From positions 20,124,001-20,188,000 of the forward strand of contig NC_135253.1 of the NCBI RefSeq assembly GCF_964204865.1: a DNA stretch of 64,000 nt, read 5' to 3'. This stretch comes from Styela clava. Taxonomy: Eukaryota > Chordata > Ascidiacea > Stolidobranchia > Styelidae. The stretch's first letter is position 1. Every line of letters starts with the position of its first letter. Made by a program: the position numbers and the translations under genes. The notes below the pieces were generated by a model, which searched no databases, was not told the origin of the DNA, and worked only from the letters and a program-made list of their open reading frames with translations. This document shows positions 1-64,000 of this stretch, piece by piece.

Positions 1-48
1 AATAGATTTCAATGGTACATCAATAGGTAAAGTTTAGTCTTATTCGTG

Positions 49-189
49 AGCTTTGTTCAGTGGCAGTATCGTAACCAATGAGGTTTATCCGAGGTGCGAT
101 TATTGCTAGTTGAAAACTATTACCAATACCCCGCCCTGGTGATGTAATTGCATCGCCTGTGGCAATTTCTGAAAGTTTCTGCGCAACCT
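49..189 (+). ncRNA. U4: U4 snRNA copy 1 (variant 5' end)
   Basis: Full-length U4, but nt 8-9 read TT instead of CG (AGCTTTGTTCAG), within the strand that pairs with U6. The promoter-proximal sequence also differs (TTTAGTCTTATTCG). It shares both traits with copies 7 and 24. Class B spacer follows. Confidence 0.85.
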
Positions 190-662
190 ATACTTTTGCA
201 AATTACCTTAATGTCTATTGTTTTGAAAATTATGTTTAATTTTCCGAGTCTATGTCAAACAAATTGCGACAACTTTACAAATTACTGCTGGCAATGCACT
301 CCGCAGTAAGTTATCCCTCCAACAAAATTATGACCGATCCACTGGCTGCCTTTATTGCCACCTTGCGGCGTTGTTTCATTAAAGTTCTCATGTACTCATC
401 ATACTAACTCACGAAAGGGTCAAGAAACTTACAGAATGCGAAACAGCCAACGGCAAAAGAACATAATTCCAAACGTGTTTATTTTCTTATTCCAGATGTA
501 TTATATTCTTAAATGCAGTGTTAATATTTTAAAATTGCTTTATCTGTACTTCAACTCCCAAGAACATTAGTAGCCTAACACGACAGTTCGTTAATTTTCT
601 TAGTCACCACAAGTAATAGATTTTATTGGTACATCAATAGGTAAAGTTTTCTCTCATTCATT

Positions 663-804
663 AGCTTTGCGCAGTGGCAGTATCGTAACCAATGAGGATT
701 ATCCGAGGTGCGATTATTGCTAGTTGAAAACTATTACCAATACCCCCGCCCTGGTGATGCATTCGCATCGCCTGTGGCAATTTCTGAAGGGTTCTGTGGA
801 ATCT
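663..804 (+). ncRNA. U4: U4 snRNA copy 2
   Basis: Full-length U4 with one extra C in the CCCCGCC central run, GAGGATT in the 5' stem-loop and GAATCT in the 3' stem. Class A spacer follows. Confidence 0.88.
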
Positions 805-1283
805 ATACTCTCGCGAAATGAAATGACAAAACAATAAATTAGATGATGTCCATGGTTTAGAAAATTTGTGTAGGCTTTCAAATATATATTTGGTCAGTTC
901 CGACATTTAATCCTGTCGCAACTTTCAACAGTGCATACACGTCAGATTATTGGCTCCCCGTGTTGCCACCTTGCGGCGGTGTTTCATTAGAGTTCTCATG
1001 AACATTTTAACTCAAGAAATTTATAGCACGATCCAAAATTTCAGGAAACTTGAAGAATGCGAAACAGCCAGCGGCAAAAAAACATAGGTCCAAACGTGTT
1101 AATTTTCTTATTCCAGATATATTATATTCTTAAATGCAGTGTTAATATTTTAAAATTACTTTATCTGTACTTCAACTCCCAAGAACATTAGTAGCCTAAC
1201 ACGACAGTTCGTTAATTTTCTTAGTCACCACAAGTAATGAATTTCATTGGTACTTTAATAAGTAAAGTTTTCTCTCATTCATT

Positions 1284-1424
1284 AGCTTTGCGCAGTGGCA
1301 GTATCGTAACCAATGAGGTTTATCCGAGGTGCGATTATTGCTAGTTGAAAACTATTACCAATACCCCGCCCTGGTGATGTAATCGCATCACTTGTGGCAA
1401 TTTCTGAAGGGTTCTGTGGAACCT
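1284..1424 (+). ncRNA. U4: U4 snRNA copy 3
   Basis: Full-length U4 with the GTAATCGCATCAC version of the central hairpin. The unit and the next one are almost identical to those at 7375-8612. Class A spacer with the unusual CAGTGACTACAC block. Confidence 0.92.
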
Positions 1425-1906
1425 ATACTTTCGCGAGATGAAGTTACAAAACAATAAATAAAGTGATGTCCACGGTTTGGAAAATTTGTGTAGGCTTCAA
1501 AATATACGTTTGGTCAGTTCCGACAACTCATCCTGTCGCAACTTTCAACAGTGACTACACGTCAGATTATTGGCTTTTCGTTTTGCCACATTTCGACGGT
1601 GTTTCGTTAGAGTTTTCTTGTACATATTAACTCAAGAAATTTATAGCACGATCCAAAATTCCAAGGGACTTACAGAATGCGAAACAGCCAGCAGCAAGAG
1701 AACATAATTCCAAACGTGTTTATTTTTTTTATTCCAGATATATTATATTCTTAAATGCAGTGTTGATATTTTTAAAATTGCTGTATCTGCACTTCAACTC
1801 CCAAGAACATTAGTAACCTAACAAGGCAGTTACGTTAATTTTCTTAGTCACCACAAGTAATAGATTTCATTGGTACTTTAATAAGTAAAGTTTTCTCTCA
1901 TTCATT

Positions 1907-2047
1907 AGCTTTGCGCAGTGGCAGTATCGTAACCAATGAGGATTATCCGAGGTGCGATTATTGCTAGATGAAAACTATTACCAATACCCCGCCCTGGTGA
2001 TGTAATCGCATCGCCTGTGGCAATTTCTGAAAGTTTCTGCGGAACCT
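1907..2047 (+). ncRNA. U4: U4 snRNA copy 4
   Basis: Full-length U4; GCTAGATG replaces GCTAGTTG just after stem I. 3' stem is of the AAGTTTCTGCGGAACCT type. Class B spacer follows. Confidence 0.9.
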
Positions 2048-2461
2048 ATACTTTTGCAAATTACGTTGATGTCTATTGTTTTGAAAAATATGTTTAATTT
2101 TCCGAATCTATGTCAAACAAATTGAGACAACTTTACGAATCACTGCTGACAATGCACTCCTTAGTAAGTTATCCCTCCAACAAAATTATGACCGATTCAC
2201 TGGCTGCCTCTGTTGCCACCTTGCGGCGTTGTTTACTTAGAGTTCTCATGTACTCATCATACTAACTCAAGAAAGGGTCAAGAAACTTTCAGAATGCAAA
2301 ACAGCCAACGGCAAAAGAACATAATTCCAAACGTGTTTATTTTCTTATTCCAGATATATTATATTCTTAAATGCAGTGTTAATATTTTAAAATTACTTTA
2401 TCTGTACTTCAACTCCCAAGAACATTAGTAGCCTAACACGACAGTTCGTTAATTTTCTTAG

Positions 2462-2478
2462 TCACCACAAGTAATGAA
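2462..2478 (+). promoter_or_regulatory. PSE-like element of a U4 unit (representative)
   Basis: TCACCACAAGTAATGAA begins 59 bp upstream of the U4 start at 2521. The same block sits at about -59 in nearly every unit. Position and the TCACC core resemble the vertebrate snRNA proximal sequence element, which binds SNAPc and directs RNA polymerase II. There is no TATA-like box at -25, as expected for a Pol II snRNA gene. Function is inferred from position and similarity. Confidence 0.6.
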
Positions 2479-2520
2479 TTTCATTGGTACTTTAATAGGT
2501 AAAGTTTTCTCTCGTTCATT

Positions 2521-2661
2521 AGCTTTGCGCAGTGGCAGTATCGTAACCAATGAGGTTTATCCGAGGTGTGATTATTGCTAGTTGAAAACTATTACCAATA
2601 CCCCGCCCTGGTGATGTAATCGCATCACCTGTGGTAATTTCTGGAGGGTTCTGTGGAACCT
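2521..2661 (+). ncRNA. U4: U4 snRNA copy 5
   Basis: Full-length U4 with GGTGTGATT in the 5' stem-loop and a GGTAATTTCTGGAGG Sm region. Upstream PSE-like element intact at 2462. Class A spacer. Confidence 0.92.
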
Positions 2662-3142
2662 ATACTTTCGCGAGATGAAGTTACAAAACAATAAATAAAA
2701 TGATGTCCACGGTTTGGAAAATTTGTGTAGGCTTCAAAATATACGTTTGGTCAGTTCCGACAACTCATCCTGTCGCAACTTTCAACAGTGCATACACGTC
2801 AGATTATTGGCGTTTCGTTTTGCCACATTTCGACGGTGTTTCGTTAGAGTTTTCTTGTACATATTAACTCAAGAAATTTATAGCACGATCCAAAATTCCA
2901 AGGAACTTACAGAATGCGAAACAGCCAGCAGCAAGAGAACATAATTCCGAACGTGTTTATTTTTTTATTCCAGATATATTATATTCTTAAATGCAGTGTT
3001 GATATTTTTAAAATTGCTGTATCTGCACTTCAACTCCCAAGAACATTAGTAACCTAACAAGGCAGTTACGTTAATTTTCTTAGTCACCACAAGTAATAGA
3101 TTTCATTGGTACTTTAATAAGTAAAGTTTTCTCTCATTCATT

Positions 3143-3283
3143 AGCTTTGCGCAGTGGCAGTATCGTAACCAATGAGGATTATCCGAGGTGCGATTATTGC
3201 TAGTTGAAAACTATTACCAATACCCCGCCCTGATGATGCAAACGCATCGCCTGTGGCAATTTTTGAAGGTTTCTGTGGAACCT
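3143..3283 (+). ncRNA. U4: U4 snRNA copy 6
   Basis: Full-length U4 with the Sm site AATTTTTGA, the closest here to the vertebrate consensus. Central hairpin GATGATGCAAACGCATCGCC. Hybrid spacer with class A start and class B end. Confidence 0.9.
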
Positions 3284-3755
3284 ATCCTATTGCAAAATGA
3301 AATGACAAAACAATAAATTAGATGATGTCCATGGTTTGGAAAATTTGTGTAGGCTTTCCAATATATGTTTGGTGAGTTCCGTCATTTAATTCCGTCACAA
3401 CTTTAAACAGGGCATACTCGTCAGATTATTGGCTCCCCGTGTTGCCATCTTGCGGCGGTGTTTTATTAGAATTCTCATGTACTCATCATACAAACTCAGG
3501 AAAGTCCCAAGAAACATACAGAATGCGAAACAGCCAGCGGCAAAAAATCATAATTCCAAACGTGTTTGTTTATTTTCTAATTCCAGATATATTATATTCT
3601 TAAACGCAGTGTTATTATTTCAAAAATTGCTTTATCTGTTCTTCCACTTCCGGGAACATTAGTAACCTATCAAGACACTTACGTTAATTTGCTTAGTCAC
3701 CACAAGTAATAGATTTCAATGGTACATCAATAGGTAAAATTTAGTATTATTCGCT

Positions 3756-3896
3756 AGCTTTGTTCAGTGGCAGTATCGTAACCAATGAGGTTTATCCGAG
3801 GTGCGATTATTGCTAGTTGAAAACTTTTACCAATACCCCGCCCTGGTCATGTAATCGCATCGCCTGTGGCAATTTCTGAAAGTTTCTGCTAAACCT
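3756..3896 (+). ncRNA. U4: U4 snRNA copy 7 (variant 5' end)
   Basis: Same AGCTTTGTTCAG 5' end and variant promoter-proximal sequence as copy 1. AAAACTTTTACC in the central region and GTCATG in the hairpin. Class B spacer. Confidence 0.85.
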
Positions 3897-4366
3897 GTAC
3901 TTTTGCAAGTTACGTTGATCTCTATTGTTTTGAAAAATATGTTTAATTTTCTGAGTCTATGTCAAACAAATTGCGACAACTTCACGAATTACTGCTGGCA
4001 ATGCACTCCGCAGTAAGTTATCCCTCCAACAAAATTATGACCGATTCACTGGTTGCCTTTATTGCTTTGCGGCGTTGTTCCAATAGAGTTCTCATGTACT
4101 CATCATACTAACTCAAGAAAGGGTCAAGAAACTTACAGAATGCGAAAGAGCCAACGGCAAAAGAACATAATTCCAAACGTGTTTATTTTTTTATTCCAGA
4201 AATATTTTATTCTTAAATGCAGTGTTAATATTTCAAAATTGCTTTATCTGTACTTCAACTCCCAAGAACATTAGTAGCCAAACACGACAGTTCGTTAATT
4301 TTCTTAGTCACCACAAGTAATGAATTTCATTGGTACTTTAATAAGTAAAGTTTTCGCTCGTTCATT

Positions 4367-4507
4367 AGCTCTGCACAGTGGCAGTATCGTAACCAATAAG
4401 GTTTATCCGAGGTGTGATTATTGCTAGTTGAGAACTATTACCAATGCCCCGCCCTGGTGATGTAATCGCATCACCTGTGGCAATTTCTGAAGGGTTCTGT
4501 GGAACCT
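4367..4507 (+). ncRNA. U4: U4 snRNA copy 8 (k-turn mutation)
   Basis: Full-length, but begins AGCTCTGCACAG and reads CCAATAAGG where the k-turn needs CCAATGAGG, removing a conserved G that contacts the 15.5K/SNU13 protein in other species. Possibly non-functional. Class A spacer. Confidence 0.8.
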
Positions 4508-4984
4508 ATACTTTCGCGAGGTCAAGTAACAAAACAATAAACTAGATGTCCATGGTTTAGAAAATTTGTGTAGGCTTTCAAATATATATTTGGTCAGTTC
4601 CGACATTTAATCCTGTCGCAACTTTCAACAGTGCATACACGTCAGATTATTGGTTCCCCGTGTTGGCACCTTGCGGCGGTGTTTCATTAGAGTTCTCATG
4701 AACATTTTAATTCAAGAAATTTATAGCACGATCCAAAATTTCAGGAAACTTGAATAATGCCAAACAGCCAGCGGAAAAAAAACATAGGTCCAAACGTGTT
4801 AATTTTCTTATTCCAGATATATTATATTCTTAAATGCAGTGTTAATATTTTAAAATTACTTTATCTGTACTTCAACTCCCTAGAACATTAGTAGCCTTTA
4901 CACGACAGTTCGTTAATTTTCTTAGTCACCACAAGTAATGAATTTCATTGGTACTTTAATAGGTAAAGTTTTCTCTCGTTCGTT

Positions 4985-5125
4985 AGCTTTGCGCAGTGGC
5001 AGTATCGCAACCAATGAGGTTTATCCGAGGTGTGATTATTGCTAGTTGAAAACTATTACCAATACCCCGCCCTGGTGATGCAATCGCATCGCCTGTGGCA
5101 ATTTCTGAAGGGTTCTGTTGAACCT
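4985..5125 (+). ncRNA. U4: U4 snRNA copy 9
   Basis: Full-length U4 with ATCGCAACC in the 5' stem-loop and TCTGTTGAACCT in the 3' loop. The following spacer is an A/B hybrid that ends in a deletion removing the next unit's PSE. Confidence 0.9.
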
Positions 5126-5508
5126 ATCCTTTTGCGAAATGAAATTACAAAACAATAAATTAGATGATGTCCACGGTTTGGAAAATTTGTGTAGGCTTCA
5201 AAATATACATTTGGTCAGTTCCGACAACTCATCCTGTCGCAACTTTCAACAGTGCATACACGTCAGATTATTGGCTTTTCGTTTTGCCACCTTGCGGCGT
5301 TGTTTCATTAGAGTTCTCATGTACCCATCCTACTAACTCAAAAAAGGGTCAAGAAACTTACAGAATGCGAAACAGCCAACGGCAAAAGAACATAATTCCA
5401 AACGTGTTTATTTTCTTATTCCAGATATATTATATTCTTAAACGCAGTGTTATTATTTCAAAAATTGCTTTATATGTTCTTCCACAGTAAAGTTTTCTCT
5501 CGTTCATT

Positions 5509-5649
5509 AGCTTTGCGCAGTGGCAGTATCGTAACCAATGAGGTTTATCCGAAGTGTGATTATTGCTAGTTGAAAACTATTACCAATACCCCGCCCTGGT
5601 GATGTAATCGCATCACCTGTGGAAATTTCTGAATGGTTCTGTGGAACCT
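5509..5649 (+). ncRNA. U4: U4 snRNA copy 10, PSE deleted
   Basis: Full-length body, but the upstream spacer jumps from CTTCCAC straight to AGTAAAG, deleting the PSE-like block. Body has CCGAAGTGTG and GAAATTTCTGAATGG changes. Probably silent. Confidence 0.78.
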
Positions 5650-6133
5650 ATACTTTCGCGGAATGAAATTACAAAACAATAAATTAAATGATGTCCATGG
5701 TTTGGAAAATTTGTGTAAGCTTCAAAATATACGTTTGGTCAGTTCCGACAACTCATCCTGTCGCAACTTTCAACAGTGCATACACGTCAGATTATTGGCT
5801 TTTCGTTTTGCCACATTGCGGAGGTGTTTCGTTAGAGTTCCCTTGTACATATTAACTCAAGAAATTTATAGCACGATCCAAAATTACAAGGAACTTACAG
5901 AATGCGAAACAGCCAGCAGCAAGAGAACATAATTCCAAACGTGTTTATTTTTTTTTTATTTCAGATATATTATATTCTTAATTGCAGTGTTGATATTTTA
6001 AAAATTGCTGTATCTGTACTTCAACTCCCTAGAACATTAGTAGCCTAACAAGACAGTTACGTTAATTTTCTTAGTCACCACAAGTAATAGATTTCATTGG
6101 TACTTTAATAAGTAAAGTTTTCTCACATTCAAT

Positions 6134-6274
6134 AGCTTTGCGCAGTGGCAGTATTGTAACCGATGAGGATTATCCGAGGTGCGATTATTGCTAGTTGAAA
6201 ACTATTACCAATACCCCGCCCTGGTGATGCAAACGCATCGCCTGTGGCAATTTATCAAGGGTTCTGTTGAACCT
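6134..6274 (+). ncRNA. U4: U4 snRNA copy 11 (Sm-site variant)
   Basis: Full-length U4 with AGTATTGTAACCGATGAGG and an altered Sm site (AATTTATCA). Class A spacer. Confidence 0.82.
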
Positions 6275-6753
6275 ATCCTTTTGCGAAATGAAATGACAAA
6301 ACAATAAATTAGATGATGTCCATGGTTTGGAAAATTTGTGTAGGCTTTCATATATATATTTGGTCAGTTCCGACATTTAATCCTGTCGCAACTTTCAACA
6401 GTGCATACACGTCAGATTATTGGCTCCCCGTGTTGCCACCTTGCGGCGGTGTTTCATTAGAGTTCTCATGAACATTTTAACTCAAGAAATTTATAGCACG
6501 ATCCAAAATTTCAGGAAACTTACAGAATGCGAAACAGCCAACGGCAAAAGAACATAATTCCAAACGTGTTAATTTTCTTATTCCAGATATATTATATTCT
6601 TAAATGCAGTGTTAATATTTTAAAATTACTTTATCTGTACTTCAACTCCCAAGAATATTAGTAGCCTAACACAACAGTTCGTTAATTTTCTTAGTCACCA
6701 CAAGTAATGAATTTCATTGGTACTTTAATAAGTAAAGTTTTCTCTCATTCATT

Positions 6754-6894
6754 AGCTTTGCGCAGTGGCAGTATCGTAACCAATGAAGTTTATCCGAGGT
6801 GTGATTATTGCTAGTTGAAAACTATTACCAATACCCCGCCCTGGTGATGTAATCGCATCACCTGTGGCAATTTCTGAAGGGTTATGTGGGACCT
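6754..6894 (+). ncRNA. U4: U4 snRNA copy 12 (k-turn variant)
   Basis: Full-length; CCAATGAAG alters the k-turn GG, and the 3' stem-loop reads GGGTTATGTGGGACCT. Class A spacer. Confidence 0.82.
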
Positions 6895-7374
6895 ATACTT
6901 TCGCGAGATGAAATTACAAAACAATAAATTAAATGATGTCCATGGTTTGGAAAATTTGTGTAGGCTTCATAATATACGTTTGGTCAGTTCCGACAATTCA
7001 TCCTGTCGCAACTTTCAACAGTGCATACACGTCAGATTATTGGCTTTTCGTTTTGCCACATTGCGGCGTTGTTTCATTAAAGTTCTCTTGTACATATTAA
7101 CTCAAGAAAGTTATAGCACGATCCAAAATTACAAGGAACTTACAGAATGCGAAACAGCCAGCAGCAAGAGAACATAATTCCAAACGTGTTTATATTTTTT
7201 ATTCCAGATATGTTATATTCTTAAATGCAGTGTTAATATTTTAAAATTACTTTATCTGTACTTCAACTCCCAAGAACATTAGTAGCCTAACACGACAGTT
7301 CGTTAATTTTCTTAGTCACCACAAGTAATGAATTTCATTGGTACTTTAATAAGTAAAGTTTTCTCTCATTCATT

Positions 7375-7515
7375 AGCTTTGCGCAGTGGCAGTATCGTAA
7401 CCAATGAGGTTTATCCGAGGTGCGATTATTGCTAGTTGAAAACTATTACCAATACCCCGCCCTGGTGATGTAATCGCATCACTTGTGGCAATTTCTGAAG
7501 GGTTCTGTGGAACCT
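7375..7515 (+). ncRNA. U4: U4 snRNA copy 13
   Basis: Same sequence type as copy 3, as part of a two-unit near-identical block. Class A spacer with CAGTGACTACAC. Confidence 0.92.
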
Positions 7516-7997
7516 ATACTTTCGCGAGATGAAGTTACAAAACAATAAATAAAGTGATGTCCACGGTTTGGAAAATTTGTGTAGGCTTCAAAATATACGT
7601 TTGGTCAGTTCCGACAACTCATCCTGTCGCAACTTTCAACAGTGACTACACGTCAGATTATTGGCTTTTCGTTTTGCCACATTTCGACGGTGTTTCGTTA
7701 GAGTTTTCTTGTACATATTAACTCAAGAAATTTATAGCACGATCCAAAATTCCAAGGAACTTACAGAATGCGAAACAGCCAGCAGCAAGAGAACATAATT
7801 CCAAACGTGTTTATTTTTTTTATTCCAGATATATTATATTCTTAAATGCAGTGTTGATATTTTTAAAATTGCTGTATCTGCACTTCAACTCCCAAGAACA
7901 TTAGTAACCTAACAAGGCAGTTACGTTAATTTTCTTAGTCACCACAAGTAATAGATTTCATTGGTACTTTAATAAGTAAAGTTTTCTCTCATTCATT

Positions 7998-8138
7998 AGC
8001 TTTGCGCAGTGGCAGTATCGTAACCAATGAGGATTATCCGAGGTGCGATTATTGCTAGATGAAAACTATTACCAATACCCCGCCCTGGTGATGTAATCGC
8101 ATCGCCTGTGGCAATTTCTGAAAGTTTCTGCGGAACCT
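7998..8138 (+). ncRNA. U4: U4 snRNA copy 14
   Basis: Same sequence type as copy 4 (GCTAGATG). Class B spacer differing from copy 4's by few substitutions. Confidence 0.9.
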
Positions 8139-8611
8139 ATACTTTTGCAAATTACGTTGATGTCTATTGTTTTGAAAAATATGTTTAATTTTCAGAATCT
8201 ATGTCAAACAAATTGAGACAACTTTACGAATCACTGCTGACAATGCACTCCTTAGTAAGTTATCCCTCCAACAAAATTATGACCGATTCACTGGCTGCCT
8301 CTGTTGCCACCTTGCGGCGTTGTTTACTTAGAGTTCTCATGTACTCATCATACTAACTCAAGAAAGGGTCAAGAAACTTTCAGAATGCAAAACAGCCAAC
8401 GGCAAAAGAACATATTTCCAAACGTGTTTATTTTCTTATTCCAGATATATTATATTCTTAAATGCAGTGTTAATATTTTAAAATTACTTTATCTGTACTT
8501 CAACTCCCAAGAACATTAGTAGCCTAACACGACAGTTCGTTAATTTTCTTAGTCACCACAAGTAATACATTTCATTGGTACTTTAATAAGTAAAGTTTTC
8601 TCCCGTTCGTT

Positions 8612-8752
8612 AGCTTTGCGCAGTGGCAGTATCGTAACCAATGAGGTTTATCCGAGGTGTGATTACTGCTAGTTGAAAACTATTACCAATACCGCGCCCT
8701 GGTGATGTAATCGCATCACCTGTGGCAATTTCTGAAGGGTTCTGTGGAACCT
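8612..8752 (+). ncRNA. U4: U4 snRNA copy 15
   Basis: Full-length U4 with GTGTGATTACTGC around stem I and TACCGCGCC in the central region. Class A spacer. Confidence 0.88.
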
Positions 8753-9233
8753 ATACTTTCGCGAGATGAAGTTACAAAACAATAAATAAAATGATGTCCA
8801 CGGTTTGGAAAATTTGTGTAGGCTTCAAAATATACGTTTGGTCAGTTCAGACAACTCATCCTGTCGCAACTTTCAACAATGCATACACGTCAGATTATTG
8901 GCTTTTCGTTTTGCCACATTGCGGCGGGTTTTCGTTAGAGTTTTCTTGTACATATTAACTCAAGAAATTTATAGAACGATCCAAAATTACAAGGAACTTA
9001 CAGAATGCGAAACAGCCAGCAGCAAGAGAACATAATTCCAAACGTGTTTATTTTTTTTATTCCAGATATATTATATTCTTAATTGCAGTGTTGATGTTTT
9101 AATAATTACTTTATCTGTACTTCAACTCCCTAGAACATTAGTAGCCTAACACGACAGTTCGTTAATTTTCTTAGTCACCACAAGTAATGAATTTCCTTGG
9201 TACTTTAATAAGTAAAGTTTTCTCTCATTCATT

Positions 9234-9374
9234 AGCTTTGCGCAGTGGCAGTATCGTAACCAATGAGGATTATCCGAGGTGCGATTATTGCTAGTTGAAA
9301 ACTATTACCAATACCCCGCCCTGGTGATGTAATCGCATCGCCTGTGGCAATTTCTGAAAGTTTCTGCGGAACCT
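9234..9374 (+). ncRNA. U4: U4 snRNA copy 16
   Basis: Full-length U4 with intact k-turn, AATTTCTGA Sm site and the AAGTTTCTGCGGAACCT 3' stem. Class B spacer. Confidence 0.92.
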
Positions 9375-9847
9375 ATACTTTTGCAAATTACGTTGATGTC
9401 TATTGTTTTGAAAAATATGTTTAATTTTCCGAATCTATGTCAAACAAATTGAGACAACTTTACGAATCACTGCTGACAATGCACTCCTTAGTAAGTTATC
9501 CCTCCAACAAAATTATGACCGATTCACTGGCTGCCTCTGTTGCCACCTTGCGGCTTTGTTTACTTAGAGTTCTCATGTACTCATCATACTAACTCGAGAA
9601 AGGGTCAAGAAACTTTCAGAATGCAAAACAGCCAACGGCAAAAGAACATAATTCCAAACGTGTTTATTTTCTTTTTCCAGATATATTATATTCTTAAATG
9701 CAGTGTTAATATTTTAAAATTACTTTATCTGTACTTCAACTCCCAAGAACATTAGTAGCCTAACACGACAGTACGTTAATTTTCTTAGTCACCACAAGTA
9801 ATGAATTTCATTGGTACTTTAATAAGTAAAGTTTGCTCTCGTTCATT

Positions 9848-9988
9848 AGCTTTGCGCAGTGGCAGTATCGCAACCAATGAGGTTTATCCGAGGTGCGATT
9901 ATTGCTAGTTGAAAACTATTACCAATACCCCGCCCTGGTGATGCAATCGCATCGCCTGTGGCAATTTCTGAAGGGTTCTGTGGAACCT
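9848..9988 (+). ncRNA. U4: U4 snRNA copy 17
   Basis: Near-consensus; ATCGCAACC is the only notable difference. Class A spacer with 3'-box-like motif; its distal end carries the PSE-removing deletion before copy 18. Confidence 0.93.
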
Positions 9989-10384
9989 ATCCTATTGCGA
10001 AATGAAATGACAAAACAATAAATTAGGTGATGTCCATGGTTTGGAAAATTTGTGTAGGCTTTCAAATATATGTTTGGTCAGTTCCGACATTTTATCCTGT
10101 CGCAACTTTCAACAGTGCATACACGTCAGATTATTGGCTCCCCGTGTTGCCACCTTGCGGCGGTGTTTCATTAGAGTTCTCTTGAACATTTTGACTCAAG
10201 AAATTTATAGCACGATCCGAAATTTCAGGAAATTTGAGGAATGCGAAACAGCCAGCGGCAAAATAACATAATTCCAAACGTGTTTATTTTCTTTTTCCAG
10301 ATATATTATATTCTTAAACGCAGTGTTATTATTTCAAAAATTGCTTTATATGTTCTTCCACAGTAAAGTTTTCTCTCGTTCATT

Positions 10385-10525
10385 AGCTTTGTGCAGTGGC
10401 AGTATCGTAACCAATGAGGTTTATCCGAGGTGTGATTATTGCTAGTTTAAAACTATTACCAATACCCCGCCCTGGTGATGCAATCGCATCGCCTGTGGCA
10501 ATTTCTGAAGGGTTCTGTGGAACCT
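10385..10525 (+). ncRNA. U4: U4 snRNA copy 18, PSE deleted
   Basis: Body begins AGCTTTGTGCAG and has GCTAGTTTAAAAC. Upstream carries the same CTTCCAC/AGTAAAG deletion junction as copies 10 and 38. Probably silent. Class A spacer. Confidence 0.78.
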
Positions 10526-11004
10526 ATCCTATTGCGAAATGAAATGACAAAACAATAAATTAGATGATGCCCATGGTTTAGAAAATTTGTGTAGGCTTTC
10601 AAATATATATTTGGTCAGTTCCGACATTTAATCCTGTCGCAACTTTCAACAGTGCATACACGTCAGATTATTGGCTCCCCGTGTTGCCACCTTGCGGCGG
10701 TGTTTCATTAGAGTTCTCATGAACATTTTACCTCAAGAAATTTATAGCACGATCCAAAATTTCAGGAAACTTGAAGAACGCGAAACAGCCAGCGGCAAAA
10801 AACATAGGTCCAAACGTGTTAATTTTCTTATTCCAGATATATTATATTCTTAAATGCAGTGTTAATATTTTAATAATTACTTTATCTGTACTTCAACTCC
10901 CAAGAACATTAGTAGCCTAACACGACAGTTCGTTAATTTTCTTAGTCACCACAAGTAATGAATTTCATTGGTACTTTAATAGGTAAAGTTTTTTCTCGTT
11001 CATT

Positions 11005-11145
11005 AGCTTTGCGCAGTGGCAGTATCGTAACCAATGAGGATTATCCGAGGTGCGATTATTGCTAGTTGAAAACTATTACCAATACCCCGCCCTGGTGATG
11101 TAATCGCATCACCTGTGGCAATTTCTGAAGGGTTCTGTGGAACCT
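11005..11145 (+). ncRNA. U4: U4 snRNA copy 19
   Basis: Full-length U4 with GAGGATTATCC and the GTAATCGCATCACC hairpin. Class A spacer. Confidence 0.92.
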
Positions 11146-11626
11146 ATACTTTCGCGAGATTAAGTTACAAAACAATAAATTAGATGATGTCCACGGTTTG
11201 GAAAATTTGTGTAGGCTTCAAAATATACGTTTAGTCAGCTCCGACAACTCATCCTGTCGCAACTTTCAACAGTGCATACACGTCAGATTATTGGCTTTTC
11301 GTTTTGCCACATTTCGACGGTGTTTCGTTAGAGTTTTCTTGTACATCTTAACTCAAGAAATTTATAGCACGATCCAAAATTCCAAGGAACTTACAGAATG
11401 CGAAACAGCCAGCAGCAAGAGAACATAATTCCAAACGTGTTTATTTTTTTATTCCAGATATATTATATTCTTAAATGCAGTGTTGATATTTTTAAAATTG
11501 CTGTATCTGCACTTCAACTCCCAAGCACATTAGTAACCTAACAAGGCAGTTACGTTAATTTTCTTAGTCACCACAAGTAATAGATTTCATTGGTACTTTA
11601 ATAAGTAAAGTTTTCTCTCATTCATT

Positions 11627-11767
11627 AGCTTTGCGCAGTGGCAGTATCGTAACCAATGAGGATTATCCGAGGTGCGATTATTGCTAGTGGAAAACTATTA
11701 CCAATACCCCGCCCTGATGATGCAAACGCATCGCCTGTGGCAATTTCTGAAGGGTTCTGTGGAACCT
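11627..11767 (+). ncRNA. U4: U4 snRNA copy 20
   Basis: Full-length U4 with GCTAGTGGAAAAC and hairpin GATGATGCAAACGCATCGCC. Class A spacer. Confidence 0.9.
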
Positions 11768-12246
11768 ATCCTATTGCGAAATGAAATGACAAAACAATAA
11801 ATTAGATGATGTCCATGGTTTAGAAAATTTGTGTAGGCTTTCAAATATATATTTGGTCAGTTCCGACATTTAATCCTGTCGCAACTTTCAAAAGTGCATA
11901 CACGTCAGATTATTGGCTCCCCGTGTTGCCACCTTGCGGCGGTGTTTCATTAGAGTTCTCATGAACATTTTACCTCAAGAAATTTATAGCACGATCCAAA
12001 ATTTCAGGAAACTTAAAGAACGCAAAACAGCCAGCGGCAAAAAAACATAGGTCCAAACGTGTTAATTTTCTTATTCCAGATATATTATATTCTCAAATGC
12101 AGTGTTAATATTTTAAAATTACTTTATCTGTACTTCAACTCCCAGGAACATTAGTAGCCTAACACGACAGTTCGTTAATTTTCTTAGTCACCACAGGTAA
12201 TGAATTTCATTGGTACTTTAATAGGTAAAGTTTTCTCTCGTTCATT

Positions 12247-12387
12247 AGCTTTTCGCAGTGGCAGTATCGTAACCAATGAGGTTTATCCGAGGTGTGATTA
12301 TTGCTAGTTGAAAACTATTACCAATACCCCGCCCTGGTGATGTAATCGCATCACCTGTGGCAATTTCTGAAGGGTTCTGTGGAACCT
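12247..12387 (+). ncRNA. U4: U4 snRNA copy 21
   Basis: Full-length U4 beginning AGCTTTTCGCAG. Its 3' end starts the near-identical block also found at about 30,448-31,227. Class A spacer. Confidence 0.88.
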
Positions 12388-12868
12388 ATACTTTCGCGAG
12401 ATGAAGTTACAAAACAATAAATTAGATGATGTCCACGGTTTGGAAAATTTGTGTAGGCTTCAAAAAAAATGTTTGGTCAGTTCCGACAACTCATCCTGTC
12501 GCAACTTTCAACAGTGCATACACGTCAGATTATTGGCTTTTCGTTTTGCCACATTTCGACGGTGTTTCGTTAGAGTTTTCTTGTACATATTAACTCAAGA
12601 AATTTATAGCACAATCCAAAATTCCAAGGAACTTACAGAATGCGAAACAGCCAGCAGCAAGAGAACATAATTCCAAACGTGTTTATTTTTTTATTCCAGA
12701 TATATTATATTCTTAAATGCAGTGTTGATATTTTTAAAATTGCTTTATCTGCACTTCAACTCCCAAGAACATTAGTAACCTAACAAGGCAGTTACGTTAA
12801 TTTTCTTAGTCACCACAAGTAATAGATTTCATTGGTATATTAATGAGTAAAGTTTTCCCTCATTCATT

Positions 12869-13009
12869 AGCTTTGCGCAGTGGCAGTATCTTAACCAATG
12901 AGGATTATCCGAGGTGCGATTATTGCTAGTTGAAAACTATTGCCGATACCCCGCCCTGGTGATGCAAACGCATCGCCTGCGGCAATTTCTGAAGGGTTCT
13001 GTTGAACCT
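12869..13009 (+). ncRNA. U4: U4 snRNA copy 22
   Basis: Full-length U4 with AGTATCTTAACC, ATTGCCGATACC and GCCTGCGGCAATTT. It lies in the near-identical block paired with copy 36 and is followed by a detached U4 3' fragment. Confidence 0.86.
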
Positions 13010-13055
13010 ATCCTATTGCGAAATGAAATGACAAAACAATAAATTAGATGATGTC

Positions 13056-13107
13056 GGTGATGTAATCGAATCGCCTGTGGCAATTTCTGAAAGTTTCTGC
13101 GGAACCT
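13056..13107 (+). pseudogene. Detached U4 3' fragment (nt 90-141)
   Basis: After a class A spacer start ending GATGATGTC the sequence jumps into U4 nt 90 (GGTGATGTAATCGAATCGCC) and continues to the 3' stem and a class B spacer. It lacks a 5' domain and promoter. The same fusion recurs at 31149 and 37261. Confidence 0.9.
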
Positions 13108-13580
13108 ATACTTTTGCAAATTACGTTGATGTCTATTGTTCTAAAAAATATGTTTAATTTTCCGAATCTATGTCAAACAAATTGAGACAACTTTACGAAT
13201 TACTGCTGACAATGCACTCCGCAGTGAGTTATCCCTCCAACAAAATTATGACCGATTCACTAGCTGCCTTTATTGCCACCTTGCGGCGTTGTTTCATTAG
13301 AGTTCTCATGTACTCATCATACAAACTCAAGAAAGGGTCAAGAAACTTTCAGAATGCGAAACAGCCAACGGCAAAAGAACATAATTCCAAACGTGTTTTT
13401 TTTCTTATTCCAGATATATTATATTCTTAAAAGCAGTGTTAATATTTTAAAATTACTTTATCTGTACTTCAACTCCCAAGAACATTAGTAGCCTAACACG
13501 ACAGTTCGTTAATTTTCTTAGTCAACACAAGTATTGAATTTCATTGATACTTTAATAAGTAAAGTTTTCTCTCGTTCATT

Positions 13581-13721
13581 AGCTTTGCGCAGTGGCAGTA
13601 TCGTAACCAATGAGGTTTATCCGAGGTGCGATTATTGCTAGTTGAAAACTATTACCAATACCCCGCCCTGGTGATGTAATCGCATCGCATGTGGCAATTT
13701 CTGGAGGGTTCTGTGGAACCT
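13581..13721 (+). ncRNA. U4: U4 snRNA copy 23
   Basis: Full-length U4 with hairpin arm GCATCGCATGTGG and CTGGAGGG. The spacer is scrambled: class A start, then a class B piece (TCTATTGTTTTGAAAAATATG), then class A again. Confidence 0.88.
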
Positions 13722-14221
13722 ATCCTATTGCGAAATGAAATGACAAAACAATAAATTAGATGATGTCTATTGTTTTGAAAAATATGTTGTCCATGTCAAT
13801 GGTTTGGAAATTTGTGTAGGCTTTCAAATATATGTTTGGTGAGTTCCGACATTTAATCCCGTCGAAACTTTAAACAGTGCATGCACGTCAGATTATTGGC
13901 TCCCCGTGTTGCCATCTTGCGGCGGTTTTTCATTAGAATTCTCATGTACTCATCATACTAACTCAGGAAAGTCCCAAGAAACTTACAGAATGCGGGACAG
14001 CCAGCGGCAAAAAATCATAATTCCAAACGTGTTTGTTTATTTTCTCATTCCAGATATATTCTATTCTTAAACGCAGTGTTATTATTTCAAAAATTGCTTT
14101 ATCTGTTCTTCACTTCCAGGAACATTAGTAACCTATCAAGACACTTACGTTAATTTTCTTAGTCACCCCAAGTAATAGATTTCAATGGTCCATCAATAGG
14201 TAAAGTTTAGTCTTATTCGTT

Positions 14222-14362
14222 AGCTTTATTCGGTGGCAGTATCGTAACCAATGAGGTTTATCCGAGGTGCGATTGTTGCCAGTCGAAAACTATTACCAAT
14301 ACCCCGTCCTGGTGACGTAATCGCATCGCCTGTGGCAATTTCTGAAAGTTTCTGCGGAACCT
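14222..14362 (+). ncRNA. U4: U4 snRNA copy 24 (divergent)
   Basis: Most divergent body in the left half: AGCTTTATTCGGTGGC at the 5' end, GATTGTTGCCAGTCG around stem I and CCCCGTCCTGGTGACG. Shares the promoter-proximal variant of copies 1 and 7. Class B spacer. Variant or pseudogene. Confidence 0.75.
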
Positions 14363-14835
14363 ATACCTTTGCAAATTACGTTGATGTCTATTGTTTTGAA
14401 AAATATGTTTAATTTTCCGAATCTATGTCAAACAAATTGAGACAACTTTACGAATCACTGCTGACAATGCACTCCTTAGTAAGTTATCCCTCCAACAAAA
14501 TTATGACCGATTCACTGGCTGCCTCTGTTGCCACCTTGCGGCGTTGTTTACTTAGAGTTCTCATGTACTCATCATACTAACTCAAGAAAGGGTCAAGAAA
14601 CTTTCAGAATGCAAAACAGCCAACGGCAAAAGAACATAATTCCAAACGTGTTTATTTTCTTATACCAGATATATTATATTCTTAAATGCAGTGTTAATAT
14701 TTTAAAATTACTTTATCTGTACTTCAACTCCCAAGAACATTAGTAGCCTAACACGACAGTTCGTTAATTTTCTTAGTCACCACAAGTAATGAATTTCATT
14801 GGTACTTTAATAGGTAAAGTTTTCTCTCGTATATT

Positions 14836-14976
14836 AGCTTTGCGCAGTGACAGTATCGTAACCAATGAGGTTTATCCGAGGTGCGATTATTGCTAGTTGA
14901 AAACTATTACCAATACCCCGCCCTGGTGATGTAATCGCATCACCTGTGGCAATTTCTGAAGGGTTCTGTGGAACCT
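14836..14976 (+). ncRNA. U4: U4 snRNA copy 25
   Basis: Full-length U4 with GCAGTGACAGTATCG at the junction of stem II and 5' stem-loop. Class A spacer. Confidence 0.88.
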
Positions 14977-15599
14977 ATACTTTCGCGAGATGAAGTTACA
15001 AAACAATAAATAAAATGATGTCCACGGTTTGGAAAATTTGTGTAGGCTTCAAAATATACGTTTGGTCAGTTCAGACAACTCATCCTGTCGCAACTTTCAA
15101 CAGTGCATACACGTCAGATTATTGGCGTTTCGTTTTGCCACATTTCGACGGTGTTTCGTTAGAGTTTTCTTGTACATATTAACTCAAGAAATTTATAGCA
15201 CGATCCAAAATTCCAAGGAACTTACAGAATGCGAAACAGCCAGCAGCAAGAGAACATAATTCCAAACGTGTTTATTTTTTTATTTCAGATATATCATATT
15301 CTTAAATGCAGTGTTGATATTTTTAAAATTGCTGTATCTGCACTTCAACTCCCAAGAACATTAGTAACCTAACAAGGCAGTTACGGTAATTTTCTTAGTC
15401 ACCACAAGTAATAGATTTCATTGGTACTTTAATAAGAAAAGTTACCTCTCACTCATTAGCTTTGCGCAGTGGCAGTATCGTAACCAATGAGGTTTATCGA
15501 GCTAGCTGTTTGATTAAAATGAAAATCTGCTATTGTTATCTTCAATTGGAATACTTTGGATTGTAAGCTATTTTGGATATTCGTTCTTGGATACTAAAA

Positions 15600-16895
15600 A
15601 TGTATTACTCCGCAGCTCTTACAGGATCAATAGGGATTACAAGTAATCGCCCTCGATCGGTTGTGGCAGAGGTGAGTGATTCTATTGATATAAACCGATT
15701 TCTCTACATCTTGGGAGAAAACCCTATAACAAAAGGATATGTCGAACACCTGTCAGGAATTTTGGAAACTAGACCGAAAATTTGGTTGATATCTTTCAAA
15801 CAGTTGAATCCAACAAATCCAAATGATTCAGTTAGAGACAAATTTATTGTAGAAACGCAAAATGGCATTAAAGTCGATGGTGTAATAGTACGCTTTTTTC
15901 CACCCACAAAACCTCCAACAAGGATTAGCATTCGCGATATCCCAGACGAATCACGACCACAAGTCGTTTTCGAAGCTCTGAATAAGGCTGGATGCGGAAA
16001 AATTAAAAGCATGACCAAACTATACTACCGAAACACTCAACTATTCAACGGATATATAGCCGTATGGATAGATGATTTTAAACAGGAAAAACTGCCCCCC
16101 TTTCTTGTCATTGACAAAGCTAGGTGCAAAACCTACGTACCCACCGAGTTGTACAATCCAACATGCATGAACTGCCTTGATACTGGTCATAATGCAAGAA
16201 ATTGCCGAAATAAAACGAAATGTAGGTCGTGCAAAAGTGAAGGTCACGTTCAGGCAAATTGCCCCCTAAAATCCAATGTGAGACCGAATACCATGGAATC
16301 CTGGTTTAAGGAATCGATATCCACAAAACCTGGAATAGTATCACATGTAGGAGAAAAAGAAGATGCAATACCAAACAATAACACCACACCAGAAATAGGA
16401 GTAAACCAAATTCCAGAGGCAGTGTTCCCAACTTCAAAATCCGACACAGTATCTGATACGGATTTGTTAAACGAAGAAGTAAAAGATTGGTCTCTATCAG
16501 AAGACAATACTATAACAACACCCAAAAAGCGCACTCCACCTCGCAAAACAGTCCCGAAGCCTAAATTAAAACCTACATCCACAATAGGGAACACTCCAAT
16601 TAGACCCCCAGTAATTGGCAAATCGTATGTAAACATGGTAATTAACGACTTCGAGATTAGAGACAGCACGTCATCATCAGTATTCTCAGACATACTTCAA
16701 AGTAACTCGGCACCGGCATACCTAGAGAACCCAGATAGCACGTATGAAACAGACCCATCACAAACACCCAGACTTGAACCTACTATGAACAAAACCGAAA
16801 AACAGATTGGAAAACGGGGAAGAGAAAATACTTCCTCGTCGACAACGTCGAATATATCACCCTCGCCAAAAAAGGGGAAAGACAATAAAACATAG
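15600..16895 (+). CDS. Retrotransposon ORF1 protein (RRM-like, two CCHC knuckles)
   Basis: 431 aa from the first ATG (15600); an in-frame TAA at 15564 limits any upstream extension. Residues of about 90-165 alternate strand and helix segments like an RRM fold (TRISIRDIPDE ... GYIAVWIDDF), an inference. Residues 189-221 hold two zinc knuckles, both C-x2-C-x4-H-x4-C (CMNCLDTGHNARNC and CRSCKSEGHVQANC). The C-terminal half is rich in Ser/Thr/Pro and ends in a basic tract (KRGREN ... SPKKGKDNK). The presumed role, as for other Tx1/L1 ORF1 proteins, is RNA binding and chaperoning of the element transcript. The frame is intact. Confidence 0.88.
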   Translation: MYYSAALTGSIGITSNRPRSVVAEVSDSIDINRFLYILGENPITKGYVEHLSGILETRPKIWLISFKQLNPTNPNDSVRDKFIVETQNGIKVDGVIVRFFPPTKPPTRISIRDIPDESRPQVVFEALNKAGCGKIKSMTKLYYRNTQLFNGYIAVWIDDFKQEKLPPFLVIDKARCKTYVPTELYNPTCMNCLDTGHNARNCRNKTKCRSCKSEGHVQANCPLKSNVRPNTMESWFKESISTKPGIVSHVGEKEDAIPNNNTTPEIGVNQIPEAVFPTSKSDTVSDTDLLNEEVKDWSLSEDNTITTPKKRTPPRKTVPKPKLKPTSTIGNTPIRPPVIGKSYVNMVINDFEIRDSTSSSVFSDILQSNSAPAYLENPDSTYETDPSQTPRLEPTMNKTEKQIGKRGRENTSSSTTSNISPSPKKGKDNKT

Positions 16896-16932
16896 AAAGT
16901 ATAAAATAAAAATCATCTACAAGACCCAATAT

Positions 16933-19900
16933 ATGACTGAAAATCTATCACAATTAAAAATAATCTCACTGAACGTAAACGGACTGGAAAAAAATTGAAA
17001 TAAACTTAAAATCTTCATAACTTATTACAACCCAGACATTATTGCTTTACAAGAAGTCCACAGAGTTAAAAGAGACGTTTCCGAGAACCGACTTCAAAAC
17101 ATGGGGTACAGATTATTTATTAACTCACTGACCGACTTCGATAAGAGGGATGACCAAAGATTCTTCCAAGGCACCGCCACTGCAGTAAGAGAAAACTTAT
17201 GTGCAACGCACAGCTTTGAATATGTTACATTCATACCTTGTAGAGCGTGTTCGACAACAATGACGAACTTACAAACCAAAGACAAGCTATCGCTAGTAAA
17301 TGTTTATGCACCTCCCAGAAGAGGCGACAGAAAAACTAGAATGTTCTACGAAAAGCTGATAAACTTAGTGAGAGAGATCAAGCATATTCAAATAATTTGC
17401 GGTGACTTTAACATGGTTCATCAGGAAATAGACGTCAGCAACCAAAACTCATTTACACAAGGGAACACAGAAATGCAATGGAAAGACTTTATACAAGCTT
17501 ACAACTACATAGACACGTATAGATATCACTGGCCCGATAAAAGATTATATACAATTACCAGGAGAAGACAATCCCGACGAATAGATCGAATATATATTCC
17601 GTACAACATTAGTCATGAATTGAAAAATACAGAATATTTAGTAAACACCGTTTCAGACCACCACTTTGCATCACACATCACTTTCAAAAATATTAAACAA
17701 GTTAACTGGGGACGGGGAACCTGGAAAAACAATACAGCTCATTTTAGGCATGAAAAAGTCAGGTTTTTGATAAATGAGATATACAAAAAAGAAGAACAAA
17801 GAAAACACGAATATGAAATACTTGCCGACTGGTGGGACAACTTGAAGACTAAAATTAAAAAAAGCCTCCTCCAACACGGAATTAACGAAGCAAAGGTAAA
17901 GAAACAAAATGAAAGCAGGTGGAAAAATGAAATTCTAAATAGCATGAACAAGTCACCATCAAACCAAGCAATGTATATGCTTATTAAAAACCTAAAACAA
18001 ATGGAAAAAGAAAAAGTGATGTTTAAACAAAATACAGCAAAAATTAAAGCATTAGAACAAAACGAAAGACCGACAAAATATTTCTTTGACAAATTGAAAA
18101 CTAGAAGACGTAAAACCACTATAGACAGACTACAAAACAAAGAAGGAAATTATTTAAAAACAAAAAACGAAATTTTGGAAGAAGCGCAAACATTCTATAA
18201 AACACTATGGACACAAACAACACCAGGTGAGGAAGATAGAATGGAAGAATACCTCAACATATATGGGGAAACTAAGCTTAGCACTGAAGAAAAGGAACAA
18301 ATGGGGACCTTAGCTTCAAAAGAAGAACTTCTCGTGACTTTAAAACAAATGGATAACTATAAAACACCGGGACCAGACGGACTATCAAAGGAATTTTACG
18401 TTGAATTTTGGGAAATTTTGAAGAATGACTTGCACCAGCTAGTAAACAATGCTATCGCTTTCGGCACCTTACCCACCAGTAGCAAAGAATCGATAGTCAC
18501 CCTTATCTATAAAAAAGGAAATTCAAATCACCTATCTAACTACCGGCCCATATCTAACCTAAATGTAGATTTTAAACTGATATCAAAAATATTAGCTAAC
18601 CGATTGAAACCTATCTTGGATAAATATATAATGCCAACACAGAAAAGCGCAATTCCTAAACGATCTATATTTGATAATTTACGAAACGTTCAAGGAATAT
18701 GGAATTATACAACAAAATGGAACCTACCTTTATATATAATCAGTTTCGATCAGGAAAAAGCTTTTGATATGGTTAACCAACGTTTTTTATTCAAAACCAT
18801 GACCAAACTAAACTTCAACAAAAATATCATTAACTTAATCAAAGAAATGTACAATCGGATATACAGCAGAATACAAATTAACGGAGCTAAAACCAATAAA
18901 ATCTTTCTGACAAGAGGAATCAGACAAGGCTGTCCATTGAGCATGGCAATGTACACCTTAGCCGCTGACCCATTGGCAAGAAAAATCATCGCGAACCAAA
19001 AGATAAAAGGATTCAGCATCGGAAAATACAAAACCGTAATTGATCAATTTGCAGACGACAATACAACATACGCGCGAGACATTGAATCGATAGAACACAC
19101 CTTCAACGAATTTAAGACTTACGAATTAATAACGGGACAAAAAATAAATGAGAAAAAAACTGAAATATTATGTACTAACCAAATCGCAATGCAAAAACTT
19201 AAAACCTCGCCGTACAACAAATTCATGAAACCAAATATAAAAGTTTTAGGCCAAATTATAGGACCCCAACAGACGGAAAAAACTTGGGATGAAATCCTCA
19301 AAAGACTTAGGAACACCCTGGAAGTTAATAAGCAGAGACAATTGACGTGGATAGGTAAATTCCAAATTTTAAATGCCTTGTGTATATCGCAGGTAATATA
19401 CCACGCTAGAGTAGTGAATGTACCACCAATCTACATACGGAAACTGAACACACTTTTCTTTGACTTCATCTGGCACCCAGAAAGCTTTCAGCTATTGGCA
19501 CAAAATAAATTAACAGCCGATTACTACAATGGAGGATTAAATGCCCCATGCATAAAAACAAAAATACAGGCATGTCTTCTGGAAAAAATAAAAACATTGA
19601 AATCAATAACAGAACCTAAAGAGATATGGCACGCAATAGCCCTTTATGACATTGGCACGAAGATAAAGAGAATAAATCCCAAACTTTACACCAACCAGAT
19701 GCCCCATGCCCTCGAAACCCCAAAGCACTGGAAAGATTGCATTCAGTTAACCGAAAAAATAGGCATAAAAGAAGAAAAATGGACAGACATTTCTTTCAAA
19801 CAAATTTACCAGACGATCTTGAAATCAAACCAATCGGGAAGAAGAAAACAGGTAGAAACACAAACATGCACCAATTGGAAAGAGATTCTAAGTAAAGAAA

Positions 19901-20451
19901 AAGACATGAAAAATATAATAACAAACAAGGAAAGGGTGATATCATACAGGCTGGCGCACAACGCAATACTAAATGGAACACAAAGAAAAAGAATCAATTT
20001 ATATCATACAGTAAGCGGGAAAATGGCTATCACGGAGTGTAAATTCTGCTCGAAATCGGAGGACAACACGGAACACCTTATTAAAGAATGTCCATTCACG
20101 TGGCGGATTTTGTATAAAATACAAAAATCTCTGAAACAGGCTCTGCAAACACATCACCCCTTTTTAAATGAACTACTTTGGCATAATATCTACTTAAAAG
20201 AAAACCGAAAAATAATATTAATAACAGTGAATATAGTAAAAACTCAAATATACAAGGTCAAATCAATGAAGGACATGACAAACACAAAAATGAATCCCGA
20301 AGAAAGTAAAAGGATAGAAGATGGCATAGTTTCGAAAACTTTTAATAAAATGGGCTGGAGAGTAAAAAACATAGAATCACTCAGCGAAGAAATAAAACAG
20401 ATAGAGAAAATTGAAAATTGGTTGGCCCAAAAAAGTGTTGCTACAAACTAA
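16933..20451 (+). pseudogene. Retrotransposon ORF2: endonuclease and reverse transcriptase, one nonsense codon
   Basis: The frame starts with MTENLSQLKIISLNVNGL, the start of an APE-type endonuclease, but meets TGA at 16996-16998 (codon 22) and then continues open to 20451. Counting from the next Met (17101, 1116 aa), visible features are NVYAPP, GDFNM at about 101-105, SRRIDRIYIP, SDHHF near 183 (catalytic APE motifs), GPDG near 423, NYRPIS, SFDQEKAFD, GIRQGCP, FADD at 650-653 (RT catalytic aspartates), and a C-x2-C-x8-H-x4-C motif from residue 980. The role is target-primed reverse transcription: nick the U4 DNA and copy the element RNA. The stop cuts off the first endonuclease strand, so this copy is probably inactive unless the codon is read through or is an assembly error. 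Confidence 0.9.
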
Positions 20452-20655
20452 TTAAAAAAAATGATTAATTTACTGATTTTATGCTCAAAATTGAAAAACC
20501 ATCTAAAACGGAAATGACGAAATAGGAGCCTATCAATGAGAACGGCAATAGTCATCTATTGCCATTATGTGATACGGTCTATAACTGACCAAGCTCCGAA
20601 TGGGATACAGGAAATGACGGTTTATCCCCGATCCCGTATATTATAATCTGATCCG

Positions 20656-20686
<31 letters not shown>
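20452..20686 (+). other. Retrotransposon 3' UTR and A tail
   Basis: 204 bp of UTR then 31 A. It contains a perfect 8-bp hairpin, GGCAATAG-TCAT-CTATTGCC (20544-20563), and a possible longer stem between ATACGG (about 20572) and CCGTAT (about 20635). The UTR ends TCTGATCCG before the A tail. A shared 3' structure may be what the reverse transcriptase recognises; that is inference. Confidence 0.7.
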
Positions 20687-20687
<1 letters not shown>

Positions 20688-20800
20688 AATGAGGTTTATC
20701 CGAGGTGCGATTATTGCTAGTTGAAAACTATTACCAATACCCCGCCCTGGTGATGCAATCGCATCGCCTGTGGCAATTTCTGAAGGGTTCTGTGGAACCT

Positions 20801-21056
20801 ATCCTCTCGCGGAATGAAATGACAAAACAATAAATTAGATGATGTTCATGGTTTGGAAAACTTGTGTAGGCTTGCAAATACATGGCTGGTCAGTTCTGTC
20901 AACTCATCCTGTCGCAATTTTCTATGCTTTTGCCAATACATTGATGTCTTTTGTTTTGAAAAATATGTTTAATTTTCCGAATCTATGTCAAACAAATTGT
21001 GACAACTTTACGAATTACTGCTGGAAATGCACTCCACAGTAAGTTATCACTCCAAC
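20801..21056 (+). repeat. U4 spacer, first part (hybrid), cut by a DNA transposon
   Basis: Starts as class A (GAAATGACAAAACAATAAAT), passes into class B (TATGTTTAATTTTCCGAATC), and is interrupted at 21057. The spacer resumes at 24864 with a 7-bp duplication. Confidence 0.88.
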
Positions 21057-24000
21057 CAATGACATTAAACAACATGATAGGCAACTCTGACGTCACTCCA
21101 TAAGACTACAGGCAAAACATTGTATTTCATGATACGCTCCAATGCACATATTTCTCGTCGCCTTTCGCGTCCGTTTTCCGCTCGCTTTTGCTACTCGGCG
21201 TCTTTTTTACGTGTAGTACCTGCCTTTTTGCGCCTGTAACGAAACAAAATAATCTCTATATCTAAAAAGTTTTGCTTACTTGGAAAGCTGGAATAACAGG
21301 CAAGCTGTAAAGAGCAATTCTGGACATCATAGACTTTTTTTTTTATCAGAGAAGATTACAAACGCGATAGCGGAAAGATTTGTGTGGAACATTTTGCAGA
21401 TAATGACAAAGTTCAAAGTTAGTAATTTTAATGTTTGCGCTTAATCATTGAAATTTCATTTAAAGAGGGTGTCATACAAAACTGTGCTGCGATACAATTC
21501 CATAACACAAAGTTTGCACCTATCGAACTTGCTTTTGTAGGTGAATTTATTAGACATATTACATATTCAGTTAATCGTAGGTAACATTGCTGGTACATAA
21601 TGCATCATAGAGGTTTGTTTAAATTTAGGAATTTAGCTCATAGCCCACTAATTAATATTATCTTCTATGCAGGAGGTTGCAGGGCTGAATTCAACTTGCA
21701 GCCTTACCGATCACCTGACGATGCTCATTTAGTTTGGCTCGAGCAAGTCTCCTTGAAATGCTTGTGTGGATGGAAACTACCTATATTATTTGCCTTCCTC
21801 CGATTTTAGACAAATTTATTCTGAGGGATTTCGCATATAATTCTCACTGATTGTTGGCTGTTTATAATTCCTATTGATTGTGAATTCTGATTATAACAAT
21901 GAGTTGAAAATTTTTTTACCTAATTTACTGGCACCTTTTTCTTGTCAATACTCCAAGCTGAGGTAATAAACATGACAATACATTTATGTCATCTGGAAGC
22001 AAAATATGCACACTAATTAATAGTTTGGCACATTGAGATAATACATCATGACAGAAAATACAAGTTAAAGATATGTATGACCATCACATGGTAATTAAAA
22101 TTAAAAAAAATTAATAGGGGCTGTGGAGTATGGAAAGTTCAAGACAAAGAAAAAGACAAATGTTCATAGCTCATGAACTCTCAATTTTGCCTCCATTGCT
22201 TTGTGAAGGCCAATATATTTCGAGTGGCTGAATTGGTTTACCTTTATGATAGCAACGATTTTGTATTTAATATAGCGAGATTATTTCAATTTAATTGAAG
22301 TGATATAATCTTCCAAAGCAATGCTTGAATCGTATAGAATAGATCAGTGGTGTCAAACTCATGGGTTTTCGAGAGCCGCATTGCATTTTGAAAATTGTAA
22401 AAAGAGCCGCAAACAGTTTTTGATAATGTATACTTAAAAGATATTTTTAAGATAGTTTAAGTTTGTGACATATATTGTGATGCAACTAAACAGTTGGATT
22501 AAGTTTTATTATTTTCTTCAATTTCAAATGCAATTACATATTAATATTTGCATTCCACTATTATTGCAACATTAGCAAGTTACAGTATTTATTATAAAAA
22601 ATCGTAAAATTCTATGTACAACCATCAAAATCATTTTTGAACAAGCTTTGAATAAGGAAAGAATGATACATACACCAAAAATAACTTAATCTAAATATAT
22701 GAACCTAAAATTAACAAAAATACTACAGTATAAACTCAATGTTTTAATAATTACATTTGTCCTGGCGTTTGGCATCTTTTTTGTGTCACCAGCATACTAA
22801 GGCCAGTCTGAAATGATTTTATAGTACCAACTCTAACTAACGAGGCCACATGATCATGGGTTTATCTGGATCTTTACGAATGTTTAATTAATTCCAGTAA
22901 TGCAAAAAAGTTACTTTTATAATTTCATGTATAGATCAGTAAAAAAACAAATGACAGATTTTTTCGACAAGACATTTCGCACTACATTGCGTGGCATAGG
23001 ATTGCTTGAATTATTATTGATATTGATTTTTAGTAACTAAGTCGTTGTATAATTATATTAATATACAAACACATGGAAATTTTCTGTTCGAAGTTGGTCT
23101 TCGAATTTGTCATATTGACTGCTGAGCTTATTGTGTTTTTTGATTGTATTGATGGAAATATGACAAATTAAACAATGTGCTTCAGAATTTTGTGAAGAGC
23201 AGAAATGTTACAACTCCCATTTTCTTCGAAAATGCCACCTTCTTCATGTACTTTGCGTTTAATTTAATTACTCAAGTGTTTTATTCAAGTATTCTTTTGC
23301 TAGCTTGATGTGTATTCTTAATTGGGTCAAAATGTGGACAAAAAAATCAATATTCCAAAACTACTTTCAGTAAATTGTTTTCTGTGTGAATAATCAATTT
23401 CACTTTAAAAGGTTTGAAAAATCTATTACATTTAGATAAAAAAAAAAACTTCCAAAATACTATTACAATTATTGTTAATCGAGGGCCGCACTGGAAGTTC
23501 TCTGGGGCCGCGAGTTTGAGATCCCTGGTCTAGCTTGAAGTTGTTCAAAAAATATATGATAGTATTTTATCATGAATGATGATTATACCCCTTCCGGAAT
23601 TTCTTCTATAGTACTACCAAAAGTTGATGAACCAAATATAACACAGGTGCAGTGAGGTACCCGTAATCCTCATTTCCAAAGCTGTTTTAAGTATGTCTGG
23701 CGTGTTTTGTGCCTTTTTACAAATAAGACCGCTTAAGCAATCTTACGCTTTGGAATTTTTAGTTATTTTCCTCAAGCCATGCAGGATGTGGGGGCCATAC
23801 ACAACTCTACCGGAGGGTCAAATGTCTTCGCATGCCTCCATAGGTTGTTTTTCTATTGCAAATTTCTATTTTCAATTGCATTATATTTCTTGGAATCACA
23901 CTGTCACTGATATGTCGCCAGACTTCTGATATCTCCCCGTCTGCTATAGTTGTCCTGTGAATAAATAATAGGAAATTGAGATTAGACGAATAGTTGAAAG

Positions 24001-24863
24001 TTTTGCTTTATGTCGGCTTAATTTCTTGATTGATATACTTACTATTTCTGCTATTGCCTCTTGTGCTGCAAGAGTCTCACAATGCTTAGACAGGTTTGTC
24101 CACAACTTTCACATCTGAAGAAAGAGAGGAGATTTATTAATTTTCGTTAAGAATAAATAAAGCAGTCTATATGATTCAGAATGGAAAAGCTAATAAATTC
24201 AATATCTCATGTTTTATTTAAAAAATATTTTACTGAATTTGGTATATAAACCAACTAATAAAAGGGTTTAGTCAGAAAATTACAAGCATTCGTGGCTCCA
24301 AATACTTGAGAAATCAGACTATACAATATAGACCGGTATGAGTGAAATGTTAGGTGAACTTGTTAACACTTTGATTCAATACGCAAATAAAAGTGAATGC
24401 GTAATAGTATGTTACAATGAGCAGCAATCAACAATGAGTATATATCCTCACTGATTAAAAAAATCTAACTGGAGGTGCATGAACTATTTGAAACCATAAC
24501 GGGTAAGTAAATATGTAATTTCGGCAGATGGGCAACTACGTACCGTACTGAATTAATAACTTCGTAGTATTTGACAAAGGCTGGCTTTCCCACATGTACT
24601 TAACAGTGCGATGCCGGGTGTGATATACAACAATAGTATTCACCTTACCTTTTACCGATTTCTTTTTACCCCAACTTTCAAAAATATCATTAAAATCGAC
24701 AACAACTGTCAAAGCAGGCACGAACACCATTCGTGCTACGCCTTGAAAGCAGCACACATCCGCTCGTTTTCGTCTCGTCAAGTATGTGCATTGGAGCGTG
24801 CTATCGAATACGATCTTCGGACAAAAATGCCGGAGTTGCGCATCATGTTGTTTAATGTCATTG
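21057..24863. mobile_element. P-like DNA transposon (degenerate)
   Basis: A 3807-bp insertion in a U4 spacer. Ends are inverted repeats of about 30 bp starting CAATGACATTAAACAACATG; the inner part differs by a few bases (GATAGGCAACTC versus GATGCGCAACTC). The flanks share CTCCAAC (21050-21056 and 24864-24870). After a polypyrimidine-AG, 21352-21411 can encode GKICVEHFADND, which resembles the C-terminal half of a THAP zinc finger, the DNA-binding domain of P-type transposases. No intact transposase frame is visible. P elements usually make 8-bp duplications; here 7 bp match, so the superfamily call is tentative. A hAT-type element is nested at 22345-23527. Confidence 0.7.
22345..23527. mobile_element. 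Non-autonomous hAT-like element nested in the P-like element
   Basis: Terminal inverted repeats CAGTGGTGTCAAACTC at the left and GAGTTTGAGATCCCTG at the right, with GAGCCGC / GGGGCCGCG just inside. The 8-bp flanks (GAATAGAT and GTCTAGCT) match only in part. About 1.18 kb, no coding capacity seen, AT-rich interior. Confidence 0.75.
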
Positions 24864-25188
24864 CTCCAACAAAATTATGAACGATTCACCGGCTGCATTT
24901 ATTGCCACCTTGCGGCGGTTTTTCATTAGAGTTCTCATGTACTCATCATACTAACTCAAGAAAGTTCCAAAAAACTTACAAAATGCGAATCAGCCAGCGG
25001 CAAAAGAACTTAATTCCAAACGTGTTTATTTTTTAATGCAGTGTTATTATTTTAATAATTGCTTTATCTGTACTTCCACTCCCAGGAACATTAGTTAGCC
25101 TGAAAAGACAGTTACGATAGTACTCTTAGTCACCACAAGTAATAGATTTTATTGGTACTTTAATAAGTAAAGTTTTCTCTCTTTCATT

Positions 25189-25329
25189 AGCTTTGCGCAG
25201 TGGCAGTATCGTAACCAATGAGGTTTATCCGAGGTGCGATTATTGCTAGTTGAAAACTATTACCAATACCCCGCCCTGGTGATGCAATCGCATAGCCTGT
25301 GGCAATTTCTGAAGGGTTCTGTGGAACCT
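25189..25329 (+). ncRNA. U4: U4 snRNA copy 27
   Basis: Full-length U4, near consensus (GCATAGCC in the hairpin). The spacer is shortened right after the gene (CTCTCGAGATTCGATTATGTC), removing the 3'-box-like motif; the same junction follows copy 38. Confidence 0.9.
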
Positions 25330-25735
25330 ATCCTCTCGAGATTCGATTATGTCTCAGACAACTCATCCTGTCGCAACTTTCATCAGTGCATACACGTCAG
25401 ATTATTGGCTTTTCGCGTTGCCACATTGCGGCGGTGTTTCGTTAGAGTTCTCATATACATTTTAACTCAAGAAATTTATAGCACGATCCAGAATTTCAAG
25501 GAACTTACAGAATGCAAAACAGCCAACAGCAAGAGAACATAATTCCAAACGTGTTTAGTTTTTTATTCCAGATTAAATCTATTCCAAAATGCAGTGTTAT
25601 TATTAATTGTTTTATGTTCACTTGCATTCCCAGGAACATTAGTTGCCTAACAAGACAGTTACGATAGTATTCTTAATCACCACAAGTAATAGATTTTATT
25701 GGTACTTTAATAAGTAAAGTTTTCTCTCATTCATT

Positions 25736-25876
25736 AGCTTTGCGCAGTGGCAGTATCGTAACCAATGAGGTTTATCCGAGGTGCGATTATTGCTAGTTGA
25801 AAACTATTACCGATACCCCGCCCTGGTGATGCAATCGCATCGCCTGTGGCAATTTCTGAAGGGTTCTGTGGAACCT
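25736..25876 (+). ncRNA. U4: U4 snRNA copy 28
   Basis: Near-consensus U4 (ATTACCGATACC in the central region), intact PSE-like block upstream and 3'-box-like motif downstream. Class A spacer. Confidence 0.94.
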
Positions 25877-25897
25877 ATCCTCTCGCGGAATGAAATG

Positions 25898-25915
25898 ACA
25901 AAACAATAAATTAGA
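25898..25915 (+). promoter_or_regulatory. 3'-box-like motif after U4 (representative)
   Basis: ACAAAACAATAAATTAGA lies 22 nt downstream of the U4 copy ending at 25876. It recurs at the same place in class A units and resembles the metazoan snRNA 3' box (GTTT-N-AAA-R-NN-AGA), the Integrator-dependent 3' end signal. Class B units lack this exact motif. Inference from location and pattern only. Confidence 0.4.
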
Positions 25916-26360
25916 TGATGTCCATGGTTTGGAAAATTTGTGTAGGCTTACAAATATATATGGCTGATCAGTTCCGACAACTCATCCTGTCGCAACTTTC
26001 ATCAGTGCATACACGTCAGATTATTGGCTTTTCGCGTTGCCACATTGCGGCGGTGTTTCGTTAGAGTTCTCTTGTACAATTCAACTCAAGGAGCATAGTA
26101 CGATCCAAATTCCAAAGAACATATAGAATACAAAACAGCCAGCAGCAAGAAAACATAATTCCAAACGTGTTTATTTTTTTTTTATTCCAGATATATTCTA
26201 TTCTTAAATGCAGTGTTATTATTTTAATAATTGCTTTATCTGTACTTCCACTCCCAGGAACATTAGTTAGCCTAAAAAGACAGTTACGATAGTATTCTTA
26301 ATCACCACAAGTAATAGATTTTATTGGTACTTTAATAAGTAAAGTTTTCTCTCATTCATT

Positions 26361-26501
26361 AGCTTTGCGCAGTGGCAGTATCGTAACCAATGAGGTTTAT
26401 CCGAGGTGCGATTATTGCTAGTTGAAAACTATTACCGATACCCCGCCCTGGTGATGCAATCGCATCGCCTGTGGCAATTTCTGAAGGGTTCTGTGGAACC
26501 T
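26361..26501 (+). ncRNA. U4: U4 snRNA copy 29
   Basis: Near-consensus U4 with ATTACCGATACC. The A-to-B hybrid spacer is nearly identical to the one split by the P-like transposon, giving the empty-site sequence at about 26749. Confidence 0.94.
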
Positions 26502-27075
26502 ATCCTCTCGCGGAATGAAATGACAAAACAATAAATTAGATGATGTTCATGGTTTGGAAAACTTGTGTAGGCTTGCAAATACATGGCTGGTCAGTTCTGT
26601 CAACTCATCCTGTCGCAATTTTCTATGCTTTTGCCAATACATTGATGTCTTTTGTTTTGAAAAATATGTTTAATTTTCCGAATCTATGTCAAACAAATTG
26701 TGACAACTTTACGAATTACTGCTGGAAATGCACTCCACAGTAAGTTATCACTCCAACAAAATTATGACCGATTCACCGGCTGCATTTATTGCCACCTTGC
26801 GGCGGTGTTTCATTAGAGTTCTCATGTACTCATCATACTAACTCAAGAAAGTTCCAAAAAACTTACAAAATGCGAATCAGCCAGCGGCAAAAGAACTTAA
26901 TTCCAAACGTGTTTATTTTTTAATGCAGTGTTATTATTTTAATAATTGCTTTATCTGTACTTCCACTCCCAGGAACATTAGTTAGCCTAAAAAGACAGTT
27001 ACGATAGTTTTCTTAGTCACCACAAGTAATAGATTTTATTGGTACTTTAATAAGTAAAGTTTTCTCTCTTTCATT

Positions 27076-27216
27076 AGCTTTGCGCAGTGGCAGTATCGTA
27101 ACCAATGAGGTTTATCCGAGGTGCGATTATTGCTAGTTGAAAACTATTACCAATACCCCGCCCTGGTGATGCAATCGCATCGCCTGTGGCAATTTCTGAA
27201 GGGTTCTGTGGAACCT
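27076..27216 (+). ncRNA. U4: U4 snRNA copy 30 (consensus)
   Basis: Matches the window consensus throughout: stem II AGCTTTGCGCAGTGGC, k-turn CCAATGAGG...CCGAGG, stem I TTGCTAGTT, hairpin GGTGATGC-AATC-GCATCGCC, Sm AATTTCTGA, 3' stem AGGGTTC-TGTG-GAACCT. In the cell U4 pairs with U6 and carries it into the U4/U6.U5 tri-snRNP; the k-turn binds 15.5K/SNU13 and the Sm site binds the Sm ring. Confidence 0.97.
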
Positions 27217-27867
27217 ATCCTCTCGCGGAATGAAATGACAAAACAATAAATTAGATGATGTCCATGGTTTGGAAAATTTGTGTAGGCTTACAAATATATA
27301 TGGCTGATCAGTTCCGACAACTCATCCTGTCGCAACTTTCATCAGTGCATACACGTCAGATTATTGGCTTTTCGCGTTGCCACATTGCGGCGGTGTTTCG
27401 TTAGAGTTCTCTTGTACAATTCAACTCAAGGAACATAGTACGATCCAAATTCCAAAGAACATATAGAATACAAAACAGCCAGCAGCAAGAAAACATAATT
27501 CCAAACGTGTTTATTTTTTTTTATTCCAGATATATTCTATTCTTAAATGCAGTGTTATTATTTTAATAATTGCTTTATCTGTACTTCCACTCCAAGGAAC
27601 ATTAACTAGCCTAATAAGTTATCACTCCAACAAAATTATGACCGATTCACCGGCTGCATTGATTGCCACCTTGCGGCGGTGTTTCATTAGAGTTCTCATG
27701 TACGCATCATACTAACTCAAGAAAGTTCCAATAAACTTATAAATGCGAAACAGCCAGCGGCAAAAGAACATAAATCCAAACGTGTTTATTTTTTTATTCC
27801 AGATTATATCTATTCCTAAATGCAGTGCTATTATTTTAATATATAATTGTTTTATCTGTACTTCCAT

Positions 27868-27973
27868 TTTATCCGAGGTGCGATTATTGCTAGTTGAAAA
27901 CTATTACCAATACCCCGCTCTGGTGATGCAATCGCATTGCCTGTGGCAATTTCTGTAGGGTTCTGTGGAACCT
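27868..27973 (+). pseudogene. U4 copy 31, 5'-truncated
   Basis: Spacer sequence (CTTCCAT) is fused directly to U4 nt 36 (TTTATCCGAGG). PSE, stem II and half of the 5' stem-loop are missing; nt 36-141 are otherwise preserved. A deletion pseudogene. Confidence 0.93.
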
Positions 27974-28449
27974 ATCCTCTCGAGAAATTAAATGACAGAA
28001 CGGTAAATTAGATGATGTTCGTGGTTTGGAAAATTTGTGTAGGCTTACAAATATACGTTTGGTCAATTCCGACAACTCATCCTGTCGCAACTTTCAACAG
28101 TGCATACAAGTCAGATTATTGGCTTTTCGCGTTGCCACATTGCGGAGGTGTTTCGTTAGAGTTCTCTTGTACATTTTAACTCAATAAACTTATAGCACGA
28201 TCTAAAATTCCAAGGAACTTACAGAATGCGAAACAGCCAGCAGCAAGAGAACATAATTCCAAACGTGTTTATTTTTTTATTCCAGATTAAATCTATTCCT
28301 AAATTCAGTGTTATTAGTAATTGTTTTATCTGTACTTGCATTCCCAGGAACATTAGTAGCCTAACAAGACAGTTACGATATTGTTCTTAATCACCACAAG
28401 TAATAGATTCTATTGGTACTTCAATAGGAAAATTTTTTTCACACTCATT

Positions 28450-28636
28450 AGCTTTGCGCATTGGCGGTATCGTAAACACGAGAGTGGAAAAAACTCTGAT
28501 CCGTAAGAAAAAAAAAAAAAAACAATGAGGTTTATCCGAGGTGCGATTATTGCTAGTTGAAAACTATTACCATTACCCCGCCTTGGTGATGCAATCGCAT
28601 CGCCTGTGGCAATTTTTGAAGGGTTCTGTGGAACCT
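28450..28636 (+). pseudogene. U4 copy 32 with a short A-tailed insertion
   Basis: U4 nt 1-26 (28450-28475, with changes such as GCATTGGCGG) then a 47-bp insert and nt 28-141 from 28523. The insert lies at the same U4 position as the full-length retrotransposon. Cannot encode functional U4. Confidence 0.92.
28476..28522 (+). mobile_element. Short A-tailed insertion at the U4 retrotransposon site
   Basis: 31-32 bp (a small AGAGT...ACTCT hairpin, then TCTGATCCGTAAG) followed by 15 A, abutting CAATGAGG exactly as in the full-length element. The element's own 3' UTR ends TCTGATCCG before its A tail, so this is probably a severely 5'-truncated copy or a relative sharing the 3' end. No target duplication is visible on the left. 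Confidence 0.8.
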
Positions 28637-29109
28637 ATCCTCTCGCGGAATGAAATGACAAAACGATAAATTAGACAATGTCTATAGTTTGGAAAATTAG
28701 GGTATGCTTCTAAATATACGTTTGGTCAGTTCCGACAACTCATCCTGTCGCAACTTTCAACAGTGCATACACGTCAGATTATTGGCTTTTCGCGTTGCCA
28801 CATTGCGGAGGTGTTTCGTTAGAGTTCTCTTGTACATTTTAACTCAATAAATTTATAGCACGATCTAAAATTCCAAGTAACTTACAGAATGCGAAACAGC
28901 CAGCAGCAAGATAACATATTTCAAAACGTGTTTATTTTTTTATTCCAGATTAAATCTATTCCTAAATGCAGTGTTATTATTTTAATATATAATTGTTTTA
29001 TCTGTACTTCCATTCCCAGGAACATTGGTTAGCCTAACTAGTATTCTTAGTCACCACAAGTAATTGAGTTCATTGGTACTTTAATAAGTAAAGTTTTCTC
29101 TCATTTATT

Positions 29110-29282
29110 AGCTTTGCGCAGTGGCAGTATCGTAAATAATGAGAATAATAAAAATAAAAAAAAACTAATGACGTTCATCCGAGGTGCGATTATTGCTAGT
29201 TGAAAACTACTATCAATACCCCGCCCTGTGATGCAATCAATCCCTTTGCCTGTGGCAATTTCCGAAGGGTTCTGCAGGACCT
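29110..29282 (+). pseudogene. U4 copy 33 with an A-rich insertion, degenerate
   Basis: U4 nt 1-26, then diverged target copies flanking an A-rich insert, then the rest of U4 with changes (TGACGTTCATCC, CTACTATCAATACC, CAATCAATCCCTTTGCC, TTTCCGAAGG, GCAGGACCT). Confidence 0.88.
29144..29164 (+). mobile_element. A-rich insertion at the same U4 site
   Basis: AATAATAAAAATAAAAAAAA lies between TAATGAG (29137-29143) and TAATGAC (29166-29172), diverged versions of the U4 CAATGAG target. It looks like an old, extremely truncated insertion of which only the A tail and the target duplication remain. Confidence 0.65.
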
Positions 29283-29775
29283 ATCCGATCAAACTGAAAT
29301 GACAGAACAATAAATTAGATGATTTCCTGGTTTGGAAGATTTGTGTAGGCTTGCAAACATATGGCTGGTCAGTTCCGAAAACTTATCCTGTCGCAACTTT
29401 CAACAGTGCGTACACGTCAGATTATTGACTTCCAGTGTTGCTACCGTGCGGCGATGTTTCATTAGAATTCTCTTGTACTCCCGTGTACATTTTAACTCAA
29501 AAAATTTATACCACGATCCAAGATTCCAAGGAACTTACAGAATGCAAAACAGCCAGCAGCAAGATCACATAATTCCAAACGTGTTTATTTTTTTTATTCC
29601 AGATTAAATCTATTCCTAAATGCAGTGTTATTATTTTAATATATATTTGTTTTATCTGTACTTCCATTCCCAGGAACATTGGTAGCCTAACAAGACAGTT
29701 ACGATAGTATTCCTATTCACCACAAGTAATAGATTTTATTGGTACTTTAATAAGAAAAGTTTTCTCTAATTCATT

Positions 29776-29916
29776 AGCTTTGCGCAGTGGCAGTATCGTA
29801 ACCAATGAGGTTTATCCGAGGTGCGATTATTGCTAGTTGAAAACTATTACCAATACCCCGCCCTGGTGACGCAATCGCATTGCCTGTGGCAATTTCTGAA
29901 GGGTTCTGTGGAACCT
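29776..29916 (+). ncRNA. U4: U4 snRNA copy 34
   Basis: Full-length U4 with GACGCAATCGCATTGCC in the hairpin. Shortened spacer (TTCGATTATGTCCCAGAC). Confidence 0.9.
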
Positions 29917-30339
29917 ATCCTCTCGAGAAATTAAATGAAAAAACAATAAATTCGATTATGTCCCAGACAAATCTTTCAACAGTGCATACACGTCAGATTA
30001 TTGGCTTTTCGCGTTGCCACATTGCGGCGGTGTTTCGTTAAAGTTCTCTTGTACATATTAACTCAAGAAATTTATAGCACGATTCAAAATTCTAAGGAAC
30101 GTACATAAGTCGAAACAGCCAGCAGCAAGAGAACATATTTCAAAACGTGCTTATTTTTTTTTATTCCAGATATATTCTATTCTTAAATATAGTGTTGATA
30201 TTTTAAAAATTGCTGGATCTGTACTTCCACTCCCAGGAACATTAGTTAGCCTAACAAAACAGTTACGATAGTATTCTTAGTCACCACAAGTAATAGATTT
30301 TATTGGTACTTTAATAAGAAAAGTTTTCTCTAATTCATT

Positions 30340-30480
30340 AGCTTTGCGCAGTGGCAGTATCGTAACCAATGAGGTTTATCCGAGGTGCGATTATTGCTAG
30401 TTGAAAACTATTACCAATACCCCGCCCTGGTGATGCAATCGCATCGCCTGTGGCAATTTCTGAAGGGTTCTGTGGAACCT
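30340..30480 (+). ncRNA. U4: U4 snRNA copy 35 (consensus)
   Basis: Matches the consensus throughout. Its 3' end enters the roughly 780-bp block almost identical to 12,355-13,134. Class A spacer. Confidence 0.96.
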
Positions 30481-30961
30481 ATACTTTCGCGAGATGAAGT
30501 TACAAAACAATAAATTAGATGATGTCCACGGTTTGGAAAATTTGTGTAGGCTTCAAAAAAAATGTTTGGTCAGTTCCGACAACTCATCCTGTCGCAACTT
30601 TCAACAGTGCATACACGTCAGATTATTGGCTTTTCGTTTTGCCACATTTCGACGGTGTTTCGTTAGAGTTTTCTTGTACATATTAACTCAAGAAATTTAT
30701 AGCACAATCCAAAATTCCAAGGAACTTACAGAATGCGAAACAGCCAGCAGCAAGAGAACATAATTCCAAACGTGTTTATTTTTTTATTCCAGATATATTA
30801 TATTCTTAAATGCAGTGTTGATATTTTTAAAATTGCTTTATCTGCACTTCAACTCCCAAGAACATTAGTAACCTAACAAGGCAGTTACGTTAATTTTCTT
30901 AGTCACCACAAGTAATAGATTTCATTGGTATATTAATGAGTAAAGTTTTCCCTCATTCATT

Positions 30962-31102
30962 AGCTTTGCGCAGTGGCAGTATCTTAACCAATGAGGATTA
31001 TCCGAGGTGCGATTATTGCTAGTTGAAAACTATTGCCGATACCCCGCCCTGGTGATGCAAACGCATCGCCTGCGGCAATTTCTGAAGGGTTCTGTTGAAC
31101 CT
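30962..31102 (+). ncRNA. U4: U4 snRNA copy 36
   Basis: Same diagnostic changes as copy 22 (AGTATCTTAACC, ATTGCCGATACC, GCCTGCGG), 18,093 bp away. Confidence 0.86.
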
Positions 31103-31148
31103 ATCCTATTGCGAAATGAAATGACAAAACAATAAATTAGATGATGTC

Positions 31149-31200
31149 GGTGATGTAATCGAATCGCCTGTGGCAATTTCTGAAAGTTTCTGCGGAACCT
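31149..31200 (+). pseudogene. Detached U4 3' fragment (nt 90-141)
   Basis: Second instance of the GATGATGTC to GGTGATGTAATCGAATCGCC fusion, including the same GAATCGCC change as at 13056. Followed by a class B spacer. Confidence 0.9.
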
Positions 31201-31672
31201 ATACTTTTGCAAATTACGTTGATGTCCATTGTTTTGAAAAATATGTTTAATTTTCCGAGTCTATGTCAAACAAATTGCGACAACTTTACGAATTACTGCT
31301 GGCAATGCACTCCGCAGTAAGGTATCCCTCCAACAAAATTATGACCGATTCACTGGCTGCCTTTATTGCCACCTTGCGGCGTTGTTTCATTAGAGTTCTC
31401 ATGTACTCATCATACTAACTCAAGAAAGGGTCAAGAAACTTACAGAATGCGAAACAGCCAACGGCAAAAGAACATAATTCCAAACGTGTTTATTTTCTTA
31501 TTCCAGATATATTATATTCTTAAATGCAGTGTTAATATTTTAAAATTGCTTTATCTGTACTTCAACTCCCAAGAACATTAGTAGCCTAACACGACAGTTC
31601 GTTAATTTTCTTAGTCACCACAAGTTATAGTTTCATTGGTACTTCAATAAGTAAAGTTTTCTCTCGTTCATT

Positions 31673-31813
31673 AGCTTTGCGCAGTGGCAGTATCGTAACC
31701 AATGAGGTTTATCCGAGGTGCGATTATTGCTAGTTGAAAACTATTACCAATACCCCGCCCTGGTGATGCAATCGCATCGCCTGTGGCAATTTCTGAAGGG
31801 TTCTGTGGAACCT
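31673..31813 (+). ncRNA. U4: U4 snRNA copy 37 (consensus)
   Basis: Matches the consensus body. Upstream PSE-like block slightly altered (TCACCACAAGTTATAG). Class A spacer ending in the PSE-removing deletion. Confidence 0.95.
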
Positions 31814-32209
31814 ATCCTATTGCGAAATGAAATGACAAAACAATAAATTAGATGATGTCCATGGTTTGGAAAATTTGTGTAGGCTTTCAAATATACGTTT
31901 GGTTAGTTCCGACAACTCATTATGTCGCAACTTTCAATAGTGCATACACGTCAGATTATTGGCTCCCCGTGTTGCCACCTTGCGGCGGTGTTTCATTAGA
32001 GTTCTCTTGAACATTTTAACTCAAGAAATATATAGCACGATCCAAAATTTCAGGAAACTTGAGGAATGCGAAACAGCCAGCGGAAAAATAACATAATTCC
32101 AAACGTGTTTATTTTCTTATTCCAGATATATTATATTCTTAAACGCAGTGTTATTATTTCAAAAATTGCTTTATATGTTCTTCCACAGTAAAGTTTTCTC
32201 TCGTTCATT

Positions 32210-32350
32210 AGCTTTGCGCAGTGGCAGTATCGTAACCAATGAGGTTCATCCGAGGTGCGATTATTGCTAGTTGAAAACTATTACCAATACCCCGCCCTGG
32301 TGATGCAATCGCATAGCCTGTGGCAATTTCTGAAGGGTTCTGTGGAACCT
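32210..32350 (+). ncRNA. U4: U4 snRNA copy 38, PSE deleted
   Basis: Body nearly consensus (GGTTCATCC, GCATAGCC). Upstream CTTCCAC/AGTAAAG deletion identical to copies 10 and 18; downstream spacer deletion as after copy 27. Probably silent. Confidence 0.78.
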
Positions 32351-32763
32351 ATCCTCTCGAGATTCGATTATGTCTCAGACAAATCATCATGTCGCAACTT
32401 TCAACAGTGCATACACGTCAGATTATTGGCTTTTCGCGTTGCCACATTGCGGCGGTGTTTCGTTAAAGTTCTCTTGTACATATTAACTCAAGAAATTTAT
32501 AGCACGATTCAAAATTCTAAGGAACATACATAAGTCGAAACAGCCAGCAGCAAGAGAACATATTTCAAAACGTGTTTATTTTTTTTATTCCAGATTTATT
32601 CTATTCCTGAATGAAGTGTTAGTATTTTAACAATTGCTTTATCTGTACTTTCATTCCAAGGAACATTAGTTAGCCTAATAAGACAGTTACGATAGTATTC
32701 TTAGTCACCACAAGTAATAGATTTTATTGGTACTTTAATAAGAAAAGTTTTCTCTCATTCGTT

Positions 32764-32904
32764 AACTTTGCGCAGTGGCAGTATCGTAACCGATGAGGTT
32801 TATCCGAGGTGCGATTATTGCTAGTTGAAAACTATTACCAATACCCCGCATTGGTTATGCAATCGCATCGCCTGTGGCAATTTCTGAAGGGTTCTGTGGA
32901 ACCT
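32764..32904 (+). ncRNA. U4: U4 snRNA copy 39 (variant)
   Basis: Begins AACTTTGCGCAG; CCGATGAGG at the k-turn and GCATTGGTTATGC in the hairpin. Possibly degenerate. Confidence 0.78.
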
Positions 32905-33384
32905 GTCCTCTCGCGAAATTAGAAGACAAATATTTAAATTAGAAGGTGTCCATGGTTTGGTAACTTTGGGTAGGCTAAATATACGTTTGGTCAGTTCCGA
33001 CAACTCATTCTGTCGCAAATTTCAACAGTGCATACACGTCAGATTATTGGCTTTTCGCGTTGCCACATTGCGTCGGTGTTTGGTTAGAGTTCTCTTGTAC
33101 ATTTTAACTCAATAAATTTATAGCACGATTCGAAATTCCAAGGAACCTACAGAAGTCGAAACAGCCAGCAGCAAGAAAACATATTTCAAAACGTGTTTAT
33201 TTTTTTTATTCCAGATATATTCTATTCTTAAATGCAGTGTTATTATTTTAATAATTGCTTTATCTGTACTTCCACTCCCAGGAACAATAGTTAGCCTAAC
33301 AAGACAGTTACGTTAATATTCTTAGTCACCACAAGCAATAGATTTCATTGGTACTTCAATAAGTAAAGTTTTCTCTCATTCATT

Positions 33385-33525
33385 AGCTTTGCGCAGTGGC
33401 AGTATCGTAACCAATGAGGATTATCCGAGGTGCGATTATTGCTAGTTGAAAACTATTACCAATACCCCGCCCTGGTGATGCAGTCGCATGGCCTGTGGCA
33501 ATTTCTGAAGGGTTCTGTGGAACCT
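33385..33525 (+). ncRNA. U4: U4 snRNA copy 40
   Basis: Full-length U4 with GCAGTCGCATGGCC in the hairpin. The spacer is interrupted by a solo LTR at 33676. Confidence 0.9.
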
Positions 33526-33675
33526 ATCCTCTCGAGAAATGAAATGACAAAACAATAAATTAGATGATCTCCATGGTTTGAAAAATTTGGGTAGGCTTCC
33601 AAATATAGGTTTGGTCAGTTCCGACAACTCATCTTGTCGCAACTTTCAATCGTGCGTACACATACAACCTATATT

Positions 33676-34484
33676 TGTTATAGGCAGAAATTTACTTTAG
33701 TGATTTAACACATTCATTTTAGTTATTCTGGTCCCGATAATCATGTTTAGACTTGCTCTCGTTTATTTATTTGTTTATTTATATTAAGCGTCACTGACCG
33801 AGAGAAAGTTTGAAGTCTTGGCAATGATGGTGCAATACTCTCTTATATCAGCTGATTTGTAGTCATGCCCTTGTTTTTTCTCATTGTATTATACTAAATG
33901 TCCTATTTATTAGTGTGGAAGACAGTGCAATGAGGCCCGGTCACATGAATTTCTCTGTTAGGTGCTGCAGTTACTTTGCGGCATTGATTTGCAAATTGTA
34001 GGGTTTTAATTATGCTAATTTAGAATTGCTAAGATATTTAGGGAAGTTTGTTGTTTAGGGATATTAAGTAATTTAGGTTCTAATTGAGTTGTATGTATGA
34101 GGCTAATAGTATTTTCTTGTTTTTGTGTCTTGTAGCTAAATTTAAGTACTGTTGTTGGGTTGGAGACACAAATATATTGTAACCATACAATACACACCAT
34201 ACATTTACATACAAACATCAAGTTTTTACATTCACTGTGTTACACTGCCGTTATACTTGCTGTGGAAATTTATCTATCTACTGTGGAACTTTTAACCTGA
34301 TTGTGGAATTTTACTGGACTGTGACTTGTATATACTGTAAATATACTTTCATCACAAGTTCTTTCATACAAGTTGGATGTGTTTATGTGTGCGTTACTAC
34401 TGTGTCGAGAGTTAGCTACGGAAGTAGATTGACAAGACAGCCCAATAATCAGAAATAGGACCTGTAGAACCTCTTAACTCTACA
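33676..34484. mobile_element. Solo LTR of an LTR retrotransposon
   Basis: 809 bp starting TGTTATAGG and ending CTCTACA (TG...CA), flanked by a 5-bp duplication ATATT (33671-33675 and 34485-34489). A paralogous spacer at about 36,590 has the uninterrupted sequence (ACAACCAATATTATC). No internal coding region, so it is a recombined solo LTR; the superfamily is not determinable here. Confidence 0.85.
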
Positions 34485-34966
34485 ATATTATCAAAATGAA
34501 ATGACAGAACAATGATTTAGATGATTTCCATGGTTTGGGAAAATTGTGTAGGCTTGCAAATGTATGGCTGATCAGTTCCGACAACTCATCCTGTCGCAAC
34601 TTTCAACAGTGCATACACGTCAGATTATCGGCTTTTCGCGTTGCCACCTTGCGGGGGGTGTTTCGTTAGAGTTTTCTTGTACATTTTAACTCAATAAATT
34701 TATAGCACGATCCAAAATTCCAAGGAACTTACAGAATGCGAAACAGCCAGCAGCAAGTGAACATAATTTCAAATGTGTTTATTTTTTTTATTCCAGATAT
34801 ATTCTATTCTTAAACGCAGTGTTATTATTTTAATAATTGCTTTATCTGTACTTCCACTCCCAGGAACATTAGTTAGCCTAACAAGACGGTTACGATAGTA
34901 TTCTTAGTCACCACAAGTAATAGATTTTATTTGTACTTTAATTAGTAAAGTTTTCTCTCATTCATT

Positions 34967-35107
34967 AGCTTTGCGCAGTGGCGGTATCGTAACCAATGAT
35001 GTTTATCCGAGGTGCGATTATTGCTAGTTGAAAACTATTACCAGTACCCCGCCCTGGTGATGCAATCACATCGCCTGTGGCAATTTCTTAAGGGTTCTGT
35101 GGAACCT
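34967..35107 (+). ncRNA. U4: U4 snRNA copy 41 (variant)
   Basis: Full-length with GGCGGTATCG, CCAATGATG (k-turn G lost), CCAGTACCCC, GCAATCACATCGCC and TTTCTTAAGG. Possibly degenerate. Class A spacer. Confidence 0.78.
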
Positions 35108-35585
35108 ATCCTCTCGCAGAGTGAAATGACAAAACAATAAATTAGATGATGTCCATGGTTTGGAAAATTTGTGTAGGCTTACAAATATATATGGCTGATC
35201 AGTTCCGACAACTCATTCTGTCGCAACTTTCAACAGTGCATACACGTCAGATTATTGACTCTTCGCGTTGCCACATTGCAGCGGTGTTTCGTTAGAGTTC
35301 TCATATACATTTTACCTCAAGAAATTTATAGCACGATCCAGAATTTCAAGGAACTTACAGAATGCGAAACAGCCAACAGCAAGAGAACATAATTCCAAAC
35401 GTGTTTATTTTTTTATTCCAGATTAAATCTATTCCTAAATGCAGTGTTATTATTAATTGTTTTATCTGTACTTGCATTCCCAGGAACATTAGTAGCCTAA
35501 CAAGACTGTTACGATAGTATTCTTAATCACCACAAGTAATAGATTTTATTGGTACTTTAATAGAAAAACTTTTCTCTCACTCATT

Positions 35586-35726
35586 AGCTTTGCGCAGTGG
35601 CAGTATTGTAACTAATGAGGTTTATCCGAGGTGCAATTATTGCTAGTTGAAAACTATTACCAATACCCCGCTCTGGAGATGCAATCGCATTGCCTGTGGA
35701 AATTTCTGTAGGGTTCTGTGTAACCT
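35586..35726 (+). ncRNA. U4: U4 snRNA copy 42 (variant)
   Basis: Full-length with AGTATTGTAACTAATGAGG, GTGCAATTATTG, CGCTCTGGAG and GAAATTTCTGTAGG. Hybrid A-to-B spacer. Confidence 0.78.
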
Positions 35727-36307
35727 ATCCTCTCGCGAAATGAAATGACAAAACAATGATTTTCATGGTTTGGAAAATTATGTAGGCTTGCAAATACATG
35801 GCTGGTCAGTTCTGTCAACTCATCCTGTCGCAATTTTCTATGCTTTTGCTAATACATTGATGTCTTTTGTTTTGAAAAATATGTTTAATATTCCGAATCT
35901 ATGTCAAACAAATTGTGACATATTTACGAATTACTGCTGGAAATGCACTCCACAGTAAGTTATCACTCCAACAAAATTATGACCGATTCACCGGCTGAAT
36001 TTATTGCCACCTTGCGGCGGTGTTTCATTAGAGTTCTCATCATACTAACTCAAGAAAGTTCCAAAAAACTTACAAAATGCGAAACAGCCAGCGGCAAAAG
36101 AACTTAATTCCAAACTTGTTTATTTTTTTTATCCGAGATATATTCTATTCCTAAATGCAGTGTTATCATTTTAATAATTGCTTTATCTGTACTTCCACTC
36201 CCAGGAACATTAGTTAGCCTAACAAGACAGTTACGATAGTATTCTTAGTCACCACAAGTAATAGATTTCATTGGTACCTAAATAAGTAAAGTTTTCTCTC
36301 ATTTATT

Positions 36308-36448
36308 AGCTTTGCGCAGTGGCAGTATCGTAACCAATGAGGTTTAACCGAGGTGCGATTATTGCTAGTTGAAAACTATTGCCAATACCCCGCCCTGGTG
36401 ATGCAATCGCATCGCCTGTGGCAATTTCTGAAGGGTTCTGTGGAACCT
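36308..36448 (+). ncRNA. U4: U4 snRNA copy 43
   Basis: Full-length with GGTTTAACCGAGG and ATTGCCAATACC. The spacer carries the empty site for the solo LTR (about 36,590) and then repeats a second class A start. Confidence 0.87.
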
Positions 36449-37073
36449 ATCCTCTCGAGAAATGGAATTACAAAACAATAAATTAGATAAATGTCCATGC
36501 TTTGGAAAATTTGGGTAGGCTTCCAAATATAGGTTTGGTCAGTTCCGACAACTCATCTTGTCGCAACTTTCAATCGTGCGTACACATACAACCAATATTA
36601 TCAAAATGAAATGACAGAACAATGATTTAGATGATTTCCATGGTTTGGGAAATTTGTGTAGGCTTGCAAATGTATGGCTGATCAGTTCCGACAACTCATC
36701 CTGTCGCAACTTTCAACAGTGCATACACGTCAGATTATTGGCTTTTCGCGTTGCCACATTGAGACGGTGTTTCGTTAAAGTCCTCTTGTACATATTAACT
36801 CAAGAAAATTATAGCACGATCCAAAATTCCAAGGAACCTACATAATGCGAAACAGCCAGCAGCAAGAGAACATAATTCCAAACCTGTTTTTTTTTTATTT
36901 CAGATATATTCTTTTCTTAAATGCAGTGTTATTATTTTAATAATTGCTTTATCTGTACTTCCACTCCCAGGAACATTAGTTATCCTAACAAGACAGTTAC
37001 GATAGTATTCTTAGTCACCACAAGTAATAGATTTTATTGGTACTTTATTAAGTAAAGTTTTCTCTCAATTTTT

Positions 37074-37214
37074 AGCTTTGCGCAGTGGCAGTATCGTAGC
37101 CAATGAGGTTTATCCGAGGTGTGATTGTTGCTAGTTGAAAACTATTACCAATACCCCGCCCTGGTGATGCAAACGCATCGCCTGCGGCAATTTCTGAAGG
37201 GTTCTGTTGAACCT
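37074..37214 (+). ncRNA. U4: U4 snRNA copy 44
   Basis: Full-length with CGTAGCCAATGAGG, as in vertebrate U4, and GTGTGATTGTTG at stem I. Followed by the third detached U4 3' fragment. Confidence 0.87.
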
Positions 37215-37260
37215 ATCCTATTGCGAAATGAAATGACAAAACAATAAATTAGATGATGTC

Positions 37261-37312
37261 GGTGATGTAATCGCATCGCCTGTGGCAATTTCTGAAAGTT
37301 TCTGCGGAACCT
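37261..37312 (+). pseudogene. Detached U4 3' fragment (nt 90-141)
   Basis: Third instance of the fusion of the class A start (GATGATGTC) to U4 nt 90; here the hairpin arm reads GCATCGCC. Class B spacer follows. Confidence 0.9.
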
Positions 37313-37785
37313 ATACTTTTGCAAATTACGTTGATGTCTATTGTTTTGAAAAATATGTTTAATTTTCCGAATCTATGTCAAACAAATTGAGACAACTTCA
37401 CGAATTACTGCTGACAATGCACTCCGCAGTGAGTTATCCCTCCAACAAAATTATGACCGATTCACTGGCTGCCTTTATTGCCACCTTGCGGCGTTGTTTC
37501 ATTAGAGTTCTCATGTACTCATCATACTAACTCAAGAAAGGGTCAAGAAACTTACAGAATGCGGAACAGCCAACGGCAAAAGAACATAATTCCAAACGTG
37601 TTTATTTTCTTATTCCAGATATATTATATTCTTAAATGCAGTGTTAATATTTTAAAATTACTTTATCTGTACTTCAACTCCCAAGAACATTAGTAGCCTA
37701 ACACGACAGTTCGTTAATTTTCTTAGTCACCACAAGTAATGAATTTCATTGGTACTTTAATAAGTAAAGTTTTCTCTCGTTCATT

Positions 37786-37926
37786 AGCTTTGCGCAGTGG
37801 CAGTATCGTAACCAATGAGGTTTATCCGAGGTGCGATTATTGCTAGTTGAAAACTATTACCAATACCCCGCCCTGGTGATGCAATCGCATTGCTTGTGGC
37901 AATTTCTGAAGGGTTCTTTTGAACCT
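37786..37926 (+). ncRNA. U4: U4 snRNA copy 45
   Basis: Full-length with GCATTGCTTGTGG and a GGGTTC-TTTT-GAACCT 3' stem-loop. Shortened spacer. Confidence 0.9.
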
Positions 37927-38381
37927 ATCCTCTCGCGAAATTAAATGACAAAACAATAAATTCGATGATGTCCCAAATATACGTTTGGTTAGTTCCGACA
38001 ACTCATTATGTCGAAACTTTCAACAGTGCATACACGTCAGATTATTGGCTTTTCGCGTTGCCACATTGCGGCGGTGTTTCGTTAAAGTTCTCTTGTACAT
38101 ATTAACTCAAAGGAATTTATAGCACGATCCAAAGTTCCAAGGAACCTACACAATGCGAAACAGCCAGCAGCAAGAGAACATAATTTCAAACGTGTTTATT
38201 TTTTTTATTCCAGATATATTCTATTCCTAAATGCAGTGTTATTATTTTAATAATTGCTTTATCTGTACTTCCACTACAAGGAACATTAGTAGCCTAACAA
38301 GACAGTTACGATAGAATATTAATTACCACAAGTAATAGATTTTATTGGTACTTTAATAAGTAAAGTTTTCTCTCATTTGTT

Positions 38382-38522
38382 AGCTTTGCGCAGTGGCAAT
38401 ATCGTAACCAATGAGATTTATCCAAGGTGTAATTATTGTTAGTTGAAAACTATTACCAATACCCCGCCCTGGTGATACAATCGCAATGTCTGTGGCAATT
38501 TCTGAAGAGTTCTGTGGAACTT
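38382..38522 (+). pseudogene. U4 snRNA copy 46 (degenerate)
   Basis: Recognisable over its length, but with many changes: GGCAATATCG, GAGATTTATCCAAGG (k-turn), GTAATTATTGTTAG, GATACAATCGCAATGTC, GAAGAGTT. The spacer is cut 40 bp later by a hAT-like element. Confidence 0.78.
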
Positions 38523-38562
38523 GTCCTCTCGCAAAATGAAATGACAAAACAATGAATTAGAT

Positions 38563-40629
38563 CAGTGGTTCCCAAACTTTTTTGACCATCGCCCCCCTAA
38601 AGTAGTTTATACAACTTCATCGCCCCCCTGCACTACAAAAAAATATAAAGTCAGAAACGAATTTATTACAGACCAAATAAGAAGACAAATCATAGTTTAT
38701 AGTGTTTTTTAATGAGATAGATGAGCTTGGTGTTCTTCAGCGAGTTTTGTTTATATCTAAAATTACCCCATTTACTGATGGAAAGGTGATTTCATTGTTC
38801 TAATAGCAATAGTAGCACGGCTGAAAACCCCTTTTTCACCATATAATAGGTCGGAAATGAAAGAATCCAGGGTCCTACCTCCTCAAAAACCGCCGTGTAC
38901 TTTCCACTTCCTAAATTCACCCCATTTCACATTAAAATAATAAAAACAAAGTTAATTTTCCAAATTTATAATAATGATTTTTGTACATTTCATTCATTCG
39001 TACAGCCTGATGACCTGCACCAAAATATTTCGGAAAAATCCCCGATTCCTCATCCTATCACGGCCTCCAGTCCATAATTAACCAGCCATTTTTTTGGATT
39101 CATGGACTCGGATGTGGAAGAAGCCGTGACTGACTATCGGCTACGGCCCAGGGGTCGGCAAATTTTATGTCGATCGCAGGACAAAATTCAGGGTTGCTAG
39201 TCTTTCGCGGGTCGCATATATTTTTTGAGAGTTAAAAACGGAACACACGCGAAAACTGCGACAATCGTGAACTCAACTCAGTCGTCTTATTAAAAAAATT
39301 TTACAATGACATTAATGTGACACTGTCTTGTTGCTGAATCACGCTGGATAGCTTTACGACGCCAAGATTGAAACATTTTCTAAATGGGCATCACCAAACC
39401 CACTTCTTTGCTTGTTCTTTGTAATGTTCATTTTCGAAAATAATGGTTTGCACAAATATGTACTTCCAAACATCGAAGTGAATATTTTCGCACGATTTGT
39501 GAAATTTTGATAAATATATATTTTCTTTAAGAAGATGCATTCTTACAAAAATCAAGCATGATGAATCTCCCGAATATGAATATGAATTTTATTTCCTTAT
39601 TGCTTTGCAATATATTCGAATATTTACTGCGCTATTGAACCCCTGCACTCAGCATCAACTTTTCTGCGTGTTTCCATTTGTCTAATTATAATTAAATTGT
39701 AGGCTCGTTAAACGAGTGGCTGTTCACTAAATTGTTAGGATATAGTATAATTTACTCTAAACGTGTCTCACGATAAATTCTGTTACGTAAAAAAATGTAA
39801 TTTACTCCTCGAGCGTAGATTATAAATAAAAAATTTTCATCGTCAAAACCGCCGTTTGGATATTTCCCCGGACATAGACTTCCTTGTTTACTTCGTTACA
39901 TTGGCCAATCAGCAAGATGCAAAAAACGTAACAATGCCCCTTTCGCAGGCGCTCAGACACTCTCACTCGGACAGATTTCAGGGGTGGTCGTGAGCACTAC
40001 CTCATTTTCACGTTTTTGAATTATATTCGTTAGTATTTAGTTGTTTTTCGGAAATTTAAATATAAATCAAATAAGTCAATGATTACTTTGTCTTTCTATG
40101 AGTTTCAGTTTAAATACAGCAATCAAAAATTAGTGTAGAAATAGCTGTGATAGACTAGGCTAAAATTCTTTATCGGTACTTTTAAAAAGCAGATTGTTAA
40201 ATGGTGTGTATTAGAATGATAGTTTGAATCAAATACCCCATTTTACAGGCCACAGCTCGCGAAACCACTCTTAAAATAAGCACCGGAAATTTTAAAATGG
40301 TTAAGTATGGAAAGAATTTTCCGCGGTCAAAGGTCGGGGAAAGGTCCATTCAGTGAATCGTCCCGGGCCAGATTATTTTACTTCGGCAGTATTTTGCCGA
40401 CCACTGGGATACGCAAACTACCTTACCTTACTGCAAAGACGAGACCAGTAATCCTTTCGCGTGTGAATATCGCCCACATGATTCAAGTCTGCGAATGCAC
40501 ACAAAGTACAGAATTAAGTGCGCCGAACATAAAACAGCTTTCGCGAAATCGCCCCCTTAGACTTTTTCGCCCCCCTCTGTATCGTTTTCGCCCACTGGGG
40601 GGCGATATCGCCCACTTTGGGAATCACTG
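38563..40629. mobile_element. hAT-like element in a U4 spacer, with nested insertions
   Basis: Terminal inverted repeats CAGTGGTTCCCAAA and TTTGGGAATCACTG, flanked by a perfect 8-bp duplication AATTAGAT (38555-38562 and 40630-40637) of the host spacer. C-rich ATCGCCCCCC motifs lie inside both ends. It contains SINE-related sequence (about 39,050-39,148 and 40,407-40,530) split by another element. No transposase frame seen. Confidence 0.9.
39149..40406. mobile_element. Second hAT-like element splitting a SINE
   Basis: Ends CAGGGGTCGGCAAA and TTTTGCCGACCACTG form an inverted repeat of about 14 bp with one mismatch. Flanks GGCTACGG and GGATACGC look like a diverged 8-bp duplication of the SINE sequence GGTTACGC. 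The flanking SINE parts join when the insert is removed in thought. Confidence 0.7.
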
Positions 40630-40935
40630 AATTAGATTACTTCCATGGTTTGGAAAATTTGGGTAGGCTTGCAAATACATGACTGGTCAGTTTTGGCAAC
40701 TCATCCTGTCGCAATTTTCTATGCTTTTGCTAATACATTGATGTCTTTTGTTTTGAAAAATATGTTTAATTTTCCGAATTTATGTCAAACAAATTGCGAC
40801 AACTTTACGAATTACTGCTGGAAATGCACTCCACAGTAAGTTATCACTCCAACAAAATTATGACCGATTCACCGGCCGAATTTATTGCCACCTTGCGACT
40901 GTGTTTCATTAGAGTTCTCATGTACTCATCATACT

Positions 40936-41289
40936 GGATAGGTTAGGATAGGATTTACATATTTATCCCGGGGTAGAGGAAAGCCGATAAGACGGCTTAT
41001 CCATATGGCGAACCACGGCCTCTCGTCCGGTTACCATTCCAAGTCGGGTATGGGATTAGATTTACTGTATTGTTTGTTTTCGGAAGGATGGACTTGGTGG
41101 TGGAGGAAGCCGTAACCGACCAGCGGTTACGCGAACCACCCAACGACGGCGAGGAGTCCAGCAATCCTCTCGCCCATAACCATCCCTGCATGGGATTCGA
41201 ACCTGCGAACCCACGCAGAGTAGTTAGAGGTGCGGTGGCGAGCGTATTCCTAACGCTTAGCCCGTTGAGCCACACCGCCGCGCCGCGAG
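40936..41289 (-). mobile_element. tRNA-derived SINE
   Basis: On the minus strand the head carries an A box (TGGCTCAACGGGCTAAGCG) and a B box (GGTTCGAATCCC), as in Pol III tRNA promoters. Its 3' end (left in the window) is an ATCCTATCC-type repeat tail. Flanked by ATACT (40931-40935 and 41290-41294) inside a U4 spacer, and the host spacer resumes exactly. A diverged relative lies inside the neighbouring hAT-like element. Confidence 0.88.
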
Positions 41290-41553
41290 ATACTAACTCA
41301 AGAAAGTTCCAAAAAACTTAGAAAATGCGAAACAGCCAGCGGCAAATGAACATAATTCCAAACGTGTTTATTTTTTATTTCAGATATATTCTATTCTTAA
41401 ATGCAGTGTTATTATTTTAATAATTGCTTTATCTGTACTTCCACTCCCAGGAACATTAGTTATCCTAACAAGACAGTTACGATAGTATTCTTAGTCACCA
41501 CAAGTAATAGATTTTATTGGTACTTTATTAAGTAAAGTTTTCTCTCATTTATT

Positions 41554-41695
41554 AGCTTTGCGCAGTGGCAGTATCGTAGCCAATGAGGTTTATCCGAGGT
41601 GTGATTATTGCTAGTTGAAAACTATTACCAATACCCCCGCCCTTGTGATGCAATCGAATCGCCTTTGGCAATATCTGAAGGGTTCTGTGGAACCT
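41554..41695 (+). ncRNA. U4: U4 snRNA copy 47 (variant)
   Basis: Full-length with an extra C in the central run, CGTAGCC, GCAATCGAATCGCCTTTGG and a changed Sm site (AATATCTGA). Likely weakened or inactive. Confidence 0.75.
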
Positions 41696-41975
41696 ATCCT
41701 CTCGCGAAATCAAATGACAAAGCAATAAATTCGATGATGTCCATGGTTTGGAAAATTTGGGTAGGCTTCCAAATATACGTTTGGTCAGTTCCGACAACTC
41801 GTCCTGTCGCAACTTTCAACAGTGCATGCACGTCAGATTATTGGCGTTGCCACCTTGCGGCGGTGTTTCGTTAGAGTTCTCTTGTACAATTCAACTCAAG
41901 AAGCATAGTACGATCCAAAGTTTCAATAAACTTGCAGAGTGCGAAACAGCCAGCAGCAAATGAACATAATTCAAA

Positions 41976-42380
41976 TCGCAAAAATGTAGATAAATACATA
42001 AATTGCCAACGATTTTTCTGCTACCGAAAAATTTGGATTCTAAATCTTTATATTCTTTCATTTTAACATATATGGAGATTCACAGTTTAAAATAATTTCA
42101 AGGAAATAGGTAAACGGAAGTGTCAAGGGACAACTCATATGCATTTTCCAAATATTTTGACTTGAGAAACTACCTAGAGTGCAAAAACATGATCTATATC
42201 AACATTTGTTTACATTTTAATGCGTCGTTTAATTATAATTTAAGTTTTGAATTGAGCCATGAAATAAGTTTGACAATCTCATTAATATTTTCAACCATCG
42301 TGGTATACATACTGGTTATGTTACAAAGTATTGCAGATTGAACAAAATACATATCTCAGAATTAGTCCTTCCTGTACTCC
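41976..42380. other. Unassigned insertion in the last U4 spacers
   Basis: AT-rich sequence unrelated to either spacer class. The repeat resumes at about 42,390 with TTTATAGCACGATCC. No terminal repeats, duplication or frame worth calling was found. Confidence 0.4.
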
Positions 42381-42621
42381 TTCATGTACATTTTAACTTA
42401 AGAAATTTATAGCACGATCCAAAGTTCTAAGAAGTTTGCAGAATGCGAAACCTGATTAAATTAGTAGGCCTATTCACTTTGTATAATTTACTTAATATTA
42501 ATGAAGACTTTCTTAAAATTTTTATTCGCATAAAAATGTGACTGTTACGAAAGCATTCCGATTCACCACAAGTAATAGATTTCATTCGTACGCTCATAAG
42601 TAAAATTTTCTCTCGTTTGTC

Positions 42622-42718
42622 AGCTTTGCGCAGTGGCAGTATCGTAACCAATGAGGTTTATCCGAGTTGCGATTATTGCTAGTTGAAAACTATTACCAAT
42701 ACCCCTCCCTGGTAATGT
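42622..42718 (+). pseudogene. U4 snRNA copy 48 (3' end lost)
   Basis: Nt 1 to about 90 are clear (with CCGAGTTGCG and CCCCTCCC), then the sequence runs into class B spacer sequence (TCCGAATCTATGTC). Hairpin, Sm site and 3' stem-loop are missing. Confidence 0.85.
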
Positions 42719-43251
42719 ATATGTGTAACTTTCCGAATCTATGTCAAACAAATTATGATAAGTTTACGAATTATTGCTGGCAAAACACTCCACAGTACGT
42801 TATCCTTCCAACAAAATTATTGGCGGATCATCATTGGCTACCATTATTGCTACCTTGCGGCTGTGTTTCATTAGTGGTCTTGAGTGTACTCCTGTAGGGT
42901 AATTTGTACAAATCACAACCAACACTCATCGTAATAAAAACATCCAATTTTAGAAACCATACTTGTTACCTTGAACTGTTTGACGTATTTATTTTCAAAC
43001 GACCAGATGCGCGTATTTTAAATTTCCGGATTTCGGCTCGGAGCAATATTTCTACGAAAAGACGTGATGAACTTTGATTTTTTTCTCTTGCAATCAGTTG
43101 TCAATTTTAGATTTCCTCATAAAAATTTGCATTCACTATTTATTTTGTATAATTTACCAATGACATTGTTTAATGGCATTGAATTTACCTAGTATTAATA
43201 CTTTCACAAAATTTTTATTCGCATAAAAACGTAACAGTTACGCAAGTATTC

Positions 43252-43350
43252 CGAGTCACCACAAGTAATAGATTTCATTCGTACTGTTATAAAAAAAAAA
43301 TATTTTCTCTCGATTATTTGCTTTACACAGTAGCAGCATTGTAGCATTGG
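43252..43350 (+). pseudogene. Terminal U4 remnant and decayed promoter
   Basis: GAGTCACCACAAGTAATAG is retained, followed by an expanded A run and TTGCTTTACACAGTAGCAGC, a decayed U4 start (about 43,318-43,350). This marks the right boundary of the array. The sequence upstream of the PSE (TTTTTATTCGCATAAAA) is shared only with the unit at 42,520. Confidence 0.7.
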
Positions 43351-44445
43351 AAAAAGTAATACACGAAAGGACTAAACTCCGATCGATCTCCCGCGACATC
43401 TTGCGATTCGTTTTTACTGAACCTTTTAAAATCTCCTTCAATGAAGTGACGGCCGTTTGACGAGATCGCTATTCGAGTTGTTTGGAGGTGGGTGTCTTTT
43501 TTATTTTGATTTTTTTTCACAAAAAAATATTTTATGCTATTTGATTAAATGCGACAACAGCTTCGTATATAACACGGCGTACTATAACAGTGGCCAAACT
43601 TTAAATGAGGCTCAAACATGCGGCATAAAACACTAAAATCGGTTGGCGATGCTGTGAACAGATGAGTTCGACTGTATGAGTTTGTAAGCATTCTAGATTA
43701 AGGTACCGTACCTATTTGTGTATTTTGGATCTAGTTAGGCCTAACTGTAGTGCGATTTGATCTTACCAGTCTGTCAAACCTGAGAAATAGTCGTCTTTCA
43801 CAGTCTCACTCTCCGCACTTCGCAGCTTCAGATCGTACGGTAAGGTCTGAGGATCAGAAGATCAAATTGTTCCACCCTCAGTCACCACCCTTTCATTTTG
43901 TTATTTCAAAATTAGGTTATTTCATTATCAGGCAGACAGGTTTATGCCATTGGTGTTATTGCAGTATTGCCTGAATGCTGCAACTATGAATCTAACGACT
44001 AACGTTATACAGTTATAATGCAATTTATGCACTCAACAAAGTCCACTGCAGTACTATGACTGGTCTTGTTACAGTGTTACGATGACTTGCCAGTATCGGT
44101 ACGTATGATTCGAATGACGGTCAGACAGTTAAGATAACGACACTTGGCTTGCGATTCGATGATCATGTGCTTTTCCCAAAGTCAGAAAGTACGGTAAGGC
44201 ATATGGATACATTGGGCACCACTCAGGCATTGACAGTAGTCTGGTAGTACAGAAGTCTAGAAGTAGCAAACAATCAGCAAAATGAATTGTTCTACAAAAT
44301 AAATTTATCTTGTGATGAGAATTATATTTTATCTGCAAATCAGTTTTTAGGTGTTTCTAAGGAATAAATAGATATTTTTCTTATTAAATTTTAATTTTTC
44401 CATTCACTTTTTCCCATTTTAATGATTGGAATCTTTATTTTCCAG
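43351..44445. other. Intergenic region upstream of cornichon
   Basis: No repeat unit, convincing coding exon or RNA gene seen. Short open frames here have no recognisable domain. The cornichon promoter should lie within it, but no clear TATA box was identified. Confidence 0.4.
44435..44445 (+). promoter_or_regulatory. 3' splice acceptor ahead of cornichon
   Basis: A pyrimidine-rich tract ending TTTATTTTCCAG lies 52 nt before the cornichon ATG. It implies either an upstream non-coding 5' UTR exon or, if the organism trans-splices, a spliced-leader acceptor. Confidence 0.45.
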
Positions 44446-44497
44446 AATTCAGGAATTATATTACTAACAACTTCTTGACTTAAGTAAATTATCGAGA

Positions 44498-44932
44498 ATG
44501 GCATTCACATTTGCAGCTTTCTGTTACATTGCAGCAATCGTGTTGACTGCGTTTTTGATATTCTTTGCGATCTGGCAAATTATCGCATTTGATGAATTAA
44601 AAACTGACTATAAAAATCCGATAGATCAATGCAACAGTCTCAACCCTCTAGTTCTTCCGGAATACGGAATCCACGTCTTTTTCAACCTTCTGTTTCTATG
44701 GGCGGGAGAGTTTGTTACAGTTTTTCTCAATATTCCTCTTGTGGCGTACCATGTTTACAGATACATGCACCGGCCAATAATGAGCAGTCCTGGACTCTAT
44801 GATCCCACCACGGTAATGAATGCTGATATCTTGGCATATTCCATGAAGGAAGGTTGGGGAAAACTTGCTTTTTATTTGATATCATTCTTTTACTACTTGT
44901 ATCGAATGATCTACGTATTGGTGACATATTAA
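44498..44932 (+). CDS. CNIH1: Cornichon family cargo receptor (CNIH1-like)
   Basis: 144 aa in one uninterrupted exon, the usual length for CNIH1. Conserved family blocks are seen along the whole protein: [10 protein letters not shown] at the N-terminus, [19 protein letters not shown] (about 28-46), [28 protein letters not shown] (about 87-105), MNADILAY, and [20 protein letters not shown] at the C-terminus. Hydrophobic segments at about 8-30, 57-80 and 120-142 are the membrane helices. Cornichon proteins sit in the ER/early Golgi membrane and load transmembrane cargo, such as TGF-alpha-type ligands, into COPII vesicles. The extra loop that marks CNIH2/3 is absent. AATAAA at 44983 follows the stop by about 50 nt. 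Lack of introns is notable; an old retrocopy is possible, but the frame is intact and highly conserved. Confidence 0.95.
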
Positions 44933-44982
44933 TTGAAGATGAAAAATAATCATGGAATAGGACTGCCCTCAAGAATGCCTGC

Positions 44983-44988
44983 AATAAA
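44983..44988 (+). terminator. Cornichon polyadenylation signal
   Basis: AATAAA 51 nt after the cornichon stop codon. A second AATAAA at 45411 lies beyond a MITE. Confidence 0.7.
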
Positions 44989-45013
44989 AGATTTAGTAAT
45001 GTTGCTCCTGGAT

Positions 45014-45374
45014 CAGCGGTTCCCGAACTTTTTAGAGTTGGGACCCATTATTTTTTACCACGGCTTATGGCGACCCATTTAACTTTAATAAATTAATAAA
45101 ACATTGATGGAGGAAACAAATTTATTTTCAGTGAAGCTAGTGGGAAAGATGAGCTTGTTTCTTGTTATTTCCATAATAGACTTGACATTTATTTCAATTT
45201 CAGATAGTTTTAGACGTGAAAAATTGAAAAGTTGCAGTTTATTTCAAAATTTGCTTTGCCACCGATCCTTATAACCAGTATAATTAATCAAAGCTTTCTA
45301 CATCTTTTCACGACCCACTGAGGTTCCTCTTGCTACCCACCAGTGGGTCGCGACCCATAGTTTGGGAACCGCTG
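45014..45374. mobile_element. hAT-type MITE downstream of cornichon
   Basis: 361 bp with ends CAGCGGTTCCCGAACT and AGTTTGGGAACCGCTG, GGGACCC / GGGTCGCGACCC just inside, and flanks TCCTGGAT / TCCTAGCT, a diverged 8-bp duplication. Confidence 0.85.
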
Positions 45375-45838
45375 TCCTAGCTTGTTTCATGAACATCTGT
45401 ACACTTTGCAAATAAAGAATAATTATTTATTAGATCACATATGAACTCTATTATGTATATAATCTTGTATACATATGTACAGTATTCAGCTGTAAAATTT
45501 GGCTTGAGAAATTGATTTTTTTACGCTCACTTGCACAAATAATATTATATGAACTTAATATTTTCTACATGGCAGCTGATAATATAATTAGTGTACTTAT
45601 GCGTGAATAAAAGTGCTCATTTCATTCCATAAAATTAGTTAAATTTGCTATTTCAATGTAGAAAAAAAAATATCAATAACATTTTTATCAAGCTAAATTA
45701 TTTTGAGATATAAAACTTTGGGCAAATGATTAGAGAAACCATGTGAAGTGGAATTCATGGTATTTCACTATAATACTAAAAATTGAATTTACATTTCACA
45801 TCTTCATTGTTCTCTTACTGTCATTAATCAGTCTAGAT

Positions 45839-46103
45839 CAGTGGTTTTCAAACTTTCTAAGCTGCGCCCCCTTTCTTGAATTTATCAAGTCTTGCGAACT
45901 AGCAAACAATAAGCTACAAATGACAGATAGTAAGGCAAAAGTATGTTTTATTCAAAAAAAAAAAAAAAACCTGAAAATACATGTATGGAACATAAATATT
46001 CAAAATAAAAGAAATGTAAATATCCAAAATCCCCCTTTTAAAAACTGTCCAACCTCCCCCCCTCCCCCTTTGGGAGGCGTGTCCCACTGTTTGATAACCA
46101 CTG
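45839..46103. mobile_element. hAT-type MITE
   Basis: 265 bp. Ends CAGTGGTTTTCAAACT and AGTTTGATAACCACTG-like (right end TTTGATAACCACTG), with CGCCCCC inside. Flanks GTCTAGAT / TTTTAGAT. Confidence 0.82.
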
Positions 46104-48195
46104 TTTTAGATCATCGAACCAAAAAATTATGAAAAGTAATATGGACATGAATACATTTTAAGGCATGTATAAAGCCAAGCCATACTTTTTTCATCTAGAT
46201 CACAAGTAGCATGAATTGCCTTATTATCAATGACAGAAAAATCTTATTTACTAGAGTGCTTTATAGTGGTTTCGTGCAACTTTTCAGTCAATACCTTTTC
46301 CATTTTTAATGAAGGTCTAGGGACCTGGTTTAGTTGTCTAGAAACATTTTTTTGATGAATCGGTGATATCTTATGAACTCTAAAAAGGACTAAAAAATCC
46401 AAAATACAACAGATAATATTCAAATTTGCTTGCTTACTAATTATTTTTATGTTATTCTAATTATATTATAAATAACTAGTATGATGGCTTTTCATACACA
46501 TAAGAAATTATACTTCGTTGTTTCCTGTTATTGTCATGTTTCATTGTAATTTTGTTCCTTGTTATTCACCGTTACTGTTTAATTGTATCATGTTTTTGCC
46601 TTTTTTGCTAATTTATTAACTAAGCACGAAATTAACAAATTTCAACTAGGCCCGATATTACATGAGAACTTGTCATTGCTTTATAATAAGAAATATGGAT
46701 GTAGCTTGCTGCACATCTATATATATAAAACTAGCTGATTTACTTTGTTCAAAAATCATCACCTATATTGTTTCCTTTAGTACTTTGAAAAAGAGGGCTC
46801 AAATTGACTTGTGATAAGTTATTATAAAATTCAATTTTTGTTACTGGTATCTGCAGTATGGGTCATGAAGCGTTCCAATTTTTTTCAGTCTTATCACATA
46901 AAAGTGAAGCTTCTATGAGTTCAAAACAAAAAGTTATTAAGTTCAAAATTTGGTGTTCTATATTATTATTACTGTTTTCTGGTCTAAAGTAAATGGCACA
47001 ATATACAGGCATTATTTGTATTTTAACTCGGTGTGAATGATATTCAACATTACTTTCAATGAAGCCAATATTCCATACTCAGCTCTCATATCTAATATAG
47101 GTAGTTGGGAATATAGGGCCATTAGATCTCTATTAGATAAAGGTATTCCATCCCATGTAAAATTGGTTCTGCATGAACTGTATTAGAAGTGTAAAACTCA
47201 CAAATAAGTGCATAATTGACTGAGTGGTTAATTTGATTGTCTGAATTTAAAGAAATCATTTACTGGAATATCTCGTTTATTGAGTGATTTATTCCAACTG
47301 AAATATTGTAATCTTGTATTCTATAATTATGGGGTTTGGGATAGTAAGGTAATAGTTATAATGTTTTCCTTTGAAATAATGTTTTTGTTAAATATTCTTT
47401 TAAATCGTAACATTTTGGGAAATTTTGAAATTCTTCCAGTTTGTATATGTTGTATTACTTCATTTAAAATTTCAAAAAGTATGTTATTGTATTTATTATC
47501 ATAGTTGAATTTTGATGACTGGAATTCATTTTGTTTAGTTTGATTATATTGTAACACTTCATCCAAAATTTTCATTATTAAGTATATTATTGTAGTATTT
47601 TAATAAGCACACAGTTCTCCAATTTTGATGACTAATTTAAGAGAATATGTATTTATCAATCCTTGCATGTAGCATATTACCTGAAATAATCATTCTGAAG
47701 CTTTTGTTTTTCTTCAATTTTTTTGTCAATACTTAGTCATATTATTCAAAACATGAACATTACTCATTTATACTCTTTTTGTTTATTGTGATATGCCACA
47801 GAAGTTTTTGTATCTGGGTTATGTAGAGGAAACCTACCCTCCCTATGCCTGTAAATGCATTTTCATTTTGTGCTGCTGTGTAACTTACTGTAATTCCCAC
47901 TAAAGATCTAACCCAGTGAAGTGGAATTTTCTTACAGTATAACGCTAATTCAAAATTCTAAATTTCTTGTATCTCGACCCATTTTGATACTGCTGTGCTA
48001 TCAATAAATCATTGGAGCATAATTGGCAGCAGTGACTTAGGTATATGGTTCATTCATTCCCAGTTTAAGCCACACCCAATTTTTCATAATAATTTCTTCG
48101 ACCACAAAATTTGGTACTGTCAGTGAATTTGTACTATTTTGTATTTTTCGCTGTTTTTATTTGCATGTTGTCGATTAGAATTACAGTAGTTCGAA
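46104..48195. other. Intergenic region, no gene seen
   Basis: AT-rich sequence between cornichon and the PROSER3-like gene. At about 47,445-47,636 two imperfect tandem copies of roughly 100 bp share ACTTCAT...AAAATTT and AATTTTGATGACT. Nothing coding is supported. Confidence 0.45.
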
Positions 48196-48204
48196 TATAT
48201 AAAT
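48196..48204 (+). promoter_or_regulatory. TATA box of the PROSER3-like gene
   Basis: TATATAAAT lies 48 bp before the start codon at 48252. Transcription starting about 30 bp downstream would give a 5' UTR of only about 25 nt. Inference from position. Confidence 0.5.
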
Positions 48205-48251
48205 AGCGCACAATTTTGTTCGATCTTGAAGAGAATTTTGATAGAGTATTG

Positions 48252-51200
48252 ATGAATTCTGTGTTTATTCCTCCTGGAAAGTAAGTATGAAAAGTGAAAA
48301 TTAGTTGAGAACTCTTTCGAACAAATATTTAACTAGTAGGCGATTGAGACTTCGTAGCAATAAAATAGGCTGCATATTATGCTACTATAAGATGAATTAA
48401 TTTTGTTGCTTCTCGAGCTTTTTTCTAACTTTGATATAGCGGTCATATTGGATGCTTGAGGTAATGTTGTGAGCATCTCACTTAAAGTTGAATCATTTAC
48501 TGTTAGGAGAGTCACAAGATACCACTGTTCATATGAGAGTTTATTTGTAACAGGATTATCTATGGTTGTTGACTTATGCAAGACATGTGATATTGTAAAA
48601 AGCAACGAAAAGGCTCCATTTGATATTGGAATAACATTCCTAATTTGATATTAAAATTATTTTCCAGGAATCCATTCCAACTTCCGCCTCTCCCACAAAG
48701 TCATTACATACCATCACCATCCAAAGATATTCAAGATAAGAATATAACTCTGACGTAGGTATTTTGGAAATAATTATATAATTCATAATTTTTATGTCTT
48801 GTATTGAAAATTTTTCAATCTGACTCCCTAAAATATTAAACTCTTCAAATTTTGTTTCAATAAAATTGGAATCATCTCGTTGGTTGGGTTGTTTACAATC
48901 ACATACACCTTGAATATTTTGAAACCTGAATTGTTCTATAAAGGCAGAAAATTGATAACAATCTCACCATTTTATTTTCAAATATATTCTGTGTACGCAA
49001 TTTTGCCTTAAATTGCGCAATCTTGTGAGTCATATTATAACTTCTCATATGACTGTTTCAAATAAACATTGAAGAAAACCTTGTACAAGATTCCATTCTA
49101 AGGCAGAATCTCGAAAGATTTTTGCATTTAAGTACTCCTATTTCATAAAATTACTGGCACATCTGCCAGAAACCCTGGCTTCATCTATGCTAGGGGGCAA
49201 AACGATAGTCATAACATAAATGCATATAAGTTATCAACCACACTAAAAACTGATAACAACAATACACTGTACTGAACTGCAGGCCCATTTCATTTTTGTG
49301 TTAACAACTTACTCAAAACTGAAAACCTACCTTCCTCACACAGACCACAGAAAGTTATTCGTCGACACGAATACTCCTTACCTCCTGAAGTCTATACTCC
49401 TGAGCAATATTCTATACATGAAGAAGATTCTACGAGCACAAAACCTCCTATATCTAGTTACGAGAAAGATTCAGTTGCAAGAGATCTTAAAAGATATTTA
49501 AACGATGTAGAAAGCTGGACTTCTTCAAAGTTTGTTGAACAGTGGCCATCGAAGGATAGTGTTGGATTAGACGAAGGTATACAGAAACTCCTTAATAATT
49601 AGCATCAGAGTTTTGTAATGTTCTTTGGGGTCTTTTACTCGCATAATACTTTAATTTTGAATTCTGTTCTCTCGTGTTTGCCATAATGTACCTTGTACAC
49701 AATTTGTTAACTCTATCTGTGGATGCATATTCCTGGGATGACTACAGCAATATTTCCAAGTATACCAACTAGCGATAACAACAAAGATAACTACTGATTT
49801 GTACCAATGCTGCTTCTCACTTGTTATGCAAGAGACGAATATAAATGTATTTATTGATATTTCGGGGCTCCCGGAGTATGCGAACCAAGATGGCGGACAT
49901 CGGAATGTAATATGTGTACTAGGTTAGGGTTAGGCCATAATTTTAGGTATAAATACTACGGGAAGCTCTTGGCTAGTCTTCGAACTGATAATAGGACTAA
50001 AATAAGGAAAATTGGAAAAAAATTATCGCCTAACCCTAACCTGTTACCCATGTTATGTTCCGATGTCCGCCATCTTGGTTCGCATACTTCGGGAGCACCG
50101 ATATTTCTTTTCAATCTTTGGAAGCAATTATGGTTCTGATACAAATTTTGTGGATTTTTCCTCTGAACTAAAGTCTATAATTTACGATGGTTACATAGAA
50201 ATTTAGATTGTCGGACTTTAAACCACTCTTTTTAGCTTGATAATTGATAAAAGGGTCAATCTTTGAGTTTTTTCACACTATTTAGTGAATTTCAATAATT
50301 CCTTCCATTTAGGAATATCTGCTCTTCAACTAAGCAACACTTCAAACATGCCAAGTAAACCTGGCCCACTCACATCAACAGCAAGGACAGCTAAAGACAA
50401 CTTATCTTATGGTCGCGATCCAAAACCATTGAGAATAAAGACTTCTTTCGCTACTGATAGAGATCTATCAGCTGAATCTCAAAGATCATCAAATATAGCA
50501 ATGTAAGTTTTCTTAAATTATGTATTTTTCATTGTATTCCTGTTATTTCCTGATGAAAGTTTATTTTGGACAAGGCTCAAAAGAAAGCGAAGTAGTATTC
50601 AAATAAAACTATTTATTCCAATCAAGCAGGATCTGAAGATTGGTGTGGTTTTGTTTCAAAACAAAATCATAAGCAATTAGTTGAGACTTGAACCCTTTTA
50701 ATAATAATGAGTAAAAAGACAATCTCTCTGTTAGTCGATAGTTTTTTAAATAATAATTTTATAAAATCGCTCGAATACGTTCAGACATTTGAATCACTTC
50801 GTTCATACATTGTTATCTCTATATTACAATCTCTCTTTCCTCCTAATCGTGTAAAGATTAACTATTGATCCTCATGCTGTCTTGTGACTTTTAATTACAT
50901 ACCTCATAATCTTGTGAGTATTTTTCATTCAAATTGAACCATGTTACCAGATTAATAATTCTAACCTCTAAATTCAGATTTAGGTAATTAAATACTGTAG
51001 TCATTATTATGCCACCCCAAATTGAGTAGTTCAATGCTCAATAATTTTGTAACTATTTTGGCGCTGTGTTACTTCCAATATATAATAATATTCAAGCATT
51101 TGCTTGTTTAAAATGTAAAGCGTAGATTGGGATTATGAATTAAGATTCTTATGATAATTTTGGAATGTATTTTTTAATTATTTTGGGCAATTGTGCGATT

Positions 51201-54200
51201 TTTCACCAAGTGTTTTCAATAAGTTTCTGAGTGTCCAGCTTGTTATTATAATTGACCAAGATCAAATTTATTTCAATATTGAAATTCAGTATTCATTTCC
51301 TGATCAATAGAATATCTGGATAGGTACTGGTAGTTATTATTTCGATGGTAAAGGAGAATAACTATTACTTATTCTCAAAGTGAAGCTTATAAATACTCAC
51401 CCAATTGCATACTGGATACCAGACAGAGAGGTCTATAAAAGTACAGCGTCAGTAATTCTATCTGGAATGTTTAATAATATCTCTGTAACAAGATATTGTT
51501 CTATTATTTTCCAATCCTTTCATAATTTTTTTAAAATTATGTTTAATAAAAGTAATTACAGCTTTTAAATTCTATTTTTTTCTTGTAGGCGACTCAATCG
51601 TTTTCGTTATGGTGACCCAAAGCCACCATCAGAAAGGAAATCCAAGCTTCCAACTCCTTCTTCAACATTAAACAGAACAAAACAATCTACTGCAGCATCA
51701 AGAAATGAACCAAGTCGTGAAAGAAATGTAACGAGTCGCCCGAAGTCTACCTCAATGCGTTTAAATGATCTTCAAAATGAAACTACTTCAAAAGATATCT
51801 CTCATATTTCAAGAATTACATCTGGTAAACTATTGTGAATGCAAGCATTTTTTTAAACGCAATTCGAAAATTTCAAAAAGTTTTTTGCATTGTCAAATTG
51901 TCAAAGTAGTGTCATTGGAATTTTTCTTTAGATTATTTTTGATGCTTTTATAGACCTGCTCTTTTAAATAATCTCATTATACTTCTCTGAATTTGACATT
52001 CATCCTATATTTTCTGTACCATATTTCTATGGTAATTTTGATAATTTCTTAATTCTTAAATATTTGAACTTCTCAATTATAGATTATTAATTTTGCATAT
52101 TATTTATTTTGACTGAACAATTATTTTTAAAAACTGTGCTTTTTTTTATTCAGAAAACACCATCTATGAAATTCTCTGCCACTAAGATAAATATCCATCT
52201 AAGTGGTCTCCCTCAATTTTCCATTATCACACCTTCTTTCTCTTCTTGTTGAACTTTTATAACAAAAAGTATCTATATTTTCATTGCATCCAATGATACA
52301 TAATTGAAGTAGCTTAAAAAAACTGGTATTTTATTACCAGGAATTACTGGGAAAACTCCAGCTTCACCTAAACCAGAGAAAACGATTTTAAAACTTCCAG
52401 AAACAGAATCTCCTGTCAAGCCTGGATCTCCGGAACCAGGAAATACTAGTATTTCAACTTTGAACTCAAGATTAGAGAAGCTGTTACAAGAAAGGTGAAC
52501 CATGATATTGCTATGCATCTGAAACAATTAATATTAGTGAATACCCTTTCCTATACTGACCTTGAACTGAAAACCTAATTAAGAGAGGATGTTCTAAAAG
52601 TTCTAAAAAACAAATGTATTTATTCAAATTTGGGCGCTCCCATAGTATGTGAACCAAGATGACAAACACCGGAATGTAGTATTTGTACCAGGTTAGGGTT
52701 AGGCTATGATTTTATTCCAATTTTAGTTCTATTACGAGTTCGGGGACTAGCCAAGTGACTCCTGTAGTATTTGTACCTGAAATTATGAGCTAACCCTAAC
52801 CTGGTACACATACTACGTTCCAGTGCCTGCCATCTTGGTTCACATACTACAAAATTACCCAGATTTGTTATTTTCTGAATCTCTTAAACATCTCTAACGA
52901 ACGTGCCTCTAAATATACTCTTTGATATTAATTATTTCTCATTTCAGCTCATCAGTGATTTCCTCTCCATCACCTCAGTCCTCACTCAAATCAACAACTA
53001 ATAAATCATCAAGTTTTGATATCAAAGTCTCTTCGTTTGATACAACTCAAGCTTCTGAGGAAAATGGCAGACTGAGGATGTCAAAACCCCTTCCTGCTAA
53101 CATTTCAAAAAGGTTTCAAGAGATGGAAATACCAAGAAAAATGCAGTGGCAGAAAGGTATTGTTTTTAATTTTTATGAACAAACTTTTTTCAAATTAATT
53201 CTTTTATCAACTCTTTTCACAATAAATATTGAAAGGAATCGTATTTATTTCCTATTAAGGTCTTTTTTATCTTAAAAACATAGCCTATTATCACCATTAT
53301 TCAAGGACTAAGGGTTGGCCCTAATGTTGACATTGCAAAATGAATATTTGCCTAACTTGTGTAAAGAGATAGAAGCCTATGGTCAGGGGGTATATTCACT
53401 TGGCTAACACAGACAGTCTCCGAACTCGTAATAGAACTAAAATGGGGAAAATCTGATTAAAATTATGGCCTGTCCCTAACCGGGTACAAATACTACTGGA
53501 GTACCGAAAAAATATACTGAAGCAATCTCAGTAATGGTCAGTAAGTCCGCCCATAAGGCAGAAAATATTTATCACATTCTCGGATGTGAATTAATTGTTA
53601 TCAATCATTGTTAACTTGTATTCAATTCAATTCTTATCAATGCATGACGTCATTGATATGCCTTGGCCAGCTATAAAATAATTTCTGAAATTGTAATGGA
53701 AGGAGGTTTTTAATAATTTTTCTCAATACGGCAATAATAACAGGAAATTGTATTGTTTATTTTTATAATCTTTTCATACACTTGTTATAATTGTTCTGCG
53801 TCACAATAAGAAAATATAATTATTTGAGGTTGCATAAGTTCATTATATTATTTGCATTGTGTACAGAATTGTTGGTCTTTGACACATCCTATTCAAATTT
53901 AGGTTTGGCGTTGGGAGTTTGTAAACATGTAGGCCTAAAGAATTAAGGCAAAACGTCAACTCTTCTTCATTTCTGCCTGATTTCCCTTTCAAATACTAAA
54001 AAAATTATTTCTGTTCTTACTTGCCTTATCTAACATTTTTTAAATTTTATTCCATCCAGAGAACTTCCCACCGTCTCTATCAAAGCCTCACGCATCACCA
54101 ACGAAAGCTAGACAAGAAAATGACATTTTATTTCAATGGAGACTGAAAAGAAAACTGGAATATGCAAGAGATAGTGTTGCTAAGAATCAAGGTAACAGTT

Positions 54201-57200
54201 AACGTTTTGTGACGTTTTGCCGTTAATGTTGATTTTATTACTTTAAATTCCAAAATAAAAAATGGCTGAAAACGAAAAAAATAATTTCAAACTCTACTAG
54301 ATTTTTTTACAACAGATTTATTATAACCAGGACTATGGAATTATGTTTTCACCAGAGTCGCATTTTCAAACTCCCTGGAATATGATTTGAAATTTCAGAC
54401 TTTCAACGGCAATAATTTCATAAGGCGTTCTCAAAGTTCTTTAAAAACTATCGCACAAGTCTTCATTATCATAATTCAATTTTCTCTCAGAGTGTCGAAG
54501 GGAGAACTTTTCCTAACCCAGAATAAAGTTTAGGAATTCTGCACAGTCTCGGTCCCACCATTGAGGTGGGCATGATATTAATGCTCAGAACTCCATATTA
54601 ACAGGCCCACCACCTCAACGTGCAACTCCACGAAGACAATTCTACAGAAACGAAGCAGAAAAACCCTTTTCTACTCAATCTCACATATATCAGCACCAAC
54701 CTAACATTTGTGGTGGCCACCAACATCCTACCTTTATACCAGATTTCTCACAATACCAACATCAACCGACCTGCAATTGTCAACATAATCAACCACCCTG
54801 TGCTACGTCTAGGAACCTCCCAGCAACACAAGATAATATAGACCAACCTCATATAGAATCCAGGCCAAGTCAAATTGGTTCCAAATCACCAGAAGAATTT
54901 TCAAAAGTTTTAAAAAGTGTTGCTGTTGGTTCCTCTCCCATGATATCAGCTGAAACACAAACAACGAAGAGCCTGATTTTTTCTGATGAGGAAGCTGTGT
55001 CTGAAGGATTTGATAAACGAAAAGGTATAGGGTATATATTTCATGAGGAGACTGGTGGTGATACTGATAAGTTCATTGAAATTTCTAATGACTTGCTGAG
55101 TGTGGTGTCTGATTTTCCAAAATAGCAACTCTTCACATATTCAGTGAAACAAAGGTGTAAAAACGGCTGATAAAATTGATAAAATAAAATTGATCACACA
55201 CTATCAACTTTTAAAGTTTGTTTTAGCTGACTTTTACCTTGCTAAATCCCTGAATTTGAAAAAGCACTATTACATATAGATCAAAAACTCATTGGCTATT
55301 AATCCTATTTCTTAAATAAGCATGCTCAAAGCGAGGCATGTGGCCCTTTGTAAATATATCACAACTTATATGCGGTCCTCCACTTTCTCAAGCATTTTTT
55401 GGCTTAAGTTTTTTACAATATACAGTAATTCCAATTATATTATACAAACTTCTTATTTTAAAATAGGTTCTCTAGTAAAGAGCCGCATTTGTGATATGTT
55501 ACCAATTTTTCAGCACTATGTAAATCAGTGACTCTCAACCTTTTATGGCTCGTTGCCCCTTTCCAGAGGCTTTTGCCACTCTGTATATCATTCTAGTGGT
55601 ATTTACAGTATGAAACTATGATAAACATGGAATTTTATTAAAGTTACTATCAAAATTAATATTGAGCCTATGATTGTGGGCCCCACCAACTTTTTGTCGC
55701 CCTCTTGGGGGGCCATGGGCCCCTGGTTGGGAACCGCTGATATGAATCTTCAACTGATTTGTCCTTATTCCACTTTTCAGAAGATACAGTGAAACGTTCT
55801 GCTTCTCTGAGTTCATTCCCACATACGAGCACTCCGTCATCGAGCGTGTCGTTTCACAGAGTCAAAATCATTGAAGCTGATGTCGGAAATTCTCCACAGA
55901 CAAGTAAAGGATCTCCACGGGTAATTGGGTACTCCCTTAGTATGTGCAACAAAATGGCAGACACCAGTACGTAGTATGTGTATCAGGTCAGGGTTAGGCC
56001 ATATTTTCAGGTACTAATACTACGGCAGTCACTTGGCTAGTCCCCGAACTCGTAATAGAACTAAAATAAGGAAAATTGGAATAAAGTTATGGCCTAACCC
56101 AGGGTGGTCCGAGGTTGTCGGCTCTGCGGGCCACAAACATATTTTTGCATTGTTCGCAGGCCACAATAGTACTAAGAATAGGTAAACAGTGCAATACAAT
56201 ACAAACACTTTATTGTGCAAACACATTGATCAGTATTTGTCATTTATAGAGCAAACCCATGCAAAAACCACCACAAAAATTAACTAAAACCTGCAAAAGT
56301 CTTTCTATTCAAACTCTTCATTACTGAAAAAAATGCTTTTGCAAATGTATGTGCTTTCAAACATTGATAGATTTTCAATGCAAAATCTTAACTTTGGAAA
56401 ATCCTCATTGCTTACAAGATTCTAAAATGTCGTTTTAAATTCAATTGTTTTCTCGTCGACACAACTTGCAGAGATATCAAGCTAGAATTGTGGTATTTTC
56501 CCTCCCACATCCAGTTTGAATTCGTCAGGTTTCATTCTCAAACTCATGTTTAGAAAATAACTTATATATAACTACAGATTGATTGATTACACAATTTGAG
56601 GTACAGAAGGGTAATTAATAAACTTTCTGATATACAGGCAACATTTTTTGTAATACTATTTAGGCTGGTTTCAAAAAACACCAGGCATGAGTTATATTGT
56701 TAGGCCATAACATTAATATTTAGTTATCAGGCATAGCGCCAACCTAGGCTAAAAGAATCCGCATTCGATTTTAGGTTTTCTATGATGCAAAAATTGTTAG
56801 CATATATTCCCGACCAAAACGATATGAAGCCAGATAACAATTTAGACTGCTAAGCCCATTATTCAACTTCGTTAGTTGCTTCAGCTAGCGACGCGGGCCA
56901 CAGAAAATGAAGTTGCGTGCCACAAGTGGCCCGCGGGCCTGGGTTTGGACCACCCTGGCCTACCTAACCTGGTACACATACTATGGTCAGGTGTCCACCA
57001 TCTTGTTGCACATACTACGGGAGCGCCGGTAATTGTTGTGATTGAAGACAATTTTCAGAGTAAGAATGTTATGTATGAAATGTTTAGTCAGAAATGTTCA
57101 AATATTGGAAGAATAGATTTTAGAAACTCATTTATATTTAAATTTTCGAAGTTAAAATAGTTTCATTCGCGAAATTATTATCATTTTAATGAAGTCTCCC

Positions 57201-60200
57201 AATATCAATAAAAATGTTATGAAAACTATAAAATTAGACAACCGATCAACTGAGTTTGAATATACTCCATATTTGAAGCATTTTTCATGAATATTCTGTA
57301 TAGTATGTTGCATATAACCCCCTAAAAACAGACCTAAAACTGAATTTATAAACATTTTTAGTGCAATCAGACTCCGAGTCATTCGCCTATAAGCCGACCT
57401 TTTAGTTTGTCATCAAACCGATTTTTCAACTCGACTTACATGCAAGGACTTTGAATTATGCGGTTTTGGTGATTTCATCTTTGGCACTTGTATATGAAGT
57501 TATATATGAAAGTTCCATTTAACAAGTACTTATTCAATGTGTTCTTTTCTTGTTCATATTTTGTCTATTATTGTATAGTGTTAATACCACAATTTCTCTG
57601 TTTTGTTATATACTAGGCTCGTGTTATATCACCTGTCAGTTGTAGGACTGAAGCCACAACAGTATGGAGCAGTACTATGGAACGAACTAATAAGAAGAAT
57701 GCAGAGGATGGGAAATCAACCGTGTCAAGGTGAATTTGTAGGTCCAGAAATGAGTTGTGCTTTTCACTAATGGGACTCTAGGTTCAGGCAAGCTCTTGTT
57801 CCAAATTGTGTGCCAGCAGAGCACCCTTGGAGAGGGGCATGGCCAGGAAAGGGGTGTTCCCAACCTCAGACCATCTCCCTGGCTACGCCCTTGCCTGTGG
57901 CTCTCTATATGCAGTTCGGGGCTCCCGAAGTATGCGAACCAAGATGGCGGACATCGGAATGTAATATGTGTACTAGGTTAGGGTTAGGCCATAATTTTAG
58001 GTATAAATACTACGGGAGGCTCTTGGCTAGTCTTCGAACTGATAATAGGACTAAAATAAGGAAAATTGGAAAAAAATTATCGCCTAACCCTAACCTGTTA
58101 CCCATGTTACGTTCCGATGTCCGCCATCTTGGTTCGCATACTTCGGGAGCACCTGCAGTTCTAAGTATGTTAGTAATTGCTTTCAACTTTTCAATCAGTA
58201 ATATATTTGTTTGTAGTTGAAGACCTACAGTGTGTCCTATATTAATCTGTTTTGCTGTTTTCGTTACAACTAACTAGTTGACCATATACATACCCTCCAT
58301 TAGGAAGCTATGGCTATCTCAATGTTCGACTTCTCAACAAGTAATAAAACTTTATATTTTTCACTTGGCTTAATCAGGTCCACACAGTAGAAGGGAATAC
58401 AGCTGACAAGTAACAAAATAGCAGACTGTGATTTGCAATAAGATCGAACCGTCCTATTGGCTTTCCCTCAGGATCAAAATGAGAATCTCATTCTAACATT
58501 TTTTTCAGAGACTTGGTCACATACTTTCAGCGAACGTGGATAAAGAAATCACCTAAATAACTATTATTTATCTTTTGTTTCCTAGTGTGAAAACATCAGA
58601 ACCTCGGTTTACAAGTGATTCAGAAAGTTGTTCTCCCACTGCTAATGTTATAAGACAGGTAATTCTAAGTGCTTCATTATCTTTAATATTGGGTTTTAGT
58701 AAGTAATTTTGAGCTCTATAAACAAGGATGTGTTGATATATGAAAGTAAAGTATCACAGAATTTAGAATTAACTTCATTTTTTATTTCTCATTGTTTTTT
58801 ATCGATCTCGATCGGTAAGTATGTTGATAGGTATTTGTCTGTCTGTTAGACATACGCAATATCTCACGAAAGCGAGGTTTGATCTGCTCCAAATTTTGCA
58901 TGTGTATTCATCATATCTCGGACCAGAAGCATATTCATTTTAACTGAATTATGTCGTATAATTAGCGAGTTATTAATTAATTAGTGATGGGACACACGCT
59001 ATTGAGTCAGAGCCGCTAGATCGACAAGTCGGCGTCCTTGAGCAGTTTTTTTTGAATTCGAGTTTCAGAAGCTCTTTGTTTTGAAATAAATCTTAACTTC
59101 TGAGAGGGTGTTCAGGACAGGGGTGTGCTACAGGCGGGCTACAACCCGACCAAGCCATTTAGTATGGCCCTTGTCAACACTCCCCTTGTCATTTTTCCCC
59201 ATCAAGCATAAAATCCGAATCCGACAGTTTATGTTTAAATAGTGTGTTTAAAAATTTCAAGTGTATAAATACATAATATTTTTTGCTCTTGCCGATGCGT
59301 TGAATCTTTCGCTGTTTCCCCCTTTCTTCCTATTACTGCAAGGCACATTTTTTTCTCTTGCCTCTCCTGCATCAAAAAACTGAATTTTTTGTGTGACCCA
59401 TCTAGATGTCTGAAGTTGGTTATTTGGCCCACTGACAAGAATCGTTGCACACCCCTGGTTTAGGACCTCACTTTTAACTTTTTTTAAAATCCTATATCTG
59501 TAAATTGGAATTTATAACAATACAACTATCCACATCAGGCCTGCACGACTAAAATTACCACGAGGGCCGCAAGCATAAATCTGAAGGCCCGGTGGGCCCC
59601 GAACTTTGCCACATAAATATTTCACAAGATGAACTGCAAATTAAAATAATATTGTGAAACAGGTATTTATTGAAACTAGTGCAAAACAAAAATCTCACGA
59701 TTTCGAATATGATCGGAGTAGCGGCGCGCTTAAATAACAATGCCGGCTTTGATTGTTAGACCCGAGAAGTGGCGTGTTTCCAAATCACCCGCGGGCCGCA
59801 CAGAAGTATCTAGCCGCATGCGGCCCGCGGGCCGTATGTTGTGCAGGCCTGATCCACATTGTTAATTAGAGCAGTGGTTCTCAAAGTGGGCGTTGCGACG
59901 CCCAAGTGCGTCGTTTAAATTTTTCTGGGGTGCCGCAAAACTTTTCCTCTTTTGCGGAATTGTACCCGCGGTACGTAGAAAAATTCTAAATTCTCGTTAT
60001 TATCGTTTGAATCACACTTGAAAACCAGAGAGGACAATCAATTTAAAAATTGTAACGATCAACCTTATTTATATGAGAACTCCCTAATGTCACAGGCCAT
60101 TCAATACTGTTCCAATTATGATGTCACACACACTAGGTAAACCTGAGTCTTGCATTCCATTCATTTTAATCCTTCTATGAACATGGATAAATCTAGCGTT

Positions 60201-62932
60201 GTTGAGCAACGTTCATCCCTCGGCCTGCGTGTGGACTCAAAACAGATATTTAGGTAAATTGACACAACGGCAGTTCTCTTCGGGCCTAATTTATATAAAC
60301 TCATTGCAAAAGTGGTCCTTTATTGAAAGGTATCAAAACATTTTTCATGGGGAGTCGTAACTTGAACTTATTTTGTGAAGTTCGTCACAATACCAAGAAG
60401 TTTGAGAACCACTGACTTCACATATCATGGTATAAATTTTTTTAGGTAATTGGATCCAGGTTATTCAATGAAACACATACTCCAACATCATCTTCAAGTC
60501 GAATCGAGAAATTAAAAAGAGAAAAGAAAACAAAAAGCGCAAAACATATTGAACAACTTGACGGATCATACAGGGAAACTCGAGATGAAGAAGGTAGTTC
60601 ATGATTTTGGCTCTTTACGAAGCATAAGATAAGCCGAAACTCATTCGAATAGCGTCATGGCCTTTCAGACAATCTATCAAAAATACTGTTTTGTGTGTTG
60701 TAATTTTTTTGTACCCTGAGTATGTTCAAAAGCATCTCTATCTATTAATAATTATCTAATAAAAAAACTTTGACTGGTACTATAGCAGGTTCTAATCCGG
60801 GTAAAACTTGCACAATTGTTCATTCACACCTTTCCCCACTCTACAGCCCTACAGAATTCTTTTCCTTATTTCAGCTATTCCTTTCTATATTTGATAAAAA
60901 CAGTGAATGAGAATTTCATTCTAAGACATGTTTTGGCACGATTAAACTAGACGACAATATTGTGCTTTCTACAGTATTGAAATAATCTATGTGCCTTCAC
61001 AAATTTCTCAACTTGAGTGCTTGTAACATTTCAATTTTCGACTATATTTAACATGTCCCAACCGTTGAATATACCATTTTTTTTGCAGCTGTTCAACCAG
61101 AAAGATCTGAAACACCCATAAATTCTGGCACTCTCAGTCATAGTCATTCAAGCATATCAGGCAGCAGCCAACAAAGCAAATCTGAACTTGGGAATTCTGA
61201 ACCTATTAACAAAGATAAAACAGAACAATCTTATGCCTCATTCGTCACCGATGATAAAGATGTGGAGGATTCAAGTTCGAAAGAATCAGAGACTGGACTG
61301 GAGGAAGAGAATCAAGATGAATTTGACCCAGGAAGGATGTTCGAACAATTACTAAAAGGTAACGGGACAACTAGTTTTAAGGATGTAGTAACAAATTCCT
61401 GTATATTTCACTCGCATTTTCCTATTTTCAATATAATGTCTTCAAAAATAGTGGCTGGTATTATTTAAATAAAGCGAATTTATAACTCAATCACAATGTA
61501 ATAAAATAGGTAGACTATTGCAGACTGATAATATTCTAACCTCTTGAACTGACATGTGCAAGCTACGGGCCAAATCCGGCCCGCCTGATGCTGCCACAAC
61601 CAAACTAAAACCAAATTTAGATGCTTATTGTTTTCCACTTTTGCTTTTTTACCACTATGAATATTGTTCATGAAATCTAACTTTTTAAGTCACACTTAAT
61701 GGCCCGTCACTCTATGTGGGCAAACTTTTTGGCCCAGGTCAAAAAAACGTGCCCGTCTATGCTCTTGAACATAATATGTTCTTATGTGACAGTGCAGGAA
61801 ACTTGTTTGGAACAAAAGGATTCTCCCCAATTTGTAACTTTTTTCTAGATCTTTCTAATGATCCTGGTGATTTTAAAGATGATCCTGTACTGATGACATT
61901 GCGTAATCAACGTGATCAATTCATGCAAGAATTTAGGTTCGTTGCTTTTCTTAACATTTTTGTATTTGGAGTGGGACAAAGGCAGTTAGTTTCCACTAAG
62001 ACCAAGATTGAATAACTCACATAGTATTTACCACTATTTAATATTAAGAAAATTAAATACCTCTTTTCTCTATATCCGTGCCCGGGGGCCAAAATTAGAC
62101 AACGAATGGATATTTGCTGCCAGGAGAGGAGAGTGCCCGCAAGGGGCGAATATCGGTACTTATAATGAAAATACCAGTAAAGTTGAATTGTTATGAATAT
62201 ATATACATGCTTAAACTGTGTTAATGACATAACAATTGGCGGTATCTAAAACGCAAAAAGGTGGAAATATACTCAATTCGGTCGACTATATTAAATCGTT
62301 TTGTGGGACACTGCACTATATATTATTGATTCTGGGTTTTTGCACTGATGTGAGAAGCAATCATTTTTTGAAGGGCCCTCTTACTCAATTCATTACACTT
62401 TGAGTGATAGCGGCCAAGAGAACTTAGGTCTTTAGCACTGAAATAGATAATTACAATACTCTCAACTAACAACTACTAATTACCCTTTTTCTTTTTATTT
62501 CCTCTCGAAAAATAACACTGGGGCCTCATGTTGGGGGATGTCTTCTATTTTCATTCATCAAAAACAAAGTTACAAAGTTTTCAAATATACAAAATGTAAA
62601 AAACGATTTCATTTTACTTATAAATAACACATTCTTTAACAAGTAAGCAATACCAACTAGGCCTTTTTTTTAAGAGGAGGGATAATATTGAAATCATGTT
62701 TAAAATTCAGACTATGTCTCTTATTTTTTAATTTTCGGGGAAACACGGTATGTCCGATATTGCTTTCCCCATAGGGATCCACATGAGAACTAAAATAGCC
62801 TATCATCTCACAGTTATATTGTTAATGCAGCAGAGGCTGTTAAATCATTTGCTTCTTTATTTTAATTCCAGGAATATTGAAGCAGAAATAGAAAGGACGG
62901 CACGCCAAGAAAGTGGTCAGAACAAAAATTAA
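48252..62932 (+). CDS. PROSER3: PROSER3-like protein, 16 coding exons
   Basis: Exons: 48252-48280, 48668-48754, 49344-49576, 50313-50502, 51589-51824, 52341-52494, 52948-53156, 54060-54191, 54605-55024, 55781-55920, 57617-57729, 58586-58658, 60446-60593, 61089-61358, 61849-61936, 62872-62932. All introns are GT-AG, phases agree at every junction, and the total is 2583 nt (860 aa plus stop). The protein is Ser/Pro-rich and largely disordered. Conserved blocks point to PROSER3: the N-terminus (NPFQLPPLPQSHYIPS), MRLNRFRYGDPKPPSER (180-196), NSRLEKLLQER, and DILFQWRLKRKLEYARD (401-417). A basic patch RIEKLKREKKTKSAK (about 691-705), an acidic stretch and DDPVLMTLRNQRDQFMQEF (822-840) follow. A His/Cys-rich stretch lies in exon 9. 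PROSER3 is poorly characterised; a centrosomal or ciliary role is suspected for the family and is not shown here. Intron 10 starts in a MITE target duplication. No AATAAA is obvious after the stop. Confidence 0.82.
49864..50099. mobile_element. 236-bp MITE with long inverted repeats, intron 3
   Basis: Nearly palindromic: about 75-bp inverted repeats from GGGGCTCCCGGAGTATGCG to CGCATACTTCGGGAGCACC, with TTAGGGTTAGGCC inside. Perfect 8-bp duplication GATATTTC (49856-49863 and 50100-50107). Nearly identical to 57918-58153. Confidence 0.92.
52632..52860. mobile_element. Older copy of the 236-bp MITE, intron 6
   Basis: GGGCGCTCCCATAGTATGTG start, TTAGGGTTAGGC and its complement inside, and CACATACTAC near the end. 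Diverged ends, no clear duplication. Confidence 0.8.
53290..53512. repeat. Diverged relative of the 236-bp MITE family, intron 7
   Basis: Shares CACTTGGCTA, CTCGTAATAGAACTAAAAT, GGCCT...CCCTAACC and TACTACTGGAGTACC with the family. Left boundary uncertain; similar to 63,675-63,875. Confidence 0.6.
55526..55739. mobile_element. hAT-type MITE, intron 9
   Basis: 214 bp; ends CAGTGACTCTCAACC and GGTTGGGAACCGCTG, with GCCCC motifs inside. Flanks ATGTAAAT / ATATGAAT. It stops 41 bp before exon 10. Confidence 0.8.
55928..57027. mobile_element. MITE of the 236-bp family at the exon 10 splice donor
   Basis: Starts GGTACTCCC and ends GGGAGCGCC with the family's inverted repeats, and has a perfect 8-bp duplication GGTAATTG (55920-55927 and 57028-57035). 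The left duplication is the donor: exon 10 ends CGG and the intron begins GTAATTG. It is enlarged to 1100 bp by a nested element at 56100-56957. Confidence 0.9.
56100..56957. mobile_element. hAT-like element nested in the MITE, intron 10
   Basis: 858 bp; ends CAGGGTGGTCCGAGG and TTTGGACCACCCTG, with GCGGGCC / GGCCCGCGGGCC inside. Flanks GCCTAACC / GCCTACCT. No coding capacity seen. Confidence 0.85.
57918..58153. mobile_element. 236-bp MITE, intron 11
   Basis: Perfect 8-bp duplication TGCAGTTC (57910-57917 and 58154-58161). Differs from 49864-50099 at only a few positions, so a recent burst is likely. Confidence 0.92.
58800..58990. repeat. Possible dispersed repeat, intron 12
   Basis: GATCTCGATCGGTAAG, then TCTGTCTGTTAGACATACGC and an AATATCTCACGAAAGC stretch, differing in composition from the intron around it. 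Looks like an interspersed repeat, but no ends were found. Confidence 0.35.
59118..59457. mobile_element. hAT-type MITE, intron 12
   Basis: 340 bp; ends CAGGGGTGTGCTACAGGC and GTTGCACACCCCTG. Flanks GTTCAGGA / GTTTAGGA, an 8-bp duplication with one mismatch. Confidence 0.88.
59536..59851. mobile_element. hAT-type MITE, intron 12
   Basis: 316 bp; ends CAGGCCTGCACGAC and TTGTGCAGGCCTG, with GGGCCGC and GCGGCCCGCGGGCC inside. Perfect 8-bp duplication ATCCACAT (59528-59535 and 59852-59859). Confidence 0.93.
59872..60414. mobile_element. hAT-type element, intron 12
   Basis: 543 bp; ends CAGTGGTTCTCAAAGT and AGTTTGAGAACCACTG match as inverted repeats. No target duplication is visible (AATTAGAG versus ACTTCACA). 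It stops 31 bp before exon 13. Confidence 0.78.
61540..61745. repeat. Possible decayed hAT-like repeat, intron 14
   Basis: GGGCCAAATCCGGCCCGCC at the left and GGCCCGTCAC...TTTGGCCCAGG at the right resemble the inner parts of the region's hAT MITEs, but the ends are too diverged to define. Confidence 0.35.
62070..62275. repeat. Repeat related to 63174-63406, intron 15
   Basis: Shares GCCAGGAGAGG, GAATTGTTATGAATATA, a GACATAACAATTG block and AAAACGCAAAA with the MITE at 63174. Ends less clear. Confidence 0.6.
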
Positions 62933-63173
62933 TTCATCAGTTTGGTATCATTACCTCAAGAAAATGTTCACTGTTGGCATTAATATATTATACATAATAG
63001 TATACAAGACTTGTTTTGGATTTCAAAAAAATGTAAATTCAACTAATTTGTATGTTTTTTGAAAAATTTTAAAGCTTCTTTCAACTGTGACTCATCATTT
63101 TTTCTCATAAATAGCTGTTGCATAAAACCAAATAATACTTTTGCTCTTCTTTAAATACGGTTAGACTCAACTG

Positions 63174-63406
63174 CCGTGGTTTCCAAAATTTGCAGGCCAG
63201 GAGAGGCGAGCGCCCACAAGAGCCAGTGCGTATAGTTAAGATGCTTGTTTAATTGAATTGTTACGAATATACACACGCTTAAATTGGTATTATGACATAA
63301 CAATTGACGGCATATAAAACGCAAAAGAAAGAAAAAAACTATTTCACCCAAGTTTGGCTGGCCATTAAATGGGTACCGCCCACGAGCTGCAGTTTGGGAA
63401 CCACTG
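63174..63406. mobile_element. hAT-type MITE downstream of the PROSER3-like gene
   Basis: About 233 bp; ends CCGTGGTTTCCAAAAT and AGTTTGGGAACCACTG form an imperfect inverted repeat. Flanks resemble GACTCAAC / GACTAAAG with a small offset. Confidence 0.68.
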
Positions 63407-63674
63407 GACTAAAGATTGATAGATTGTATAATAGTAATATTATCTTTCATCCAAATTTAGGCTTTCAAATGTATTCTCTTCAAAATCTGTATCAAGTAGG
63501 AATGTTCATTTGAGTAGATGTTTTAAATATTTTGACATGAGTTGGTTGCCTTTTTATCAACAAATATTTGTGTGAAGTCACAAAAATTCACTCAGAGGTT
63601 GCAAGCAAGTACTGCACCTCAAGCTTGAAATGTATATTATTAGATTCTTAGATTGTAATATTCAACAGCACACA

Positions 63675-63875
63675 TCCCTTACTTGGCGCTCCAGAAGTGT
63701 GTGTAATAATATGGAGGTAACTAATTTTTTCGCCTACTTCAAAATAAGTTGTGTAAAGAGACTGAAAACCTATGGGTAGGGGTATAAACACTTGGCTAGA
63801 ACTAAAACAAGGAAAATCTGAATAAAATTATGGCCTAACCCTATCCTGGTACACGTACCACGGGTGTACCCTTTA
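63675..63875. repeat. Diverged relative of the 236-bp MITE family
   Basis: GGCGCTCCAGAAGTGTGTG start, then CACTTGGCTAGAACTAAAAC, TTATGGCCTAACCCTA and TACCACGGGTGTACCC. Same variant as at 53,290. Confidence 0.6.
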
Positions 63876-64000
63876 CTCTATGTTCCATTCAGAAAAACTT
63901 TCATTATCTGTCACTGTACTCCAGCTAACAAAGTAAAGCTTCAAGCACAAGAAGATTGCAGAAAACTTGATAAATTCTACTTTATCTACTTTTTCTTACT

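What the first reader, a model, noticed from the sequence alone, without database searches (positions are those of the whole stretch)
15485..20700. A retrotransposon that targets the U4 snRNA gene
Seen: a near full-length L1/Tx1-type element with an A tail sits inside a U4 gene, with a perfect 14-bp duplication equal to U4 nt 28-41. Known: Tx1-group elements include lineages fixed on RNA genes, for example Keno in U2 snRNA. Inferred: this lineage uses U4 as its fixed target, which I do not know to have been described. A repetitive RNA array is a classic safe harbour for such elements.
Basis: partly seen in the sequence, partly recalled or inferred. Interest (0 to 1): 0.95.

Follow-up and report, generated by a model that had tools for sequence, protein, structure and literature searches.

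The report
Retrotransposon that lives in U4 genes
An L1-like jumping gene in an animal genome, probably a sea squirt, inserts at one fixed spot inside U4 splicing-RNA genes and appears to use the U4 gene's own start signal to make its RNA, so that its target is also its promoter.

Summary
Confirmed and extended. Window 15499-20686 is a full-length two-ORF L1-type element with a 31-nt A tail, inside one unit of a U4 snRNA array. Two more A-tailed inserts lie at the same U4 position in the window. In the 377-Mb genome, 6 of the 9 ORF2-bearing copies found lie in U4 genes; for 5 the 3' junction at U4 nt 27/28 was read. The other 3 are elsewhere. All 3 begin with U4 nt 2/3-41, joined to the element at the same junction, with no downstream U4. 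Two of the 3 have their own target duplication outside that U4 piece. So the RNA most likely starts at U4 +1, from the U4 promoter. A PSE-like block lies 58 nt upstream of 4 of 4 in-U4 loci shown and of 0 of 3 outside copies. The "14-bp duplication" is probably at least partly this inherited leader. Related lineages in the same genome sit at fixed points in histone H3 and H2A and apparently spliced-leader RNA genes.

The parts
15400..15414 (+). PSE-like block (CACCACAAGTAATAG) 58 nt upstream of U4 +1, the presumed promoter element of this U4 unit and of the inserted element
   Evidence: upstream sequences; position
15458..15498 (+). U4 nt 1-41: 5' part of the host U4 gene, also the leader carried by copies outside U4
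15485..15498 (+). 5' copy of the 14-bp repeat CAATGAGGTTTATC (U4 nt 28-41)
15499..20655 (+). element body (short 5' UTR, ORF1, ORF2, 3' UTR)
15600..16895 (+). ORF1, CCHC zinc knuckle
16933..20451 (+). ORF2: APE-type endonuclease and reverse transcriptase, C-terminal Cys/His cluster (read by eye); one in-frame stop near the N-terminus in this copy
20452..20655 (+). 3' UTR, structured (z -2.5, 5 of 200 shuffles fold as well), ends ..CTGATCCG as most related elements do
20656..20686 (+). A tail, 31 nt
20687..20798 (+). U4 nt 28-139, rest of the host gene; its first 14 bp are the 3' copy of the repeat
28476..28522 (+). second insertion at the same U4 site: 47-bp truncated piece ending ..ACTCTGATCCGTAAG+A15 then U4 nt 28; no duplication; 3' end resembles the related family found at histone genes
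29136..29164 (+). third, degraded insertion at the same U4 site: A-rich tail followed by a mutated U4 nt 27/28 onwards (boundaries approximate)

Best explanation
This is a target-specific L1-type (APE) non-LTR retrotransposon whose home is one position of the U4 snRNA gene. Shown: separate copies share the same 3' junction at U4 nt 27/28 (within 1 nt), in the same orientation, in two U4 clusters, and a third cluster holds an old copy. Shown: the 3 copies found outside U4 carry U4 nt 2/3-41 in front of the element at the same junction (..TATC|GAGCTA) and no U4 downstream. Inferred: the RNA is made from the host U4 promoter, starts at U4 +1, and reads [U4 1-41]-[element]-A(n). Inferred: the ORF2 endonuclease nicks the bottom strand of a U4 gene at nt 27/28 and reverse transcription starts from the A tail. 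Inferred: the U4 1-41 end of the cDNA anneals to U4 upstream of the nick, giving a full-length copy with a precise 5' end that regains the promoter. The 14-bp duplication is then largely the overlap between leader end (nt 41) and nick (nt 28). Copies that miss U4 keep the leader but lose the promoter.
For: Same-site insertions: window, C4:20117081 = C4b, three tandem copies T1-T3 at C10:7399774-7415324, and the two short inserts at 28476 and 29136. An old copy in a U4 gene at C10:8.88 Mb follows a poly(A)-only insert at the same site. Five full-length copies are 99.1-99.4% identical and 84 of 90 ungapped variable columns are private, so they look like separate insertions. A tails differ (31, 26, 40, 46, 36 nt). 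Exact A-run + U4 nt 27/28 junctions: 5 places, all U4, control 0. Leader at the same junction in 3 of 3 outside copies. C3 has an outer duplication GATTAATTAGGGTT. C9 has CTTATTCTT, with the unfilled site readable in a nearby repeat. C4b has T at nt 36 in its 5' repeat but A in its 3' flank, as expected if the 5' piece came from RNA. The truncated insert at 28476 has no duplication. PSE-like block before 4 of 4 in-U4 loci shown (window, C4b, T1, C10 8.88 Mb) and 0 of 3 outside. The nick site is not T-rich, unlike the TTTT/A consensus of ordinary L1 (recalled). Precedent: Drosophila melanogaster-type R1 and many R2 transcripts are inferred to carry upstream 28S, linked to precise 5' junctions and, for R1, to 28S-tagged copies elsewhere (PMC2718515, PMC3774820, passages).
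Against: No transcript was seen; the start at U4 +1 is inferred from three DNA copies. 3 of 8 young copies are outside U4, and none of the 7 older relic flanks read is in U4, so specificity is leaky or recent. The 3' junction differs by about 1 nt between C4 and C10. The old C10 8.88-Mb copy is broken at element nt 3580 and its own 3' junction is not seen; extra bases sit before its start. The nt-36 mismatch in C4b could be later gene conversion or mutation; T1 and the C10:16.89-Mb copy also carry single changes in this stretch. C10:16.89 Mb shows no clear outer duplication. In the tandem array only U4 nt 27-41 lies between copies, so the leader cannot be read there. How an snRNA-promoter transcript becomes a polyadenylated mRNA is unexplained; the 3' UTR has no AATAAA or ATTAAA.
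Confidence: 0.86

Rival explanations
1. The 14-bp repeat is an ordinary target-site duplication from staggered cuts at U4 28 and 41, made anew at each insertion. The U4 pieces on outside copies come from readthrough or some other accident.
For: The repeat is perfect in the window; C3 has a 14-bp outer duplication; ancestral R1 also makes 14-bp duplications (PMC2718515 passages).
Against: C4b repeats differ at nt 36. The truncated insert at 28476 has none. The boundary at nt 41 is identical in 3 of 3 outside copies, where no U4 target existed to be cut. C9 has about 9-11 bp.
Confidence: 0.2
2. The U4 5' pieces on outside copies arose by template switching from the element cDNA to U4 snRNA during reverse transcription, as recalled for U6/L1 chimeras in mammals.
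For: U4 RNA is abundant (recalled); the chimeras are flanked by outer duplications in 2 of 3 cases.
Against: The same U4 nt 41 / element nt 1 junction in 3 of 3, identical to the in-U4 copies; template switching should give varied junctions and usually a nearly complete snRNA.
Confidence: 0.06
3. One chance insertion in a U4 gene was multiplied by recombination in the arrays, so the repeated position is not evidence of targeting.
For: U4 units are tandem and clearly recombine (partial units); T2 and T3 share 4 variants.
Against: Separate clusters, mostly private variants, different tails, and two short inserts with different bodies at the same nt. The outside copies show that the lineage retrotransposes.
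Confidence: 0.04
4. A generic, non-specific L1-type element found in U4 by chance.
For: 3 of 8 young copies and the older relics are outside U4.
Against: A naive uniform model, assuming 95 U4 genes, gives about 10^-20 for 5 of 8 in U4, and about 10^-15 for six at one nt and strand of a 620-bp unit, ignoring the 1-nt wobble. The nick site is not of the L1 type (recalled).
Confidence: 0.01

Closest known systems
Keno (U2 snRNA genes; Tx1 clade by recall)
   Same: APE-type element fixed inside an snRNA gene, in animals (PMC4640811 and PMC3706591 passages).
   Different: Target is U2, not U4; no sequence was available to compare, so kinship is untested.
Utopia (U2 snRNA genes)
   Same: snRNA-gene-specific, sometimes tandem, specificity of varying strength.
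   Different: Restriction-like endonuclease and U2 target; here APE-type endonuclease and U4.
R1 and R2 (28S rDNA)
   Same: R2 is co-transcribed with its target gene; some R1 and R2 RNAs are inferred to carry a target-derived 5' leader with precise 5' junctions; R1 copies elsewhere can be tagged with target sequence.
   Different: R2 releases its RNA with an HDV-like ribozyme; none found here. Different target and clade; the leader here reaches the target gene's transcription start.
Tx1L, Mutsu, Dewa
   Same: Fixed-target elements; Mutsu in 5S rRNA genes, Dewa in a tRNA-Leu spacer (PMC3706591 passages); Tx1-clade target-specific elements have an APE-type endonuclease.
   Different: Different targets; not compared by sequence.
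Dada-U1 / Dada-U6
   Same: Fixed sites inside snRNA genes.
   Different: DDE DNA transposons.

Membership tests
L1-lineage APE non-LTR retrotransposon | APE-type endonuclease plus reverse transcriptase in ORF2 | tested here: met
   Pfam Exo_endo_phos 1.7e-11 and RVT_1 7.1e-31; best solved relative human L1 ORF2p, E 1e-68, R2 far weaker
L1-lineage APE non-LTR retrotransposon | ORF1 with CCHC knuckle, A tail | tested here: met
   zf-CCHC just above cut-off, 21.4 against 20.8 bits; A tails on all 8 young copies
Tx1 group | RT groups with Tx1L, Keno, Mutsu, Dewa | not testable with these tools
   reference sequences not held; a tree of 11 RT rows from this genome only was made
Target-specific non-LTR element | separate copies share one junction in a multicopy gene | tested here: met
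   3' junction at U4 nt 27/28 read for 5 of 9 ORF2-bearing copies, a sixth in a U4 gene with its 3' end lost, plus 2 short inserts
Target-specific non-LTR element | copies elsewhere are rare or absent | tested here: inconclusive
   3 of 8 young copies outside U4, all with U4 leader; 0 of 7 old relic flanks in U4, 2 of them with the 3' end present
Keno / Utopia | insertion in U2 snRNA genes | tested here: not met
   the snRNA junctions found are U4; U2 genes were not searched for separately
Utopia | restriction-like endonuclease | tested here: not met
   N-terminal APE domain in ORF2
R2-like RNA processing | HDV-like ribozyme at the 5' end | tested here: not met
   Rfam search at E up to 1 over 15455-20800 returned only U4

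The most novel reading that the evidence does not exclude
This genome holds a radiation of promoter-parasitic L1/Tx1-like elements. Each lineage is fixed just downstream of the start of a multicopy Pol II gene: U4 snRNA, histone H3 just before the ATG, H2A before the ATG and at codon 4, and spliced-leader RNA at the exon/intron junction. The 5' fragment of the host gene is a working part of the element: it supplies the promoter, travels as an RNA leader, and guides the 5' junction on return.
Probability: 0.6. Interest if true: 0.86.

Novelty: new variant of a known kind. Interest (0 to 1): 0.78.

Why it matters
U4 would be a new target for site-specific retrotransposons. A 2015 paper lists only U2 (Keno, Utopia), U1 and U6 (Dada) among snRNA genes (PMC4640811 passages). 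The outside copies act as natural 5' RACE: they suggest where the element's RNA starts and so tie target choice to promoter supply. That would explain why missing the target is self-limiting, and it is directly testable. The related elements on histone H3/H2A and apparent spliced-leader genes would extend fixed-site LINEs to protein-coding histone genes, and offer endonucleases with a range of specificities to study.

Tried and rejected
HDV-like or other known RNA at the 5' end: Rfam at E up to 1 over the element gave only U4. U4-derived sequence in the 5' UTR: no signal (388 and 97 of 500 shuffles as good). A target mimic in the 3' UTR (AATGACGGTTTATCC against AATGAGGTTTATCC): 4 of 500 shuffles as good by alignment, 20 of 2000 and 28 of 2000 by shared words. 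Several comparisons were made and GGAAATGA recurs in relatives' 3' UTRs, so I do not rely on it. The fuzzy scan missed many U4 copies and I use it for no count. RT placement against Keno/Tx1L: not possible. A whole-genome U4 count with RF00015 did not complete, so U4 genes are counted only in the window (48 Rfam matches) and as 94 U4 5' ends in the fetched stretches plus window. A census of the 5' junction did not complete. H3 as a mere accident for the related family was dropped after 8 of 8 further C8 flanks also proved to be histone genes; the 3 flanks read on C6 and C10 are not histone.

Literature: U4 snRNA with retrotransposon, 19 papers, titles and abstract starts seen, none on insertion into U4 genes. 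Related searches, of which only part was listed: 25 of 42; 15 of 190; 5 of 5; 10 of 911; 8 of 62; 10 of 15,424; 10 of 136; 12 of 138. Passages seen in PMC4640811, PMC3706591, PMC8869645, PMC3747384, PMC3774820, PMC2718515. Subscription papers, preprints and Repbase are not in this library, so absence from print is not shown beyond these listings.
Full report
The observation. The window (C4:20124001-20188000 of an unnamed 376.6-Mb genome) carries a U4 snRNA array: 48 Rfam matches, all on +, mostly about 620 bp apart. One U4 gene is split: nt 1-41 at 15458-15498 and nt 28-139 at 20687-20798. Between them lies an element with a 101-bp 5' UTR, ORF1 (CCHC knuckle), ORF2 (APE endonuclease and RT), a 204-nt 3' UTR and 31 A. 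The 14-bp repeat is exact. ORF2 of this copy has one in-frame stop near its start; the search of the genome shows other copies with longer open frames there.

More insertions at the same place. In the window, U4 units 28450 and 29110 are also interrupted after nt 26 by A-tailed inserts in the same orientation. The first is 47 bp, ends ACTCTGATCCGTAAG+A15, then resumes at nt 28. The second is degraded. In fetched stretches of the same genome the element recurs at C4:20117081-20122200 and as three head-to-tail copies at C10:7399774-7415324. Each of these is followed by an A tail and CAATGAGG or CCAATGAGG. An older copy lies in a U4 gene at C10:8.88 Mb, just after a poly(A)-only insert whose junction is A17|CCAATGAGG; the element there is about 87-91% identical, broken at its nt 3580, and its own 3' junction is lost. 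Five full-length copies are 99.1-99.4% identical, and 84 of 90 ungapped variable columns are private to one copy. That pattern, and unequal tails, points to separate insertions rather than array duplication.

Genome-wide. The ORF2 protein search listed 42 matches (2491 first-look candidates, 41 scored, so a lower bound). Nine copies belong to this lineage: 6 in U4 (window, C4b, T1, T2, T3, C10 8.88 Mb, the last as two matches) and 3 elsewhere (C3:19.86 Mb, C9:16.76 Mb minus, C10:16.89 Mb). The 3' UTR search listed 16 matches: 8 young (5 in U4, 3 elsewhere) and 8 diverged (74-92% identity). I read 7 of the 8 diverged flanks and none is U4; only 2 of the 7 (C17, C16) reach the element's 3' end, and the eighth (C10:22.06 Mb, 46 bp) was not read. 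The exact pattern of A-run plus U4 nt 27/28 onwards gave 7 matches at 5 distinct places, all in U4, reversed control 0. Under a naive uniform model with 95 U4 genes the enrichment is about 10^-20.

The key extra result. All 3 copies found outside U4 start with U4 nt 2 or 3 to 41, joined to the element at exactly the junction seen inside U4, and have no U4 at the 3' side. C3 is flanked outside this by GATTAATTAGGGTT. C9 is flanked by CTTATTCTT, with the unfilled version readable in a neighbouring repeat. C10:16.89 Mb shows no clear duplication, and has one change in its leader; its 3' flank is a repeat also found after the related C16 element. So U4 1-41 was most likely part of the RNA that was copied, and its 5' end is the U4 transcription start within 1-2 nt. 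Upstream of U4 genes a block like CACCACAARTGRTAG at -58 is conserved between clusters and looks like an snRNA proximal sequence element (name recalled). It is present before the 4 in-U4 loci shown and absent before the 3 outside copies.

Reading. The element is most likely transcribed from the U4 promoter as U4 1-41 + element + A tail. On insertion at U4 nt 27/28 the leader can pair with upstream U4, which would explain why all six U4 copies with ORF2 begin at the same element base (in the old C10 copy the U4 piece before it is scrambled). The 14-bp repeat would then mostly be leader end (41) over nick (28). Two facts favour this over a fresh duplication each time: C4b has T at nt 36 on the 5' side and A on the 3' side, and the truncated insert at 28476 has no duplication. 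Melanogaster-type R1 and many R2 show the same logic with 28S leaders (passages of PMC2718515 and PMC3774820). No RNA was examined here.

Context. RT sequences from this genome place the U4 element with a family at 75% RT identity and a C16 element at 59%, apart from eight others (100/100 support; order within the three unresolved). The nearest family's 3' UTR has 43 listed matches (195 first-look candidates, 40 scored), many on C8 7.33-7.88 Mb. Of 9 C8 flanks read, 3 enter histone H3 just before the ATG, 3 enter H2A just before the ATG (one of these is cut by a further insert), and 3 enter H2A at codon 4, two with identical tails and so perhaps one event. The 3 flanks read on C6 and C10 are not histone genes. 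An element at H3 carries at its 5' end a sequence like the exon of an apparent spliced-leader gene. Of 18 flanks of more distant relatives, 3 (L040, L041, L050) read A(n)|GTAAGTTTCTGAGCC and 2 (L052, L053) A(n)|CTAGAGCCCGAGC, which look like spliced-leader RNA genes at or near the 5' splice site; 2 share a satellite and 11 differ. This rests on reading the sequence; Rfam gave no spliced-leader match in the 20 pieces given. The apparent spliced-leader exon ..ATTCGCTATTTGATTAAG resembles the ascidian one (recalled), so the host is probably a tunicate; this is inference.

Novelty. A 2015 paper states that only Keno and Utopia (U2), Dada-U1 and Dada-U6 have been reported for snRNA genes (PMC4640811 passages). 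The listings, several of them short extracts of long result lists, showed no paper whose title or abstract start reports a U4- or histone-gene-specific LINE. Repbase and subscription papers were not searchable. I call it a new variant of a known kind: a target-specific LINE with a new target and evidence for target-as-promoter.

Noticed in passing
L037, L080-L087 (C8:7.33-7.88 Mb): Related LINE family fixed on core histone genes: 3 flanks enter H3 just before the ATG, 3 enter H2A just before the ATG, 3 enter H2A at codon 4 (9 of 9 C8 flanks read; 3 flanks read on C6 and C10 are not histone).
   Followed up: partly
L040, L041, L050, L052, L053, L058, L059 (C8 4.2-4.5 Mb, C4 23.3-23.4 Mb): Related LINE families whose 3' junctions (5 of 18 flanks read) lie at or near the 5' splice site of what look like spliced-leader RNA genes (A(n)|GTAAGTTTCTGAGCC or A(n)|CTAGAGCCCGAGC); in the two 5' sides read an SL-like exon lies directly upstream of the element.
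   Followed up: partly
L036 658-677, L085 from 93: Elements at histone sites begin with an SL-like sequence (..GAGTACTTGGTTGTATTAAG and a variant), as if their RNA had been trans-spliced or transcribed from an SL gene.
   Followed up: no
L036, L037, L039-L057 (3' UTRs of related elements): The U4 promoter-like block (CACCACAAATGGTAG, up to 3 mismatches) occurs on the forward strand in 16 of 21 relative pieces (several are copies of one family; exact in L055; none on the reverse strand), but not in the U4 element's own 3' UTR. It often lies 47-48 nt before a CGGAAATGA-like motif (74 in L055, 239 in L040-L043), and L045 shows short tandem units starting near there: perhaps an internal promoter for SINE-like RNAs.
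   Followed up: partly
L051, L054: Two related LINE copies on C10 and C16 (different RT rows) share one satellite target, A(n)|(C)GACGCAGCACTCTCTCGCCCGCC.
   Followed up: no
L035 and L039: The off-target U4-element copy at C10:16.89 Mb and the 50% related C16 element end at nearly the same point of one repeat (CGTTTTATGYCCTTAATAATTGG), perhaps mobilisation in trans or a shared secondary target.
   Followed up: no
window 21050-24870: Insert in the U4 spacer without long ORFs that looks like a DNA transposon: 31-bp inverted repeats (21057-21087, 24833-24863) and 7-bp duplication CTCCAAC at 21050 and 24864; its end sequence also appears in L056 on C13.
   Followed up: partly
window 38555-40637: hAT-like insert 38563-40629 in the U4 spacer: CAGTGGTTCCCAAA...GGGAATCACTG ends and an 8-bp duplication AATTAGAT at 38555 and 40630 (family name recalled).
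   Followed up: partly
window 13056-13105, 31149-31198, 37261-37310: Repeated partial U4 copies (nt 90-139) right after full units, an array variant spread among units.
   Followed up: no
window 27814-27971: U4 unit lacking nt 1-36, joined to its spacer by a deletion that ends within the insertion target region.
   Followed up: no
window 44468-44929: Cornichon-family protein frame downstream of the array (Pfam 5.8e-42).
   Followed up: yes
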